Below the pieces are notes generated by a model that did not search any database, was not told the origin of the DNA, and saw nothing but the letters and a program-made list of their open reading frames with translations. DNA of 64,000 nt, from the NCBI RefSeq assembly GCF_002920915.1, contig NZ_PQVF01000005.1, forward strand, positions 124,001-188,000, given 5' to 3'. This document shows, piece after piece, positions 1 through 64,000 of the stretch. Source of the stretch: Solitalea longa. GTDB lineage: Bacteria > Bacteroidota > Bacteroidia > Sphingobacteriales > Sphingobacteriaceae. A program made the position numbers and the translations under genes. Position 1 is the first letter of the stretch. Every line of letters starts with the position of its first letter.

Positions 1-1926
1 AGCCATGCACCTATCAGAAAGCAGGTGCTACGTAAAGAAGAAAAGAAACTCAGCCTGCGTAATGCGCTGCGTTACTTTCCGGAGCAGTGGCACCAAGAGT
101 TAGCTGCAGAGTTTTTGGAAGAGCTGGAAAAATATGGCCGGATTTATATGCATCGCTTCCGCCCTGATTATGCAATGTACGCTCGCCCAATTCATGAATA
201 CCCCCACAAGAGTATTCATGCCGCGGCAATCATGCTGATGATCCAGAATAACCTGGATCCTGCAGTTGCACAGCATCCACACGAACTGATCACTTATGGC
301 GGAAATGGCGCCGTTTTCCAAAACTGGGCGCAATACCTGCTCACCATGCAATACCTTGCTATAATGACCGATGAGCAGACCCTTAATATCTACAGCGGGC
401 ATCCACAGGGATTGTTTCCTTCAGGTGCAACTGCTCCGCGCGTAGTAGTAACCAATGGAATGATGATTCCGAATTACTCAACACCTGATGATTGGGAGAA
501 ATTTAACGCCCTCGGTGTTACCCAATACGGACAAATGACCGCTGGTTCATACATGTACATAGGTCCTCAGGGAATTGTGCACGGTACAACCATTACTGTA
601 ATGAACGCTTTCAGAAAGCAACTGAAAACAGGTGAAAGTTCAAAAGGAAAGATTTTCTTGACAGCCGGTTTAGGAGGCATGAGTGGAGCTCAGCCTAAAG
701 CCGGTAATATTGCAGGCTGCATAACTATTTGTGCCGAAGTTAATCCGGCCGCTGCCAGAAAAAGGCATGCGCAGGGCTGGGTAGATGAATTAATAGAAGA
801 TTTAAGTTTATTGGTGGAACGCGTAAAAGATGCAAAAGAAAAGCAGGAAGTAGTTTCACTGGCCTACCTTGGTAATGTGGTGGATGTGTGGGAACGTTTT
901 GACAAGGAAGGAATCTTTATTGAAATCGGGTCGGACCAAACCTCACTTCATAATCCATGGTCTGGAGGTTATTATCCGGTCGGACTTAGTTTTGAAGAGT
1001 CTAATCAACTGATAGCAATCAATCCTGAGTTATTCAAACAAAAAGTTCAGGAGTCATTAAGACGTCATGCCGCGGCTGTAAATCGTCATTGTGCAAAAGG
1101 ATCTTATTTCTTTGACTACGGGAATGCCTTCTTGCTCGAATGTAGCCGAGCAGGGGCCGATGTAATGGCTGAAAACGGCATCGACTTTAAATATCCTTCT
1201 TATGTTCAGGATATTCTCGGGCCTATGTGCTTTGATTATGGTTTTGGGCCATTCCGTTGGGTTTGTACTTCCGCTAATCCTAAAGATCTGCAAATAACTG
1301 ATCGTATCGCCAAAGAAGTTTTAGCTGAAATCAAAACAACAGCACCTGCTGAAATACAGCAACAAATGCAGGATAACATCATTTGGATTGAAAACGCGGA
1401 AGAGAACAAGCTGGTGGTGGGTTCGCAGGCTCGTATTCTTTATGCTGATGCAGAAGGTCGTGCTAAAATTGCTTTGAAATTCAATGAGGCTATAAAATCG
1501 GGTGAATTATCAGCACCAGTGGTGCTAGGCAGGGATCATCATGATGTAAGTGGAACAGATTCTCCATTCAGAGAAACCAGCAACATTTATGATGGCAGCC
1601 GATTTACCGCCGATATGGCTATACAAAATGTGATCGGCGACAGTTTCAGAGGCGCTACCTGGGTGTCAATCCATAACGGCGGAGGCGTTGGATGGGGTGA
1701 AGTAATTAACGGAGGCTTCGGAATGTTACTCGATGGAACCGAAGCTGCTGCCCAAAAGCTGCAAAACATGTTGTTTTATGATGTGAACAATGGTATAGCG
1801 CGCCGAAGCTGGGCTCGCAATAAAGAAGCTCGTTTTGCCATTGAACGAGAAATGGACAGAACGCCTTCATTAAAAATTACCCTGCCAAACCTGGTGGATG
1901 ATGAAACGTTGAACAATTTATTTTAA
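1..1926 (+). CDS. hutU: Urocanate hydratase (urocanase), 5' end cut by window edge
   Basis: Converts urocanate to 4-imidazolone-5-propanoate in cytosolic histidine degradation, with tightly bound NAD+. The reading frame is open from base 1, so the GTG at 25 is an internal codon and the true start lies off the left edge, probably a few tens of codons away. Family motifs visible include the glycine-rich stretch YGGNGAVFQNWAQY followed by YSGHPQGLFPS, the nucleotide-binding-like TAGLGGMSGAQPKA, and the FGPFRWVCTS region that matches the cysteine-containing urocanase signature area. The sequence resembles the long urocanases of Bacteroidota rather than the roughly 555-residue proteobacterial type. 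No other hut gene is in the window. A hairpin with a short T-run follows the stop. Identification is secure. Confidence 0.96.
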   Translation, partial: SHAPIRKQVLRKEEKKLSLRNALRYFPEQWHQELAAEFLEELEKYGRIYMHRFRPDYAMYARPIHEYPHKSIHAAAIMLMIQNNLDPAVAQHPHELITYGGNGAVFQNWAQYLLTMQYLAIMTDEQTLNIYSGHPQGLFPSGATAPRVVVTNGMMIPNYSTPDDWEKFNALGVTQYGQMTAGSYMYIGPQGIVHGTTITVMNAFRKQLKTGESSKGKIFLTAGLGGMSGAQPKAGNIAGCITICAEVNPAAARKRHAQGWVDELIEDLSLLVERVKDAKEKQEVVSLAYLGNVVDVWERFDKEGIFIEIGSDQTSLHNPWSGGYYPVGLSFEESNQLIAINPELFKQKVQESLRRHAAAVNRHCAKGSYFFDYGNAFLLECSRAGADVMAENGIDFKYPSYVQDILGPMCFDYGFGPFRWVCTSANPKDLQITDRIAKEVLAEIKTTAPAEIQQQMQDNIIWIENAEENKLVVGSQARILYADAEGRAKIALKFNEAIKSGELSAPVVLGRDHHDVSGTDSPFRETSNIYDGSRFTADMAIQNVIGDSFRGATWVSIHNGGGVGWGEVINGGFGMLLDGTEAAAQKLQNMLFYDVNNGIARRSWARNKEARFAIEREMDRTPSLKITLPNLVDDETLNNLF

Positions 1927-1949
1927 GTTAATTACTCTGTGCTTCCGTG

Positions 1950-1982
1950 AAACGCTGTGATTTATTTATTGCAGCGTTTTAT
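1950..1982 (+). terminator. Intrinsic terminator after hutU
   Basis: AAACGCTG pairs with CAGCGTTT across a 14-nt loop, followed by a short T-rich run. It sits 24 nt after the hutU stop. Confidence 0.6.
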
Positions 1983-2040
1983 AGTGCACATAAGCCCATT
2001 TATCTTTTCCATTAATAAAGACTTTGTTACTTGTTGTGGC

Positions 2041-2071
2041 TTGTTTTAGGTTGATGCCTGAGGTATATTTG
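2041..2071 (+). promoter_or_regulatory. Bacteroidota-type promoter for the small Cys/His protein
   Basis: TATATTTG at 2064-2071 fits TAnnTTTG, and TTG at 2041-2043 lies 20 nt upstream, a usual spacing for the -33 element. The expected transcription start is within a few bases of the GTG start codon at 2076, so the message would be leaderless or nearly so. Confidence 0.5.
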
Positions 2072-2075
2072 AGCC

Positions 2076-2408
2076 GTGATTCACAGTGCAAAAAAACGAA
2101 CTTTAAAAAAACTGTTATCAGGTTGGCTATTAGCTATTTTCCTAATAACTTTGGTTCCATTTGCCGCCTTCCACAATCATAGCAGTAAAGAATCGGCTGA
2201 GTCTACGCAACACGTAATTAAAATAAAAGACAACTCGGGCCAATGTTTGATCTGCAGTTACCATTTTGTTAAAGACTTCCTAACCGAAAGCACTTCTCCC
2301 ATCCCATTCAATATCTTTAGTTACAAAATTTACCATTCTGAAAACTTACAGCCTCAACTCTTTAACATTGCTTTAAAACAGCTAAGAGGCCCTCCTTCCC
2401 TTAGTTAA
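2076..2408 (+). CDS. Small membrane-anchored or secreted Cys/His protein (DUF2946-like architecture)
   Basis: A 110-residue protein of unproven function. Residues about 12-32 form one hydrophobic segment (signal anchor or signal peptide). It is followed by an HNHS motif near residue 33, a CLIC (CxxC) pair near residue 57, and a C-terminal LRGPPS. This layout of one membrane segment, histidines, CxxC and a terminal R-x-P-P recalls the DUF2946 family, which is often found beside metal-related loci; that link is from memory and is not a confident homology. It starts with GTG almost on top of its promoter, and I see no better downstream start. It is followed after 155 nt by a TonB-dependent receptor on the same strand, so the two are probably functionally linked, perhaps in metal-ion sensing or uptake (inference). 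Confidence 0.6.
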   Translation: MIHSAKKRTLKKLLSGWLLAIFLITLVPFAAFHNHSSKESAESTQHVIKIKDNSGQCLICSYHFVKDFLTESTSPIPFNIFSYKIYHSENLQPQLFNIALKQLRGPPSLS

Positions 2409-2563
2409 ATCTTCTTTAAGGCACACAAAAACACTGTGGTTGCTTTCGTTTAACCCAGGCCTGCTTGCAGCAAATACCCAAGGGTTTACCCATACTTATT
2501 AATCAAAATTATTTCTCGCAGAAGAACAACCATTCGTGTTGGGTCTTCGACAATATATTTTTT

Positions 2564-4858
2564 ATGCTTCGCAGTTATCTATTGATTTTATTACTGGCCG
2601 GCTTAATGGCGAACACCACATCAGCTTATGCCAATTCTATAACCAGCGTTAGCGGTCGGGTTACAGATAAACAAACCGGTGAACCTTTACAAGGTGCTAT
2701 TGTAAGTATTTCGAACTTAAAACTAGGATCTACTACTAATAGTGAGGGAGAATATACGTTGATCAACGTGCCAAAGGCGAAACTATTAATAGCAGTAAGC
2801 CGGTTGGGCTATAAAACCATATCCCAATTGGTTGATTTCAGCAAAACTTCAAAAGCCGATTTTCAGCTGGAGATTTCAGTAATTGAAGCCGATGAAGTGG
2901 TAGTGACAGGGTCGCCCATTTTGGGAAAGAATTCTAAGAACAGTACCACAATCGAAACCATTTCAAAGAGTGAATTGACGCAATCAGGTGCTACCAATAT
3001 TATTGATGCACTTAAAACCGTTCCGGGAGTTTCACAAATAACAACTGGAGGTGCTATTTCAAAACCGGTAATCCGAGGATTAGGCTACAACCGTATTGTA
3101 ACGCTTAGCAATGACGTAAAGCAGGAAGGCCAACAATGGGGAGATGAACACGGGATTGAGATCGATCAATATTCGGCATCAAAGGTTGAAGTGCTTAGAG
3201 GCCCTGCCAGTTTATTTTACGGCTCTGATGCCTTGGGCGGAGTGATCAATATTATTGATCCGGTTGTTTCGGCTCCGGGAGAGCATAACGGCCAACTGAC
3301 TTCAAACTATTCAACCAACAATGGCTTAACGGCCAGCAATCTCCAATTTCAGGGCAATACGGATGGCTTTGTGTATCGGCTAAATGGAACTTATAAAAAC
3401 GCCATGTCCTTTAAAACACCTACTGAACGAGTTTATAACAGTGCTTTTAATGAAAGCGACCTTTCGGCGATGTTAGGTTTTAACAAATCGTGGGGCTTTG
3501 CCCATTTAACTTATACGCTGTTTAACACCAAAATTGGCTTAACAGAAGGGGAACGGAACGAAAATGGGAGTTTTGTTGATATTGATGGAAATCCGGTTAG
3601 CGAAAGTGATTTGAAAAGTCGTTCGATGTTTCTGCCTTTTCAGCATGTAACACACCAAAAATTAACGTTCAACTCCAATGTTACGCTAGGCTCCGGTTTC
3701 TTAAAAACCACCATTGGCTTTCAAAATAACCAGCGCAGGGAACTGGAGGAAACGGCTACTGATCCTGCCACTTATTTCTATTTAAACACCTATTCATTAG
3801 ATACTAAATATTATTTCGAAGAGTATGATGGCTGGGCGCCGGTATTAGGTCTTTCGGGTACAGTTCAAAACAATAGCAATAAAGGAGAAGAGGCCCTTAT
3901 TCCTGCTTACGATATGTTTACCGGAGGAGCCTTTGCTTATGTTAAAAAAGCTTGGGATAAAGTTACTTTGGATGCCGGTTTACGATTTGATGCGCGTAAA
4001 ATTAATGGAAAACAAGAGTATCAGTTCAACTCTTTTAACAGCAGCTTTTCAAACCTGTCGGGTTCGATTGGACTAACCTGGCAATTAACAGAAAAACTTG
4101 GATTTAAGGCCAATGTTGGCCGTGGTTTTCGAGCGCCCAACATCGCCGAATTGAGTGCCGATGGGATTCACGAAGGTACTTTCCGTTACGAAAAAGGAGA
4201 GCCCAATTTGAAACAGGAAACCAGTTTACAATTTGACGCGGCTCTTAATTGGGAGGACAAATACCTTAGTGTGGAGTTAAACGGCTATTATAATTTCATT
4301 AACGATTATATTTATTACCAAAACATTAACAATGAACAAATAGATATTGACGGTCAGTTATTCCCGGTATATCATTATATCCAGGGAAACTCCTCACTTC
4401 GTGGTTTTGAATTCAGATTCGATATCCACCCTGTTGATCAGCTCCATTTCGAAAATTCCTTTGCTTATACCAGGGGTACAAATAATAATACAAACACCAA
4501 TCTTCCGTTTATCCCTCAAGCCAAATTGATCAATAGCATTCGTTATAATTTCAACGGAAAGAAAAATGCAAAAGTTTCCAATGTGTTTATTTCATTAGGG
4601 CTGGAAACTAGTTTTAAACAAGACAAAGTTGATCCTTTTGAAACCACATCAAATGGTTATTCCGTTTTAAACGCCACAACAGGAACCACTATTCGTTCTG
4701 CTTCGGGTAAAGAACTCTTTTCGATGTACCTCGCCGGCGTTAATCTTGGTAATACCAATTACATTGACCATTTAAGTCGCTTTAAAGAAATTGGAATCTT
4801 AGGAATGGGGAGAAATATTACTCTCGGATTTTCCATTCCATTTTCTAACCAAAAATAA
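2564..4858 (+). CDS. TonB-dependent outer-membrane receptor
   Basis: A 764-residue outer-membrane transporter that should use TonB energy to import a scarce ligand. The ATG at 2564 is chosen because a clean signal peptide starts there (MLRSYLLILLLAGL...AYAN); the frame is open further upstream but that extension is polar. After the signal come a CarboxypepD_reg-like domain (about residues 30-105), a plug domain (about 115-225) with VIRGLGYNRIV and VEVLRGPASLFYGSDALGGVINII, and a beta-barrel to the end. The plug motif EGQQWGDEHGIEID resembles receptors related to metal uptake (ZnuD-like group) more than SusC-type sugar receptors; ligand assignment is inference. No SusD partner is present. The upstream small Cys/His protein supports a metal role. 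A terminator follows. Confidence 0.88.
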   Translation: MLRSYLLILLLAGLMANTTSAYANSITSVSGRVTDKQTGEPLQGAIVSISNLKLGSTTNSEGEYTLINVPKAKLLIAVSRLGYKTISQLVDFSKTSKADFQLEISVIEADEVVVTGSPILGKNSKNSTTIETISKSELTQSGATNIIDALKTVPGVSQITTGGAISKPVIRGLGYNRIVTLSNDVKQEGQQWGDEHGIEIDQYSASKVEVLRGPASLFYGSDALGGVINIIDPVVSAPGEHNGQLTSNYSTNNGLTASNLQFQGNTDGFVYRLNGTYKNAMSFKTPTERVYNSAFNESDLSAMLGFNKSWGFAHLTYTLFNTKIGLTEGERNENGSFVDIDGNPVSESDLKSRSMFLPFQHVTHQKLTFNSNVTLGSGFLKTTIGFQNNQRRELEETATDPATYFYLNTYSLDTKYYFEEYDGWAPVLGLSGTVQNNSNKGEEALIPAYDMFTGGAFAYVKKAWDKVTLDAGLRFDARKINGKQEYQFNSFNSSFSNLSGSIGLTWQLTEKLGFKANVGRGFRAPNIAELSADGIHEGTFRYEKGEPNLKQETSLQFDAALNWEDKYLSVELNGYYNFINDYIYYQNINNEQIDIDGQLFPVYHYIQGNSSLRGFEFRFDIHPVDQLHFENSFAYTRGTNNNTNTNLPFIPQAKLINSIRYNFNGKKNAKVSNVFISLGLETSFKQDKVDPFETTSNGYSVLNATTGTTIRSASGKELFSMYLAGVNLGNTNYIDHLSRFKEIGILGMGRNITLGFSIPFSNQK

Positions 4859-4876
4859 ACGGACTACTTAATCGAA

Positions 4877-4913
4877 AGGGGGGATTCTCTATAGAAAATC
4901 CCGCCTTTTTTAT
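4877..4913 (+). terminator. Intrinsic terminator after the TonB receptor
   Basis: GGGATT at 4881-4886 pairs with AATCCC at 4897-4902, followed by a run of six T within GCCTTTTTTAT. Confidence 0.65.
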
Positions 4914-5131
4914 TCTATCTCGAATTAATCTATTTGCATAGAATATGCCTATTAGTTTAGTTAGACTTCTCTTTTTCACACAATACTCCCTACGTTTAAA
5001 TCAATACTTAATTATCCATTAAAAATATTACATATAAAGCTAGGCTCGAAGGGCATTTTTTAGTATATTTAATTTACGACTCTCGACACAAACCAATTTA
5101 TCTATTTGTCGAAAAATTTAATCCCTAAAAA

Positions 5132-6388
5132 ATGATTTGTTGCTATAACATATCATTTATCCATCAGGCACTTTTCAGAAGATTTCTGCTAAGCATACTA
5201 TTATTGTTTTTCAGTTTTAGTTCGTTTGCCCAATATCAATTTCTGCTTCCCAATAAAAAGGAACAGGTTAGTATTCCTTTTGAGTTTCAGCGTAACCTTA
5301 TTATCCTGCCGGTTTATATTAATGGACATGGGCCGTACAACTTTATTTTAGATAGTGGCGTAAGTATAATGCTTATCACTAATCCTGAAATACAAGATTC
5401 TCTTAATTTGAATACCGGAAGGGAAGTTATCATCAAAGGCTTGGGAGAAGGAGCCGATCTGCGGGCGACAATAGTTACCGGTATGCGTATGACCATAGGT
5501 AAGGCCGAATGCTCGAACATGGCAGGTGCTGTTATTCCAAAAGATGTGCTCGATCTCTCGTCATATGTAGGAATGCCTGTAGCCGGCATTATTGGCTATG
5601 ATTTCTTTAATAGCTTTGTGGTTAAGATCAATTATGTTAACCAGGTAATTACCATTTTTACCGCTAATCAGTTTAAGCCTTCTAAGAAATGTAAACCCGT
5701 ACCTCTTTTAATAGAAAATCAACGTGCCTATGTTTTTGCTGATGTTAAAATTACAGATACAAAAACCATAAAAACAAAACTGATCATTGATACAGGAGCC
5801 GGACACCCGGTTTCGCTCGAACCTTCCACCAATCCAGATATTAAAGTGCCTGACTCTACATTAAATGCATTTTTAGGTCGCGGTTTAAGTGGCCCTATTG
5901 ATGGTTTTATTGGCCGTATTAAACACCTGGCATTCAGCGATATTGAAGTAAACAATATCATTACCTCATTTCCTAATCATGATGATGTGACTGACAAAGT
6001 GGTAAGTAACAGGAATGGAAACATTGGCAATGACCTGCTAAAACGATTCACTGTTATCTTCGATTATCAAAAATCAAGGATGTTCCTTAAACCAAACTCT
6101 TATTTCAATTTGCCTTTTGAACATGATATGAGCGGATTGGAACTTGTTTCAGATAACACAACCCGCCGGTATTTTATTTCGTTAGTACAGCCTGGTTCCC
6201 CAGCTGATGTAGCCGGATTGCAAAAAGACGATGAGATTATATCGATCAACCTGAAACCTGTCTCTGAAATGCCTGTTTCTGAAATAGATAACCTGCTACG
6301 ATCAAAAGACAACCGTGGAATCCTTATTCAATTCCACCGTAAAAATAGCACCAATTATGTTGTGCTTACCTTAAAACGCAGAGTTTAA
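5132..6388 (+). CDS. Secreted aspartyl protease with two DS/TG lobes and a C-terminal PDZ domain
   Basis: A 418-residue exported protein. A hydrophobic signal segment covers about residues 15-33, ending FAQ. Two retropepsin/pepsin-like lobes follow: the first has FILDSG with D74-S75-G76, the second has IIDTGAG with D220-T221-G222. Each lobe also has a later hydrophobic-Gly element (IIGYDFF; IGNDLL). Residues about 334-418 form a PDZ domain with the ligand-loop region GSPADVAGLQKDDEI. Both catalytic aspartates are kept, so a single chain could fold as one active pepsin-like protease in the periplasm. Such aspartyl protease-PDZ proteins are known in Bacteroidota but their substrates are not. 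It appears monocistronic, with no obvious terminator after it. Confidence 0.82.
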   Translation: MICCYNISFIHQALFRRFLLSILLLFFSFSSFAQYQFLLPNKKEQVSIPFEFQRNLIILPVYINGHGPYNFILDSGVSIMLITNPEIQDSLNLNTGREVIIKGLGEGADLRATIVTGMRMTIGKAECSNMAGAVIPKDVLDLSSYVGMPVAGIIGYDFFNSFVVKINYVNQVITIFTANQFKPSKKCKPVPLLIENQRAYVFADVKITDTKTIKTKLIIDTGAGHPVSLEPSTNPDIKVPDSTLNAFLGRGLSGPIDGFIGRIKHLAFSDIEVNNIITSFPNHDDVTDKVVSNRNGNIGNDLLKRFTVIFDYQKSRMFLKPNSYFNLPFEHDMSGLELVSDNTTRRYFISLVQPGSPADVAGLQKDDEIISINLKPVSEMPVSEIDNLLRSKDNRGILIQFHRKNSTNYVVLTLKRRV

Positions 6389-6430
6389 CACTTCTTACCC
6401 CTCTGTAAAATCTCTGTTGTGCTTCCCTTT

Positions 6431-6464
6431 TTTGGCCATCTTATAAGTTGAAGATGTAGCTTTG
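6431..6464 (+). promoter_or_regulatory. Bacteroidota-type promoter for the zinc metalloprotease
   Basis: TTTG at 6431-6434 and TAGCTTTG at 6457-6464 with a 22-nt spacer. The expected leader is about 20 nt, ending in an A-rich stretch before the ATG at 6492. Confidence 0.6.
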
Positions 6465-6491
6465 CTTTAACCTTACTAAAAGAAAGAGTAC

Positions 6492-8981
6492 ATGATTAAT
6501 TTTTCAGCAAAGCGAAAGCTATTAGGAACAATTATGCTTGCTTCCGGCATTGCATTCTCTGCAATGGCTCAGCAAAAAATTGAACCTTCAAAAACCCCCA
6601 ACGGCCCTGGGCCATCAATGATGCAGCCTCAGCAGGCAAAACAAGGCATGCGTCCTTATTCAGAAGTGATAACCGCGAAAGCTGTTTCTGACAAGGGCCT
6701 TTTTACTGTTCATAAAGTGGATGACCGTTATTTTTACGAGATCCCGGATTCATTAATGAACCGCGACCTGTTATTGGTTACGCGTACTTCAAAAACTGCT
6801 AACGGCCTTGGCTATGGTGGTGAAGAGCTCAACTCAAAGGTTATTCGCTTTGAAAAATACGAAAGTAAAAAAGTGTTTTTGAGAGAAATCTCTTATGACA
6901 TTGTGGTAGATAAAAGCTCGGAAATGTATCAATCGGTACAAAACTCAAACGTTCAACCTATTATTGCCAGCCTTGATATTAAATCTTTAAGTAAAGATAC
7001 AACAGGAGTTGTGGTTGACGTGACTGATCTGTTTTCTAAAGACAATCCTTCATTTACATTTCCTGAAGACCTGCGTAAAAAATATCGCATTGCTGGAGTA
7101 GATGACAGCCGCTCATACCTTAGCAGTGTAAAAAGTTATCCGTTAAACATCGAGGTTAAAAATGTTTTCACCTACCGGGTTAATGGAGCTACTCCCGATG
7201 CAAACGGTTCAATTGCTACTGTTGAAATCAATAACTCCATGTTGCTGTTGCCTAAAGAGCCGATGATGCCACGTTATTTTGATAATCGTGTGGGCTACTT
7301 TGCTCAAACACAAGTTGATTTCAGCGCTGAAGAGCAGCAGGCCGGAAAAACCACCTTTATTCGTCGCTGGAGACTGGAGCCTAAAGATTTAGAAGCCTAC
7401 AAGCGTGGTGAATTGGTAGAACCTAAAAAGCAGATTGTTTATTACATTGACCCTGCCACTCCGGTAAAATGGCGTCCTTACCTTATTGCAGGTGTAAACG
7501 ACTGGAATAAAGCTTTTGAACAAGCTGGCTTTAAAAATGCAATTGTTTGTAAAGAAGCTCCATCACCCGCTGAAGATCCCGAATTCAGCACGGAAGATGC
7601 GCGCTACTCTGTAATCAGATACTTTGCTTCAGAAATACCTAATGCATATGGACCGCATATTGCCGACCCTCGCTCGGGTGAAATAATTGAAAGTCACATT
7701 GGTTGGTACCACAACGTGATGAAACTAGTGCGTAACTGGTTTTTTATTCAAACTGCGGCAGTAAACCCAGATGCACGGACCCTCAAATTTAAAGATGAGG
7801 TAATGGGACAATTAATTCGTTTCGTTTCATCACATGAAGTTGGTCATACACTGGGCCTTCGTCATAATTACGGTTCGAGCTTTGCCTACCCTGTTGATTC
7901 ATTGCGATCGGCATCCTTTACAAAGAAAATGGGTACAGCTCCTTCAATTATGGATTATGCACGATTCAACTACGTTGCTCAACCTGAAGACAAAGGTGTT
8001 AACCTCTACCCTGCAATCGGTATTTATGATAAATTCGCTATCGACTGGGGATATCGTGTAGTTCCGGGTGTTAAAACACCAAAAGAAGAGGAATCTACTT
8101 TAAACAAAATGATTGTTAAACATGCCGGTGACCCTTTGTATTTCTTTGGAACAGAGATGAATCCTGCTGATCCTCGTTCACAAAACGAAGACCTAGGTAA
8201 TGATGCCGTGAAAGCAAGTACCTACGGTGTTAAAAATCTTAAGCGCGTGCTTCCTAATCTGGCAACATGGACCTATGAAGAAGGTAAGGATTACAGCGAC
8301 TTAAAAACTATGTATACTGAATTAACCAATCAGTGGAATCGTTATATGGGCCATGTGGCTAAAAACATCGGCGGTGTATATGAAACTCCGAAATCATACG
8401 ATCAACCTGGCGATGTTTACACTCCGGTTTCAAAAGAAATGCAGAAAAAAGCTGTTGCGTTTTTAAATGAACAGGCATTAGCGACTCCAACTTGGTTAAT
8501 TGATCAAAATATTCTGCGCAAATTCGACCAATCAAGTGTTGTTGATCGCATCAGAGCATTTCAGAGCAGTATTTTAAATTCAATTTTTAATGTCGACAAA
8601 CTATCTCGTTTAATTGAGTTTGAAACCACCAGCCCTACTAATTCGTACACGGTTACCGAATTATTTAAAGACGTTAGAGGTGGTGTTTGGAATGAATTAG
8701 CTGCCGGCAAAAACATCGACACTTATCGTCGTAATTTACAGCGTGCGTATGTTGAGCGTTTAGCCAATTTATTAACGCCTCCACCAAATCAAGACAACCT
8801 GCCTCCGGCACAGCGTCGTCCTGATCAAACGCAAACAGACATTCGTCCATTGGCTAAAACCGAATTAAAAGTTCTGCAGGCACAAATTTCAGCAGCAACT
8901 CCAAAATATACTGGTATCAACAGGGCTCACCTTGAAGACCTTTCACAACGTATCAAAGATATTTTGAATCCAAAATCATAA
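6492..8981 (+). CDS. Exported zinc-dependent metalloprotease (DUF5118/DUF5117/DUF4953 type)
   Basis: An 829-residue protein with a signal peptide (MINFSAKRKLLGTIMLASGIAFSAMA, cleaved near AQQ). The N-terminal third matches the DUF5118-DUF5117 layout typical of large Bacteroidota zinc proteases, with the peptidase domain in the middle. The zinc site is H448-E-V-G-H452-T-L-G-L-R-H458, the extended metzincin HExxHxxGxxH form, followed by the Met-turn SIMDYARFNY about 40 residues later. The C-terminal region is helical and proline-rich near residue 760. It is expected in the periplasm or outer envelope. A good promoter precedes it and a strong terminator follows, so it is a single-gene unit. Substrate unknown. 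Confidence 0.88.
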   Translation: MINFSAKRKLLGTIMLASGIAFSAMAQQKIEPSKTPNGPGPSMMQPQQAKQGMRPYSEVITAKAVSDKGLFTVHKVDDRYFYEIPDSLMNRDLLLVTRTSKTANGLGYGGEELNSKVIRFEKYESKKVFLREISYDIVVDKSSEMYQSVQNSNVQPIIASLDIKSLSKDTTGVVVDVTDLFSKDNPSFTFPEDLRKKYRIAGVDDSRSYLSSVKSYPLNIEVKNVFTYRVNGATPDANGSIATVEINNSMLLLPKEPMMPRYFDNRVGYFAQTQVDFSAEEQQAGKTTFIRRWRLEPKDLEAYKRGELVEPKKQIVYYIDPATPVKWRPYLIAGVNDWNKAFEQAGFKNAIVCKEAPSPAEDPEFSTEDARYSVIRYFASEIPNAYGPHIADPRSGEIIESHIGWYHNVMKLVRNWFFIQTAAVNPDARTLKFKDEVMGQLIRFVSSHEVGHTLGLRHNYGSSFAYPVDSLRSASFTKKMGTAPSIMDYARFNYVAQPEDKGVNLYPAIGIYDKFAIDWGYRVVPGVKTPKEEESTLNKMIVKHAGDPLYFFGTEMNPADPRSQNEDLGNDAVKASTYGVKNLKRVLPNLATWTYEEGKDYSDLKTMYTELTNQWNRYMGHVAKNIGGVYETPKSYDQPGDVYTPVSKEMQKKAVAFLNEQALATPTWLIDQNILRKFDQSSVVDRIRAFQSSILNSIFNVDKLSRLIEFETTSPTNSYTVTELFKDVRGGVWNELAAGKNIDTYRRNLQRAYVERLANLLTPPPNQDNLPPAQRRPDQTQTDIRPLAKTELKVLQAQISAATPKYTGINRAHLEDLSQRIKDILNPKS

Positions 8982-8987
8982 AACTAG

Positions 8988-9023
8988 AAGAGCCGGAAGC
9001 ATTTACTTCCGGCTCTTTATTTT
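8988..9023. terminator. Bidirectional terminator between the metalloprotease and anmK
   Basis: AAGAGCCGGAAG at 8988-8999 pairs perfectly with CTTCCGGCTCTT at 9006-9017 across a 6-nt loop. A T-rich tail follows on the plus strand. The hairpin lies between two convergent genes and could serve both. Confidence 0.8.
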
Positions 9024-9049
9024 ATAGATTGAATGAATTAATGCATTTC

Positions 9050-10252
9050 TTAAGGAAGTGAAATTTTTCCCATCGTAACTTTAGGCGTTCCCTTTTCTTC
9101 ATTTCCAAACAATTCAGATTCTTCTCCAGCTACTAACTCATTGGCTAGTACAGCGAATAATACAGCTTCTTTTGCATCGGGAATAATGCCCAACTCCTCT
9201 GTGGTATGAAAAACACACTCAGGTAACTGGCTTTTAATATCTTCCATCATACACGGATTATGAATCCCCCCTCCACTTCCGTAAACATGAAGTTTAATAC
9301 CTTTTGAAAAACAACTTTTAATTGCCTCCACAATGCCATCGGCACTGAATCGAGTTAATGTCCTGATCAGGTCTTCCGGAGATATGTCTTTTTTACCAAC
9401 TTTTTTTAATACTTCATCAACATAATTGGAGTTAAAAAGCTCTGGTCCGGTTGATTTAGGAAACGCTTCTTTAAAAAACGAATGTTCTTTAAGTACACTC
9501 AGCAATGCTTCATTCATTTTTCCCGATCTGGCAATCTTTCCATCTTCATCATACGCCATTCCCGGATAAAATTTATGAATGTATGCGTCAATGAGTGTAT
9601 TTCCTGTTCCCACATCTGTAGAAAACACCTTTGTCGGATCCAAATCAGCTGGCAGGTAGGTAAAATTGGCAATACCACCTATATTTAGCATAATTCGATC
9701 TTCGCCCTTTTCAGAGAATATCAAATAATCACCATAAACTGCGAGCGGAGCCCCTTCGCCTCCGGCGGCAATATGCTTTTGCCTGAAATCGCTGATAGTA
9801 ATAATACCAGTATTCACCGCCAAATGATCCCCATCTCCAATTTGCAGGGTCGCATTTCCAAATTTCTCATTCCGATGCAGTCTTTTGGGTGCATGAAAGA
9901 CCGTTTGACCATGACTTGCAATTAGGTCAATCGATTGCGTTTCAAAACCCCATTTCTTTAAGCAATCATTTATTAATTTCGCATGGATGGTTGCTATAAA
10001 GGGGTTTAAAACGCATAATTGCTCAAATTTGACCTCTTCTTTAGCAAAGATTTTTCTTATTTCCAGTTTAAATTTTTCGTCAAATGGAATGGTTTCAAAT
10101 TGAATAATTTTCACCCCCGTTGAGGGGCCTGCCCCTTTAACTGAACAAAGTGCAATATCAAGTCCATCCATTGATGTACCTGACATAAGGCCAACTATTA
10201 AACGTTCACTTTTATTAGAAATAGCATTTAAACGAGCAATTTGTTGTTTCAT
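9050..10252 (-). CDS. anmK: Anhydro-N-acetylmuramic acid kinase
   Basis: A 400-residue cytosolic kinase that opens and phosphorylates 1,6-anhydro-MurNAc to MurNAc-6-phosphate in cell-wall recycling. The N-terminal phosphate-binding signature VGLMSGTSMDGLDIALCS (about residues 20-37) is diagnostic. Further family motifs are ASHGQTVFHAPKR, the NIGGIANFTYL region and DVGTGNTLIDAY with the downstream DGKIARSGK and PKSTGPELF. Length is slightly above the usual 360-390. It faces away from nagB, with a 233-nt shared upstream region, fitting joint use of amino sugars. Part of a variable loop (KGAGPSTGV) is encoded by an unusually GC-rich palindromic stretch; see findings. Confidence 0.95.
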   Translation of the reverse strand: MKQQIARLNAISNKSERLIVGLMSGTSMDGLDIALCSVKGAGPSTGVKIIQFETIPFDEKFKLEIRKIFAKEEVKFEQLCVLNPFIATIHAKLINDCLKKWGFETQSIDLIASHGQTVFHAPKRLHRNEKFGNATLQIGDGDHLAVNTGIITISDFRQKHIAAGGEGAPLAVYGDYLIFSEKGEDRIMLNIGGIANFTYLPADLDPTKVFSTDVGTGNTLIDAYIHKFYPGMAYDEDGKIARSGKMNEALLSVLKEHSFFKEAFPKSTGPELFNSNYVDEVLKKVGKKDISPEDLIRTLTRFSADGIVEAIKSCFSKGIKLHVYGSGGGIHNPCMMEDIKSQLPECVFHTTEELGIIPDAKEAVLFAVLANELVAGEESELFGNEEKGTPKVTMGKISLP

Positions 10253-10376
10253 GTAACTGTAAAATAGTTTTTAAAAGTAGTAAATTCAAGCATTTAATAT
10301 CGGCCTTGTAAAAGTTTGACCAATTATCCATTTCGTAATTCTCGTTTATTATTTATAAAAATTTTTTTTAACTACC

Positions 10377-10443
10377 ATTGACAAAAAAATAAAATTAAAA
10401 TTCTATTTTTGAGTCGAAGCAAAAAAGCAAATGATGGTTTGCT
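10377..10443 (+). promoter_or_regulatory. Promoter and leader inverted repeat of nagB
   Basis: TTGACA at 10378-10383 and TATTTTTG at 10404-10411 (TAnnTTTG) form a plausible promoter with a 20-nt gap between the elements. Just after the expected transcription start, AGCAAA (10426-10431) and TTTGCT (10438-10443) form an inverted repeat with a 6-nt spacer, which could be an operator or a small leader hairpin. Confidence 0.5.
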
Positions 10444-10485
10444 AAAAATATATTCTCAGGGTATTTTTTTAATGAAACTTTAAAT

Positions 10486-12417
10486 ATGGGCTACAGTTCA
10501 GAAAAACAAGGGAGAGCACGCTTTGAGCGAATTCCGACCAAAATTTACAGCAACTCTTCACTGGCATCAATTGCCGTTGCAAAAGAAATTTCAGAATTAA
10601 TTCGCGAGCGTCAGCAAGATGGAAAGCATGTAGTATTGGGATTGGCAACAGGCTCCACCCCTATTAAAGTTTACAAAGAATTAATTCGACTACACAAAGA
10701 AGAAGGACTGAGCTTTTCGAATGTTTATTCGTTCAACCTTGACGAGTACTATCCAATGCAGCCTGATTCGTTGCAGAGTTATGTCCGTTTCATGGAAGAA
10801 CAGTTGTTCAATCATATTGATATTCCTAAATCGAATTATTTCATCCCATCTGGAACTTTACCACAGGACGAGATAGCTGCTTTTTGCGTTGAATATGAGC
10901 AAAAAATTGAGAATCTGGGAGGTATCGATTTTCAACTGTTAGGAATTGGAGGTAACGGCCACATTGGTTTTAACGAACCTGGGTCATTGCAAAACTCAAG
11001 AACCCGTTTAATTACACTGGACCAAGTAACAAGAGCTGCAGCTGCAGGAGAATTCCAGGGAATTCAGAATGTTCCTCGCAAGGCTGTTACTGTTGGTGTT
11101 TCGACTATTATGAAAGCCAAACGGATAGTATTAATGGGTTGGGGCGAGGGTAAGTCTAAAATTGTCGCCACTGCCGTTGAAGGTCCTATAACTGATCAGG
11201 TTCCGGCTTCTTACTTGCAATTACATTCGAATACTACTTATGTAATTGACGAGAGTTGTTCGAGCGAATTAACCAAGATCAAAACACCTTGGGCAGTTGA
11301 TTCAGTAGTTTGGGATAACGCCATGACCAAAAAGGCAGTTTGTCACCTGGCATTAACTCTTGATAAATCGATCTTAAAGCTTACAAATAAAGATTATAAC
11401 GATAATGGTATGGGCGACCTGCTTTCTAAATATGGTCACGCTCACGATTTGAATATTGATGTGTTCAATCAGTTACAGCATACTATTACCGGTTGGCCTG
11501 GAGGAAAACCGAACGCGGATGATTCTACTCGTCCAGAGCGCGCACAGCCTTCTAAAAAGCGTGTTATTATCTTCTCTCCACACCCTGATGATGATATTAT
11601 TTCGATGGGTGGTACATTCCAGCGTTTACATGATCAGGGACATGATGTGCACGTAGGTTATCAAACTTCCGGAAACATTGCGGTTGCAGATGATGAAGCC
11701 ATTCGTTTTGCTGAGTTCGTGGTAAGTTTTAACTCGAAATTTGGGTTTGATAATGCGGACGCATCAAAAATTTATTCAGACATCATTTCTTTCGTAAAAA
11801 CAAAGAAAACCAGTCAGATAGATACCAGTGCTCTTCGCCAGATCAAAGGAATGATGCGCGTTGGAGAAGCGAAAGCAACCTGCCGCTTTGTGGGCATACC
11901 TGAACAAAATGCGCATTTTATGAACCTCCCGTTCTATGAAACCGGAGCTGTTCAAAAAAATCCGCCTACAGATAAAGATATTCAGATTACAATGGACCTG
12001 ATCAAGGAAATTAAACCTCATCAGATCTTTGCTGCCGGAGATTTGGCAGACCCGCATGGTACTCACAAAGTTTGTCTGGATGTAGTTTTCGAAGCTTTGA
12101 AACGACTGAAAGCAGACCCTGCAAATGCTGATTGGATTGGGGATTGTTGGTTATGGTTATATCGCGGAGCATGGGCTGAATGGGACATTCATGAAATTGA
12201 AATGGCAGTTCCAATGAGTCCTGAACAAATTTTAATTAAACGATTTGGAGTATGGAAACATCAATCGCAAAAAGACGGTGTGGTGTTTCAGGGTCAAGAT
12301 GCCCGTGAGTTCTGGCAACGTGCCGAAGAACGGAATAGTGGCACAGCCCAACTTTATAACCAGCTAGGCTTAGCTGATTACGCAGCCATGGAGGCCTTTG
12401 TAAGATGGCATTATTAA
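10486..12417 (+). CDS. nagB: Glucosamine-6-phosphate deaminase fused to a PIG-L/LmbE deacetylase domain
   Basis: A 643-residue fusion. Residues about 15-270 are glucosamine-6-phosphate deaminase, which converts GlcN-6-P to fructose-6-P and ammonia: LATGSTPIKVY near residue 59, NLDEYYPM near 85, and GIGGNGHIGFNEP near 152 with the catalytic Asp/His region. Residues about 355-640 are a PIG-L/LmbE deacetylase-like domain, with SPHPDDD near residue 363 (the classical zinc motif is HPDDE) and a later DPHGTH near 525. This long form is common in Bacteroidota and may join removal of the N-acetyl group with deamination, but that activity is inferred. The gene faces anmK and lies before a NagX-like acyltransferase. 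A terminator follows. Confidence 0.92.
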   Translation: MGYSSEKQGRARFERIPTKIYSNSSLASIAVAKEISELIRERQQDGKHVVLGLATGSTPIKVYKELIRLHKEEGLSFSNVYSFNLDEYYPMQPDSLQSYVRFMEEQLFNHIDIPKSNYFIPSGTLPQDEIAAFCVEYEQKIENLGGIDFQLLGIGGNGHIGFNEPGSLQNSRTRLITLDQVTRAAAAGEFQGIQNVPRKAVTVGVSTIMKAKRIVLMGWGEGKSKIVATAVEGPITDQVPASYLQLHSNTTYVIDESCSSELTKIKTPWAVDSVVWDNAMTKKAVCHLALTLDKSILKLTNKDYNDNGMGDLLSKYGHAHDLNIDVFNQLQHTITGWPGGKPNADDSTRPERAQPSKKRVIIFSPHPDDDIISMGGTFQRLHDQGHDVHVGYQTSGNIAVADDEAIRFAEFVVSFNSKFGFDNADASKIYSDIISFVKTKKTSQIDTSALRQIKGMMRVGEAKATCRFVGIPEQNAHFMNLPFYETGAVQKNPPTDKDIQITMDLIKEIKPHQIFAAGDLADPHGTHKVCLDVVFEALKRLKADPANADWIGDCWLWLYRGAWAEWDIHEIEMAVPMSPEQILIKRFGVWKHQSQKDGVVFQGQDAREFWQRAEERNSGTAQLYNQLGLADYAAMEAFVRWHY

Positions 12418-12441
12418 TAATTGGTAAATTGGTTTGTTAAC

Positions 12442-12473
12442 AAATGCCGGCAATGCCGGCATTTTTGTTTTTA
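12442..12473 (+). terminator. Intrinsic terminator after nagB
   Basis: AAATGCCG pairs with CGGCATTT around GCAATGC, followed by a T-rich tail at 12462-12471. Confidence 0.75.
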
Positions 12474-12537
12474 TCTTAAATTTTATTAAATAGCACTTCT
12501 AGCTTCAATAAAAAAAACGCAAACCATATAGCCAAAA

Positions 12538-13668
12538 ATGACAGCAAGCACAGTTGTCGCTAAACCGCGACTATTATCATTAGACTTTTTCAGGGGAATT
12601 ACCGTTGCGGCCATGATTTTGGTTAACAACCCCGGCAGCTGGTCACACATTTACCCACCTTTAGAACATGCTCATTGGAACGGCTGCACCCCAACCGACC
12701 TTATCTTTCCCTTTTTCTTATTTATTGTGGGTATCTCCATAGCCTTTGCTTTAACGAGCCAGAAAGAACTGGAAGATCAGAGTAAAGCCATAAAAAGCAT
12801 ATCTATTCGAGCGCTTAAGCTATTTGGACTGGGTTTGTTTTTGGCGCTTTATCCAAAATTCGACTTTTCAACAGTCCGCATTTTAGGAGTTTTACAACGC
12901 ATAGGAATCGTTTTCTTTATTTCTGCCTTTATTTTCTTAAAGGCAAAACCAAAAACCATTGCTATTACCGCAGGCAGCCTGTTGGTGATCTATTATATAT
13001 TAATGAATTTTGTTCCGGTTCCTGAAATTGGATATCCAAATATGGAACCCGAAACCAATTTAGCTGCCTGGATAGATCGTTTAATTTTAACAACCGACCA
13101 TACCTGGAAACAATCAAAAACCTGGGACCCTGAAGGTATCTTAAGTACCCTTCCATCAATTTCAACTGGATTATTTGGTGTGTTATGTGGAATTTGGATG
13201 AAAAAAGAAAACGATAATGGCAAAAAGATAGCCTGGCTGTTTGTTTTGGGTTTTGCAGGTGTTATAGCCGGCTTAATTTGGAACTTTGTTTTTCCGATCA
13301 ATAAATCGTTATGGACCAGCTCTTTTGTGCTTTATACTGCCGGACTTGGGTCAATGGTGTTTGGATGCTGCTATTGGTTGATTGATGTTTATGGTTATAA
13401 GCGGTTTACCAAACCATTTGTGGCCTTTGGTTTAAATGCCATAACGGCATTCTTCCTTTCGGCATTTTTTGTTAAAACATTGGCATTAATACAAGTAACA
13501 AATGCTGTGGGAGAGCAGGAAAACGTAGTGACCTATCTTTACAATCAGTTTGTAGTACCTTACTTTTCTCCAAACAATGCATCGTTAATTCATGCCTTGG
13601 TTTGGGTTTTGGTATTTACAGGCATAATGATGTTTATGCAGCGCAAAAAAATTATTATCAAGGTTTAA
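12538..13668 (+). CDS. NagX-like membrane acyltransferase (HGSNAT/DUF5009 family)
   Basis: A 376-residue integral membrane protein with about ten hydrophobic segments. The N-terminal pattern RLLSLDFFRG and the following NNPGSWSHIYPPLEHAHWNG with CTPTDLIFPFFLF are the signature of the heparan-alpha-glucosaminide N-acetyltransferase/NagX family, including the histidine pair in EHAHWNG near the membrane entry. Family members transfer acetyl groups across the membrane to glucosamine-containing sugars. NagX is the name used in N-acetylglucosamine use regulons of Xanthomonas; I do not assign the symbol because the activity here is untested. Its position after nagB and near anmK supports an amino-sugar role. 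A terminator on each side suggests its own transcription unit. Confidence 0.85.
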   Translation: MTASTVVAKPRLLSLDFFRGITVAAMILVNNPGSWSHIYPPLEHAHWNGCTPTDLIFPFFLFIVGISIAFALTSQKELEDQSKAIKSISIRALKLFGLGLFLALYPKFDFSTVRILGVLQRIGIVFFISAFIFLKAKPKTIAITAGSLLVIYYILMNFVPVPEIGYPNMEPETNLAAWIDRLILTTDHTWKQSKTWDPEGILSTLPSISTGLFGVLCGIWMKKENDNGKKIAWLFVLGFAGVIAGLIWNFVFPINKSLWTSSFVLYTAGLGSMVFGCCYWLIDVYGYKRFTKPFVAFGLNAITAFFLSAFFVKTLALIQVTNAVGEQENVVTYLYNQFVVPYFSPNNASLIHALVWVLVFTGIMMFMQRKKIIIKV

Positions 13669-13691
13669 ACTCCTTATTTTAATAAACCTAT

Positions 13692-13730
13692 AAAAGCTGA
13701 TAATTAGACTATTATCAGCTTTTTTTTGTT
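13692..13730 (+). terminator. Intrinsic terminator after the NagX-like gene
   Basis: AAAAGCTGATAAT at 13692-13704 pairs with ATTATCAGCTTTT at 13711-13723 across a 6-nt loop and runs into eight T. Confidence 0.85.
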
Positions 13731-13777
13731 TTATTTATGCCGATTTATGACTATATTTTAATAGCATTTCATTGGTT

Positions 13778-14998
13778 ATGAATCGATTTACGCACGCTCT
13801 ACTACTGCTGATTCTTGGCTTCAACCTTGTTCATGCGCAGGTGATAGTTCAGGGATATACCTATAATCAGAAAGATAAAACGCCCATAGCCTACACAAGT
13901 ATTGAACTGTTTGATAAAAGCCGCGGAACGTTGACCAACGACAATGGTTATTTCGAACTTCATCTCGACAGCCTACCTGCTTTAATTAAAGTATCGTGTT
14001 TGGGTTACGAAACTAAAATGGTTCCTATTCCGGATACCACCTTTCTATCTATAGCCCTTCATCCAACAATAATCCCTTTGAGAGAGGTGCAGGTTAAATA
14101 CCAAGATGACATAGCCAAACTGGTGGAGCAAACCAGAAATAAGGCTATCAAATCGAGGAGAAATCAATTGACCGGACGCGCCTTTTACCGCCAGTTCAAC
14201 AATAATGATTCGGTTTGTACCGAAGTGCTGGAGTCATTTTATGATATCTGCAGTAATAATAATGGCATAAAAAGCTGGGATTTAACGCAAGCTCGCTACG
14301 GAATAAAAGATGTTGACACGGGCAACCGCGTGTATATCTATAATCAATCGGTAATAACCCGTTTTTTAAAGGTTTATGCTGATGCCACACCCGGCTTGGA
14401 CATATCACAAGCAATTGTAAATCAACCTCGTAAACAACGGGTCTATTATGAAATGGCCAATCAGTATGAAGATCCCAGTTCTGGTCAGCAGATAGTTGAA
14501 CTTTTATTCCGAAGTGCCAAAAACAAACATGACAGTACATACGGTCATATCTATATTGATGAAAAAACATTCGATATTTTAAAAGTTCAGGGAACATATG
14601 TCGATAAAGACAATCGATTAATTACACCCAGCGGCTGGGAGCGACAAAATGTGGAAACGATAGAAAAAACAAAGTTGGACTATGAAATACGATTTAAAAA
14701 GCTGGCAGAAGATGTGGTTACCGTGGACTATATTAAAACTAAGGTTTCATTGTTCACTATCTATAAAAAAAGGAAGATCACCCTTACCTCCGACAGCTTT
14801 TTCTATGTGTATGAATACGATCCAGAATTGAGCGTGAATGACATGAGCCCCGAGGTAAATGATTATGAAAATGTAAAGAATTTGCCTTACGACCCGGTAT
14901 TTTGGTTCAACAACCCGATTATTAAACGCAATCCTATTCAGCAGCGTTTAATAACCGAGTTTGAGCGAGAAAATATTATTGGAAACCTTCTTAATTAA
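13778..14998 (+). CDS. Exported protein with N-terminal carboxypeptidase-regulatory-like domain
   Basis: A 406-residue protein of unknown function. I chose the ATG at 13778 over a TTG two codons upstream because it begins a good signal peptide (MNRFTHALLLLILGFNLVHA, cleaved near AQ). Residues about 20-105 form a CarboxypepD_reg-like beta-sandwich (QGYTYNQKDKTPIAYTSIEL ending in a GYETKMV strand). The rest is a mixed alpha/beta domain with no catalytic motif I recognise; such proteins are common in Bacteroidota and are thought to be periplasmic or outer-membrane associated. The stop codon overlaps that of the convergent glycoside-hydrolase gene inside the palindrome TTAATTAA. Confidence 0.75.
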   Translation: MNRFTHALLLLILGFNLVHAQVIVQGYTYNQKDKTPIAYTSIELFDKSRGTLTNDNGYFELHLDSLPALIKVSCLGYETKMVPIPDTTFLSIALHPTIIPLREVQVKYQDDIAKLVEQTRNKAIKSRRNQLTGRAFYRQFNNNDSVCTEVLESFYDICSNNNGIKSWDLTQARYGIKDVDTGNRVYIYNQSVITRFLKVYADATPGLDISQAIVNQPRKQRVYYEMANQYEDPSSGQQIVELLFRSAKNKHDSTYGHIYIDEKTFDILKVQGTYVDKDNRLITPSGWERQNVETIEKTKLDYEIRFKKLAEDVVTVDYIKTKVSLFTIYKKRKITLTSDSFFYVYEYDPELSVNDMSPEVNDYENVKNLPYDPVFWFNNPIIKRNPIQQRLITEFERENIIGNLLN

Positions 14999-16520
14999 CA
15001 GGAATCGAAATTAAGCATTGGTCAATGCTTTCGTTTTGCATACGATCCAGGCTTGTTACGACATAGGTGTACACTTGCTTGGTTTTTGCCTCTGTATCCA
15101 CAAATGAAGTTTCGTTATACACTACTGCAATGATCTTCCGTGGATCGTTAATATCAAATATCTCTCCCTCCGCCAGTCGATATATTACGTAAGCACGGGC
15201 AGCATCTCCGTCTGAAGCTAATTCAGGCTGGGTCCAACTAAGCTTAACCACACCCGGATTAGTTTGCTCTGCCGTAATATGTCCTGGAGCATTTGGAGGA
15301 ATACTATCAATCCACGGCATTGTTGGTGGCAATGACTTATATCGATAATAATTATTCTTAAGTGTATCTGTAAAACCCATAATATTACGGGTTAGAGATT
15401 TGGAGCTGAAATAAACCTGACCTGAAACTTCTGAATAAGCACGAGTGAACTTAATCTGATCGGACATATGTTTTGGATTGCGCCACGACGGATCAGTTCC
15501 TATACGATAAGCTCCCATTCCAATATAAATATGGCGTCCGAATGAATTATTGGCCCACCAATCGGTTAAGGTCTCAAAATCGGCTTTAGGATGACCAATA
15601 TTGAAATAAACCTGAGGCAACATATAATCAACCCAGCCTTCTTCCAGCCATTTACGTGTGTCGGCATACTGATTATAGTAAGAAGCACCTCCGCGTGTTT
15701 CCGATCCATCCGGATCCTGGTAACTGTTTTTCCAAATACCAAAAGGACTGATGCCGAATTTCACCTTTGGCTTTGCCGCAACAATGCTGTCGTGCACCAT
15801 TTTCACTAAAATATCGACATTGTTTCTGCGCCAGTCTTCAATGGTCGTAAAACCATTCGGATATTTTTTAAAAGTGGCCCAATCGGCTATATATTGTCCC
15901 GGCTCTGGATAAGGATAGAAATAATCATCAAAATGCACACCGTCAACATCATAGTTTCGTACTACATCCATAATCACCGAAACAATGTACTCTCTAACCT
16001 CAGGTAATCCTGGATTAAAAAGCATTTGTCCCCCGTAATTAAAGAACCATTCCGGCTTCTTTTTGGTAATGTGGTTAGGGGCAGCGGCACCTTTGGCTCC
16101 TCTATGGGTGGCCCGATAAGGATTAAACCATGCATGAAACTCCATTCCACGCTTATGACACTCTTCTATCATAAACTGCATAGGATCATACTCAGGATAA
16201 GGAGAACGGCCCTGCTGACCTGTTAACCAATATGACCAAGGCTCCCGGCTTTTAGCATAAAATGCATCAGCGTTGGGTCTCACCTGCCCGAAAACAGTAT
16301 TAATACCGGTGCGATAATGCTGGTCGAGGATATATTTAAACTCATCTTTTTGCTCATTGGAGCTAAGGTAAGGAGTGCTTGGCCAATCAATATTGGCAAC
16401 CGTTGCAATCCAAACTCCTCTCAACTCTCTTTTTGGAGGATAATTTTGCTGAGCACTGGCAGGATATATATATAAAAGGGTAACTATAAACGCTAAATAC
16501 AAACTTAATCTCTTCTTCAT
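14991..16520 (-). CDS. Secreted glycosyl hydrolase family 10-like protein (GHL10/DUF187)
   Basis: A 509-residue exported protein with signal peptide MKKRLSLYLAFIVTLLYIYPASA. Residues about 28-345 match the GHL10 TIM-barrel family: KRELRGVWIATVANIDWPS at the start, NTVFGQVRPNADAFY, EFHAWFNPYRATH, and DVDGVHFDDYFYPYP with paired aspartates at the end of a strand. Residues about 415-509 look like a fibronectin type III domain (APGHITAEQTN...). Family members act on wall or other polysaccharides; the substrate here is unknown. A 22-base perfect inverted repeat lies just upstream of the start and may be its operator. The 3' end overlaps the convergent neighbour by 8 nt. Confidence 0.88.
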   Translation of the reverse strand: MKKRLSLYLAFIVTLLYIYPASAQQNYPPKRELRGVWIATVANIDWPSTPYLSSNEQKDEFKYILDQHYRTGINTVFGQVRPNADAFYAKSREPWSYWLTGQQGRSPYPEYDPMQFMIEECHKRGMEFHAWFNPYRATHRGAKGAAAPNHITKKKPEWFFNYGGQMLFNPGLPEVREYIVSVIMDVVRNYDVDGVHFDDYFYPYPEPGQYIADWATFKKYPNGFTTIEDWRRNNVDILVKMVHDSIVAAKPKVKFGISPFGIWKNSYQDPDGSETRGGASYYNQYADTRKWLEEGWVDYMLPQVYFNIGHPKADFETLTDWWANNSFGRHIYIGMGAYRIGTDPSWRNPKHMSDQIKFTRAYSEVSGQVYFSSKSLTRNIMGFTDTLKNNYYRYKSLPPTMPWIDSIPPNAPGHITAEQTNPGVVKLSWTQPELASDGDAARAYVIYRLAEGEIFDINDPRKIIAVVYNETSFVDTEAKTKQVYTYVVTSLDRMQNESIDQCLISIPVN

Positions 16521-16826
16521 AATATCTTTTACGATTTTGTTTTACCTAATGGTAAAACATTCATCTTCTCAATGCGTAGAAATAATTGCACATATTTCTG
16601 TAACATTGCTTACAAACCTCAGTATAAATGCCTATAATGCGCTGGCATTAAACTTGTATTTGTTACTCGAATTCAATTTAAGCCTAACTCTATTCTGCTT
16701 AAAATATTGTCAGGGCGCAAAAGTAGATAAAAACATTACGAGTTTTTAATCAAACCTGTTAATGTATTGTCATAAAGAGAAATAGTTAACATAATAAAGA
16801 AAGAGGAACCACAAAAGCAATTAACA
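16521..16826. other. 306-nt intergenic region with an inverted repeat
   Basis: It separates two divergent genes. Apart from the inverted repeat at 16538-16559 I see only AT-rich sequence without a recognisable TAnnTTTG promoter in either direction. A 70-codon frame inside it starts from weak codons and has no sign of being real. Confidence 0.6.
16538..16559. promoter_or_regulatory. Perfect inverted repeat, candidate operator of the GHL10 gene
   Basis: TGTTTTACC and GGTAAAACA, 9-bp arms with spacer TAAT, 17 nt upstream of the GHL10 start codon. It suits a dimeric repressor site, though a leader hairpin is also possible. Confidence 0.45.
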
Positions 16827-17750
16827 ATGGAAGACACCATGACCACAGACGAATCAAAATCTAAGAATTGGATTTACATTCTTGCAGGAATTATAGTTCT
16901 ATTATTAGGGGCAAATGCTTACCTATGGTTAAATAAGAACGAAAAAGAAGCAAAACTCATCACCATTACTGATGAGAAGCTTTCCCTTCAGTTAGAACTT
17001 GAAAAACTTAAAACAGAATTAAACTCTGTTAAATCTTCTAACCAAACTTTAACAGCCGATTTAGAAACAAAAGAAAAAGAACTTACTTCTAAAATTGAAG
17101 AACTTGAGGTAGCATTACGTAACGGAAAGTTATCAGCTGCTCAACTTTCAAAAACCAAAAAAGAAATTGCTACTTTAAAAGAAACCATCAATCAATATCT
17201 TGCTGAAATTGAAACATTAAAGCAGGAGAAAGAGCAGTTGACTGCCGAAAACACCACGCTAAAAACAAATGTTGAGGAGTCTAACAAGAAAAACGCTGAT
17301 TTATCGTCTCAAAATACTGAATTGAGCAATAAAGTTACCTTGGCTTCAATGCTTAAAGCTTCTTCGGTAACAGCTAAAACCTTTAAACGCAAAAACAGCG
17401 GTAAATTTATCGACAATGTTAAAGCTAAAAACATTGACAAATTGGTTGCTGAGTTTGCAGTAGCTCCAAACGAGCTTGCTCAAGAAGGTCCTTACATGGT
17501 ATTTATGCAAATTGTTGACCCAAGTGGTAAAACAATTTCATCAACTTCGGCTTCTGAGGCACCTAAAGATTTAGTAATAGGCGGAGAAAAAGTTGAGTAT
17601 ACCACTTCAACAACAATGGTATACGCTAAAAACAACCCTAACTATGCAATTGAATGGTTAAACAGCGAAGGATGGGCTGCAGGAACTTATACAGTAAATT
17701 TATTTACCGAAGGTTCTAAATTAGGTACATCAACCTTTATGCTAAAATAA
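16827..17750 (+). CDS. Inner-membrane-anchored coiled-coil protein, unknown function
   Basis: A 307-residue protein. A single transmembrane segment at about residues 15-34 (IYILAGIIVLLLGANAYLWL) follows a short charged cytosolic N-terminus. Residues about 45-180 form a long coiled coil rich in Glu/Lys/Leu heptads, and residues about 185-307 form a globular beta-rich domain (AEFAVAPNELAQEGPYMVFMQIVDPSGKTI...). The topology suggests a periplasmic stalk and head. The start could also be the Met at residue 5. I recognise no named family; similar proteins occur in related Sphingobacteria as far as I recall. A strong terminator follows, so it is monocistronic. Confidence 0.7.
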   Translation: MEDTMTTDESKSKNWIYILAGIIVLLLGANAYLWLNKNEKEAKLITITDEKLSLQLELEKLKTELNSVKSSNQTLTADLETKEKELTSKIEELEVALRNGKLSAAQLSKTKKEIATLKETINQYLAEIETLKQEKEQLTAENTTLKTNVEESNKKNADLSSQNTELSNKVTLASMLKASSVTAKTFKRKNSGKFIDNVKAKNIDKLVAEFAVAPNELAQEGPYMVFMQIVDPSGKTISSTSASEAPKDLVIGGEKVEYTTSTTMVYAKNNPNYAIEWLNSEGWAAGTYTVNLFTEGSKLGTSTFMLK

Positions 17751-17773
17751 TTTATTCCGATACATACTGACGC

Positions 17774-17812
17774 AGAACGGCTCGATTTAATATCGAGCCG
17801 TTCTAGTTTTTA
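17774..17812 (+). terminator. Intrinsic terminator after the coiled-coil protein gene
   Basis: AGAACGGCTCGAT pairs with ATCGAGCCGTTCT (13-bp perfect stem, 5-nt loop), followed by AGTTTTT. Confidence 0.85.
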
Positions 17813-17872
17813 CAAAGTTTTATACTGTTTCTCTTTACTATCCTATCTTCGCTCTAAATAACCCTATAAATT

Positions 17873-18091
17873 TTGAATCCGGAGATATTAAAAGAACTCA
17901 CCACACTGAAAATGCCCTACGGCAAATACAAAGGCGTTTTAATCTGTAATTTACCTGAGCCATATCTTGTTTGGTACCATTCAAAAGGTTTCCCCCAAGG
18001 TAAACTGGGTATGCTACTGCATACCATTTACGAAATAAAACTAAATGGTTTAGAATATTTACTTGATCCCCTTAAAAAAGGGAAGTTTTAA
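17873..18091 (+). CDS. DUF3820 family protein
   Basis: A 72-residue protein matching DUF3820 (described as a putative quorum-sensing-regulated virulence factor family, with unknown molecular role). The diagnostic run is MPYGKYKG, then LPEPYLVWY and KGFPQGKLGMLL, ending NGLEYLLDPL. It starts with TTG at 17873; the next in-frame Met (residue 14) begins exactly at MPYGKYKG and would remove the N-terminal helix, so TTG is favoured. Its stop lies 1 nt from the stop of the convergent gene. Family assignment is confident and function is not known. Confidence 0.82.
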   Translation: MNPEILKELTTLKMPYGKYKGVLICNLPEPYLVWYHSKGFPQGKLGMLLHTIYEIKLNGLEYLLDPLKKGKF

Positions 18092-18092
18092 C

Positions 18093-19145
18093 TTAGTTGT
18101 TTGCCCCTATATCTGTTAAATTCATTTTGCCGATCAACCCTTTCGCTCCTGCAAACCAGGCAATTTTCCCTGATGGGGTTATGCGGAGCGTATAAAAACT
18201 TTCATCACTTATTTTTAGCCAGGTAAGTCCGGCATTATTTGAATAATAAACGCCGGGCAAACATGCCGCTAATAGTTTTTTACCTTTTGATCCTGGAATA
18301 AATTGAACGCATGAAACAAATGGCAGTTGATTGGCTTTTACTTTCCATGTACGTCCACCGTCTTTGGTAAAAGCAATGGTGTTTTTAGTTTCAGCTTTAT
18401 TGTCGTAATCACCTCCTGCAACAACACCGATCTTCTCATTATACATATCAAGTGAAAAGATCCCAGTCATTTTTGAACCTTGTTGAATGGGTGTTTTAAA
18501 CAACTTCCATGAAGCTCCATTATCACCAGAATAAACCACACGCGCTTTTGGCCCTCCAGTGGCAATCCAAATATGTTTACCTAATGCATCCATAGAAGTA
18601 TTAGAGGAGGCAAAAAATGCTTCGCCGCTATCAAGCGCAGGCAAATCATTACAGTTTATCGGGTTCCAGTTTTTACCGGCATCGTTGGTTTTCAATAATT
18701 GAATACATCCACTCAGTGGATCTCCCAAAGCATATCCAACTTCATCCGACACGAAAACTAATGCGTCAAAGAACTGATCTTTAGCTTCATTTTTATACCG
18801 TTGCTGCCAGTTAAACCCATCATCGCTTAATTGAAGTATGTAACCGGGCGAGCCAATATTAGTCATAAAAACGGCTCCTGAAGGCAAGGCTGCAATACTC
18901 CTGAATTCGGCATTCCGTAAATCATTTCCTTTTTGAATAACCGTCCAACTGTTATCATTATCGATTGTGAAACCATATTTACCTTTGCTTCCACCAAACC
19001 AAACTGTTGAATCATTTGGCACTGCTATAGCCCTGATACTCGTTGAAGTATCTGGTTTAAAAATCTGAATAGCTACCTGCTGAGAATAGGCCAGCTGACC
19101 TGCTCCCATTAATAGTAATGTGGAGATTATTTTAATTCTGATCAT
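18093..19145 (-). CDS. Exported YCF48/BNR-like beta-propeller protein
   Basis: A 350-residue protein with signal peptide MIRIKIISTLLLMGAGQLAYS. The mature part is made of repeated WD/YVTN/BNR-type blades, seen as recurring S-x-D-x-G-x-x-W elements (YSGDNGASWKLF, FTKDGGRTWKVK, YSNNAGLTWLKI, LKTNDAGKNWNPI). The family covers photosystem II assembly factor YCF48-like and sialidase-like propellers. No sialidase catalytic arginine triad or nucleophile pair is evident, so a binding or scaffolding role in the envelope is more likely than hydrolysis. It is divergent from the HerA-like gene. Confidence 0.78.
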   Translation of the reverse strand: MIRIKIISTLLLMGAGQLAYSQQVAIQIFKPDTSTSIRAIAVPNDSTVWFGGSKGKYGFTIDNDNSWTVIQKGNDLRNAEFRSIAALPSGAVFMTNIGSPGYILQLSDDGFNWQQRYKNEAKDQFFDALVFVSDEVGYALGDPLSGCIQLLKTNDAGKNWNPINCNDLPALDSGEAFFASSNTSMDALGKHIWIATGGPKARVVYSGDNGASWKLFKTPIQQGSKMTGIFSLDMYNEKIGVVAGGDYDNKAETKNTIAFTKDGGRTWKVKANQLPFVSCVQFIPGSKGKKLLAACLPGVYYSNNAGLTWLKISDESFYTLRITPSGKIAWFAGAKGLIGKMNLTDIGANN

Positions 19146-19233
19146 CGAGGTAAGTAGGTTTTTTTGTCGCGTAAATTCGTGTAAATTTAGCTGCTTAACA
19201 ATTTAAACAACCAGTTAATAATACGTTTTCCTG

Positions 19234-20790
19234 ATGGATAATAAAGAAAAATTTCGCGAAGTTATTAGCTCCGGATATACCTTTTCGGGCGACAGCATCA
19301 TTTTAGGAACCTCTATTTTAAATGGAGAAATTCTGGAAAACAACCAGGTAAAGGCCCCATTAAAAACCTTTAACCGCCATGGACTTATTGCAGGGGCCAC
19401 AGGTACCGGAAAAACCAAAACCTTACAGGTAATTTGTGAAAAACTCGCCGATAAAGGTGTTTCTATTTTAGCCATGGATATTAAGGGCGACTTAAGCGGT
19501 ATCAGTCAGGCTGGCGACCCAAATAATACAAAAGCCACTGAAAGAGCCCAAAAAATAGGCGTTGAATGGAAACCATTAGGAACTCCAACAGAATTAATGT
19601 CGATCTCAGATGAAAAAGGAGTTAGATTAAGAGCCACTATTTCAGAATTTGGCCCGGTTTTGTTGTCGCGTATCCTCGATTTAAATGATACACAATCAGG
19701 TGTACTTTCTCTTGTTTTTAAATATGCCGATGATAAAAGCCTCCCGTTGCTAGACATAAAGGACCTACGCAAGGTGCTTCAATATGTCACTGCTGAAGGT
19801 AAAGCAGAAATTGAATCTGCTTATGGATCAGTAAGCCCTGCATCAGTTGGAACCATTTTGCGTCAGCTAATAGCCCTTGAAGAGCAGGGAGCGGATAAGT
19901 TTTTTGGAGAGAAGTCATTTGAAGTAGAAGACCTGCTGAGAAAAGATGATAATGGAAGAGGTTATGTAAACATTATCCGTTTGGTTGATTTGCAAACTAA
20001 GCCTCGACTATTCTCTACTTTTATGCTTTGTTTACTGGCCGAGATCTACCAAAAGTTCCCTGAACGCGGAGATGCAGATATGCCGGAACTGGTAATTTTT
20101 ATTGATGAGGCGCACCTCATCTTTGACCAGGCAAGCAAGGCCCTGCTCGAGGAGATAACAGCAATGGTAAAGCTTATCCGTTCAAAAGGCGTGGGCTTGT
20201 TTTTTGTAACCCAAACACCTACCGACATACCTAATGAGGTGCTTGGCCAGCTGGGTATGAAAGTGCAGCATGCTTTGCGTGCATTTACCGCTGTTGACCG
20301 GAAAGCAATTAAGTTAACCGCTGAAAACTATCCGGAAACCGAATTCTACAAAACCGAAGATCTTTTAACCCAAATGGGTATTGGCGAAGCCTTAATTACG
20401 GTGTTAAACGAAAAAGGAATTCCAACGCCATTGGCTCATACACTTCTTTGTCCGCCACAATCGCGAATGGATGTTTTATCACCGATTGAAATGGATGCAT
20501 TGGTAGATAAATCGAGCCTTGCGAGGGAGTACAATCAGGACATTGACCGTGAAAGCGCATTCGAAATTCTAACTAAAAAATTAGAAGAGTCTAAAAATCA
20601 ACAGCAAGCTGAGGAGCAGGCCAAACAAGAAGCTAAAGAACAGAAAAAGGCATCGGAAGAACCCAGCATGATTGAAGAAGCGATAAATAGTCGCGCGGGA
20701 CAAACTATCATTAAAGAAGTTACCCGTGGATTATTAGGTGTTTTAGGTTTATCGACTTCAACAAGAAGAAAAAAAAGCGGTTGGTTTTAA
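19234..20790 (+). CDS. HerA-like helicase/ATPase, DUF853 (YjgR) family
   Basis: A 518-residue cytosolic P-loop ATPase. Walker A is GATGTGKT at about residues 54-61. Walker B is VIFIDEAHLIF near residue 287. The downstream VKLIRSKGVGLFFVTQTPTDIPNEVLGQLG segment matches the DUF853/YjgR family of HerA-FtsK-related ATPases, whose role is unclear. The C-terminus (about residues 440-480) is a charged Gln/Glu/Lys coiled coil, followed by a short basic tail. No nuclease (NurA) or Sir2-type partner lies next to it, so I see no reason to call it a HerA defence system. A small hypothetical protein follows after 88 nt. Confidence 0.88.
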   Translation: MDNKEKFREVISSGYTFSGDSIILGTSILNGEILENNQVKAPLKTFNRHGLIAGATGTGKTKTLQVICEKLADKGVSILAMDIKGDLSGISQAGDPNNTKATERAQKIGVEWKPLGTPTELMSISDEKGVRLRATISEFGPVLLSRILDLNDTQSGVLSLVFKYADDKSLPLLDIKDLRKVLQYVTAEGKAEIESAYGSVSPASVGTILRQLIALEEQGADKFFGEKSFEVEDLLRKDDNGRGYVNIIRLVDLQTKPRLFSTFMLCLLAEIYQKFPERGDADMPELVIFIDEAHLIFDQASKALLEEITAMVKLIRSKGVGLFFVTQTPTDIPNEVLGQLGMKVQHALRAFTAVDRKAIKLTAENYPETEFYKTEDLLTQMGIGEALITVLNEKGIPTPLAHTLLCPPQSRMDVLSPIEMDALVDKSSLAREYNQDIDRESAFEILTKKLEESKNQQQAEEQAKQEAKEQKKASEEPSMIEEAINSRAGQTIIKEVTRGLLGVLGLSTSTRRKKSGWF

Positions 20791-20878
20791 TTAAATTTAG
20801 ATTGCCAATTTTTAGTTAGATGCGTGCATAGTTTATTACTGAAATTTTTCTACTTTCAGCCCGAATAATTTTATAAAA

Positions 20879-21337
20879 ATGTTTGAACCAATTGTAAACG
20901 CGATAAAAGGCGAATTTGCGGAGAAAGCTCAATCAGTATTGGGTTTAGAGGAAGCCAAGGTGGAACCTACATTAAAGTGTGTGAGTGGTTCATTGGTTGA
21001 TACTATTAAAAAACAAGTTTTTGGCGGCAAGCTAAACGAGGTTATTGAGCTTTTAACAGGAAATAACCCTGCCGAAGCAAGCAATCCTATTATGTCAGCT
21101 CTTACAGGCGGACTAGTGGAAAGCTTCACTTCTCGCATGGAAATGGAAGCCGGAGAAGCTCAACGGATCACTGATTTCACTGTACCATTTGCCGTTGAAA
21201 AAATCGTTGAGAAGTTTAAAGAATCAGGACATACTGCAGATTTAGATGGATTTGCAGCGTTTATCGGAATCGATAAAAATATTCTTAAATCAGTTTCAGG
21301 AGGTATTGGTGGTTTCTTCGGAAACATGTTCGGATAA
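20879..21337 (+). CDS. Small hypothetical protein with Gly-rich C-terminus
   Basis: A 152-residue soluble protein with mostly alpha-helical segments. Two related halves may be present: QSVLGLEEAKVEPTLKCVSGSLVDTIKKQVFG and ESGHTADLDGFAAFIGIDKNILKSVSGGIGG. The C-terminus GGIGGFFGNMFG is glycine/phenylalanine-rich. It has no signal peptide and no catalytic motif I recognise. It is reminiscent of DUF937/YidB-like helical proteins, but I would not assign it. No terminator is seen between it and the HerA-like gene, so read-through is possible; a terminator follows it. Confidence 0.65.
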   Translation: MFEPIVNAIKGEFAEKAQSVLGLEEAKVEPTLKCVSGSLVDTIKKQVFGGKLNEVIELLTGNNPAEASNPIMSALTGGLVESFTSRMEMEAGEAQRITDFTVPFAVEKIVEKFKESGHTADLDGFAAFIGIDKNILKSVSGGIGGFFGNMFG

Positions 21338-21363
21338 TTTCTCTGAAGTTAAAACAAAACTGG

Positions 21364-21406
21364 AAGCCATGAATTGCCTAAAGCAGACATGGCTTTCGCT
21401 TTTTTA
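21364..21406 (+). terminator. Intrinsic terminator after the Gly-rich hypothetical
   Basis: AAGCCATG pairs with CATGGCTT across a 16-nt loop, with CGCTTTTTT following. Confidence 0.6.
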
Positions 21407-21576
21407 AACAATTCTATTAAGCTGTACTTTTTAAATAAGGTTTATAGCTCTTACGATCGCACCCCAAGTAACTTTTCTATTCGTTTTCGCATATAGTAAC
21501 TCCGAAAAACTTTGATTTTAAAGGCATTTTGTAACTTAAACCTGCAAAAGCAAAAAGAGTTATAAACTTTTTTAAA

Positions 21577-21608
21577 AAACACGTGTTAATATTCGACACA
21601 AACACGTG
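21577..21608. promoter_or_regulatory. Paired CACGTG sites, candidate operator of the RND efflux operon
   Basis: AAACACGTG occurs twice, at 21577-21585 and 21600-21608, a 23-bp period (about two helical turns). The first copy is a longer palindrome, AACACGTGTT. They lie 50-80 nt upstream of the first efflux gene. Confidence 0.4.
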
Positions 21609-21657
21609 ACAAACATCTCATTCTAACTATATATAAACTATAAACTACATATAACTT

Positions 21658-22836
21658 ATGGATATGAAAATATCAAAAGCAGCCCTTTTCTCTTCAACAT
21701 TTTTACTTGGAGGGGTTTTGCTTTTTAGCTGTAAATCATCCGGGCAACAAGATCAGCAGAAAGAAATGCCGCCACAGCAATTACCGGTGCTAACTATAAC
21801 TCCTACTACCGCTACTACTTTTACGGAGTTTACCACTTCACTCCAGGGTAAGGTAAACGTAGAGGTAAGACCACAGGTAGATGGATATCTCCAAAAAGTA
21901 TACGTGGATGAAGGACAATTTGTAAAAGCCGGCCAGCCTTTATTTAAGATTGATGACCGGGTTTACCGGGAACAGGTGAACACAGCAACTGCCGCTTTAC
22001 ACTCAGCTGAGGCTAATCTTTCTAATGCGCAATTAGAAATTGATAAGCTTACTCCGCTTGTTCAGAACAAGGTGGTTTCTGAGGTTCAGCTCAAAACAGC
22101 GAAGGCCAGCTATCAAACTGCAAAAGCCAATGTTGAGTCGGCAAAAGCAATGGTGGCCTCAGCGCAAATAAATGTTGGGTATTCAACCATTACAGCCCCT
22201 GTTAGTGGCTATATCGGCAGACTTACACAACGCGTAGGAAGTTTAGTTGGCAAAACGACAACCGATCCGTTAACCATTTTATCAGATGTAAGTGAGATCT
22301 ATGGTTATTTTTCTGTTGGAGAGGCCGATTTCATGCGTTTCAAAGAGCGTTACCAGGGAAATACATTGGAAGAGAAACTGCGTAATGTGCCGGGTGTAAC
22401 CCTGATTTTGGCTGATGGCAGTGAATATCCACAAAAAGGAAAAGTTCAGATGGGTGAAGGCCAGTTTGACAAAGCCACCGGATCGATCAGTTTAAGAGCA
22501 ACATTCCCAAATAGTGGCGGCATTCTTCGTTCAGGCAATACCGGAAAAATCAGGCTTGTTCAAACGGTAAATGAGGCTTTAGTGGTTCCCCAAGAATCGA
22601 CTGTTGAAATGCAGGATAAGATCTTTGTTTACTTGCTGGCCGACAGCAACAAGGTGAAAGCAACTCCCATCACTGTTTCGGGAAAAAGCGGCACTACCTA
22701 CGTGGTTACTTCGGGAATTAAACAAGGTGATAAAGTAGTGTTTACCGGCATCGGCAATTTACAAGATGGAATGAAGATCGTTCCCAAACCAATGAATGCT
22801 GATAGCACCTTGAAAGTTCAGCTTTCGATGAAATAG
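21658..22836 (+). CDS. RND efflux periplasmic adaptor (membrane fusion protein), lipoprotein
   Basis: A 392-residue adaptor of the AcrA/MexA family, bridging the inner-membrane pump and outer-membrane channel. The lipoprotein signal has LLFSC at the cleavage site (Cys about residue 25). Family layout is visible: a biotinyl-lipoyl half (VEVRPQVDGYLQKVYVDEGQFVKAGQPLFKID), a helical hairpin with Ala/Gln-rich heptads (about residues 100-170), the second lipoyl half (YSTITAPVSGYIGRLTQRVGSLV), then beta-barrel and membrane-proximal domains. It is the first gene of a three-gene operon with gaps of 46 and 17 nt. Identification to family is secure; exported compounds are unknown. Confidence 0.94.
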   Translation: MDMKISKAALFSSTFLLGGVLLFSCKSSGQQDQQKEMPPQQLPVLTITPTTATTFTEFTTSLQGKVNVEVRPQVDGYLQKVYVDEGQFVKAGQPLFKIDDRVYREQVNTATAALHSAEANLSNAQLEIDKLTPLVQNKVVSEVQLKTAKASYQTAKANVESAKAMVASAQINVGYSTITAPVSGYIGRLTQRVGSLVGKTTTDPLTILSDVSEIYGYFSVGEADFMRFKERYQGNTLEEKLRNVPGVTLILADGSEYPQKGKVQMGEGQFDKATGSISLRATFPNSGGILRSGNTGKIRLVQTVNEALVVPQESTVEMQDKIFVYLLADSNKVKATPITVSGKSGTTYVVTSGIKQGDKVVFTGIGNLQDGMKIVPKPMNADSTLKVQLSMK

Positions 22837-22882
22837 TAAACAGTTGCATTAACCGCTCTTTAGTCGCTTAAAATTTATTTGC

Positions 22883-25800
22883 ATGTTAAAGAAATTCATA
22901 GAACGGCCCGTTCTGGCAACAGTAATATCGGTGATATTAGTGATGCTCGGCGCCATCGGTTTATATACCCTACCAATTACCCAGTTTCCTGATATAGCGC
23001 CGCCAAGTGTACAAGTTACGGCCAGCTACCCGGGCGCTAATGCCGAAACTGTATTGCGTTCAGTAGTAATCCCACTCGAGGAAGCTATCAACGGTGTTGA
23101 AAATATGACTTACATTAAGTCGACCGCCAGTAATGACGGATCGGTTTCTGTCAGTGTGTTTTTTAAACTTGGCACTAATGCTGATGAAGCTGCCGTTAAT
23201 GTACAAAACCGTGTTTCCGGGGTAACCAATCAGTTGCCTGTTGAGGTAGTTCAATCGGGAATTACAACTGTAAAACAGCTGAATAGTTTCATTATGCTGA
23301 TCAGTTTATATTCTGATAATGATAAACTTTATGATGAAACCTTTTTACAGAATTATGGCAAGATCAATATTATCCCAGAAATTAAACGTGTTCCGGGTGT
23401 AGGTCAGGCCATCATTTTTGGAAATAAGGATTATTCAATGCGTATCTGGCTGAATCCACAACAGTTAGCTTCCTATAAACTATCTCCTAAGGAAGTTTTA
23501 GACGCCATTCAAGACCAAAACCTGGAAGCGGCACCTGGTAAATTTGGTGAAGGCAGCAAAGAATCTTTTGAATACGTTATCAAGTACAAAGGAAAGTTAA
23601 GTCAGCCGCTCGACTATGAGAACATTGTTATCCGGTCGAATAATGATGGATCAATATTGCGCTTAAAAGATGTTGCAAGAGTAGAATTTGGCTCAAGCAG
23701 TTATTCGGGTAATACACTTAATAATGGTCGCCAAAGCACGATGGTGGCAATTTTTCAAACTGCCGGATCAAACGCGAATGAAGTTCAAACGCAAATCAAT
23801 GAATTGATTGCAAAGGCTGCCAAAGCATTCCCGAAAGGAGTTCATTACGATACTATTTACAGCACAAAGGAACAATTAGACGAGTCGATTTCACAAGTAA
23901 AAAGCACCTTGATTGAGGCTTTCATCCTTGTATTTCTGGTGGTGTTCTTGTTTTTGCAAGATTTCAGATCAACGCTGATTCCTGCCATTGCTGTTCCCGT
24001 AGCTATTATTGGAACATTCTTTTTCATGCTGCTTTTCGGATTTTCGATCAACCTCCTTACTCTATTTGCGCTCGTACTTGCCATAGGTATCGTGGTGGAT
24101 GACGCCATAGTTGTAGTGGAGGCCGTACACGTAAAAATGGAACAAACCCATTGGCCGGCGCGTAAAGCCACTTTTGCTGCCATGAGCGAAATTTCAGGCG
24201 CTATCGTTTCCATTACCCTGGTTATGTCCGCGGTGTTTTTACCTGTTGGATTCTTCACCGGACCAACAGGCGTTTTCTACCGACAATTTGCCTTTACCCT
24301 TGCTATTGCAATCCTGATTTCCGCAGTAAACGCTTTAACACTAAGTCCTGCACTATCCGCTTTATTTCTAAAGAATGTACATGCTAATGGCAATGGTGTT
24401 CAACATAAACAGAACTTTTCAGGTAGGTTTTTCTCGGCTTTTAATGCCGGGTTTGGCGCCATGACGACTAAATATGTTAAAAGCCTTCAGTTCCTGATTC
24501 GTCATAAATGGATCTCCCTAGGCGGACTTGCTATAATTACAATCGCCACTATCTGGTTTATGATCTCCACTCCAAAAGGATTTATTCCGAATGAAGACAA
24601 CGGTTTTGCGGCAGTAGCGATTGCCCTGCCTGCCGGCTCATCTCTGGAACGAACCAATGAAGTTTTGAAAAAAGCCGATAGCGTTTTGAGAGTTATCCCT
24701 GCGGTAAGTGATGTGATTGCGATAAGTGGTTTTAACTTATTAAGCAACTCCGCAAGCCCTTCGTTCGGAATGGCCTTTGCCAATCTTCGGGACATGAAAG
24801 ACCGTGGAGAGGTAAGCGATATAAACGGAATCGTTGGACTCATGAACCAGCAGCTTGCTCAAATTAAAGAAGCCTCATGCTTCGTATTTACTTTTCCAAC
24901 AGTGCCCGGCTTTGGGAATGTTGATGGGTTGGAAATGGTCCTGCAAGATAGAACGGGTGGCGATTTGAATAAATTTTCTCAAACAGCTTTTGCCTTTAAT
25001 ATGGAGCTGATGCAGCAAAAAGAGATCGCTGTTGCGTATACTACTTTTAAAAATGATTATCCTCAATTTGAATTAGAAGTTGACCAGGTAAAAGCAAAAC
25101 AGCTGGGCGTAAATGTAAAAGACCTGATGGCAGTGATGCAGGCTTTCTACGGAGGTATGATGGCTTCAGATTTTAATCGTTTTGGGAAATATTACCGGGT
25201 GATGATGCAGGCTGATGCTCCTTATCGTCAAACTGAAGGATCATTAACAAATGCGTTCGTTAAGAATGACAAAGACGAAATGGTTCCCCTGAATACGATT
25301 GCTAAACTAAAACGTGTTTACGGTCCAGAATCATTGGATCGCTACAACATGTTCAACTCCATTACGGTTAACATAATGCCAAAACCGGGTTTTAGTACCG
25401 GAGATGCATTAAACAGAGTTGAAGAAGTTGCGTCCAGAAAGCTTCCGAGAGGTTACTCTTTTGAATGGACAGGTATGAGTAAAGAAGAAAAAAACTCTGG
25501 AGGACAATCGGTGCTTATTTTTTCACTGTGCGTATTATTTGTTTATTTCTTGCTCTGCGCCCAGTACGAAAGCTATATCGTGCCTCTTGCTGTAATTCTG
25601 TCTATCCCAACCGGTATGCTTGGTGTATTTGTGGCCATCAACTTAACCGGTATCCAAAACAATATTTACGTTCAGGTAGGACTTATCATGCTCATCGGTT
25701 TGCTGGCGAAAAACGCGATCCTAATTGTGGAATATGCTATTCAGCGACGCAGGGCGGGTATGAGCTTAATGGGTTCGGCCATTGAGGCTGCCCAGCTACG

Positions 25801-26059
25801 CTTACGTCCAATTATTATGACTTCCATAGCTTTTGTGGTTGGCTTAATTCCATTAATGCGCGCTACCGGACCATCGGCCATTGGTAATCACTCCATAAGT
25901 ATTAGTGCCGCTGGAGGTATGCTAGCAGGTGTTGTTCTGGGTTTATTCATCATTCCGGTATTGTTTATTGTGTTCCAGTTTATTCAGGAAAAAATTACCG
26001 GGAAGGCCTACATCAACAAGTTTGCTGACGATGAAAAAGAAGAACCGGCATTACGTTAA
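22883..26059 (+). CDS. RND multidrug efflux permease, HAE1 (AcrB) family
   Basis: A 1058-residue inner-membrane proton-driven pump, full length for the family, with the two repeated halves of one plus five membrane segments and large periplasmic loops. The proton-relay residues are kept: the paired Asp in GIVVDDAIVVVEAV (about residues 405-406) and the Lys in GLLAKNAILIVEYA (about residue 941). The N-terminus FIERPVLATVISVILVMLG with the following LPITQFPDIAPPSVQV is typical of hydrophobe/amphiphile efflux pumps, not of CusA metal pumps. It lies between its adaptor and its outer-membrane channel. Confidence 0.96.
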   Translation: MLKKFIERPVLATVISVILVMLGAIGLYTLPITQFPDIAPPSVQVTASYPGANAETVLRSVVIPLEEAINGVENMTYIKSTASNDGSVSVSVFFKLGTNADEAAVNVQNRVSGVTNQLPVEVVQSGITTVKQLNSFIMLISLYSDNDKLYDETFLQNYGKINIIPEIKRVPGVGQAIIFGNKDYSMRIWLNPQQLASYKLSPKEVLDAIQDQNLEAAPGKFGEGSKESFEYVIKYKGKLSQPLDYENIVIRSNNDGSILRLKDVARVEFGSSSYSGNTLNNGRQSTMVAIFQTAGSNANEVQTQINELIAKAAKAFPKGVHYDTIYSTKEQLDESISQVKSTLIEAFILVFLVVFLFLQDFRSTLIPAIAVPVAIIGTFFFMLLFGFSINLLTLFALVLAIGIVVDDAIVVVEAVHVKMEQTHWPARKATFAAMSEISGAIVSITLVMSAVFLPVGFFTGPTGVFYRQFAFTLAIAILISAVNALTLSPALSALFLKNVHANGNGVQHKQNFSGRFFSAFNAGFGAMTTKYVKSLQFLIRHKWISLGGLAIITIATIWFMISTPKGFIPNEDNGFAAVAIALPAGSSLERTNEVLKKADSVLRVIPAVSDVIAISGFNLLSNSASPSFGMAFANLRDMKDRGEVSDINGIVGLMNQQLAQIKEASCFVFTFPTVPGFGNVDGLEMVLQDRTGGDLNKFSQTAFAFNMELMQQKEIAVAYTTFKNDYPQFELEVDQVKAKQLGVNVKDLMAVMQAFYGGMMASDFNRFGKYYRVMMQADAPYRQTEGSLTNAFVKNDKDEMVPLNTIAKLKRVYGPESLDRYNMFNSITVNIMPKPGFSTGDALNRVEEVASRKLPRGYSFEWTGMSKEEKNSGGQSVLIFSLCVLFVYFLLCAQYESYIVPLAVILSIPTGMLGVFVAINLTGIQNNIYVQVGLIMLIGLLAKNAILIVEYAIQRRRAGMSLMGSAIEAAQLRLRPIIMTSIAFVVGLIPLMRATGPSAIGNHSISISAAGGMLAGVVLGLFIIPVLFIVFQFIQEKITGKAYINKFADDEKEEPALR

Positions 26060-26076
26060 ATTTTAATCAAACAACT

Positions 26077-27507
26077 ATGACAAACTTTAAATATAAAGTT
26101 CAGCTCAGTGTTTTTCTCACTTTTACAGTAGCAGTAAGTTCCTGCAGAATTAGTGAGAAATACGCTCGTCCTGAACAACACATGCCCGAACAATTCAGGG
26201 AACATACAACAGCATTAGCAGATACCGCCTCATCAATAGGGACACTAGAGTGGCGATCATTATTTAAAGACCAGGAGCTGATCACATTAATCGATAGCGC
26301 CGTTCACAATAACATCAGTCTTCAAATAGCTATTAAAAATATAGAAAGCGCTCAACGGATTTTAAGTCAGGCAAAGCTTGGTAATATTCCTGAGCTATCG
26401 GCTCAAATTGGAGCATCTATAAATCGTCCTTCGGATAACAGTTTAAGTGGAATAAGTGCAGGGCAGTTCTTAGGTTCTAAATATGTAAAAGATTATCAGG
26501 CAGCATTGAACCTTTCGTGGGAAGCCGATATCTGGGGAAAAATTCGATCACAAAAAGAAGCAGCCTTAGCTAATTACCTGCAAACTGAAGAAGCGGCAAA
26601 GGCTGTTCAAACGCAGGTAGTTGCCAGCGTTGCTCAAGGTTATTTTAACTTGCTGATGTTTGACGAACAACTTCGAATTGCTAAAAACAATGTTGCTTTA
26701 AATGACAGCACCCTTACTATCGTTCGTTTACAATACGATGCCGGGCAAGTAACATCTCTCGCCATTCAGCAAACCGAAGCACAACGCTTAAACTCTGCCT
26801 TACTCATTCCTCAACTCGAAGAAAGTATTGCTGTACAAGAGAATGCACTTAGCATATTAACTGGTGAAATGCCTAAAGTAATTCAACGCAGACAAAGCAT
26901 TTTCTTAATTGATTTGCCTGACCAATATAACTCTGGTGTGCCGGCAAACTTATTGAGTAACCGGCCTGATGTTAAATCAAGTGAATTAGCGTTAGTTGCG
27001 GCAAATGCCCGTGTGGGAGTAACCAAAGCTGAAATGTACCCGTCATTAACTATTTCTGCTTCAGGTGGGTTAAATACTTTTCAGGCCAGCAATTGGTTCA
27101 ATATCCCAGGTTCATTGTTTGCTACCGCAGCGGGAGGACTCACTCAGCCTATCTTTTTAAGAAAACAATTACGAACACAATACGAAATTTCTAAAATAGA
27201 ACGAGATCAATCGGCGCTGGACTTTAGGCGATCAGTACTGTTTGCAGTTGGAGAAGTTTCAGATGCATTGGTTGGAATTGACAAGATCAAGGAACAGGAA
27301 ACCCTTGAGAAAACACGGGTGGAAACATTGAAGCTAGCCATAAAAAACTCAAAGCTTTTGTTCAATAGTGGAATGGCTAATTACCTGGAGGTGTTAATAG
27401 CACAAGGATCTGCTTTACAAGGAGAGTTAAATCTTGCTGACATTCAGCGCCAACGATTAAGCCTTATTGTTGAGCTTTATCGTTCATTGGGCGGAGGCTG
27501 GAAATAA
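26077..27507 (+). CDS. Outer-membrane efflux channel, NodT/OprM family lipoprotein
   Basis: A 476-residue TolC-like channel completing the tripartite RND pump. The lipoprotein signal ends VSSC (Cys about residue 23). Two homologous outer-membrane efflux repeats are present, including the NodT landmarks LEWRSLFKDQEL near the N-terminus, LSWEADIWGKIRSQ in the first repeat and LLSNRPDVKSSELALVAANARVGVTKAEMYPSLTISASGG in the second. It starts 17 nt after the permease stop and is followed by a strong terminator. Confidence 0.94.
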   Translation: MTNFKYKVQLSVFLTFTVAVSSCRISEKYARPEQHMPEQFREHTTALADTASSIGTLEWRSLFKDQELITLIDSAVHNNISLQIAIKNIESAQRILSQAKLGNIPELSAQIGASINRPSDNSLSGISAGQFLGSKYVKDYQAALNLSWEADIWGKIRSQKEAALANYLQTEEAAKAVQTQVVASVAQGYFNLLMFDEQLRIAKNNVALNDSTLTIVRLQYDAGQVTSLAIQQTEAQRLNSALLIPQLEESIAVQENALSILTGEMPKVIQRRQSIFLIDLPDQYNSGVPANLLSNRPDVKSSELALVAANARVGVTKAEMYPSLTISASGGLNTFQASNWFNIPGSLFATAAGGLTQPIFLRKQLRTQYEISKIERDQSALDFRRSVLFAVGEVSDALVGIDKIKEQETLEKTRVETLKLAIKNSKLLFNSGMANYLEVLIAQGSALQGELNLADIQRQRLSLIVELYRSLGGGWK

Positions 27508-27516
27508 TAGAACACC

Positions 27517-27544
27517 AAACCCCGGGCGATTAACCCGGGGTTTT
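27517..27544 (+). terminator. Terminator of the efflux operon
   Basis: AAACCCCGGG pairs with CCCGGGGTTT (10-bp perfect stem, 7-nt loop), ending in TTTT. Confidence 0.85.
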
Positions 27545-27613
27545 GAACAAGCTCTATAAATTCTCATCGTTTTGTTTGGCCCGGCAAACAAGCAGATAGG
27601 TAATGCTGTACAA

Positions 27614-27626
27614 CCCCTAAGGGAGG
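27614..27626. repeat. Short GC-rich palindrome after the efflux operon
   Basis: CCCCTAAGGG-A-GG lies between the efflux-operon terminator and the VWA gene. It resembles the CCCCTxxxAGGGG motifs elsewhere in the window. Confidence 0.3.
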
Positions 27627-27695
27627 CGGATGAGCACCAAGCTGTTTTACCATAGTTTTTATTTTCATGCTGCAGTTATTATCTAATAATTGGAG

Positions 27696-29591
27696 TTATG
27701 GAAGGTCTAAAATGCTTCCAACTACATTTTTATCGCTGGCTTGACTTAAGGCTTTTGCCGTTTTAACCAGTTTTACAAACTCATGTTTATATCCCTCAGG
27801 ATCGTTTTGAAGCGAGGTTGAAGCAAGAGCGACCACTTGCTCATAATTTGATTGATTTTTGTAAACCGAATTGCGAAGCAACATTCCAAACTCTGCTACA
27901 GCCGCTGCAAAACGGAAACTTGCACTAGCTGTTTCAATACTTGGATTCGCATTATTTGCCACTACGCTAATCAGCTTACTGCTGCTATCTACAGGTTCTT
28001 TATATCTCAATTTAACCGTCATCAATTCATTGGTATTCACCGGGCCAGAAGAACGCTCGTTTTGATATTTTAATGGATCAATGGAAGCAGGCAAAAACGG
28101 ACTCTTAACGCCAACCGGAATAATTTCATATAGAGCAGTAACGGTTTGTCCGCTGCCTATTTCTCCGGCATCTACTTTATCATCATTAAAATCTTCATCA
28201 TTTAATAACCTGTTCTCATAACCCACCAAACGATAGGATTGAACAGTAGCAGGATTAAATTCTACCTGAAGCTTTACATCTTTAGCCAGTGTAAATAGGG
28301 TTCCGCCGAACTCATTAACAAATACCCGTTTGGCTTCAGAAAAATTATCGATATAGGCATAGTTACCATTTCCCTTATCAGCTAAAAGTTCAAGTTTATT
28401 GTCTTTATAGTTACCCATTCCAAAGCCTAAAACCGAAAGGAACACTCCGCGTTTTCTTTTCTCTTCAATTAATCGCTGCAACTCACCATCGCTTGATGCC
28501 CCTACATTAAAATCGCCGTCGGTAGCTATAATTACTCGGTTGTTACCATTGGTTATAAAGTTTTGGGTAGCGATTTTATAAGCGAGTTCAATACCTTCTC
28601 CTCCCGCTGTTGAACCGCCTGCTTCCAATTGATTGAGTGCATCTTTTATAGTCGTTTTCTCGTCGCCCTTTGTAGAAGGCAGTACAACCCCGGCAGCTCC
28701 TGCATACACCACAATTGCTACTTTATCATTTGCACGAAGCTGATCCGTTAAAAGTTTGAAAGCTGATTTCACCAATGGAAGTTTATTCGGATCTTCCATC
28801 GATCCAGAAACATCAATCAGAAATACAATGTTAGATGCAGGCAGATTTTTAGTCTCCAAGCGTTTTGCCTGAACGCCTATGCGGGCCAGTTTATGGAGGT
28901 TATTCCAAGGACAAACGGCTACTTCGGTATGTATAACAACCGGCTCATTACCGGTGGGCTGAGCATAATCATAATCGAAATAATTAATCATTTCTTCGAC
29001 TCTAACAGCATCAATAGGCGGCATTTGCCCCATGTTTATAAAACGACGAACATTTGTATAAGAGGCCCGATCAACATCAGTTGAGAAAGTTGAAAGCGGT
29101 GCTTTTGACACTTGCTTAAATCCGTTTTCTTTTAAAGCCGAATAATCCTCGGTATTAAAAGATGCTGCCGGAGCCATAGCAAATGATTCATTCATTTGTG
29201 GCACTACTATATCCTCCGATGCCCGTATCATTGTTTTATCTTCTTCCAGGAGTTTTTCCTCCTTAACCGGCATATTAACATCGTACATCACCTGCCCTTT
29301 GGGAACCAACATTACCTGGAAAGGATCGGAGTCGTTGAGTTTTATTTCTTTGGATTCGTATCCTTTAGCAGAAATGATCAGCACATTGTTCGAATCAGTT
29401 AAATGAATATTGAAAACGCCTCGTGAGTTGCTATGTGACTTGATCTTGGTTCCTTTTAAAACGATCTCCGCATTTTTTAACGGCGCTCCTGAATCAGCGG
29501 CCTTTATCCGACCCTGAATAACTTTTGGCTGGCTGCAGGCATTCATAACAACTAACAAAACCAGCAGAAGAAGATTGATACGTGCTTTCAT
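27696..29591 (-). CDS. VWA-domain lipoprotein with CarboxypepD_reg and YfbK-type (DUF3520) domains
   Basis: A 631-residue lipoprotein (signal ending VVMNAC, Cys about residue 19). Residues about 22-90 are a CarboxypepD_reg-like domain. A linker follows, then the YfbK-type N-terminal domain (about 160-250, STFSTDVDRASYTNVRRFINMGQMP). The von Willebrand A domain (about 250-430) has the MIDAS motif DVSGS near residue 260, plus later Thr and Asp positions (ATDGDFNVG). The C-terminal DUF3520 domain spans about 445-625. YfbK-like proteins are widespread and uncharacterised; the MIDAS implies divalent-metal-dependent protein binding at the envelope. It stands alone between two divergent or opposite-strand units. 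Confidence 0.88.
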   Translation of the reverse strand: MKARINLLLLVLLVVMNACSQPKVIQGRIKAADSGAPLKNAEIVLKGTKIKSHSNSRGVFNIHLTDSNNVLIISAKGYESKEIKLNDSDPFQVMLVPKGQVMYDVNMPVKEEKLLEEDKTMIRASEDIVVPQMNESFAMAPAASFNTEDYSALKENGFKQVSKAPLSTFSTDVDRASYTNVRRFINMGQMPPIDAVRVEEMINYFDYDYAQPTGNEPVVIHTEVAVCPWNNLHKLARIGVQAKRLETKNLPASNIVFLIDVSGSMEDPNKLPLVKSAFKLLTDQLRANDKVAIVVYAGAAGVVLPSTKGDEKTTIKDALNQLEAGGSTAGGEGIELAYKIATQNFITNGNNRVIIATDGDFNVGASSDGELQRLIEEKRKRGVFLSVLGFGMGNYKDNKLELLADKGNGNYAYIDNFSEAKRVFVNEFGGTLFTLAKDVKLQVEFNPATVQSYRLVGYENRLLNDEDFNDDKVDAGEIGSGQTVTALYEIIPVGVKSPFLPASIDPLKYQNERSSGPVNTNELMTVKLRYKEPVDSSSKLISVVANNANPSIETASASFRFAAAVAEFGMLLRNSVYKNQSNYEQVVALASTSLQNDPEGYKHEFVKLVKTAKALSQASDKNVVGSILDLP

Positions 29592-29673
29592 AGTGAATCA
29601 ATTTTCTATTAAGATGCAGGCTGCATTTAAAATCCATAAGACCAGATAAATTTTAGTTTGAAATCATTGAAAG

Positions 29674-29703
29674 GTTGCGCTTAAGACAGAATAGCTATCT
29701 TTG
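29674..29703 (+). promoter_or_regulatory. Bacteroidota-type promoter of the ywbE-like gene
   Basis: TATCTTTG at 29696-29703 fits TAnnTTTG; GTTG at 29674-29677 lies 18 nt upstream. The predicted leader is only about 12-14 nt. Confidence 0.6.
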
Positions 29704-29722
29704 ACCTTAAATTGATTTAAAA

Positions 29723-29923
29723 ATGGACGGCAAAACCAGAAGCGATATTTATCCGGGATTGGAAGTAGATATTATTTTAAAGAAGGACCAGCGAAGTGGA
29801 GAAAGAACCCGAGGCTTTGTTAAGGACCTGTTAACAAAGGCGCCATTTCACCATCGCGGAATTAAAGTGCGATTAGAAGACGGGCAAATTGGGCGTGTAA
29901 TTGAGATTTTTGAAGAAGATTAA
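29723..29923 (+). CDS. YwbE family protein
   Basis: A 66-residue protein that matches the YwbE family along its whole length: RSDIYPGLEVDIILKKDQRSG, then GFVKDLLTKAPFHHRGIKVRLEDGQIGRV. It has the size and beta-rich look of a small KOW/SH3-like nucleic-acid-binding domain, but the function of YwbE is not established. It has its own promoter and ends 4 nt from the convergent lipoprotein gene. Confidence 0.88.
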   Translation: MDGKTRSDIYPGLEVDIILKKDQRSGERTRGFVKDLLTKAPFHHRGIKVRLEDGQIGRVIEIFEED

Positions 29924-29927
29924 AGGA

Positions 29928-30854
29928 TCATTTCCTTTTATAAAAATACAGCATCGGGCCTAATCCCGATTTTTTTTGCACCTCGCTTATTGTATAGTAG
30001 CCACGACCATCTTTAGTAAAACTTATGGCTTCGCCTTGGGGCTCTACGGTATAAGGAAGTAGGTCAGGAGTTCGTTTTAATGCCTGATCAATCGGTTCAT
30101 TCAACTGTCGTTTCCAATAATAAATATGGGTATAGTTCTTAATAGCGATCTCGGTTCCATTGGCTGAAATACTGCCTCCGGCTGCCATTTGAATTGGTAA
30201 GGCTCCCAGGTATTTTAGTTTAGAAGCCCTTTTCGGATTTTGAGGATATTCAGCCTTAAAAACACCAGCCTGCTCACCTTTAGTGATCACAAAAACATCT
30301 TTGGAAATAGGGTCTAATAGAATGGTTTCGGCATTAAACCGGCCTTTCGGATATTTCAGTCGTAATCTTGCCGCTTTTTTTATCTGCATCTGAACCGGGA
30401 AATCAACCTTTGTCAAATCTGGTTCTTCAAATCGAAACACAAGTACTTTATTTCTCACATTAAGGTTATCCCCAATATCAGCAACATAAATATAGTTTTT
30501 GCCATTTTCCGGCCCCGGACCAATGGCCAGATCTTCCCAATCGAAATTACGACAACCCCTAATATTTAAAGAGCCATAATAATGGCCGATAGTATCAAGA
30601 ATGTAAACCCTATTCGGACTAAAACTGTCTTCCTGAACGTATAAAAACCCGGGATTAGCATATCCGTTCACCACTCCTGATATTTCCGTTAAATGGCTGT
30701 TTTCTATTTTGGTTTTGCAATCAAACTTAAACTCCGTATTGCCTTTAAGCTGACCCCATGTTGGCATCCCAGCCAAATCGAGCCGAGGACTGCTACAAGC
30801 CATCATGCCTAATACTACAATCAGGCTGGAGATTTTAAAAAAAGACTTGACCAT
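29928..30854 (-). CDS. Predicted lipoprotein with beta-propeller-like body
   Basis: A 308-residue lipoprotein; the signal MVKSFFKISSLIVVLGMMAC gives a lipobox Cys at residue 20. The body contains repeated strand patterns with acidic turns (ISGVVNGYANPGFLYVQEDS, FDWEDLAIGPGPENGKNYIYVADIGDN, FNAETILLDPISKDVFVITKGEQ), like SdiA-regulated or esterase-like propeller proteins. The DWEDLA and ADIGDN motifs recur in that group as I recall it. No catalytic residues are evident. It starts 22 nt after the SNF2 ATPase stop on the same strand, so the two are probably co-transcribed, although a surface lipoprotein and a nucleic-acid ATPase make an odd pair. Confidence 0.72.
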   Translation of the reverse strand: MVKSFFKISSLIVVLGMMACSSPRLDLAGMPTWGQLKGNTEFKFDCKTKIENSHLTEISGVVNGYANPGFLYVQEDSFSPNRVYILDTIGHYYGSLNIRGCRNFDWEDLAIGPGPENGKNYIYVADIGDNLNVRNKVLVFRFEEPDLTKVDFPVQMQIKKAARLRLKYPKGRFNAETILLDPISKDVFVITKGEQAGVFKAEYPQNPKRASKLKYLGALPIQMAAGGSISANGTEIAIKNYTHIYYWKRQLNEPIDQALKRTPDLLPYTVEPQGEAISFTKDGRGYYTISEVQKKSGLGPMLYFYKRK

Positions 30855-30876
30855 TCACACTAATCGGGTTTAAAAA

Positions 30877-33810
30877 CTACAACAATAAATCCTTTACAAT
30901 GGTTGCGTCCAATTGTTTTATAAATTGATCCTCGGCAACTATCAACGAATCTGAAAGCTGGGTTTTGCTTTGCTGCAAATCCAGAATCTTTTCTTCAACT
31001 GTATCGCGGGTAATGAACTTATAAACCATCACCTGATTTTTCTGTCCGATACGGTGAGCGCGGTCAATTGCCTGCGCTTCGGCAGCTGGGTTCCACCAAG
31101 GGTCAAGCAAGAATACATAACCTGCTTTTGTTAGGTTCAACCCGGTTCCTCCGGCTTTTAATGAAATAAGGAATACCTTTACCGAATCATCGTTTTGGAA
31201 ACGGTCGACCTGGTACTGACGGTCGTTTGTTTGGCCATCGAGATATGAAAACGCAATTTTTTCCTTTATCAGGAATTCTTTGACCAGTTGCAAATGCTGA
31301 ACAAAAGAACTAAACACCAGCACTTTGTTACCTTCACTGGTTACATTCAACAGCATTTCTTTTACTTCTTCCAACTTACCCGAATCGCCTTCGTATGAAG
31401 AATCGGCCAAGAGTGGATGGTTGGCCATTTGCCTCAATTTCATCAACCCTTTTAACAACATGAATTTCGATTTGTCAAAGCCCACTTCGTCAATGCTGTC
31501 GAACACCATTTTCCGGCAATCGGCTTTAATTTTCTCGTAAGCATTTTGCTGCTCTTCGCTCATCTCCACATAATGAACATTGATCGTTTTCTCCGGAAGC
31601 TCAGTGGCCACCTGCGTTTTCAATCGGCGTAGAATAAACGGACTGATCATGCCTTGTAACTTCCGCGCTTTTTGTTCATCACCACGTTTCTCAATTGCCT
31701 GAAGGAAATTTTGCTTGAAAAAAGTCTGAGAACCCAGCAAACCAGGGTTTATAAAGTTCATCTGGGACCATAAATCCATCGTTGAGTTCTCCACTGGCGT
31801 ACCGCTTAACACCAGCTTATGTTTTGATTTTAAAGAACTTACCGATTTTGTTACTGCCGATGAAGGATTTTTTATGGCTTGAGCCTCATCTAAAACAATG
31901 TAATTAAAGTAAAACGACTCGAACAGCTCGATGTCACGCAAAAGTATCGGATAAGAGGTGATCACAAGGTCATAAGAAGCAAATCGCTTGTTGGTTTTAG
32001 AACGTTCGTTACCGGCATGCAATAAGATCTTTAGCTCAGGGGCAAACTTATAAGCTTCCAAATGCCAGTTATAAATCAATGATTTTGGCAATACCAATAA
32101 CGACACATGCTGGTCTGAATTTTCCTTTACGCTTTGAAGTAAAGCCAAAGTTTGAACCGTTTTACCCAAGCCCATATCATCAGCCAAACAGCCTCCTAAA
32201 CCATACTCATTTAAAAAACGCATCCAATTATAACCAGCCTTTTGATAAGGTCGCAGCTCGCCTTTAAACTGTTGTGGCATTGGGTAATCATCAATTTGAG
32301 TAAGATCGAGCAATTTCTCCAAACGCTCATTCAAATCAGCTTGAAGCAATTCATTATGCTGCATCTCTTTTACTAGTGCATAATGATGTTTCTGAAGAAT
32401 AATCCGCTCCTGCTCATCTTCCTGCATAAAGTTCATTAAACCTGAATAATGCTCAATCCATTTTTCGGGGATAACAGCGATTTCACCATTTGGTAATGCG
32501 AATTCAGTTTTACCGCTTACAATCAGGTTATATATTTTTCTAAATGCTATCTCGTATTCACCAAAACGAACCAGGGCTTTTACTTCAAACCAATCACGAC
32601 TTTCATTGATTGATAAATTGATAACCGATTCGCCCAGAAAATACTTTTTAGCACCAGCCTTCATGTTCTGCGGTTGTTGCAAACGAATGTTTCGTTCGAG
32701 CAATTCAGCATTATACTTATCGATCCAATCAAATGCTTTATCTTTTGAAAGTGCCAGTTTTTGAGCGCCCAAAATTAGTCCACGGGTTGAAAACCAATTG
32801 ATCAACTCCCTTTCAAAAAACTCGTTTCTCTTTACCTTATAAAATACCGGCAGAGTTTCATTGTAATCCAGTTTCACGGTATTGCCACCTAAGCCGGCTC
32901 TAAACTGAAAACGCTCGTAATTAAAATACAGCTCAAAAACCATTTTAGAGTCTTCAGTTGCAGCAGCACTTTGTTCAAATAAGTTTTGCTGAACCTGGCT
33001 TGTTTCTTCGGTCAACTGCAGTAGTACTTCAGGAACTGTTGAAGAATAGATCACCTCAAAGCCTTCAGATTCAATATCACCTGCACTGATCACTTTCATC
33101 ACAAACTGTTCGAAATATTCTTTCTCTTTTTCCTTAGGAATTGAAATAGACGATTTACTTAAAAATGGCTGAAGCTTTTTACCATCAACATTTTGATCAA
33201 AATAATAGAATGTATTTTGATGAAGCAAAACCGTTGGCTCCAGGTTAAATAAATATGTTTGAGCCGCACTTAAATCAAGCGTTTTTTGACAACTGATAAC
33301 ATTTAACGAATACGAAAGCCCTTCTTCACTACGCTTAAACGAATAGTTAATTTCTGCATTATTGGCTGAAAAAATCAGCTTTGGCCACATTGGCGGCCCC
33401 TCTTTAGTAAGCAGGCATATGGCTTTTTGGGCAGCCAGCTCCAGAAACTTTAGTCGCAAACGATCGAGATGCTGGCGAATGTGCGTACGAACAGGATCGA
33501 GTGTTTTGTTGGTCTTGCCCGTTTCATAATATTTGGCAATGAACTGCTGCAAATTCTTTGCGTCCTTATCCTTAAACTTTTTGAACACTTCCGCAGGGTT
33601 CATCGCCTCCGACAATACAACCAATTCTAAATCTGCTGCATCAGCTGCGGCAAAAAATTGTTGAAGGTTTTTGGATGTAATTCCACGGTAACTATACCCA
33701 TAGCTTCCATCCGTTTCGAGTTGAACAAGATAAGGTTCAACTAAAAAGCCAAACTGAGGGTGACGATTTAAAGTAAAAACAAGTTGCTGTGCAAAGGTTT
33801 GATCAGTCAT
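30877..33810 (-). CDS. SNF2-family DEAD/DEAH ATPase (helicase-like)
   Basis: A 977-residue cytosolic ATPase. I chose the ATG at 33810; the frame can be read nine codons further to a TTG. The first half (to about residue 500) is a poorly recognised N-terminal region typical of long bacterial SNF2 proteins. The ATPase core starts with ELRPYQKAGYNWMRFL, Walker A in DDMGLGKTVQ near residue 545, DEAQ near 640, LVLSGTPVENSTMDLWSQ (motif III region), then the helicase C-terminal lobe with FSYLDGQTNDRQYQVDRF, LISLKAGGTGLNLT and DRAHRIGQKN. It probably remodels protein-DNA complexes or RNA polymerase (RapA-like roles); there are no nuclease or methylase partners that would suggest a defence island. 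Confidence 0.92.
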   Translation of the reverse strand: MTDQTFAQQLVFTLNRHPQFGFLVEPYLVQLETDGSYGYSYRGITSKNLQQFFAAADAADLELVVLSEAMNPAEVFKKFKDKDAKNLQQFIAKYYETGKTNKTLDPVRTHIRQHLDRLRLKFLELAAQKAICLLTKEGPPMWPKLIFSANNAEINYSFKRSEEGLSYSLNVISCQKTLDLSAAQTYLFNLEPTVLLHQNTFYYFDQNVDGKKLQPFLSKSSISIPKEKEKEYFEQFVMKVISAGDIESEGFEVIYSSTVPEVLLQLTEETSQVQQNLFEQSAAATEDSKMVFELYFNYERFQFRAGLGGNTVKLDYNETLPVFYKVKRNEFFERELINWFSTRGLILGAQKLALSKDKAFDWIDKYNAELLERNIRLQQPQNMKAGAKKYFLGESVINLSINESRDWFEVKALVRFGEYEIAFRKIYNLIVSGKTEFALPNGEIAVIPEKWIEHYSGLMNFMQEDEQERIILQKHHYALVKEMQHNELLQADLNERLEKLLDLTQIDDYPMPQQFKGELRPYQKAGYNWMRFLNEYGLGGCLADDMGLGKTVQTLALLQSVKENSDQHVSLLVLPKSLIYNWHLEAYKFAPELKILLHAGNERSKTNKRFASYDLVITSYPILLRDIELFESFYFNYIVLDEAQAIKNPSSAVTKSVSSLKSKHKLVLSGTPVENSTMDLWSQMNFINPGLLGSQTFFKQNFLQAIEKRGDEQKARKLQGMISPFILRRLKTQVATELPEKTINVHYVEMSEEQQNAYEKIKADCRKMVFDSIDEVGFDKSKFMLLKGLMKLRQMANHPLLADSSYEGDSGKLEEVKEMLLNVTSEGNKVLVFSSFVQHLQLVKEFLIKEKIAFSYLDGQTNDRQYQVDRFQNDDSVKVFLISLKAGGTGLNLTKAGYVFLLDPWWNPAAEAQAIDRAHRIGQKNQVMVYKFITRDTVEEKILDLQQSKTQLSDSLIVAEDQFIKQLDATIVKDLLL

Positions 33811-33885
33811 AAAAGGCTGCTTCGTGCGTTTATTCAAACGAAATAAAGAGGGTAAAACTACACAGAGTTTTAGTTAGCACAAAGG

Positions 33886-33893
33886 CAAAAGTA
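33886..33893 (-). promoter_or_regulatory. Candidate -7 element for the SNF2 gene
   Basis: Read on the minus strand this is TACTTTTG, fitting TAnnTTTG, about 76 nt upstream of the chosen ATG. A convincing -33 element at the right distance is not seen. Confidence 0.35.
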
Positions 33894-33954
33894 GGTTTGG
33901 TCTTTTACTTGAAGATTTTCAAAAAGATAAATTTATATTAAGCCGACTCAATCA

Positions 33955-34650
33955 TTATCGCGGAGTTCGATAATAGATGGCGGTTGGTCCAAAGAAATAC
34001 TTTACACCAATCCAAATGGTGCTATAAAGGTCATTCTTTTTGTTGCCGGGGGCTCCTTCATAGCCATCGAGCAAATCGCTGAATGACAGGTTAAACTGGT
34101 ATTGGAGATTGAATGCAAAAGGTGTTTTTTCTGTTTTGGTTCGATATTTAATATTGGCCCCTATTTGCAAAGGAAACACGAATTCAGAACCTTTGAATTT
34201 AATCCCCTCAGTAAAAGTTCCTCCATCACCCGAATACTCATACGGCGTTACCTCTTTAACATTATTTCTAATTAAACTTACACCAGCTCCAAAATAAATA
34301 TCATTCACCTTTTGGCGAATTCTATTGCCGGTCACGTTAAGCAGGTCGCCTAAACCTAAATTATATGTTACTGCAAACGAAGAATACTTATTGGTGAATT
34401 TCCGAAGATTACCTTCCATTCCCCCCTGTAATTGCCCCGACTGAATATCAAACGCAAAATAACTGAATGGGGAAGTATTATAATGAAAGGCGCCACCAAA
34501 TACATGGCTAATGTTATCGTTAAGTGCGTCCGTAAACGCCATCGTAACTCCACCGAATCCTTCAACGCTAAAACGATTGTATTCAATTTGAGCAAAGCTA
34601 TTTGAAACAACTATGAAAAAAAAGATAATACTTAAAGAGAGCTTTTTCAT
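33955..34650 (-). CDS. Outer-membrane beta-barrel protein, unknown function
   Basis: A 231-residue exported protein with signal peptide MKKLSLSIIFFFIVVSNSFA. The mature part alternates polar and hydrophobic residues in strands (FSVEGFGGVTMAFTDAL, FSYFAFDIQSGQLQGG, SSFAVTYNLGLGDLL, DIYFGAGVSLIRNN, FVFPLQIGANIKYRT, FAFNLQYQFNLSF, TIWIGVKYFFG), giving about eight amphipathic strands, as in small OmpA/OmpX-like barrels. There is no OmpA peptidoglycan-binding domain. The product class is well supported and the function is unknown. Confidence 0.72.
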   Translation of the reverse strand: MKKLSLSIIFFFIVVSNSFAQIEYNRFSVEGFGGVTMAFTDALNDNISHVFGGAFHYNTSPFSYFAFDIQSGQLQGGMEGNLRKFTNKYSSFAVTYNLGLGDLLNVTGNRIRQKVNDIYFGAGVSLIRNNVKEVTPYEYSGDGGTFTEGIKFKGSEFVFPLQIGANIKYRTKTEKTPFAFNLQYQFNLSFSDLLDGYEGAPGNKKNDLYSTIWIGVKYFFGPTAIYYRTPR

Positions 34651-34824
34651 GATAGTATAGGCTAGTGGTTTAACCTATAATTTAAGAACAAAAAACTGTT
34701 TTATAAAATCGAGGAAACAGTTATTGGTTATAGCAATTAGTTATTTTAAGAATTATAACGCTTAACTATTTACCACTGGTTTTTCAATTCTTCACCATTT
34801 CTTCATTTAGCATTTGCAAGTTTG

Positions 34825-34917
34825 TTGACACAATACAATACAACATAGTTTAGTTTTCCGGCTGTATTAATTATAGCCCCCTCTTAAGCCAGCGACAACG
34901 GACCGCTGGCTTTTATT
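34825..34917 (+). ncRNA. Possible very short transcript: promoter-like pair followed by an orphan terminator
   Basis: On the plus strand TTGACA (34825-34830) and TAGTTTTC (34851-34858, one base from TAnnTTTG) are 20 nt apart. From 34886 a hairpin AAGCCAGCG/CGCTGGCTT (8-nt loop) runs into TTTTATTT. Both flanking genes are on the minus strand, so the correctly oriented T-run has no upstream plus-strand gene. Either this is a tiny RNA or the hairpin serves the 3' end of the minus-strand peptidase gene without a proper U-tract. Speculative. Confidence 0.25.
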
Positions 34918-34947
34918 TGCTGGTAATAACCTGAAAATCCCCCAAAG

Positions 34948-36405
34948 CTATCTGCTGTCAACAACTTTTAAACTTTTGCTTTCTATTTGCTTTAAGACCT
35001 TTTCGAGCACTACATCCTTATTTTCAATAATATCATTTACAGTTGGTAGAACTTTCAAGTCGGGCATTATCCCCCTACCCATCGGATTATCATCATCGGG
35101 CACAGCCATTTGATACTCGCCTATGGGTATGCCAATTGTGAATTTACTGGTAGGCAGGTTAAGAAACACAAATGTTCCGCTGCAATCATATTTATAACTT
35201 CCTCCGGTTTCGGTTCCTGCAAATTGTCCTCGCTTATCACCTTTAGCCCTGCTAAGCATTTCGGTGGTTGCCGAAAAACTTAGTCCATCCTGTAAAAACC
35301 AAACATTGCCTTTAAAACCATTCTTTTGTGGCTTGTGGGTACCGAAATTATTATGCTTAGTGAAATAGTATGTACCCTTATCATTTGGTTTTATAAACAT
35401 TTTTAAAAGCGATAAGTACTTTGGCACCCACACGTGCTGTTTATATGTAAACTCCGATGACTTTTTGAATGCGATTTCAATGTGTTTATAGTATTCAAAG
35501 TCGGCTAGTGCAATGTAGCTATACAGGTCCTTACCTAAACGATCATAGCCACCCTCATTTCCGCGAACATCAATTAAAAGATGCTTAATTTTAAGTTCTT
35601 TAAAATCAGTGAATGCTGATTCAAAGAACTTTCTCATCTCTTTTTTATCAGAACTAAACCCTGGGATACGCAAAACGGCTATTGAATCATGAATAATTGT
35701 GTGAGCCTGTTGAGTAGATAAAAAACCAACCTTTTTATCCAGTTCTTTCCATTTATCATAATTAATTCCTGTAAGGTTTGCCAGGTGAACCACTCCACTC
35801 TCGGCATCAGTCAACTCAACAGTAAAACTATTAGGGTTATCGATATAATCGGAATACCAGGCACTAAAATATTGTTCCAGCTGACTATAGGCTCCCGCTT
35901 CACTTCTTCCGTCAACAATCATATTTTTTAAAAGCTGTGGAATAAAATGTTCGGCTTTTTGTCCATTAATACACGAGAGGATCATCCCCCGGTACCGGGC
36001 ATTCTCCATATTGGCAACAATTAGCTGCCCCTTGTCATCGAATCTTACAATTAAGGGAAGAACATTTGTATCATTAAAATAGAATGGATAATTCTTATGC
36101 TGAGGAAGAAACTTAAAATGTCCATCCTGAAGATTAACCAACCATTCGTTCACCAAACGGTAATATTGAATATTGCTGATTTGATCTTTTAATGATAGCA
36201 GAGAGTCGACCTTATGATAGTTACTAACGAATTCCTTTTGCTGGCCAAACACATTCATCCCCGGATGAGTTTCCTTTAGGGTAGTCATTATCATTTTCAA
36301 TTCTTCGCGCAAAGTCGAGGTGCCTAAACTGGTGTCGGCAGTTTGTGCATTGCTGATACTAACCCAACCCAGTTGTATCAGAAAGATTAATCGTATCCAC
36401 TTCAT
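34948..36405 (-). CDS. Secreted S41 family peptidase
   Basis: A 485-residue exported protein with signal peptide MKWIRLIFLIQLGWVSISNA. An N-terminal helical region (LREELKMIMTTLKETHPGMNVFG) is typical of Bacteroidota tail-specific-protease relatives. The S41 core follows: KHLLIDVRGNEGGYDRLGKDL is the DxRGNxGG motif, and GLSFSATTEMLSRAKG near residue 377 holds the likely nucleophilic serine in the S-A-T-T-E context, followed by GTETGGSY. No clear PDZ domain is seen. It is divergent from a 7TM-AraC regulator gene, and an inverted repeat lies between them. Confidence 0.86.
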   Translation of the reverse strand: MKWIRLIFLIQLGWVSISNAQTADTSLGTSTLREELKMIMTTLKETHPGMNVFGQQKEFVSNYHKVDSLLSLKDQISNIQYYRLVNEWLVNLQDGHFKFLPQHKNYPFYFNDTNVLPLIVRFDDKGQLIVANMENARYRGMILSCINGQKAEHFIPQLLKNMIVDGRSEAGAYSQLEQYFSAWYSDYIDNPNSFTVELTDAESGVVHLANLTGINYDKWKELDKKVGFLSTQQAHTIIHDSIAVLRIPGFSSDKKEMRKFFESAFTDFKELKIKHLLIDVRGNEGGYDRLGKDLYSYIALADFEYYKHIEIAFKKSSEFTYKQHVWVPKYLSLLKMFIKPNDKGTYYFTKHNNFGTHKPQKNGFKGNVWFLQDGLSFSATTEMLSRAKGDKRGQFAGTETGGSYKYDCSGTFVFLNLPTSKFTIGIPIGEYQMAVPDDDNPMGRGIMPDLKVLPTVNDIIENKDVVLEKVLKQIESKSLKVVDSR

Positions 36406-36445
36406 GTTCGTAAATTTTCATCAAAATTGGTTGTTTAAGCCGGTG

Positions 36446-36464
36446 TTGTCGTCTTTACCGACAA
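36446..36464. promoter_or_regulatory. Inverted repeat between the S41 peptidase and the AraC regulator
   Basis: TTGTCG and CGACAA with a 7-nt spacer, 41 nt upstream of the peptidase start and 33 nt upstream of the regulator start. It is placed to control either divergent gene. Confidence 0.4.
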
Positions 36465-36496
36465 GTTAATACCTTTTTTCTTGTATTTTAGGATCT

Positions 36497-37708
36497 ATGA
36501 ACGTACTAGCCGCAGGTGTTTTAATTGCCGGTATCATCCAGGGCTTAATTCTTATTATTCTGCTACTAAAAAAAGAAACCAATCATTTACCCAACCGTTT
36601 GCTGGCGTTTTTCATCCTGCTAGTAGTGGTCCATCTTTCGTTAATTGTTATTGAACTCGATAATAACTTTTTAAAAGCCCCCCATTTAAGCAAATTAACC
36701 TGGTTACTGCCTGTTTTGTATGGGCCCATGATCATTGTTATTACGCAAAGTATTGTGAGTATAAACTTCAGGTTTAGCAAAAAACACTTGTTGCTGTTAC
36801 TACCCTTTTTGGTTTACTTATGTGTACTGCTGCCCTATTACTTAAAATCAGCAGCAGAAAAGATTGCCTACCTGTCAAATGTATCAGGCGTACTGCAAGA
36901 TGATTTTGGGTTCATCAACCAGTTTACCAATTTAATGCATGTAAGCTTTCTACTAACTGCATTGGTTATATTTTACAGGAACAAGCAAGCGCTTATTGGT
37001 TTTTATTCTGATCCGGGAAGGGTGAATTTACAATGGCTGAAGCAGTTCCTTGTGGCTATGCTAAGCATCATTTTCTTGTCTATTTCAACTTTTTACCTGA
37101 AGAAATATGAGGTTAAGCATGTTCCAGAGATCTATCCCTATCATTTTTTATTGGCAGTAGCTTTAATATATTGGATCGGGTTTAGACTATTACAAGACCC
37201 TACCTTATTAACTACCGAAGAACTTAGGGAACTCGAAACAGTAAGTACTGCACCTGAAATACCGATTATCGCTCAGGCTTCAGAAACTACAGTAAAATAC
37301 CAAAAAAGCGGGTTTGAAGAATCAGACCAGAAGCTGCTTGCTGAAACGTTAATCCATTATATGAAAGAGCAACAGCCTTATCTGAATTCGAACTTGACAA
37401 TTAATGATTTATGTGAAACGCTGCGTGTAAAACGTCACCAACTTTCACAAACGATTAATGCCGAGTTTGGAAAGAATTTTTTTGAGTTAATAAATGAATA
37501 TCGAATTGATGAATTCAAAAAACAAATTGAATTGAAAGCCAACAATCAGTTCTCTATATTGGGAATTGCCCTGAATTGTGGCTTTAATTCAAAAGCCACT
37601 TTTAATATGGCATTTAAAAAGTCGCAAGGAATAACGCCTTCGGAATACATCAAAAAAACAGAATCGGAAATCATCATTTCTCAACCTGACAGCAAAGCTT
37701 CTTTATAA
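36497..37708 (+). CDS. AraC-family regulator with N-terminal seven-helix membrane domain
   Basis: A 403-residue membrane-bound transcription factor. Residues about 5-240 contain seven hydrophobic helices (for example VLIAGIIQGLILIILLL, LLAFFILLVVVHLSLIVIE, HLLLLLPFLVYLCVLLPYYL, FLLAVALIYWIGFRLL), the sensor type common in Bacteroidota. A linker leads to the C-terminal AraC DNA-binding domain (about 290-390): TINDLCETLRVKRHQLSQTINAEFGKNFFELINEYRI gives the first helix-turn-helix and ILGIALNCGFNSKATFNMAFKKSQGITPSEYI the second. The membrane ligand is unknown. Only 9 nt separate it from the WYL regulator gene. Confidence 0.9.
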   Translation: MNVLAAGVLIAGIIQGLILIILLLKKETNHLPNRLLAFFILLVVVHLSLIVIELDNNFLKAPHLSKLTWLLPVLYGPMIIVITQSIVSINFRFSKKHLLLLLPFLVYLCVLLPYYLKSAAEKIAYLSNVSGVLQDDFGFINQFTNLMHVSFLLTALVIFYRNKQALIGFYSDPGRVNLQWLKQFLVAMLSIIFLSISTFYLKKYEVKHVPEIYPYHFLLAVALIYWIGFRLLQDPTLLTTEELRELETVSTAPEIPIIAQASETTVKYQKSGFEESDQKLLAETLIHYMKEQQPYLNSNLTINDLCETLRVKRHQLSQTINAEFGKNFFELINEYRIDEFKKQIELKANNQFSILGIALNCGFNSKATFNMAFKKSQGITPSEYIKKTESEIIISQPDSKASL

Positions 37709-37717
37709 ATTAGCTTT

Positions 37718-38665
37718 ATGAACCGAATCGATCGTATCTCTGCCATCCTTATTCAACTTCAGTCGCGAAAAATTGTAAAAGCTCAGGATATTGCCGACCG
37801 CTTTGGTATTAGCTTGCGGACAGTTTACCGCGATGTTAAAACCCTTGAAGAAGCCGGCGTTCCAATAATTGGTGAAGCTGGTGTGGGTTATAGCATTGTT
37901 GATGGTTACCGATTACCTCCGGTAATGTTCACCAAGGAAGAAGCCACCGCTTTTTTAACTGCGGAGAAGCTGATCGAAAAATTTACAGATAGTTCAACTG
38001 ATTCGGTTTACAAATCGGCCATGTTCAAGATCCGCTCAGTACTGAAATCTACCGAAAAGGATATGCTCGAAAACATGGAAGACCATATTGAAGTATTGCG
38101 CAAGTACTCTCCTTTTCATTCGTCATCACTTGGCAATACGCTGCAAACTCTTTTAAAGAGTATTTCCGAGAAAAAAGTGATTCAACTCGAATACAGGGCC
38201 TTTGCCACAACCGAAAAAACCAGCCGAAAAATTGAACCTGTTGGCATTTTCTATTCAAGCGGGTACTGGCATACCATTGCCTATTGCCAATTAAGAACTG
38301 ATTATCGCGATTTTAGAGCGGACAGGATGCTGAAAATAACAATTACCGATGAGTTGTTTAATTCTTCCCATCCCACACTTAAAGCCTATTTTGAACAATT
38401 CACCCGTGAAGAGAATCTTGAGAAGGTAATTATTACGGTTGATAAACAGACCGCCCGTTATTTAAGCGATGTAAAATATTATTATGGTTTTTTAAATGAG
38501 GTTGAACTTGAAGATTCGATAGAAATGAGTTTTCTGACTTCGCAATTGGAGATATTTACCCGTTGGTTTTCCACCTTTGCCGATCGGGCAACGGTCGTAT
38601 CGCCGCAATCGCTCAATCAACATTTGAAAGATCATATTAATCGGGTATTAAAAAAATTAGCCTAA
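37718..38665 (+). CDS. WYL-domain transcriptional regulator (YafY-like)
   Basis: A 315-residue cytosolic regulator. Residues about 1-60 are a winged helix-turn-helix (RISAILIQLQSRKIVKAQDIADRFGISLRTVYRDVKTLEEAGVPI). The WYL domain spans about 140-210; IQLEYRAF and the GIFYSSGYWHTIAYCQLRTDYRDFRADRM stretch form the ligand-binding part, with W-H-T in place of the W-Y-L triad. The C-terminal WCX-type extension covers about 230-315. WYL proteins bind nucleic-acid or small-molecule ligands and often regulate DNA-damage or defence genes. Its stop overlaps the next gene's start by one base (TAATG), so the two are translationally coupled. Confidence 0.9.
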   Translation: MNRIDRISAILIQLQSRKIVKAQDIADRFGISLRTVYRDVKTLEEAGVPIIGEAGVGYSIVDGYRLPPVMFTKEEATAFLTAEKLIEKFTDSSTDSVYKSAMFKIRSVLKSTEKDMLENMEDHIEVLRKYSPFHSSSLGNTLQTLLKSISEKKVIQLEYRAFATTEKTSRKIEPVGIFYSSGYWHTIAYCQLRTDYRDFRADRMLKITITDELFNSSHPTLKAYFEQFTREENLEKVIITVDKQTARYLSDVKYYYGFLNEVELEDSIEMSFLTSQLEIFTRWFSTFADRATVVSPQSLNQHLKDHINRVLKKLA

Positions 38666-39741
38666 TGACTCTCGACTCACTCATCAACTACCGATTACAT
38701 AATCAGCTTTTAACCCGTAAGCCTTTTAATACGATTGAAGAAACCGTGGAATGGATGGGAGCTTTACAGGCACAAGATTATCCGGCAGCTAAGTGGGCTT
38801 TGTCTACAAGATGGAAGGATTGTACCAATTCCCAAATTGAAGAAACAGTAAACAAAGGAACAATCGTTAGAACCTGGGCATTAAGGGGTACTCTTCACCT
38901 GGTAACTACTAAAGATATTGGATGGATGATCGACTTGCTTAAACCGGGCGCGCTTTCGAGAAGTAAAAGCCATTTCAAATCATTAGAGCTTACAGACACC
39001 GTTCTTGCCAAGGCGGAAAAGATCATGGAACATTTAATGACTGATGGAATTCAGGTTAGTCGCAAAGATCTATTTGCCGAATTGGAAAAGAACCACATTT
39101 CTACCAAAAGCTTAAGAGGTATCCATATTTTGTATTGGGCGTCATTTCAGAAGATCATTTGTCATGGGGCAATGAATGAAAAGCAGTTCACTTATCGATT
39201 ATTAAGCCCTTTATTACAAGATCAAACTAGTTTAACAAAAGAAGAATGCTTAGCTGAACTTGCAAAACGCTATTTCTTTAGCCATGGTCCGGCAACATTA
39301 GCCGACTTTGTATGGTGGAGCGGATTAAACCTTACTGATGCTAAAAAAGGATTAGAAATAGTAAAGCCTTTATTAGCAAGTCAAGTCATTAATACTGAAA
39401 CCTATTGGTTTCAACCCGATTTACCAGCAATTGAAAATAACAAAAACTCATTGTTCCTGGTCGCTGCATTCGATCAGTATTTTTTAGGTTATCGAAACCG
39501 TGAGCTGGTAATCGAAAAAAGCTTTATGCCTAAAGTAGCTACCGTTAATGGCATTTTTAATCCGCTCATTTTATTTAACGGAGGTGTAATTGGAACCTGG
39601 AAACGTGCTCTAAAAAAGGATAAAGTAATTGTCGAGCTTAATCCATTTTCTGTGTTAACCATGCAGCAAAAAGAGCTGATTCAAGTGGAAGCAACAAAAT
39701 ATGGAAAACATTTAGAAGTAAATGTTGAGGTGATTTTTTAG
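38665..39741 (+). CDS. AlkZ-like winged-helix DNA glycosylase family protein (HTH_42)
   Basis: A 358-residue protein of the AlkZ/YcaQ (HTH_42) family, whose characterised members unhook DNA interstrand crosslinks. The signature near the N-terminus is GALQAQDYPAAKWAL, where Q35-A-Q37 fits the catalytic QxQ motif. Other family features are GTIVRTWALRGTLHLV, GPATLADFVWWSGL and LVAAFDQYFLGYR. Glycosylase activity is inferred from the family and the kept QxQ. The gene overlaps the upstream WYL regulator by one base and ends 1 nt from a convergent gene, so it is the last gene of the AraC-WYL-AlkZ run. Confidence 0.86.
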   Translation: MTLDSLINYRLHNQLLTRKPFNTIEETVEWMGALQAQDYPAAKWALSTRWKDCTNSQIEETVNKGTIVRTWALRGTLHLVTTKDIGWMIDLLKPGALSRSKSHFKSLELTDTVLAKAEKIMEHLMTDGIQVSRKDLFAELEKNHISTKSLRGIHILYWASFQKIICHGAMNEKQFTYRLLSPLLQDQTSLTKEECLAELAKRYFFSHGPATLADFVWWSGLNLTDAKKGLEIVKPLLASQVINTETYWFQPDLPAIENNKNSLFLVAAFDQYFLGYRNRELVIEKSFMPKVATVNGIFNPLILFNGGVIGTWKRALKKDKVIVELNPFSVLTMQQKELIQVEATKYGKHLEVNVEVIF

Positions 39742-39742
39742 T

Positions 39743-40738
39743 TTATGCTTCTGCCAGGTTATAAATACCAGCGTAGCGTTTTATCAATCCGTTAATAAAT
39801 CGCTTTAAATAATCTTCACTTAAGAATGAATTGGACCAGTTATCGTACCGTTGGCATTGAACTCCCAAATAGAAAAAATACACACATAAACCCAGCATTG
39901 GAAGAAGTCGCCGTTCCTCTTCGCTAGTTTTTACAATTGATTCGTAACCCTTTAAAAAGCTTTCTATTTTGGGCTGATAATTTTTCTCCTCATAGCGCTC
40001 CATATTATGCAGCTGCATAATGTAGTAAGCCAAGTCCAAAGCCAGCCAACCATTGCCACAAAAGTCAAAGTCGAAAAGGGTAATTTCATTTTCAGCGTTG
40101 ATATTGAAGTTGTCGAACCAGATATCAAGATGTACAATTCCCTGTCGCAGATCATTGTGATTTGCTGATGACAAGGATGTCAATAAATAATGCTGTAACG
40201 ACTTCATAAAAGCCATTTCTTGCGAATCAGCTGATAAAAACTCTCCCAACTTTTTTAATGATTCTTCCAACAGAACTGCGGGTGAATAATTTACCCGTTC
40301 GAGCTTTTTATTTACTGTAAGACGATGAACGTTGGCCATGAGCTGGCCGGCCTGAAAGTGAATTTCTTTGGAATAACTATGGATCTTTTGTCCGTTTGCA
40401 TAAGAAAACAACACTCCCAAGCGGGGGCCTTCCGGTGCATTTAAGGTTTGAATAAAATTCGAATCCTTATCAGCAATTGGATAAGAAACAGACACCCCTT
40501 CCTCTTTAAGCAGATTCAACAAGCTGATTTCTTCTTCAATCTCTTTAATTGTTCTCCAGTTCAGGCTGTACACCCTGAAAGCGTACTGAGTTGATTGATC
40601 AGTAACCCGATAAGTATGATTAATCCCTGCTTTAATGATTCGACATTGAGTATTCATGCTCAACCCATATTTTTCTTGTAAAAAAAGGCTAAGGTGTGGA
40701 GCAGAAAGATTGGAACTGGATACTGGAAAAACCGACAT
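39743..40738 (-). CDS. Aminoglycoside-phosphotransferase-fold kinase
   Basis: A 331-residue kinase of the APH/choline/homoserine kinase type II fold. The catalytic loop is VHLDIWFDNF (HxDxxxxN) and the metal-binding aspartate lies in LFDFDFCGNGW. The N-terminal lobe has NHTYRVTDQSTQYAFRVYS, equivalent to the ATP-binding lysine region, though the usual lysine is replaced by Arg in FRVY. The substrate cannot be told from sequence; relatives act on homoserine, choline, amino sugars or antibiotics. It is likely monocistronic, with no resistance-gene context. Confidence 0.84.
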   Translation of the reverse strand: MSVFPVSSSNLSAPHLSLFLQEKYGLSMNTQCRIIKAGINHTYRVTDQSTQYAFRVYSLNWRTIKEIEEEISLLNLLKEEGVSVSYPIADKDSNFIQTLNAPEGPRLGVLFSYANGQKIHSYSKEIHFQAGQLMANVHRLTVNKKLERVNYSPAVLLEESLKKLGEFLSADSQEMAFMKSLQHYLLTSLSSANHNDLRQGIVHLDIWFDNFNINAENEITLFDFDFCGNGWLALDLAYYIMQLHNMERYEEKNYQPKIESFLKGYESIVKTSEEERRLLPMLGLCVYFFYLGVQCQRYDNWSNSFLSEDYLKRFINGLIKRYAGIYNLAEA

Positions 40739-40759
40739 TTGTTATTTAATTATTGAATT

Positions 40760-40785
40760 GTCGGGCTGAGCGAAATCGAAGCGCT
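40760..40785. repeat. Possible dispersed-repeat remnant
   Basis: The intergenic string CGGGCTGAGCGAAATCGAAG resembles short CTGAGC...TCGAAG elements scattered between genes in many Bacteroidota genomes (from memory). Only one copy is visible in this window. Confidence 0.3.
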
Positions 40786-40845
40786 TGTGGCAATATGCCT
40801 TTAACTTCGCCCATGCTGACAAAATTTGATATTCACTCAATAAAC

Positions 40846-41898
40846 TTACTTTTCAACTCTGAACTTATAAACGGTTTTGCTATACTTCTTTTCACCGGGA
40901 TTTATAACGGTGCAAGGGAAAGAAGTAATATTTATCGCATTGGGATGATACTGAGTTTCGAGACAAAATGCCGAATAGGGCCCATATTGGCGATGGTTTT
41001 TCCCCGTCATTTTAGGAACGAAGGTGGCGGTATATAAGTGCACAATTGGATCGGTGGTAAGTATTTCTATACCAATACCCGATTTGAGCGATTTCGCTCC
41101 GGCAGCAAATCCGTATTCCCTTTCTGGTTTTTGAATCACAAAGCTTTGGTCATAACCGAGTTTCTTGTCCATATCACGGCCAATTGGTTTCTCCATTTTA
41201 AAGTCGTGCACAGTACCCGCAGTTTGAACCAAATTGCCATTAGTTACCAAGTTTTCATCCTGCGCTAAATAACTACTCGCATTTATGTTGAGTAAATAAT
41301 CGTCAACAATTCCTTCACCATCGTTTAAATTGAAGTACTCGTGATGGGTAAGATTGAAAATGGTTGTTTTATCGGTAGTGGTTTCATATTCAAGACCAAC
41401 CTCATTATCATTATTTAGCGAGAAAGTAAGCAGAACCGTTAAATTCCCTGGAAAGTTCTCTTCGCCATCAGGACTCACGTATTTCATAGTAACCGACGGG
41501 TAGGGTTCATGCTTAACTTCAACTATTTCCCACACCTTTTTATCGAACCCTTCCACTCCCCCATGCAGACAATCATTGCCAAGTGTTTGTGCCAGCTGAT
41601 AATCTTTACCCTGCAACGTAAACTTGCCATCTTTTATTCGGTTGGCGTATCGTCCTATTACTGCTCCAAAATACGGATAATCATTTTTCAGGTAAGAATC
41701 AGTGAAATAATCTTCCACTTTATCAAAGCCTAGCACTACATCCACCGGATGTTGATTTTTATCATTAACCACTATCGACATGATAATGGCGCCATAGTTA
41801 GTAACTTTTAACTTTGTTTTATGATCGTTTTCAAGTGTTATACACTCTAATTTTTGTCCGTTATTAGCCTTCCCGTTGTCTTCGCGTGTAATTTGCAT
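40846..41898 (-). CDS. galM: Aldose 1-epimerase (mutarotase)
   Basis: A 350-residue cytosolic enzyme converting beta- to alpha-D-galactose (and glucose), the first step of the Leloir pathway. Family landmarks are YGAIIMSIVVNDK near the start, IGRYANRIKDGKFTLQGK, NDCLHGGVEGFDKKVW with the substrate-binding His, the catalytic-His region LTHHEYFNLND near residue 180, and FCLETQYHPNAIN holding the catalytic Glu near 315. It has no signal peptide. It is divergent from galK with 65 nt between their start codons, so both probably share regulation. Confidence 0.95.
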   Translation of the reverse strand: MQITREDNGKANNGQKLECITLENDHKTKLKVTNYGAIIMSIVVNDKNQHPVDVVLGFDKVEDYFTDSYLKNDYPYFGAVIGRYANRIKDGKFTLQGKDYQLAQTLGNDCLHGGVEGFDKKVWEIVEVKHEPYPSVTMKYVSPDGEENFPGNLTVLLTFSLNNDNEVGLEYETTTDKTTIFNLTHHEYFNLNDGEGIVDDYLLNINASSYLAQDENLVTNGNLVQTAGTVHDFKMEKPIGRDMDKKLGYDQSFVIQKPEREYGFAAGAKSLKSGIGIEILTTDPIVHLYTATFVPKMTGKNHRQYGPYSAFCLETQYHPNAINITSFPCTVINPGEKKYSKTVYKFRVEK

Positions 41899-41963
41899 GA
41901 TGCTTTATTTTGAAAAAAATTTCTACTTTAGATTCGCAACCTAAGCTAACTAATAAAAAATTA

Positions 41964-43112
41964 ATGGAAAATAATCTCAATCTCGAATTCGAAAAAGTTT
42001 ACGGAAGCACCGCTGAATACCATTTTTTCTGCCCAGGAAGAGTAAATCTTATCGGTGAGCACATCGACTACAATGGTGGCAAAGTATTGCCTTGCGCCAT
42101 TTCTCTGGGAACTCATCTTTTAGTTAGAAAGAACAATGATGGATTGTTCCGATTCAGAAGCTTAAACTTTAGCGAAAAAGCTGATATTATTTTAGCAAAA
42201 GGTTATACAAAACAAGGAAAAGATTGGTTTAACTACCCGCTGGGCGTGATTAACTTTTTTTTGGAGAACAATGAATTGCAAGGTTTGGATCTGTTATTCT
42301 ACGGAAATTTACCTACCGGCTCAGGGCTTTCATCATCTGCTTCAATTGAAGTGCTTACTGCCTTTGCCATTGACCAGATCTTCAATCTGGGAACTAACAA
42401 ACTTGATCTGGTTAAAATTGCGAAACGCGCCGAGAATGAATTTATTGGTGTGAATTGTGGCATAATGGACCAGTTTGCTGTGGCCTTTGGAGAAAAAGAT
42501 AAAGCTCTTGAATTGAATTGTGATACAGTTGAATATACTGCTGTTCCGTTTAAGCTCGGCGATTACTTGTTGGCTATTATCAACACGAATAAACCTCGCA
42601 AACTGGCTGACTCGAAGTACAACGAACGCTTCACTGAATGCAGAACTGCATTGGCCGAATTACAAAAAGAGCTGAAGATTGAGCATTTATGTGATCTAAA
42701 CTCAGCAATGCTCGAAACCAACCTCGATTTAATTAAGAATTTCACTGTTGCTAAGCGTGCAAAACACGTTGTTAGCGAAAATGAACGCGTTCAGGAATCA
42801 GTTAAAGCCATGGCAAATAATGATCTTGAAACCTTCGGAAAGCTTATGTACGGTTCGCATGATTCATTAAAGAACCTATATGAGGTTACCGGCGTGGAAC
42901 TCGATACCGTTGTAGATTATTGCAAGAAAAACCCTAATGTATTAGGCGCCCGCATGACCGGAGCCGGTTTTGGAGGTTGCGCAATTGCATTGGTAAAGGC
43001 CAATAAATACGATCAATTTGCTGAGGAACTGGATAAATATTACCTGGAAAAAGTTGGTTACCGCGCTAACATCTTTAAAAGTGGTGCTGAAGAGGGTGTA
43101 AGAAAGGTTTAA
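41964..43112 (+). CDS. galK: Galactokinase
   Basis: A 382-residue GHMP kinase that phosphorylates alpha-D-galactose to galactose-1-phosphate. The ATG at 41964 is preferred over a TTG 18 codons upstream because the protein then has the family length and start. Motifs are the galactokinase signature PGRVNLIGEHIDYNGG near residue 25, the GHMP ATP-binding GNLPTGSGLSSSASIEV near 115, and GARMTGAGFGGCAIALV near the C-terminus; GIMDQFAVAFG contains the catalytic Asp. No galT or transporter lies in the window. A long hairpin follows. Confidence 0.96.
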   Translation: MENNLNLEFEKVYGSTAEYHFFCPGRVNLIGEHIDYNGGKVLPCAISLGTHLLVRKNNDGLFRFRSLNFSEKADIILAKGYTKQGKDWFNYPLGVINFFLENNELQGLDLLFYGNLPTGSGLSSSASIEVLTAFAIDQIFNLGTNKLDLVKIAKRAENEFIGVNCGIMDQFAVAFGEKDKALELNCDTVEYTAVPFKLGDYLLAIINTNKPRKLADSKYNERFTECRTALAELQKELKIEHLCDLNSAMLETNLDLIKNFTVAKRAKHVVSENERVQESVKAMANNDLETFGKLMYGSHDSLKNLYEVTGVELDTVVDYCKKNPNVLGARMTGAGFGGCAIALVKANKYDQFAEELDKYYLEKVGYRANIFKSGAEEGVRKV

Positions 43113-43124
43113 CATAAAAACATT

Positions 43125-43172
43125 ATTAAAGAAAGAAGCCGGGGAATAAATTCTCAGGCTTCTTTCTTTAAT
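43125..43172 (+). terminator. Long hairpin terminator after galK
   Basis: ATTAAAGAAAGAAGCC at 43125-43140 pairs perfectly with GGCTTCTTTCTTTAAT at 43157-43172; the inner segment GGGAAT/ATTCTC adds more pairing. The A-rich left arm and T-rich right arm allow termination in either direction. Confidence 0.8.
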
Positions 43173-43203
43173 AACTTAAACCAAAATCGTTCATTGATTT
43201 TAG

Positions 43204-43211
43204 TATTTTTG
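43204..43211 (+). promoter_or_regulatory. Candidate -7 element of the T9SS cargo gene
   Basis: TATTTTTG fits TAnnTTTG and lies 29 nt upstream of the ATG at 43241. No good -33 TTG is seen at the right distance. Confidence 0.45.
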
Positions 43212-43240
43212 CCCCCAAATATTTGCGTTAGCTACTATTT

Positions 43241-46200
43241 ATGCATTCTACACGATACTTTATTCATTTCCTTATTTTCACTCTTGTACTTATTTGGTCA
43301 AATGTTTATGCACAACAACCCGATTTACTTTGGGGAAGAAGTTTAGGAGGAATCTATAACGATGCGGGAAGCAGTTTAACCAATGATCAATATGGAAATA
43401 CTTATATCTGCGGATCATTTAGGGATGTTGTGAATTTTGGGGTTCCTCCAAATAATGGAACACTTACATCAAATGGTGACGCTGATGTTTACTTTGCAAA
43501 GTATGATATAAATGGAAACCTTGTTTGGGCAAAAAGCATAGGTTCATATGATTGGGATGAGGGCCATACTATTGCCATTGGAAAAGAGGGTAATGTTTAC
43601 ATATCAGGATTTATGCGTGAAACGGCAGATTTTGATCCTGGGCCGAGTACCTCAATTTTATCAGCAGCATCTGGTAGTCCTGATATCTTTATCGCAGCTT
43701 ATGATAATCAGGGGAATTATTTATGGGCACACCTCATCGGTAATTCAAGCTTGGATATGGGGCAAAATATTACAACCGATAAGGAAGGCAATGTTTATTT
43801 AGCAGGATTATTCTCTGGTCAGGTTGATTTTAATCCTTCATCCGGAACATTAATATTGGGTGATTCTAAAAGTTCTCAAGATGCTTTTATAGCCAAGTTC
43901 GATTCAAAAGGTAATGTTCTTTGGGCGCATAATATTGGTGAAAACTATAATACAAATCAGGCTGTAAGAATTAGAACTGATTTAAATGGAAATGTTAGCA
44001 TTACCGGCGATTTAAGAGGTTCTGCTGATTTTGACCCTTCTCCTACAGGCGTTGACATTAAAAGCAGCAATGGTGATGTTGATGGATTCATTTCTAAATA
44101 TGACAAAAATGGCAATTATTTATGGAGCCATTCTATTGGAGGTTCCAGCCTTGATCGTTGTGCCAGCTTTGATTATGATTTGGATGGTAATATATATTTA
44201 AGTGGATTATATACAGGAACTGTTGATTTTGATCCTTCTTCCTCAATTTACAATTTAACAGCAAGTGGGGAGTTTGATAGCTACATAGTTAAGTATGATC
44301 CGAATGGTAAGTTTATTTGGGCAAAATCATTTGGTGGATCAGGTAAAACCTACCTGCATAATGCACGATTAGATAAAGATGGTAACTTTTATGGAGCAGG
44401 AGGCTTTTCTGGAACCGTTGATTTTGATGCTGGACCAGGCGTTTCAAAAGGTGTCAATCCAAATTATGGCTATGATGTTTTTCTAATTAAATATGATAAG
44501 GATGGCAAATTTATTTGGAACAGAGTAATTAACGGCTCTAGTGATTACGATTTTAGCTATAGTATGGATGTTGATCAGGCAGGTAATATCTCCATGATTG
44601 GAAACTTTAATAGCACAATTGACCTTGATCCCTCTAATTGTGTTTTTAATGTAAGCTCAACCAATTACTACGGTGATATTTTCTTTGCAAAGTATACCCA
44701 AAACAATAACGACTTAGCTAATATCCTTACATTTTCAGTTCCTGAACAAGTAGAACCAGCTATAATAAATTCTTCTACGCAAACAGTTACATTAAAAGTT
44801 AAAACTGGAACAAATGTTAGTTCTTTAACTCCTACAATAACAATTCCTTCTTGCTCAGTTATTAACCCTAACTCCGGAGTTTCTCAGAACTTTAGTGCTC
44901 CTGTAAAATATGTGGTCACAGATAAGTTCAACCAATCAAAAACATGGACCGTTTATGTAATATTCGATGATCTGCCGGTTGTAAGCTGCTCATATCAATT
45001 TACGCCAATACAAATAATCGATTTTGGAACTGAAGGTAATCCAAAACTATTGTCCGGCTCCACAACCTATACAATCAATCAAAGTAATAATCCTGTTGAA
45101 TCATATGGATTTTACTCGACCATTCCCACTCATACAAACCCACAATGGCTAATAGGACCTGACCATTCTTCCGGAGATAATTCGGGACGTATGGCCATTT
45201 ACAACGCATCTGAAAAAGCCGGTGAACTTGTTCGAATTCCATTTCCCAATTTATGTCCGGAGTCGGTGTATAGATTTTCTGCTTTTGTTGCAAATATTGT
45301 AGACAAATCAAATGAATGTACTAATGGAAATCCGGTTAATCTCAGATTTGAAGTACTAGATAAATACAATAAGATTATTGCTAGCTCCAATACAGGCGAC
45401 ATTACATCATCAAATAAAATCTCGTGGAGTGAATATGGGGTAAACTTCAGTGGCCAGTCAGAAGCGACACTGATAATAAAAAACAATGGCAAAGGTGATT
45501 GTGGAAACGACCTGGCTATTGACGATATCTCTATTTCAGTATGTGGTTCTCTTACATTGAATTCAACTGTAAACCCTGGAAAAAATGAGGTCATTGTATG
45601 TGAGGGAACTGATGTACTTGTAAACTCAAATCTAAACTCTGATTTAAAAAATCCTGCTTTTCTTTGGCAATCGAGTGTTGATAGTTTAGCATGGACCGAT
45701 TTGACAGGAGAAACTAAAGAATCAATTGAATTTAAGAATCCCAAGACCAGTGATTCTAAATATTATAGATTACTTACCGGATCGAATTCTGTTTCATCTG
45801 ACCCACTAGAAAATTGTAAGCTTATTTCAAACACAATTAGGTTAATTGTTAATACTAATCCTGAAATTACTGTTGATGATGTAAAACCAATTTGCATTGG
45901 CTCAAGTACAGTATTACGTTTAAATTCAACAAAAGGTAGAACCTACCAATGGTTTGAAAATAATACACCTTTAAATGGAGCTATAAATGATACTCTAAAA
46001 GTCACTAAAGCTGGAGATTATTTCTTGCGTGTATATCAAGATGATAATTGTTCAAGAGATTCAAAAATTATCACCATAAAAACAACGCCTAAGCCGGTGG
46101 CTAAATTTATGGTAACATCTAATTGTGATGGATCCTTTAATTTCACCAATCAAAGTGAAATTTCTGATAAGAGCTCATTAACCTACTATTGGAACTTTGG

Positions 46201-47374
46201 AGATACGGGAAGCTCATCGAATAATTCTATATCTCCCAACGCTGTACATACATATTCATCCCCTGGAGTAAAAAAGGTGTTATTAACAGTTACATCAAAC
46301 AACGACTGTGTTGATACGATTTCACAATCATTTAATATTTTAGGCGCAGGGGTAAGTGCCTCGTTTCTTATTCAATCGCAGGAACCTTACTGCTCTAAAG
46401 AGCCAATTAAATTCATCAATGACTCTAAAGTGTTGTTTGGCATAATTGATTCAAACAAATGGGAAATAACTGATTCAAACGGAAAGGTGATCTACACTTC
46501 AACATCAAAAGATGAAATTGAATTCACCGCCCCTAAGCTTCCCAATATTCAACAATATAAAATCAAGCTTACGGCTGGAACCGGTAATTGTTATAACTCT
46601 ATTGTTAAGGCAATTACCATTTTCCCATCACCTGAAGTTTCGTTCAAAGCCCCATTTCCTGTCGTATGTATTAACTCCGGTGTTTACACTTTTACAGAAG
46701 GACAACCACAAACAAGTGACTTTAGTTATGAAGGCGATGGAGTGACAAATAACTCTTTTGATCCCATGAGTGCCGGATCTGGTGACCATCTAATTACATA
46801 TAAAATAGTTGATAATAATGGATGCGAAGGAAGTGTTGAACAAACCATCTCTGTAACGCAATTACCGCAAATTGTTTGTAAAGACTACACAGTTATTAAA
46901 GACGTTGACGTTTCATTAGATGTTGAACTTTTAAATAGGCAGAACTATAAAAACTTTACATATAAATGGAGTCCAGAGATTGGACTAAGTAATCCTAATA
47001 TTAAAAACCCTATACTTCATCCTACCTCAAATACAAGTTATACAATAACCGTTACCTCCCCGGAAGGATGTTCAGCTTCTTGCGATATAGAAGTTAAGGT
47101 ATTGGAGAAAATTGTCATCCCGAATGTCTTCACACCTAATAATGACGGAATTAATGACTTATGGGTTATCAAGGGTTTGGAAAGCTTTCCTTCCGTACAA
47201 GTTTTTGTTTATAATAGATTTGGAGGTTTAGTTTTTAGTTCTAATGGGTATTCCAAACCTTGGACGGGAACAGTAAATAACAAGTATTTACCTCCTTCTA
47301 CCTATTATTATGTGATTAAACCCAATAAGCAGGAATTTCCCACTATTACAGGATCTGTTACTATCATTTATTAA
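43241..47374 (+). CDS. Secreted multidomain protein with SBBP-like repeats, PKD domain and type B T9SS sorting domain
   Basis: A 1377-residue secreted or surface protein. The signal peptide is MHSTRYFIHFLIFTLVLIWSNVYA. Residues about 27-490 hold seven repeats of about 60-65 residues, each with a GN(V/I)Y-type strand and most with a VDFDPS-like acidic turn, followed by FIAKYD-G-N-x-x-W; they resemble SBBP/beta-propeller repeats. A DUF5018-like beta domain follows (about 495-578), then a galactose-binding-like or jelly-roll region (580-770), Ig-like domains, and a PKD domain with YYWNFGDTGSS near 981. The last 85 residues (from about 1293, IPNVFTPNNDGINDLW to GSVTIIY) are the gliding-motility-associated type B C-terminal domain for type IX secretion. 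Likely an adhesin or surface-layer component. Confidence 0.9.
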   Translation: MHSTRYFIHFLIFTLVLIWSNVYAQQPDLLWGRSLGGIYNDAGSSLTNDQYGNTYICGSFRDVVNFGVPPNNGTLTSNGDADVYFAKYDINGNLVWAKSIGSYDWDEGHTIAIGKEGNVYISGFMRETADFDPGPSTSILSAASGSPDIFIAAYDNQGNYLWAHLIGNSSLDMGQNITTDKEGNVYLAGLFSGQVDFNPSSGTLILGDSKSSQDAFIAKFDSKGNVLWAHNIGENYNTNQAVRIRTDLNGNVSITGDLRGSADFDPSPTGVDIKSSNGDVDGFISKYDKNGNYLWSHSIGGSSLDRCASFDYDLDGNIYLSGLYTGTVDFDPSSSIYNLTASGEFDSYIVKYDPNGKFIWAKSFGGSGKTYLHNARLDKDGNFYGAGGFSGTVDFDAGPGVSKGVNPNYGYDVFLIKYDKDGKFIWNRVINGSSDYDFSYSMDVDQAGNISMIGNFNSTIDLDPSNCVFNVSSTNYYGDIFFAKYTQNNNDLANILTFSVPEQVEPAIINSSTQTVTLKVKTGTNVSSLTPTITIPSCSVINPNSGVSQNFSAPVKYVVTDKFNQSKTWTVYVIFDDLPVVSCSYQFTPIQIIDFGTEGNPKLLSGSTTYTINQSNNPVESYGFYSTIPTHTNPQWLIGPDHSSGDNSGRMAIYNASEKAGELVRIPFPNLCPESVYRFSAFVANIVDKSNECTNGNPVNLRFEVLDKYNKIIASSNTGDITSSNKISWSEYGVNFSGQSEATLIIKNNGKGDCGNDLAIDDISISVCGSLTLNSTVNPGKNEVIVCEGTDVLVNSNLNSDLKNPAFLWQSSVDSLAWTDLTGETKESIEFKNPKTSDSKYYRLLTGSNSVSSDPLENCKLISNTIRLIVNTNPEITVDDVKPICIGSSTVLRLNSTKGRTYQWFENNTPLNGAINDTLKVTKAGDYFLRVYQDDNCSRDSKIITIKTTPKPVAKFMVTSNCDGSFNFTNQSEISDKSSLTYYWNFGDTGSSSNNSISPNAVHTYSSPGVKKVLLTVTSNNDCVDTISQSFNILGAGVSASFLIQSQEPYCSKEPIKFINDSKVLFGIIDSNKWEITDSNGKVIYTSTSKDEIEFTAPKLPNIQQYKIKLTAGTGNCYNSIVKAITIFPSPEVSFKAPFPVVCINSGVYTFTEGQPQTSDFSYEGDGVTNNSFDPMSAGSGDHLITYKIVDNNGCEGSVEQTISVTQLPQIVCKDYTVIKDVDVSLDVELLNRQNYKNFTYKWSPEIGLSNPNIKNPILHPTSNTSYTITVTSPEGCSASCDIEVKVLEKIVIPNVFTPNNDGINDLWVIKGLESFPSVQVFVYNRFGGLVFSSNGYSKPWTGTVNNKYLPPSTYYYVIKPNKQEFPTITGSVTIIY

Positions 47375-47421
47375 TAAAGAAAAGGGGATTGATTTGTATT
47401 ATCAATCCCTTTTTCTTTATT
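47373..47421. terminator. Bidirectional terminator
   Basis: AATAAAGAAAAGGGGATTGAT at 47373-47393 pairs with the matching arm at 47401-47421 (one G-U pair) across TTTGTATT-type loop sequence; T-rich ends in both directions suit the two convergent genes. Confidence 0.82.
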
Positions 47422-47423
47422 AA

Positions 47424-48701
47424 TTATTGCACCTTCACATCAATAATATACCTGTTGGCTATAAGGAAATCAAACAACGGTTTGGCTTCGGGTGAAGTTG
47501 GCATGTTCTCCGTTGTGATCATTTTCTGCTCTTTTCCTAAATAATGCGGAAACGCATAAACCTGAATGTTTTTTCGGAATAAATTTCCGATATAACTCAA
47601 CAGCTGACCGCTGTAACCTTCCCCAAAGTTTGATGAATCAAAAATGTTTACCAGGTTGGCGATATTTAACAGCATGGTAACCTTACGAGCTTTGCAACGT
47701 GCTATGTATTGGGCCAGTAAATTATGGCGGCTGAAGTTAGAAACGATCACCGTTCTTTTACGGGCTATTAATTCTTCGGCTCGCTTTACAAATTCATCTA
47801 GATTAACGGTTCCTTCTACATCATGAATAGTATCATTAAGCGTAATTTCTGTTAAAACCACCAGGTTCTCATCCTTAATATTTTCGTTTTTCTTGATGTA
47901 TTCGATCGCCGAGGTAAGCTTTTCCTTGTCGATAGGGGCTTTCTGATTGTAACGCCTTCTGTAAAGGATCACATCTTTTTTGTAAAGCAGGTCTTTAGCC
48001 TGATAAACTTCCCCGTCATGGCTAAAAATAGCTGCCGCCGAATACCCTTTTGCAATCAGGAACATATTTAGCAAAATGTTATTGAAATGCTTAAAGTCTG
48101 GGCCTTTAACGCTTATCATGTCTATTTCAACTGAACCCACAGATAAGTTATCGGCCAGTGATTCAATCATTGATTTTGGATCGTTACTGTAATAATACGC
48201 CGCGTACACCAGATTAACTCCAATTATCCCCAAAACACGTTGCTGCAAACCGGCATCGCTGTCAAGCAGCCTTATGTGAAACAATATTTCGTTAGCTTCT
48301 CCATTGGGCGTTAGTTGAAATCGAAGACCGATCCAACCATGCGCTTCATTGGTTTTAGCGTAATTAAGGGTAGTAACAGTATTGGCAAAAGCAAAAAAGG
48401 TACGCTTGTTATATTTTTCACTTGTTAAACGTTCAAGTAGTAGATCGTGCTCATGATCGAGCATTTTTTCCAACCGCGACTGCGATACATATCTGCCCGA
48501 GTCTTCCGCACCGTAAATGGCATCGCTAAAAGCCATATCGTAAGCTGACATACTTTTAGCTACTGTGCCAGAAGCTGCTCCGGCTGTAAAGAAATTACGT
48601 GCCACCTCCTGTCCGGCACCGATCTCGGCAAATGTGCCGTAAATGGCTTCATCTAAATTTATTTTAAGCGCTTTTCGCTTGGTATCTAAGATTTCTCTCA
48701 T
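47424..48701 (-). CDS. Conserved cytosolic protein of unknown function
   Basis: A 425-residue soluble protein with no signal peptide. The N-terminus is strikingly regular and looks like a conserved family block: INLDEAIYGTFAEIGAGQ, EVARNFFTAGAASGTVAKS and MSAYDMAFSDAIYG (residues about 14-64). Later segments include GWIGLRFQLTPNGEANEILFHIRLLD, an Ala/Tyr helical stretch LVYAAYYYSNDPKSMIESL, and YIARCKARKVTMLLNIANLVNIF. I recall homologues in Bacteroidota and cyanobacteria with inconsistent names such as nicotinate-nucleotide adenylyltransferase, but there is no HxGH nucleotidyltransferase motif here and I do not accept that name. It is divergent from signal peptidase I. Confidence 0.75.
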   Translation of the reverse strand: MREILDTKRKALKINLDEAIYGTFAEIGAGQEVARNFFTAGAASGTVAKSMSAYDMAFSDAIYGAEDSGRYVSQSRLEKMLDHEHDLLLERLTSEKYNKRTFFAFANTVTTLNYAKTNEAHGWIGLRFQLTPNGEANEILFHIRLLDSDAGLQQRVLGIIGVNLVYAAYYYSNDPKSMIESLADNLSVGSVEIDMISVKGPDFKHFNNILLNMFLIAKGYSAAAIFSHDGEVYQAKDLLYKKDVILYRRRYNQKAPIDKEKLTSAIEYIKKNENIKDENLVVLTEITLNDTIHDVEGTVNLDEFVKRAEELIARKRTVIVSNFSRHNLLAQYIARCKARKVTMLLNIANLVNIFDSSNFGEGYSGQLLSYIGNLFRKNIQVYAFPHYLGKEQKMITTENMPTSPEAKPLFDFLIANRYIIDVKVQ

Positions 48702-48708
48702 GGTAGCT

Positions 48709-48716
48709 CAAATGTA
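48709..48716 (-). promoter_or_regulatory. Candidate -7 element very close to a start codon
   Basis: Read on the minus strand this is TACATTTG (TAnnTTTG), only 7 nt before the ATG at 48701. If used, the transcript would be leaderless or nearly so. No clear -33 element. Confidence 0.35.
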
Positions 48717-48810
48717 AGCATAAGGAGTTAAAGTACGATTATAGGCAAAGTTTGAGGCGCTTTCTTACAATAAATGTTGTAAATAAAAGTTATTTACAAA
48801 AACCTCGTCT

Positions 48811-49977
48811 ATGAAACTTCTTCCAAAGTTATTCGGCAAAAAGAAAACTGCCGAAGTTCAAAAAAAATCGGTTGTAAAAGAATGGTTTGGTGCGTTTATG
48901 TTTGCCCTGGTTATGGCAGGTATAATTCATACCTTTTTCATGCAGTTGTTTGCCGTTCCAACCGGATCAATGGAAAAGAATATCATGATAGGCGATCACT
49001 TGTATGTAAGCAAACTGAATTATGGCCCACGCTTACCCATGACTCCTGTTGCTCTTCCCTTGGTGCACAATACCGTTCCGTTTACCGACAATAACTCAAT
49101 ATTTTCATCACCTGTAAATGCCTACAGCGAGCTGATCAAATTAAGTTATTATCGAATTCCCGGCACAGAAACACTCGATCGAGGGGAGATAGTGGTATTC
49201 AACTGGCCGGTTGATAAGGACGCTAAAGGAAACTTCCGCCCGGTTGATATGAAAGAGCATTATGTAAAACGTTGTGTTGCGTTACCTAATGATATTTTAG
49301 AAGTAAAACAAGGTAAGTTATATGTTAATAATATAGCCACTCCAATGCATGACCAAGATCAATCGAGTTATTTGATCGCTACCAATGGAAACACCTTTAA
49401 CAAAGATTTTCTGAAAGAATTGGGAGTTCGGGAATTTAGTACCGAGGCAAATGCCAACAACGATATTTTACCGGTAGCCGATAATCAATATTTAATGTTC
49501 CTATCGAAGAAACAAGCCGAACTGGTGGCCAAAAACCCGGTTGTAATATCAATAACTGAGTATATTTTACCTTGGAATACAAGAGAAGATGACGTTTTTC
49601 AGCCTTCAAATACCAATTGGAACATCGATAATTATGGTCCACTTACAATTCCATCGAAAGGAGCAACCGTAGAACTTACTTTAGAAAACCTTCCTTTGTA
49701 TCAAAATATCATCTCGATTTATGAGGAGAATCAGTTAAAGGTTGAAAATGGGTTAATTTATATTAATGGGCAGAAAGCCTCCTCATACACATTTAAATTA
49801 AACTATTATTTTATGATGGGTGATAATAGGCATAACTCTCTCGACTCGAGAAGCTGGGGCTTTGTTCCGGAAGATCACATAGTAGGTAAACCCTTATTCA
49901 TTTATTGGTCGAGTAACGATCGGGGTAATTTCTTTGATGGAGTAAGATGGGACCGGTTTTTTAAGAAAATAGAATAG
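48811..49977 (+). CDS. lepB: Signal peptidase I
   Basis: A 388-residue inner-membrane serine protease that removes Sec/Tat signal peptides. One membrane segment (about residues 24-45) precedes the catalytic Ser53 in AVPTGSMEKN. The general-base Lys153 is in EHYVKRCVALPND, and box E is MGDNRHNSLDSRSWGFVPEDHIVGK near residue 340. Two insertions relative to the E. coli type, one between Ser and Lys and a larger one (about residues 180-300) after the Lys box, are usual for Bacteroidota enzymes. It is divergent from the unknown conserved protein and its stop is 3 nt from the convergent next gene. Confidence 0.95.
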   Translation: MKLLPKLFGKKKTAEVQKKSVVKEWFGAFMFALVMAGIIHTFFMQLFAVPTGSMEKNIMIGDHLYVSKLNYGPRLPMTPVALPLVHNTVPFTDNNSIFSSPVNAYSELIKLSYYRIPGTETLDRGEIVVFNWPVDKDAKGNFRPVDMKEHYVKRCVALPNDILEVKQGKLYVNNIATPMHDQDQSSYLIATNGNTFNKDFLKELGVREFSTEANANNDILPVADNQYLMFLSKKQAELVAKNPVVISITEYILPWNTREDDVFQPSNTNWNIDNYGPLTIPSKGATVELTLENLPLYQNIISIYEENQLKVENGLIYINGQKASSYTFKLNYYFMMGDNRHNSLDSRSWGFVPEDHIVGKPLFIYWSSNDRGNFFDGVRWDRFFKKIE

Positions 49978-49980
49978 TAG

Positions 49981-50553
49981 TCAATTTTCAGGGAGGCTCT
50001 GCTGGTAGGTTTTACTTACCGTCTCCACCTCGGTGGTTTCAAGCTTTTGTAATTCAGCATCTGAAATGGTTTTTAATAAATTATATTGATTTCCATTCCA
50101 CCTGTAAACCGGAAATTTAAAGCCCGGGCCTCCTATAACAATATCCGGAAAACCCTTGTATGTAGAGGAAAGCAAAATCGGTATTCCCCCCGACAAATTA
50201 GGGTCGGCTTTATAACCGGCCAAAGATGATTTTATAAAAAGATTAAAGCTTTGTCCCGTATTGCCATAAAGAGCTCCGCTACTAAGAATTACGAACACTT
50301 CCTCTTTACTATCTTTATTCAAATCAGCTGGGTAAACTGCAACACTGACCGGATAAGTATCAATTAAAAACCCTTTCTCATCACTACTCAAGGTAAGTTT
50401 GCACAGTTCGAAAACCTGATTCTTCTCCCCAATAGAAAGTTTTGTTTTAACATTATTAAATAAAACGGAAGCTCCCCTTGTCAACTCGGCTTGGGCAAAC
50501 AACTGTTGGACAATAAACAGGCAGATAGTCATCAGCAGATATTTCTTTTCCAT
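49981..50553 (-). CDS. Small exported hypothetical protein
   Basis: A 190-residue protein with signal peptide MEKKYLLMTICLFIVQQLFA cleaved near AQ. The mature sequence is beta-rich and includes VYPADLNKDSKEEVFVIL, an FG-GAP/dockerin-like acidic loop (D-x-N-x-D-x-x-E), and IVIGGPGFKFPVYRWNGNQY, typical of small periplasmic proteins that read like one or two propeller blades. I do not recognise a named family. It may be monocistronic and has no clear promoter. Confidence 0.62.
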   Translation of the reverse strand: MEKKYLLMTICLFIVQQLFAQAELTRGASVLFNNVKTKLSIGEKNQVFELCKLTLSSDEKGFLIDTYPVSVAVYPADLNKDSKEEVFVILSSGALYGNTGQSFNLFIKSSLAGYKADPNLSGGIPILLSSTYKGFPDIVIGGPGFKFPVYRWNGNQYNLLKTISDAELQKLETTEVETVSKTYQQSLPEN

Positions 50554-50638
50554 GGCGCAAAATTTTAAGCATGACTAAATCTACTGATAATCATCGATTT
50601 AATAACTACTCTTTCCCAACAAAATCCCGTTAAAACAG

Positions 50639-50670
50639 CAGAGCCTCTTGCTGTTATGCAAGAGGCTCTG
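50639..50670 (-). terminator. Terminator of the mrp-nfu unit
   Basis: On the minus strand CAGAGCCTCTTGC pairs with GCAAGAGGCTCTG (13-bp perfect stem, 6-nt loop) and CTGTTTTAA follows. Confidence 0.8.
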
Positions 50671-50689
50671 AAAATATTATAAGCTTATA

Positions 50690-50980
50690 TTAACCCTGTA
50701 AACGCTCGGGTAATACTGCATTCGGGTCGTCCATATCAGTTAGATTCACTGCTTCAACCGCTACGATTTCAGGAACCTCTCGTTTAACAGCTTGTTCCAA
50801 ACCTGCTTTTAAAGTCATAATGCTCATTGGGCAAGAACCGCATGAACCTAATAGCTTTAATTTAAGTATACTGTCGTCGGTAACCTCCAACACTTCCACA
50901 TTTCCTCCATCGGCCTCCAAATAGGGGCGAATCTGATCTAATGCGCGCTCAACTTTTGACAATAATTCTGCGTTACTCAT
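50690..50980 (-). CDS. Nfu-type Fe-S cluster scaffold (NifU C-terminal domain)
   Basis: A 96-residue protein that carries Fe-S clusters to target proteins. The ATG at 50980 is chosen over a TTG 17 codons upstream that would overlap mrp, because MSNAELLSKVERALDQIRPYLEADGG is the standard family start. The cluster ligands are the CxxC in LLGSCGSCPMS. The acidic C-terminal tail is short. It begins 43 nt after the mrp stop and the two are very likely co-transcribed, giving a compact cluster-transfer pair. No nifU N-terminal domain or isc/suf genes are in the window. Confidence 0.92.
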   Translation of the reverse strand: MSNAELLSKVERALDQIRPYLEADGGNVEVLEVTDDSILKLKLLGSCGSCPMSIMTLKAGLEQAVKREVPEIVAVEAVNLTDMDDPNAVLPERLQG

Positions 50981-51023
50981 GCTAAAATCAATTTTTACTC
51001 TCTTTGCAAAGATAGGAAAATAA

Positions 51024-52100
51024 TTAAACAACTAACTCTTTGTTAGCCAACGCGTTTTGGATAGCCACTTGCTGCGCTACTTTCTCAGCAATATCAGCAA
51101 ATGCCAAACTCACCGGATGCTCATTTTGTAGAGCCACCGGTTCTCCATTATCTCCTCCCTCACTAACTGCCATTACTAAAGGAATTTCTCCCAAAAGCGG
51201 CACTTCAAATTGCTCGGCTAATGTCTTGCCACCTCCTTTTCCAAACACATAGTATTTATTATCAGGTAACTCAGCAGGTGTAAAGTACGACATATTCTCA
51301 ACTACACCTAGGATAGGCACTTTGACGCCTTCCATTCTAAACATACCGGCTCCCTTTTTAGCGTCAGCCAAAGCCACATCTTGGGGTGTGGTTACTATTA
51401 CCACGCCTGCAACCGGAAATCCTTGAGCAAGGGTAATGTGAACGTCACCTGTTCCCGGAGGAGTGTCAACCAATAAATAATCTAGATCACCCCAGTCAGC
51501 ATCATTGAATAGTTGCTTAATCGCCGACGATACCATTGGGCCTCTCCATGGAATTGCCTGGTTGGGGTCGGTGAAAAAACCTATTGAAAGTAATTTGATG
51601 CCGTATTTTTCGATAGGTTGAATTTTATTCTGCCCATTTACCTGAACCATAAATGGTTTAGCGTCTTGCAGATTAAACATTATTGGAATAGAAGGACCAT
51701 ATATATCGCCATCAATTAAGCCTACTTTTGCGCCTTTTTTGGCCAAAGAGATGGCTAGATTAACCGCTACTGTAGATTTACCAACGCCCCCTTTTCCTGA
51801 TGCAACGGCGATAATGTTTTTAATATTGCTGAATGTATTGGTGCTTTTTGTTGTAACTCTCGATGTCATGTTAATTTCAACCTCCGCTTCCTTATCAACA
51901 AAATGCTTTATCGCATTTACACAAGCATTTTTTATTAAATCTTTAAGGGGGCAAGCCGGAGTAGTAAGAATTACAGAAAAGCTAATTTTTTTTCCATCCA
52001 CCTTCACATCTTCAACCATTTTTAGAGTTACTAAATCTTTTTTAAGATCAGGCTCCTCAACGTTGCTTAACGCCGCCAATACTTGTTCTGTAGTTATCAT
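51024..52100 (-). CDS. mrp: Mrp/NBP35-type ATP-binding Fe-S carrier
   Basis: A 358-residue cytosolic P-loop ATPase of the Mrp/ApbC family. Residues about 1-80 are a MIP18/DUF59 domain with TPACPLKD. The deviant Walker A SGKGGVGKST is at about 101-110, and the Switch motifs DGDIYGPSIPIMF and VDTPPGTGDVHITLAQ follow. In many homologues ENMSYF is followed by a CxxC cluster site; here it is ENMSYFTPAELPDNKYYVFG with no cysteines, which I recall as usual for Bacteroidota. It is upstream of nfu. A TAATTTTG element on the minus strand lies 30 nt upstream of its start. Confidence 0.93.
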   Translation of the reverse strand: MITTEQVLAALSNVEEPDLKKDLVTLKMVEDVKVDGKKISFSVILTTPACPLKDLIKNACVNAIKHFVDKEAEVEINMTSRVTTKSTNTFSNIKNIIAVASGKGGVGKSTVAVNLAISLAKKGAKVGLIDGDIYGPSIPIMFNLQDAKPFMVQVNGQNKIQPIEKYGIKLLSIGFFTDPNQAIPWRGPMVSSAIKQLFNDADWGDLDYLLVDTPPGTGDVHITLAQGFPVAGVVIVTTPQDVALADAKKGAGMFRMEGVKVPILGVVENMSYFTPAELPDNKYYVFGKGGGKTLAEQFEVPLLGEIPLVMAVSEGGDNGEPVALQNEHPVSLAFADIAEKVAQQVAIQNALANKELVV

Positions 52101-52129
52101 TTAGTGTTAATATGTTAAAAAAAATCGAT

Positions 52130-52137
52130 CAAAATTA
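52130..52137 (-). promoter_or_regulatory. Candidate -7 element of the mrp-nfu unit
   Basis: Minus-strand TAATTTTG (TAnnTTTG), 30 nt from the mrp ATG. The -33 region is not convincing. Confidence 0.4.
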
Positions 52138-52198
52138 ATTAAAAAAACAGGATTATTAGGCTTTTGTTTAGTTACACAGCATTATTAAGTATAAGAAA

Positions 52199-53422
52199 AT
52201 GGCTACCGTCAATCTTTGTGTAAGACCTGATATGAAAGACAATAACGGGCTTTTACCTATTTACATGATTTTTCAGCACAGGGGGAAGCGATTTAAGCAT
52301 TTCACAGGATTAAAGATTCAGGAACAAAACTGGGATGTTAAAAAGCAAGAGGTAATTGAACTTAACGGCAATACCGCCAGATGGAATAACACATTAACTA
52401 AGCAAAAGATTCAGCTGTTAAATGCTACCCAGCAAATTTTAAAAGAGCATAAGGATGCCGATGTTCAGGAAATAAAAGAAGCATTTTATAAAGATCTGTT
52501 TAAATGTGGGAGTGAATTTTTTGCTGAGCTGGCCACTTTTATCGAAGAATCGCGGCAAACCAAGAAAGAAAGCACTGTGTTTGTTTACGAAACGCTTATT
52601 AAAGACCTAAAGCTCTTTGAAGACGCCGACGATTACCTGATCAGTTTTCATAATCTTAATTCGGATTTTTATGTTCAGTTTACCGGGTTTCTCGAAAAAA
52701 CCCTGAACAACACTAATAATACGATCAGCAAAAAAATAAAGGCGCTAAAAGCTTTTCTTCATTATGCTTCGGATAAAAAGTTGATGCAAACCGCCGATTT
52801 CGAAGGTTTTGGCACTAAAACCATTGAAACGCCTAAGCTTTCGTTAACAGATGCCGAAGTTGAACGTTTGTATACCTTAAACCTTAGCTTAAACAAGGAC
52901 CTGGCTATAATTCGCGACATTTTTATGTTTGGATGCGTAACCGGATTAAAGTATTCAGATATTATTAAACTGAAAGTGGATGATGTAACAGAAGATAAAT
53001 TGCTGATCATCAATCAATATACCTATATAAAGACCCGTATTCCGATGAATAATTATGCACGTTTTATTCTGAAGAAATACATGGGTGAAAAAGGTTACTG
53101 TTTCCCATTTGTGCAAAATGTTTATGCCAATAAACACCTGAAAACCCTTGGTAAAATGGCTGGCATTGAAACCCCTATAAAGGTGAGTATTCATAAAGGC
53201 GATAAGATCATTGAGAAACAAAAACCTAAATACGAATTAATTACTACCGATACTGCCAGATATACCTATGCTGCCTTATCTTTGAGGGCAGGTATGCGCC
53301 CCGAATTGCTTATTCAGGTACTTGGTCAGAAAACAATTAATGCCTTGTTAGAATATAGCTATTTCAGCAGCCCAATGAATGATTTCGAGATGGTTGATTG
53401 TTGGAATAAAAAATTCTTTTAG
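52199..53422 (+). CDS. Tyrosine-recombinase-family protein with substituted active site
   Basis: A 407-residue protein with the full layout of Bacteroidota tyrosine recombinases: an arm-binding domain (about 1-85, VNLCVRPDMKDNNGLLPIYM...), a SAM-like core-binding domain (about 105-200) and a catalytic domain (about 210-400). The family active site is Arg, Lys, His, Arg, His/Trp, Tyr. Here the first Arg is Lys251 (VTGLKYSD instead of TGLRYSD), the His two residues before A-R is Asp351 (TTDTARYTY), and the His of LGH is Gln377 (VLGQKTI). Lys278, Arg354 and Tyr386 are in place. It is probably weak or inactive in strand exchange and may be a chromosomal DNA-binding protein. No att repeats or cargo flank it; the next gene follows after 3 nt. 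Confidence 0.85.
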   Translation: MATVNLCVRPDMKDNNGLLPIYMIFQHRGKRFKHFTGLKIQEQNWDVKKQEVIELNGNTARWNNTLTKQKIQLLNATQQILKEHKDADVQEIKEAFYKDLFKCGSEFFAELATFIEESRQTKKESTVFVYETLIKDLKLFEDADDYLISFHNLNSDFYVQFTGFLEKTLNNTNNTISKKIKALKAFLHYASDKKLMQTADFEGFGTKTIETPKLSLTDAEVERLYTLNLSLNKDLAIIRDIFMFGCVTGLKYSDIIKLKVDDVTEDKLLIINQYTYIKTRIPMNNYARFILKKYMGEKGYCFPFVQNVYANKHLKTLGKMAGIETPIKVSIHKGDKIIEKQKPKYELITTDTARYTYAALSLRAGMRPELLIQVLGQKTINALLEYSYFSSPMNDFEMVDCWNKKFF

Positions 53423-53425
53423 GTT

Positions 53426-55543
53426 TTGAAAATATTTCTAAGAAAGTATTGGTGGATTTTTGCCATTGTTTTGGTTGGGTTGGGTATTGCCCTCACCGTT
53501 TTGTTTGCTAAGCGCGAGCAAATTCTGAGTAGCACCCTGGCAAAGATCATTAACACTCAACGCAAAGAAAATCAGCTCGATATTAAAATTGAAAATGCCC
53601 ATTTTACAGGCATTGCTACCGTTCGTTTTGATAAGATTTCAATCGTTCCAATCCAAAAGGACACGCTCCTTACCATCCGGAACTTTGAGGTTCAGGTTAA
53701 AATTTTACCCTTACTTTTTGGCGATGTAAAACTTGCTCAAATGCAGCTGCTGGATAGCAGGCTTACATTGGTTAATCGACACGGTGTAAAAAATTTCGAC
53801 TTCCTTTTAAAGGAGCGTAGACGCGATACGACTGAAAAAACAGAGCTTGATCTTGCCAAACTGGCCAATAAGCTTATTAACAAAGTTCTTTATAAGATTC
53901 CTGATAATCTTGAACTCCGGAATTTTGAAACTACTTATACCGAAACTGATAGCCTTAAAACCACCAGCATTTTAGCCAAAGAAGTATTAATTGATAACCA
54001 AAAACTTAGTTCAACTTTTATTTTAAACAATGGTGAAGCAGTTTGGCATTGTAAAGGCATGGTTGATGGCGGTGATAAAGAACTTGATGTAAAGTTTTAT
54101 GCCGAAAAAGGAAAGGTAGACTTCCCCTTTCTTCAAGCCAAATACAACTTAAAGGTTAGTTTTGATACAGTTTCGGCCCGAATGGACGGAACCAGCTACC
54201 ATGGAGATGAATTAAGCATTAAGGGTGCCTGTGGCATTAGAAACCTGCTGATCAATCATCCCAAAATTGCATCCAAAGACGTAATTGTTGATAATGGCTC
54301 GATAGATGCCACTGTGGTTATTGGTAAAAAATTTCTGCAACTGGATAGTGCTTCAACCGTTCACTTACGCAAGTTGGATATTCACCCCTTCATCAAGTAC
54401 ACATTAAAGCCTGAAAAGGTTTATGAACTTAAACTGGGTACCGACTGGCTTAATGCACAAGATTTTTTTGATGCGTTTCCGCAGGGAATGTTTGAATCAT
54501 TAGAAGGTATAAAAGTAACGGGCAAATTAAAATACGGACTCGATTTTTATTTGGAAGATAAGGATCCGGATGCTTGTCGCTTTGATTCTCACTTAGATAA
54601 AAAGGACTTTAAAATATTGAAATTTGGGGTTGTAAACCTTCAAAAAATCAATGGTCCTTTTGTTTACACGCCCTATGAATATGGCAAACCAATGCGTAAT
54701 ATCACTATTGGCCCAAGTAACCCGAATTTTACTCCTTACGATCAGATTTGTAATTTCTTAAAAAATGCTATCTTAACCGCCGAAGACAATGCGTTCTTCA
54801 GGCATAAAGGGTTCTTTGAGGAAGCTATCCGTAAATCGATAGCAACTAATTATAAGGCAAGAAGCTTTAAAAGAGGTGGTAGTACCATCTCAATGCAGTT
54901 GGTTAAGAATGTTTATTTGAGCCGGCAAAAAACAATGGCGCGTAAATTCGAGGAAATGCTCATTGTTTGGCTGATTGAAAATAACCGATTAACCAGTAAA
55001 GAACGAATGTTTGAGGTTTATTTAAACCTTATTGAGTGGGCTCCAAATGTTTATGGTGTAGGAGAAGCGGCGCGTTTTTATTTTGCCAAACATCCTTCGG
55101 AGCTAAATTTGGGTGAATCTATGTTTTTGGCTAGTATTATTCCTAGCCCTAAGCGTTATAGGTATCAGTTTTACCCCGATGGAGCGCTTAAGCAGCGAAT
55201 TAGTGGCTACTATTTTAATTTGATAAGCGGATTAATGCTTAAACGTGGAATGATTACCGAAGAAGACCGTCTTTCGATGTATAATGTAACACTGAGAGGT
55301 CCGGCACGTAAATATGTAATTACCGACACAACCTCTGTAGATACCACTTTTGAAGAAAATGAAGAATTTGCGCCTCAACAACTAATTGAAGATCACCCGA
55401 CAACGGAGCCTTCAACAATAAAAGAAGAGGTAAAACCTGCCGAAGTTCAGGAAGCGGTGGCTCCTGAAAAAAGTAAAGCAGAAATAAGGAAACAAGAACG
55501 AGAAGAACGTCGTAAAAGACGTAAAGAGGAACAAGAAAATTAG
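53426..55543 (+). CDS. AsmA-like protein with C-terminal GT51 peptidoglycan transglycosylase domain
   Basis: A 705-residue inner-membrane protein. It starts with TTG 3 nt after the recombinase-like gene. One membrane segment (WWIFAIVLVGLGIALTVLFA) is followed by a long AsmA-like periplasmic region (about 40-400). Residues about 425-620 are a GT51 lipid II polymerase domain: ILTAEDNAFFRHKGF with the catalytic Glu near 452, RGGSTISMQLVKNVYL near 486, and the second Glu in ARKFEEMLIVWLIE. There is no transpeptidase domain, and the tail (640-705) is highly charged. This is a monofunctional peptidoglycan polymerase fused to an AsmA-type region, probably working at the envelope. Confidence 0.86.
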   Translation: MKIFLRKYWWIFAIVLVGLGIALTVLFAKREQILSSTLAKIINTQRKENQLDIKIENAHFTGIATVRFDKISIVPIQKDTLLTIRNFEVQVKILPLLFGDVKLAQMQLLDSRLTLVNRHGVKNFDFLLKERRRDTTEKTELDLAKLANKLINKVLYKIPDNLELRNFETTYTETDSLKTTSILAKEVLIDNQKLSSTFILNNGEAVWHCKGMVDGGDKELDVKFYAEKGKVDFPFLQAKYNLKVSFDTVSARMDGTSYHGDELSIKGACGIRNLLINHPKIASKDVIVDNGSIDATVVIGKKFLQLDSASTVHLRKLDIHPFIKYTLKPEKVYELKLGTDWLNAQDFFDAFPQGMFESLEGIKVTGKLKYGLDFYLEDKDPDACRFDSHLDKKDFKILKFGVVNLQKINGPFVYTPYEYGKPMRNITIGPSNPNFTPYDQICNFLKNAILTAEDNAFFRHKGFFEEAIRKSIATNYKARSFKRGGSTISMQLVKNVYLSRQKTMARKFEEMLIVWLIENNRLTSKERMFEVYLNLIEWAPNVYGVGEAARFYFAKHPSELNLGESMFLASIIPSPKRYRYQFYPDGALKQRISGYYFNLISGLMLKRGMITEEDRLSMYNVTLRGPARKYVITDTTSVDTTFEENEEFAPQQLIEDHPTTEPSTIKEEVKPAEVQEAVAPEKSKAEIRKQEREERRKRRKEEQEN

Positions 55544-55630
55544 TTCTTCAAAAGGGGATACATTCAAATATAGTATACAACCGATTTTTTAATACAACCA
55601 ATTTTTAAATTTAACCAAATTCCTAACCGT

Positions 55631-56542
55631 ATGAAGAGATATTTACAACTTATCTTTTTGCTTCTATTGGTTTCGTGCATTTCCGTAAATGCCCAAACAA
55701 TTACTTTAAAGGGTAAAATCGTTGAAGATGTACCTGAAGCCTACCCTATTCCAAATGCAACAATAACCATTTCAAACACCAAGCTGATTTATTCGGCTAA
55801 CAAGAATGGGGAATTTTCGATTAGCATTCCGGAGAAAAATAAAGTAGATAGCCTGGTGGTAACCTCCTTAGGTTATAAAGCTAAAACCATAAGCATCGCT
55901 ATCCTGCTTAAAAATCAATTTAACACGGTAAAATTAAAATCTGCCTACATGCAGTTAGATGATATTGTGGTAAATGCTAAAAAGGCTCAAAAGATTTACA
56001 TTGGCAGCGAAAAGAAATCGAGCTTTGGAAAATACTGCCCGTTCCCTGAACTTCAGCATGCCTTTTACATTCCAAACAACAACAACACAACCGGTATTAT
56101 CCGTTCACTTCGCTTTTTCATCCGTGAATGTGAGAATGGTGTAATTGACGCTCCATTCCGTGTTCGTTTATATGGAAAAGCAGATATGCGAGAATTTCCA
56201 GGTGCTGAGTTGATCCAAGATGCGATCATTGCCCGTGCACAAAAAAATAACGAGTGGCTATCGGTTGACCTTTCTCAGTACAATGTTGAAGTTCCGTATG
56301 ATGGCTTCTTTGCAGTATTGGAAATTCTCCCTTTACAATATTATTCAACTGAAACCACCAGTACCGAAACCACTTACGATGGTAACAAAATTACCGTGAT
56401 GCACTATGCAGCTCCGGCAATCGGGTACGAAAAGCTGGAAGAGGGCGCTGTAGCCAGATCATGGAGACGTTATGGTATCAATAAATGGGAAAAAGTTGAG
56501 CAATACAACTATATGATGGGTGCCAACATTACTTCAGACTAA
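55631..56542 (+). CDS. Exported protein with CarboxypepD_reg-like domain
   Basis: A 303-residue exported protein; MKRYLQLIFLLLLVSCISVNA could be cleaved near AQ or be lipidated at the Cys in LVSC. Residues about 22-105 are a CarboxypepD_reg-like domain (KGKIVEDVPEAYPIPNATITIS ... VVTSLGYKAKTI). The remainder is a beta-rich domain with FYIPNNNNTTGIIRSLRFFI and PFRVRLYGKADMREFPGAELI, a type seen in outer-membrane-associated Bacteroidota proteins. No catalytic motif is recognised. A terminator follows. Confidence 0.72.
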   Translation: MKRYLQLIFLLLLVSCISVNAQTITLKGKIVEDVPEAYPIPNATITISNTKLIYSANKNGEFSISIPEKNKVDSLVVTSLGYKAKTISIAILLKNQFNTVKLKSAYMQLDDIVVNAKKAQKIYIGSEKKSSFGKYCPFPELQHAFYIPNNNNTTGIIRSLRFFIRECENGVIDAPFRVRLYGKADMREFPGAELIQDAIIARAQKNNEWLSVDLSQYNVEVPYDGFFAVLEILPLQYYSTETTSTETTYDGNKITVMHYAAPAIGYEKLEEGAVARSWRRYGINKWEKVEQYNYMMGANITSD

Positions 56543-56561
56543 TTCAAAACTCTTTACATAG

Positions 56562-56593
56562 AAAAAGCGGACCTTATAAGTCCGCTTTTTTTG
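56562..56593. terminator. Bidirectional terminator
   Basis: AAAAAGCGGAC pairs with GTCCGCTTTTT (7-nt loop); T-runs on both strands suit the convergent genes on either side. Confidence 0.85.
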
Positions 56594-56621
56594 TACGCTT
56601 TATTTTGGATCAATTAAACCA

Positions 56622-58166
56622 TTATCTATTCAGGGTTAAAAACTTATCCTGAATTATCTGCTGAACCGGCTTATTATTGATCTTGCTTTCGAGCCATGAA
56701 ATGATGTCGAGATATAAAAAAGGACGTTTTTCATACGGATGGTTTTCATACTGGATCAATCGGTCATGCAAGCGTTTAAACTCCCGTTTAATATCTGTTG
56801 CATAAATATTCCCCAGGTTTTTAAGGAAGTTGATGATCTCAACCTGCACTTTATGCAAATCATCCATTTTAACTAAAAAGCGGTAAACCGATTTAATTTG
56901 ATATTCCAAATTAGCATCATTACCGGCCTCATAATTAGCAATTAGATTTAAAATACGGGCAAAGCATTGGATATCTGAACGTACATCCGAATCACGGGTA
57001 CTAATGATTTTATTCAGATAAATAATTGCATTCTTGTTATCTCCACTACCGAAATACAAGCAAGCTATCTTATAGTAAAACACCAATACATGATGCTCAT
57101 CTATCCTGTCGGTATGATGGCTTAAAAAGGATTTAAGTTCAGGAATAACTGACAATCCCTTCGTAAAGCTACCTTCCATGAAATGAAGGTTCACCTTGTG
57201 CGCAAGAATACACGACTGCACAAGCATATCGGCATTGTCATCAAAAAACTCTTTGTTGTTCTCTACATCCTTTTGAAGAGTAGTTAACACTTCCCAAAAT
57301 TTTGAATAATAGCGCAGGTAAAATAACGACTCGAGCAGGTAATTATATGCTTTAATATAAAAGCTTACCATGCTCTGCTTCATTTGAGGATGCTCATTGA
57401 ACAGGTCTACCCAACGTTGTGCGTACCTATAGCAAGAGACAAAATCCTGAATGATGGAATAATACCAAACATACGACTGGTACAAATACATTTTTTCAGA
57501 AAAGCCCAGATTATTAGCGTCATATTTAGGCAAGTTATGCTCAAAAAATGTTTGTACATACGCCACGTCTTTGCTGTTACGGGCATAACCAACTTTCAAA
57601 TACAAACCATACAGTTGAAGAGCCAGGTTCGAAAATTCATTGGCAGTTTGTATGCTCGAATTCAAACCGACGGCCTCGCTGGTTAAAATATCGGCACGGT
57701 TAGAAATACTGCGGGTAATGTATTGCGATTCGATCATTTTTTCGAATTCAACAATCTCCAAAGCAATCGTATTTTGCATTAGCTGCAAAGCCATTTGCTT
57801 TGCCTTGTCTAATATTTTAAGGCTCTGACGATAAAGTCCTTTGTTATACAGGATCTTGGCAAAGTCAACCTGCTCGCGCAATTGCAGATCAGGATAATGC
57901 TGCACATTCATCAAACGCAAACTGATAAGTATTTGCTTATATAAATGTGCTTTCATATTAGAAAGCTGCACCTTTTTTACAGGAGCTTTTTTAAGAATTT
58001 TTTCTTCATCATAATCATCTATGCCGTCAATAGCATCGAACAAAGCAATGAATTTTGCATCCTGATTACCTTGTAAACGAGTAGCAAATAACTTAAAGTT
58101 ACGCTTCTCTGATTTCGACATTGATTTAATTAATTCAAATACTGGCTCGTTCTTTCCATTAGCCAT
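56622..58166 (-). CDS. TPR-like helical-repeat protein, unknown function
   Basis: A 514-residue cytosolic protein with almost only alpha-helical sequence. The N-terminus VFELIKSMSKSEKRNFKLFATRLQ is followed by pairs of helices with Leu/Ala/Tyr spacing like tetratricopeptide repeats (for example NKGLYRQSLKILDKAKQMA and KIACLYFGSGDNKNAIIYLNKI). No enzyme motif is seen. It is divergent from leuA with 144 nt between the two starts. Homologues in related bacteria are annotated only as hypothetical as far as I recall; a scaffold or regulatory role is possible. Confidence 0.68.
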   Translation of the reverse strand: MANGKNEPVFELIKSMSKSEKRNFKLFATRLQGNQDAKFIALFDAIDGIDDYDEEKILKKAPVKKVQLSNMKAHLYKQILISLRLMNVQHYPDLQLREQVDFAKILYNKGLYRQSLKILDKAKQMALQLMQNTIALEIVEFEKMIESQYITRSISNRADILTSEAVGLNSSIQTANEFSNLALQLYGLYLKVGYARNSKDVAYVQTFFEHNLPKYDANNLGFSEKMYLYQSYVWYYSIIQDFVSCYRYAQRWVDLFNEHPQMKQSMVSFYIKAYNYLLESLFYLRYYSKFWEVLTTLQKDVENNKEFFDDNADMLVQSCILAHKVNLHFMEGSFTKGLSVIPELKSFLSHHTDRIDEHHVLVFYYKIACLYFGSGDNKNAIIYLNKIISTRDSDVRSDIQCFARILNLIANYEAGNDANLEYQIKSVYRFLVKMDDLHKVQVEIINFLKNLGNIYATDIKREFKRLHDRLIQYENHPYEKRPFLYLDIISWLESKINNKPVQQIIQDKFLTLNR

Positions 58167-58310
58167 TGTATATACACCTCCTTTAACTTCCTGGTAATCT
58201 GCTAGTTATAAAATTTATACTAAAATTGAAAGTAGTACAATATAGTTGATAATGGTTTCCCAAAGCTAATCTTAGTGAATACTTTAGAAATTCCAAATAC
58301 AAATCTAATA

Positions 58311-59477
58311 ATGTCAACAAGAAAGATTCAGATATTCGACACAACCTTACGTGATGGTGAACAAGTGCCGGGCTGTAAATTAAATACACCCGAAAAAGTA
58401 GAAATTGCGCGTAACTTGGAGAAGCTGGGCGTGGATGTGATCGAAGCCGGTTTTCCTATCTCCAGTCCTGGAGATTTTAAGTCCGTCGTGGAAATTTCCA
58501 AAGCGGTGACTGAGCCTATTGTTTGTGGCTTATCCCGCGCTGTTGTTAAAGATATTGAAACCGCCGCAGAAGCTCTCAAATACGCAAAACGTCCTCGCAT
58601 TCATACTGGTATTGGTACTTCCGACTCACACATCCTTCATAAATTTAATTCAACACGCGAAGAGATTATTGAACGTGCCGTAGCTGCCGTAAAGTATGCT
58701 AAGCGTTTTGTAGAAGATGTAGAGTTTTATGCCGAAGATGCGGGCCGTACGGATAATGAATACCTTGCTCGCGTATGTGAAGCTGTTGTTGCTGCTGGGG
58801 CTACAGTTCTTAATATTCCTGATACCACAGGTTATTGCCTTCCACATGAGTACGGAGCAAAAATCAAGTATCTGAAAGAAAATGTAAAAGGTATTGATAA
58901 AGCGATCTTATCAACCCACTGTCATAACGATTTAGGTTTGGCTACAGCAAACTCTATTGAGGGGGTAATTCATGGCGCAGGCCAAATTGAGTGTACCATT
59001 AATGGTATTGGAGAACGCGCAGGAAACACTTCATTGGAAGAGGTAGTAATGATCATGCGTCAGCATCCTTATTTGAATTTGATTACTGGCGTTGAAGCTA
59101 AAATGCTTTATCCGATTAGCCAGTTAGTTTCAGAGAAAATGCAGATGTTTGTTCAGCCCAACAAAGCCATCGTAGGTTCAAATGCATTCGCACACTCTTC
59201 GGGTATTCATCAGGATGGTGTGATCAAAAACCGTGAAACGTATGAGATCATGGACCCTTCGGATGTAGGAGTTGACCAATCGTTAATTGTTTTAACCGCT
59301 CGCAGTGGACGTGCCGCTTTAGCTTACCGTGCACATAAAATCGGGTATCAGTTAACTAAGGATGCACTTGATGAGGTTTATGAGCGCTTTTTAGCCATTG
59401 CCGACCGTAAAAAAGAAGTTTACGACCAGGATATTCATGAAATGATGAAAGATGTTAAAATTGAACTTTCAGCTTAA
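58311..59477 (+). CDS. leuA: 2-isopropylmalate synthase (short form without C-terminal regulatory domain)
   Basis: A 388-residue enzyme condensing acetyl-CoA with 2-ketoisovalerate, the first committed step of leucine synthesis. The ATG at 58311 is preferred over a GTG 12 codons upstream because [20 protein letters not shown] is the standard family start. Other motifs are [24 protein letters not shown], the metal-binding HxH in [12 protein letters not shown], and [10 protein letters not shown]. coli LeuA is about 523 residues; here the allosteric leucine-binding domain is absent, so feedback inhibition through it is not expected. The order leuA-leuC-leuD-leuB on one strand indicates an operon. 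Citramalate or homocitrate synthase are less likely given leuCDB. Confidence 0.92.
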
Positions 59478-59533
59478 TTCTTTCAGATAAACTATAACCA
59501 ACAAATTATAAAATTAGCCGATTAAGTTCGGAG

Positions 59534-59548
59534 CCCTCTTTTTAGGGG
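59534..59548. repeat. Short GC-rich palindrome between leuA and leuC
   Basis: CCCT-CTTTTT-AGGGG, of the CCCCTxxxAGGGG kind also seen at 27614, 61638 and inside anmK. Confidence 0.35.
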
Positions 59549-59564
59549 ATGCGGGGAAGAAAAA

Positions 59565-60959
59565 ATGGGAAAGACCTTATTTGACAAAGTATGGGATGCA
59601 CATGTGGTAACAACTGCTGAAGGAGGCATCGATGTACTTTATATCGACAAACATTTAATTCACGAAGTAACCAGTCCGCAGGCATTTTCAGAACTTGAAA
59701 ACCGTGGGATCAAATTATTTCGCGCTGCTAAAATGGTAGCAACCGCCGATCATAACGTTCCAACAATTGATCAGCACCTGCCAATCAAAGATGATTTATC
59801 TCGTTTTCAGGTAAATAAACTAACCGAAAACTGTGATAAGTTTGGCGTTGAACTTTATGGTTTAGGCCATCAATATCAGGGTATTGTTCACGTAATTGGC
59901 CCTGAGTTAGGAATTACTCAGCCGGGCATGACCATTGTTTGTGGCGATAGCCATACTTCAACTCATGGTGCTTTTGGCTCCATTGCCTTTGGTATTGGAA
60001 CCAGCCAGGTAGCCATGGTGATGGCAAGCCAGTGTTTGCTTCAACAAAAGCCGAAAAAGATGCGCATCAATGTTAATGGTAAACTTAAAAACGGTGTTTT
60101 ACCAAAAGACGTTGTTTTATATATCATCGCTAAGCTGAGTGCAAACGGCGGTACCGGCTATTTTGTTGAATTTGCTGGCAATGTTTTCCGTGAAATGAGC
60201 ATGGAAGGACGTATGACCGTTTGTAACATGAGCATTGAAATGGGTGCACGTGGAGGCATGATTGCCCCTGATGACATTACCATTGAGTACGTTCGCGGAC
60301 GTGAGTTTGCCCCTAAAGGGGAAACCTTTGAAAAAGCCGCCGCTTATTGGAGATCATTGGCAACTGATGCCGATGGTGTTTTTGATGCAGAATATTCATA
60401 CAATGCCGAAGATATTGATCCGATGATCACCTATGGAACCAATCCGGGAATGGGTATCAAGGTTACGGATGCGGTGCCTTCAGAAGATGCATTCTCAGGT
60501 CAGGAAAGCTTTAACAAGGCACTTGCCTATATGGGTTTGGAAGCCGGCGAAAGCATGATCGGCAAACAGATCAACTATGTGTTCATTGGCAGTTGTACCA
60601 ACTCACGTATCGAAGACTTAAGGTTAGCGGCACAGGTAGTAAAAGGTCATAAAAAAGCCGACAATGTTCACGCGTTTATAGTTCCCGGTTCTAAGCAAGT
60701 GCAGGCACAAGCTAAAGCCGAAGGATTGGACAGAATCTTTGAAGAAGCCGGATTCCAGCTTCGTGAACCAGGCTGTTCGGCATGCTTAGCGATGAACGAT
60801 GATAAAATCCCAGCCGGAGAATACTGTGTTTCCACTTCAAACCGCAACTTCGAAGGCCGACAAGGACCTGGTGCGCGTACGTTCCTGGCTAGTCCGCTGG
60901 TAGCAGCTGTGGCCGCATTAGAAGGCAAAATTGCAGATGTTAAACCTTACTTGAATTAA
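59565..60959 (+). CDS. leuC: 3-isopropylmalate dehydratase large subunit
   Basis: A 464-residue [4Fe-4S] aconitase-family subunit isomerising 2- to 3-isopropylmalate with Leu[16 protein letters not shown] is the usual start. Cluster ligands are the Cys in [13 protein letters not shown] and the pair in [11 protein letters not shown]. The substrate and family motifs [24 protein letters not shown] and [21 protein letters not shown] are complete. It is separated by 87 nt from leuA and by 11 nt from leuD. Confidence 0.97.
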
Positions 60960-60960
60960 T

Positions 60961-60970
60961 TGGAGGAGAG
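60961..60970 (+). promoter_or_regulatory. Strong Shine-Dalgarno before leuD
   Basis: TGGAGGAGAG directly precedes the leuD ATG, with GGAGG ending 4 nt before it. Such an RBS is rare in this window. Confidence 0.6.
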
Positions 60971-61567
60971 ATGAAAAAGGAGTTTAAAGAATTAACAGCA
61001 ACGGCAGTTCCATTGCCGATTGAAAATATAGATACAGACCAAATTATACCGGCACGTTTCCTTAAAGCAACCAGCCGTGAAGGATTTGGTGATAACTTAT
61101 TCCGCGACTGGCGATTTGATGCACAAGGAAATCCTAAAGCTGATTTCGTATTAAATGATAATCGTTATAGTGGAAAAATATTAGTAGCAGGAAGAAACTT
61201 CGGGTGCGGCTCCAGTCGCGAGCACGCCGCCTGGTCGATCCATGATTTCGGATTCAAGGTGGTTGTATCAAGCTTCTTTGCCGATATTTTTAAAGGCAAT
61301 GCGCTAAACAACTTTTTACTACCAGTTCAGGTATCTGAAGAGTTCTTGCAGGAGATTTTAGCTGCTGTAATTGCCAATCCGGCTACTGAACTAAAAGTTG
61401 ATGTGCCGAGCCAAACCATTGAATTGGTTGGAAGCGGTAAATCAGAAACATTCGCAATTGACGGATACAAAAAAATGTGTTTGATCAACGGCTTCGACGA
61501 CATTGATTATTTATTGAGTTTGCAGGATAAAATCGAAGCTTACGAGCAACAAGCCGTTAAATTCTAA
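60971..61567 (+). CDS. leuD: 3-isopropylmalate dehydratase small subunit
   Basis: A 198-residue swivel-domain subunit that completes the LeuCD isomerase. Landmarks are [16 protein letters not shown], then [41 protein letters not shown]. Full length for the family. It starts 11 nt after leuC and has a strong Shine-Dalgarno, suggesting separate initiation at a level matched to LeuC. Confidence 0.97.
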
Positions 61568-61597
61568 AAAAGCATCATCATAAGGTTAATTGATAGG

Positions 61598-61650
61598 CCG
61601 GGGGGAAGCCCCGGCTGCCCTTCGGGGTTACCCCTATCCCCTAAAGGGGA
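61598..61650. repeat. GC-rich palindromic island between leuD and leuB
   Basis: GCCGGGG/CCCCGGC, CGGGG-TTA-CCCC and CCCC-TAAA-GGGG follow one another, giving three stacked hairpins in an otherwise AT-rich region. It looks like dispersed intergenic palindromes seen in other Bacteroidota and may alter leuD-leuB message stability. Confidence 0.5.
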
Positions 61651-61715
61651 AAAGAATAATTCCGATCTCAGCTATAAATTAATCTTCCCTTTTAATATGT
61701 GTAATCATTAATAAA

Positions 61716-62789
61716 ATGAATAAGAAAATAGCCGTTCTCTCAGGCGATGGAATTGGACCGGAAGTAATTGCCCAGGCAATAAAAGTACTGGACGCAGTAG
61801 CACAAAAATTTAATCATCAATTTGAATATACAAATGCTTTGGCTGGAGCCATTGCTATTGATAAAACAGGTAATCCGATGCCTGACGAAACCTTACAGGT
61901 TTGCTTAGAATCGGATGCTATTCTTTTTGGCGCAATCGGCGACCCTAAATACGATAATGATCCAAATGCAAAAGTTCGTCCGGAGCAAGGATTATTAAAA
62001 ATTCGTAAAGAGATGGGCTTGTTTTGCAATATTCGCCCGGTTACTACTTACGAATCATTAATAGGAAAATCTCCTCTAAAAGAAGAACGAATTAAAGGTG
62101 CTGATCTGGTGGTTTACCGAGAATTAACGGGAGGTATTTACTTTGGAGAAAAAGGCCGCAAAGGCGATGGATCAGTGGCTTTCGATAACTGTGAATATTC
62201 TGTAGGCGAAATCGAACGTATTGCCAAGCTTGCGTTTGAGGCTGCGCAAGCACGCCGCAAAAAACTAACCCTGGTTGATAAAGCCAACGTTTTAGAAACT
62301 TCGCGTTTATGGAGAGATGTGGTGAAGAAAATGGCATCTCAATATCCTGATGTAGAAGTTGACTTTTTGTTTGTTGACAATGCGGCTATGCAAATGATTG
62401 TTGCGCCAACACAGTTTGACGTTATTTTAACCGAAAACATGTTTGGTGATATCATCTCTGATGAGGCCAGTGTAATTACCGGCTCATTAGGTCTGTTGGC
62501 ATCCGCTTCAATTGGTGCTAAAACAGCTATGTTTGAACCTTGTCATGGTTCTTACCCACAAGCTGCCGGTAAAAATATTGCTAACCCAGCAGCAACCATT
62601 TTATCAGCTGCAATGATGTTGGATTACTTCAAACTATTTGATGAAGCTAACCTGATCAGAGAAGCTGTACAAAACGGCATCGATAAAGGCTTATCGACAA
62701 TTGATATTAACCCTGAAAATCCTTTAAGTACAACTGCCGTAGGCGATATAGTGGCTAACTATATTGCTGAGTCAGTAGTTACTGCATAA
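61716..62789 (+). CDS. leuB: 3-isopropylmalate dehydrogenase
   Basis: A 357-residue NAD+-dependent dehydrogenase that oxidises and decarboxylates 3-isopropylmalate to 2-ketoisocaproate. Motifs are SGDGIGPEVIAQAIKVL at the start, FGAIGDPKYD, the substrate-binding LLKIRKEMGLFCNIRP, the catalytic Lys/Asp region (VDKANVLETSRLWR; DIISDEASVITGSLG) and the NAD site EPCHGSYPQAAGKNIANPAA. It is the last leu gene and follows leuD by 148 nt of repeat-rich sequence. A terminator follows. Confidence 0.97.
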   Translation: MNKKIAVLSGDGIGPEVIAQAIKVLDAVAQKFNHQFEYTNALAGAIAIDKTGNPMPDETLQVCLESDAILFGAIGDPKYDNDPNAKVRPEQGLLKIRKEMGLFCNIRPVTTYESLIGKSPLKEERIKGADLVVYRELTGGIYFGEKGRKGDGSVAFDNCEYSVGEIERIAKLAFEAAQARRKKLTLVDKANVLETSRLWRDVVKKMASQYPDVEVDFLFVDNAAMQMIVAPTQFDVILTENMFGDIISDEASVITGSLGLLASASIGAKTAMFEPCHGSYPQAAGKNIANPAATILSAAMMLDYFKLFDEANLIREAVQNGIDKGLSTIDINPENPLSTTAVGDIVANYIAESVVTA

Positions 62790-62820
62790 CTATTTTTACT
62801 GATTTATTTTTTGAAACCTG

Positions 62821-62853
62821 ATCCTGCCTCCTCAACCAAGGGCAGGATTTTTT
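62821..62853 (+). terminator. Terminator of the leu operon
   Basis: ATCCTGCC pairs with GGCAGGAT across a 12-nt loop, with TTTTTTAT following. Confidence 0.75.
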
Positions 62854-62957
62854 ATTTCAGAATTTAAGTGATAAATGAAAACTCACGGATTAGCTAAATT
62901 TCTATCAACTGCAAAAAGAATGGTTTGAGCCTTGATCCAGAAATGTTAAATTGAACT

Positions 62958-63416
62958 ATGAAAAAACCTCTTCTTCTGCTAACATTGATTTGCATGGTTT
63001 TAATAACCAAAGCTCAAAATGTGAACATCAACTACAATAAGGCACTGGCTGATTCACTTGGAGCGGATGAATATGGCATGAAGCCCTATGTTTTGGTGAT
63101 ATTAAAAACCGGAACAACAAAGATCGATGATAAGAAGAAACTAGACAGTATTTTCAGAGGGCACCTGAATAATATAGTTCGACTGGCCCAAAAAGGGGAT
63201 CTAATTGTAGCCGGTCCATTAAAAAAGAATGATAAAACCTACCGTGGAATATTTATTCTTAACTTCAAAACAATTGATGAGGCCAAGCCTGTTTTAAATA
63301 CCGACCCTGCTGTTTCATCTGGTGTACTTGATTTTGAATTGTACCAATGGTATGGTTCGGCCGCTTTACCTATGTATCTTCCATTTAGTGAGAAAATAGA
63401 AAAAACCAAGCCTTGA
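62958..63416 (+). CDS. Exported YciI-like domain protein
   Basis: A 152-residue protein with signal peptide MKKPLLLLTLICMVLITKA (cleaved near AQ). Residues about 45-135 have the YciI ferredoxin-like fold pattern: YVLVILKTGTTKI, the central FRGHLNNIVRLAQKGDLIVAGPL with the His of this family, then YRGIFILNFKTIDEAKPVLNTDPAVSSGVLDFELYQWYG. YciI proteins are dimeric cytosolic putative enzymes; an exported version is typical of several Bacteroidota paralogues. Function unknown. Confidence 0.8.
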   Translation: MKKPLLLLTLICMVLITKAQNVNINYNKALADSLGADEYGMKPYVLVILKTGTTKIDDKKKLDSIFRGHLNNIVRLAQKGDLIVAGPLKKNDKTYRGIFILNFKTIDEAKPVLNTDPAVSSGVLDFELYQWYGSAALPMYLPFSEKIEKTKP

Positions 63417-63520
63417 TATAGTTTAATTAACCCCATTTGTAATCCACATTAATACTCCTAATAAGATAATCGGGAATAAAGTTTAAGCTGTAAATTGCAG
63501 CCTCTTTCAACAACGCTGCT

Positions 63521-64000
63521 ATGGTAAAAAAATATTGGGTGGTACTGATAGCTCTTATGGTTGGCTGCCAGCCCGGAAAAAAGGAGGCCCAACAATCTGC
63601 TGATTCACTTGCAAGCTTAAAAGAAACGGATTCGGCAGTTTCGGAAACACCTTATGCTAAAGAAATCAATGCGCAAGACACCTTGTTTAATGATGGTAGC
63701 ATTCCCACTTCCTGGAGTACTGCTGGATTCAGTGACCCTGTCAAATTTAAACTCTTTGTGGTTTCATTTAAGGATTGGGTGAAGAATGATCAAACGGATA
63801 GCATTGCTGCTCATATTAAATTTCCGTTAGGGAAGATTAAAACGGCTGAGGAGTTCAAAAATAACTATCCTAAACTTTTTGATGAACCTTTGAAACGAGC
63901 CATTGAGGACCAGCATCTCAACCAGATTTTCAGAAATCAACAGGGTGCGATGATGGGAAGCGGAGCGATATGGTTCATCGAGTCAAATGGCAACTATTAT
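63521..64000 (+). CDS. Predicted lipoprotein, 3' end cut by window edge
   Basis: An open frame from the ATG at 63521 runs to the last base without a stop (160 codons visible). MVKKYWVVLIALMVGC is a lipoprotein signal with Cys at residue 16. A low-complexity acidic linker follows (about 17-55), and then a folded segment including VVSFKDWVKNDQTDSIAAHIKFPLG and GSGAIWFIESNGNYY. The pattern loosely recalls NTF2/SnoaL-like periplasmic domains, but I cannot assign a family from the part seen. Confidence 0.75.
   Translation, partial: MVKKYWVVLIALMVGCQPGKKEAQQSADSLASLKETDSAVSETPYAKEINAQDTLFNDGSIPTSWSTAGFSDPVKFKLFVVSFKDWVKNDQTDSIAAHIKFPLGKIKTAEEFKNNYPKLFDEPLKRAIEDQHLNQIFRNQQGAMMGSGAIWFIESNGNYY

What the first reader, a model, noticed from the sequence alone, without database searches (positions are those of the whole stretch)
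52199..53422. Tyrosine recombinase family protein with three of six catalytic positions replaced
Seen: full arm/core/catalytic layout, but first Arg is Lys251, box II His is Asp351 and box III His is Gln377, while Lys278, Arg354 and Tyr386 remain. Known: tyrosine recombinases generally need Arg-Arg-Tyr and His for efficient cleavage. Inference: the protein has lost or altered strand exchange and may act as a DNA-binding or architectural factor kept on the chromosome.
Basis: partly seen in the sequence, partly recalled or inferred. Interest (0 to 1): 0.6.

Follow-up and report, generated by a model that had tools for sequence, protein, structure and literature searches.

The report
Domesticated, dead tyrosine recombinase in Solitalea
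A DNA-cutting enzyme of mobile elements appears to have settled permanently next to a cell-wall gene in the bacterium Solitalea, lost the chemistry needed to cut DNA, and been kept by selection, most likely as a DNA-binding regulator.

Summary
The 407-aa protein is real and has the full arm/core/catalytic layout of an IntCTnDOT-type tyrosine recombinase (Pfam; AlphaFold pLDDT 88). Lys278 is not the catalytic lysine: in 143 of 143 homologues that lysine sits in the column of Tyr274, the beta2-beta3 turn. So four of six catalytic positions are replaced (R-K-H-R-H-Y became K-Y-D-R-Q-Y), with no rescuing CTnDOT-type arginine. All four Solitalea genomes held carry it (85-93% identity) with the same substitutions. 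It is under strong purifying selection: dN 0.045-0.092 against saturated dS, slower than the neighbouring transglycosylase. It lies in one fixed place, between mrp/apbC and a transglycosylase gene. In 28 other Sphingobacteriaceae those two genes are directly divergent with no such gene. Nearest relatives (at most 34%) have intact active sites. Best reading: one integrase gene was domesticated in the Solitalea ancestor, lost strand cleavage, and acts as a DNA-binding regulator. MrpR/YopR and TnsF are experimental precedents. Loss of catalysis is near certain from sequence; DNA binding is likely; control of its own operon is a guess. New variant of a known kind.

The parts
52199..53422 (+). REC: catalytically degenerate IntCTnDOT-type tyrosine recombinase, 407 aa
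52199..52483 (+). Arm DNA-binding domain (residues ~1-95)
   Evidence: Pfam Arm-DNA-bind_5, residues 14-92; three strands plus helix in model
52508..52813 (+). Core-binding (SAM-like) domain (residues ~104-205)
   Evidence: Pfam Phage_int_SAM_5, residues 107-201
52826..53419 (+). Degenerate catalytic domain (residues ~210-407)
   Evidence: Pfam Phage_integrase; fold match to lambda Int and Tn1549 Int, Z ~17
52949..52951 (+). K251 at the box I Arg position
   Evidence: R in 123/143 homologues, A/S in 18
53018..53020 (+).
   Evidence: K in 143/143 homologues; models
53030..53032 (+). K278, not a conserved position
   Evidence: column variable: P, S, E, T, R, K ...
53249..53251 (+). D351 at the box II His position
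   Evidence: H in 140/143
53258..53260 (+). R354, retained box II Arg
   Evidence: R in 141/143
53327..53329 (+). Q377 at the box III His/Trp position
   Evidence: H in 134/143
53354..53356 (+). Y386, retained nucleophile tyrosine
   Evidence: Y in all 140 homologues covering it
52162..52171 (+). TTTTGTTTAG block nearly identical in four species, possible -33 element of the REC promoter
   Evidence: alignment; promoter role inferred
53426..55543 (+). Transglycosylase-domain protein gene, starts 3 nt after the REC stop (TTG), probable operon partner
   Evidence: PF00912; no terminator-like site between them; spacing kept in four species
51024..52100 (-). mrp/apbC Fe-S carrier ATPase, divergent neighbour
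   Evidence: PF10609, ApbC

Best explanation
REC is a former mobile-element integrase of the IntCTnDOT kind that entered the gap between mrp/apbC and a transglycosylase gene in the ancestor of Solitalea (insertion shown by comparison; mobile origin inferred). It then lost DNA cleavage by replacement of Arg-I, the catalytic Lys, His-II and His-III (shown at sequence level; loss of activity inferred with high confidence). It has been kept by purifying selection as a host protein (shown). It most likely works as a site-specific DNA-binding protein that grips and bends DNA with its arm, core and catalytic domains but cannot cut. The simplest target is its own promoter region, so that it tunes the REC-transglycosylase operon and perhaps mrp (inferred). 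R354 and Y386 would remain for phosphate contact and C-terminal packing, as seen for the tyrosine in MrpR.
For: K/Y/D/Q unique among the 144 aligned sequences (REC plus 143 homologues) and fixed in four species. Strong constraint: REC dN 0.045/0.070/0.092, close to Mrp (0.038-0.072) and below the transglycosylase (0.092-0.156), dS saturated; 228 of 304 degenerate, amino-acid-invariant codons changed synonymously. Single fixed locus in four genomes; mrp and transglycosylase directly divergent without REC in 28 other family genomes. Full fold kept. REC clade 100/100 on a stem of 1.35 changes per site against a median end branch of 0.42. Nearest relatives intact; flanks of three examined look mobile or defence-linked. 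Published: Tn1549 Int R225K is an inactive control that still forms DNA complexes (PMC5871717); Cre K201A is inactive but synapses and R173A occupies its sites (PMC4381057); MrpR and TnsF precedents (PMC10516654, PMC10293859).
Against: No binding or expression data. No palindromic or repeated operator seen upstream. Net charge (+9) is below the homologue median (+20) and the core domain is acidic, so DNA affinity could be weak. Only four genomes of one genus are held. The nucleophile tyrosine and Arg-II are still perfectly conserved.
Confidence: 0.6

Rival explanations
1. REC is an accessory or architectural subunit that works with an intact recombinase of the same cell (inactive half of a hetero-complex, or a directionality factor), so it still serves recombination without its own catalysis.
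For: Six other tyrosine recombinases match in the same genome, at least four with intact sites. Full fold and C-terminal helix kept. TnsF-type proteins act beside other recombination machinery (PMC10293859).
Against: REC is the only recombinase at its locus and is in four genomes, while other matching recombinases at this sensitivity range from one (G001) to six (G000), so there is no obvious constant partner. No repeats nearby.
Confidence: 0.15
2. REC is still an active strand-exchange enzyme with a non-canonical active site in which Lys251, Lys278, Asp351 or Gln377 replace the usual residues.
For: Arg-II and Tyr386 invariant; Asp254 kept. CTnDOT-type integrases tolerate loss of Arg-I when another Arg substitutes (PMC8138268). 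Cre H289A still recombines (PMC4381057).
Against: The substituting Arg position (two residues before the Lys in A/S-type relatives) is Asn272 in REC. The catalytic Lys is gone. R-to-K at the equivalent Arg inactivates Tn1549 Int. No inverted repeats around the gene and the same gene order in four species.
Confidence: 0.07
3. REC is a decaying gene carried along because its DNA holds the promoter or translational coupling for the downstream transglycosylase.
For: The transglycosylase start is 3 nt behind the REC stop, and the ~150-bp promoter gap of other genera is replaced by REC.
Against: Protein-level purifying selection as strong as on Mrp, no stop in four species; residues 340-400 have 1, 1 and 7 non-synonymous differences from the three orthologues.
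Confidence: 0.03

Closest known systems
MrpR (YopR), master repressor of Bacillus subtilis prophage SPbeta (8A0A, PMC10516654); SroF of phage phi3T (9RD5, 9RGL; known here from entry titles only)
   Same: Tyrosine recombinase fold; Arg-I and both His positions lost; Tyr and an Arg-II-like Arg kept; no recombination found; binds DNA as a repressor; Y304F lowers binding. Both are in the structural hit list of REC (Z 10-12).
   Different: Phage-encoded, no arm domain, keeps the Lys that REC lost, ~11% identity. REC is host-fixed in a housekeeping locus.
TnsF of Tn6022 (PMC10293859)
   Different: Part of a Tn7-like transposon, zinc fingers, truncated catalytic domain; REC has the complete domain and no transposon genes around it.
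Crypton-derived DUF3504 proteins KCTD1, ZMYM2-4, QRICH1, WOC (PMC3212892)
   Same: Vertically inherited domesticated tyrosine recombinases that lost most catalytic residues; many are transcription regulators.
   Different: Animal multi-domain proteins that lost the tyrosine and Arg-II, the residues REC keeps.
IntCTnDOT subgroup integrases (PMC8138268)
   Same: Arm + core + catalytic architecture, Bacteroidota, 20-34% identity in my set.
   Different: Those have K, H, R, H, Y and either Arg-I or a replacement Arg; REC has neither Arg, no catalytic Lys and neither His, and no mobile-element genes beside it.

Membership tests
IntCTnDOT-type tyrosine recombinase (by descent) | Arm-DNA-bind_5, Phage_int_SAM_5 and Phage_integrase domains in order | tested here: met
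   All three above Pfam gathering scores
IntCTnDOT-type tyrosine recombinase (by descent) | Tyrosine recombinase fold | tested here: met
   AlphaFold pLDDT 88.4; lambda Int Z 17.3, rmsd 3.6 over 268; Tn1549 Int Z 16.8, rmsd 4.2 over 272
Active tyrosine recombinase | Arg-I, or substituting downstream Arg | tested here: not met
   K251; Asn272 at the substituting position
Active tyrosine recombinase | Catalytic Lys in the beta2-beta3 turn | tested here: not met
   Y274, versus K in 143/143
Active tyrosine recombinase | His-II and His/Trp-III | tested here: not met
   D351 and Q377
Active tyrosine recombinase | Arg-II and nucleophile Tyr | tested here: met
   R354 and Y386
Active tyrosine recombinase | DNA cleavage and strand exchange | not testable with these tools
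   Needs purified protein
MrpR-like dead-recombinase DNA-binding regulators (works like) | Recombinase fold with active site lost | tested here: met
MrpR-like dead-recombinase DNA-binding regulators (works like) | Sequence-specific operator and repression | tested here: inconclusive
   No inverted repeat upstream; only a conserved promoter-like block
Domesticated host gene | Fixed locus, vertical inheritance, purifying selection | tested here: met
   4/4 genomes, same neighbours, low dN

The most novel reading that the evidence does not exclude
A dead integrase has become a genus-wide chromosomal transcription regulator of a cell-wall transglycosylase operon (and of the divergent mrp Fe-S gene): a bacterial, non-phage counterpart of MrpR and of the animal Crypton-derived regulators.
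Probability: 0.35. Interest if true: 0.72.

Novelty: new variant of a known kind. Interest (0 to 1): 0.52.

Why it matters
It gives a clean case of a mobile-element recombinase turned host protein: empty site in sister genera, one insertion, loss of four catalytic residues, then strong conservation. Dead tyrosine recombinases acting as regulators or targeting factors are known from a few phages, a transposon and animals. A chromosomal bacterial example in a housekeeping operon would make the suggestion of the MrpR authors, that such recruitment is widespread, directly testable. It also shows that automatic annotation as site-specific integrase can be wrong about function.

Tried and rejected
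Lys278 as catalytic Lys: rejected by ungapped alignment, 143 homologues and two models. Rescue by a CTnDOT-type downstream Arg: position is Asn272. Misplaced catalytic residues elsewhere: the columns are anchored by conserved neighbours (T248, S253-D254, T275, G376). Pseudogene: rejected by dN. Invertible promoter or att duplications: no relevant inverted repeats and no flanking direct repeats of 10 nt or more. Orthologues in phages, plasmids, viral contigs: only distant relatives. A genome-contig scan found only Solitalea agri; its patterns were two exact peptides, so absence there is weak evidence. A paper search for CTnDOT residue numbers found nothing useful; SroF has no held paper.

Full report
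What is there. Window 52199-53422 (+) encodes 407 aa with Pfam domains Arm-DNA-bind_5 (14-92), Phage_int_SAM_5 (107-201) and Phage_integrase (216-326), all above the curated cut-offs. The genus is Solitalea, Sphingobacteriaceae. I call the protein REC.

The active site. I aligned REC with 143 homologues from outside the genus (about half from genomes of the same class or the window's own genome, about half from viral contigs). Column 251 is R in 123 and A or S in 18; column 274 is K in all 143; column 351 is H in 140; column 354 is R in 141; column 377 is H in 134; column 386 is Y in all 140 that cover it. AlphaFold models of REC (pLDDT 88.4) and of the intact relative L097 (pLDDT 83.5) place Tyr274 and Lys269 at the same point of the beta2-beta3 turn. 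Relatives that lack Arg-I carry an Arg two residues before the Lys, in line with the published substituting Arg of the CTnDOT integrase (PMC8138268); REC has Asn272 there. So four of six catalytic positions are lost without visible rescue.

What the substitutions should do. In Tn1549 Int, R225K is used as the inactive control and still forms crystallisable DNA complexes (PMC5871717). That R225 is Arg-I is my reading of its contact with the scissile phosphate and its distance to Y379. Cre K201A is inactive but synapses nearly normally, R173A still occupies its sites, and H289A recombines with reduced efficiency (PMC4381057). K251 and Y274 should therefore be the decisive losses, and neither is expected to abolish DNA binding.

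It is a kept host gene. All four Solitalea genomes held have it at 85-93% identity, without stops, with the same substitutions and the same neighbours. Pairwise dN is 0.045, 0.070 and 0.092 against saturated dS, close to Mrp (0.038-0.072) and below the transglycosylase (0.092-0.156); residues 340-400 show only 1, 1 and 7 non-synonymous differences. Of 304 degenerate codons with an invariant amino acid, 228 vary synonymously, among them 251, 351 and 377. The new residues themselves are thus conserved at a depth where silent sites are saturated.

How it got there. In 28 other genomes of the family mrp and the transglycosylase gene are divergent neighbours, mostly about 150-300 bp apart (three near 500); in the four Solitalea the gap is about 1330 bp and holds REC. 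Twelve of the other gaps were read and contain no REC remnant. The transglycosylase starts 3 nt after the REC stop in all four species, with no terminator-like site between, so one transcript is likely but not shown. The REC clade is a 100/100 group on a stem of 1.35 changes per site (median end branch 0.42). Its sister group is unresolved. The nearest intact relatives reach 34% identity; the flanks of three further relatives look mobile or defence-linked. G+C and third-position G+C of REC are about those of its neighbours.

How it most likely works. The full fold is retained, with lambda Int and Tn1549 Int among the best structural matches (Z about 17) and the dead-recombinase repressors SroF and MrpR/YopR also in the list (Z 10-12); Z values within one fold family do not rank function. 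MrpR lost Arg-I and both His positions, keeps Lys and Tyr, shows no recombination, and its Y304F variant binds DNA less well (PMC10516654). That offers a reason why Y386 can stay conserved without catalysis. TnsF and the Crypton-derived DUF3504 proteins are further cases. I commit to a DNA-binding, non-cutting protein, most likely regulating its own operon. Rough probabilities: catalysis lost 0.93, DNA binding 0.75, local regulation 0.35-0.4.

Limits. Four genomes, no experiments, no recognisable operator; a conserved TTTTGTTTAG block at 52162-52171 looks like a promoter element rather than an operator. Net charge is lower than in homologues. An accessory role beside an intact recombinase remains possible.

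Noticed in passing
L083 (G728), 1-1248: A second, separate partly degenerate relative: box II Arg replaced by Lys (FHVSKK) and box III His by Asn, nucleophile Tyr kept; an independent change elsewhere in the class.
   Followed up: partly
L078, L118, L164: Relatives with box III His replaced by Ile but otherwise intact catalytic residues.
   Followed up: no
L183 (G025): The longer mrp-transglycosylase gap of this genome holds a short minus-strand lipoprotein-like gene, so the gap has taken up other genes in other lineages; G012 and G034 also have longer gaps.
   Followed up: partly
G016:C35: mrp and the transglycosylase gene lie about 13 kb apart on the same strand, a rearrangement of an otherwise constant pair.
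   Followed up: no
L106, 4938-6203 and 6686-7960: Two tyrosine recombinases of different type (Arg-I and Ala-I) in tandem on one viral contig.
   Followed up: no
window 53426-55543: Transglycosylase-domain protein with a long N-terminal part without a Pfam match and a conserved TTG start directly behind REC.
   Followed up: no
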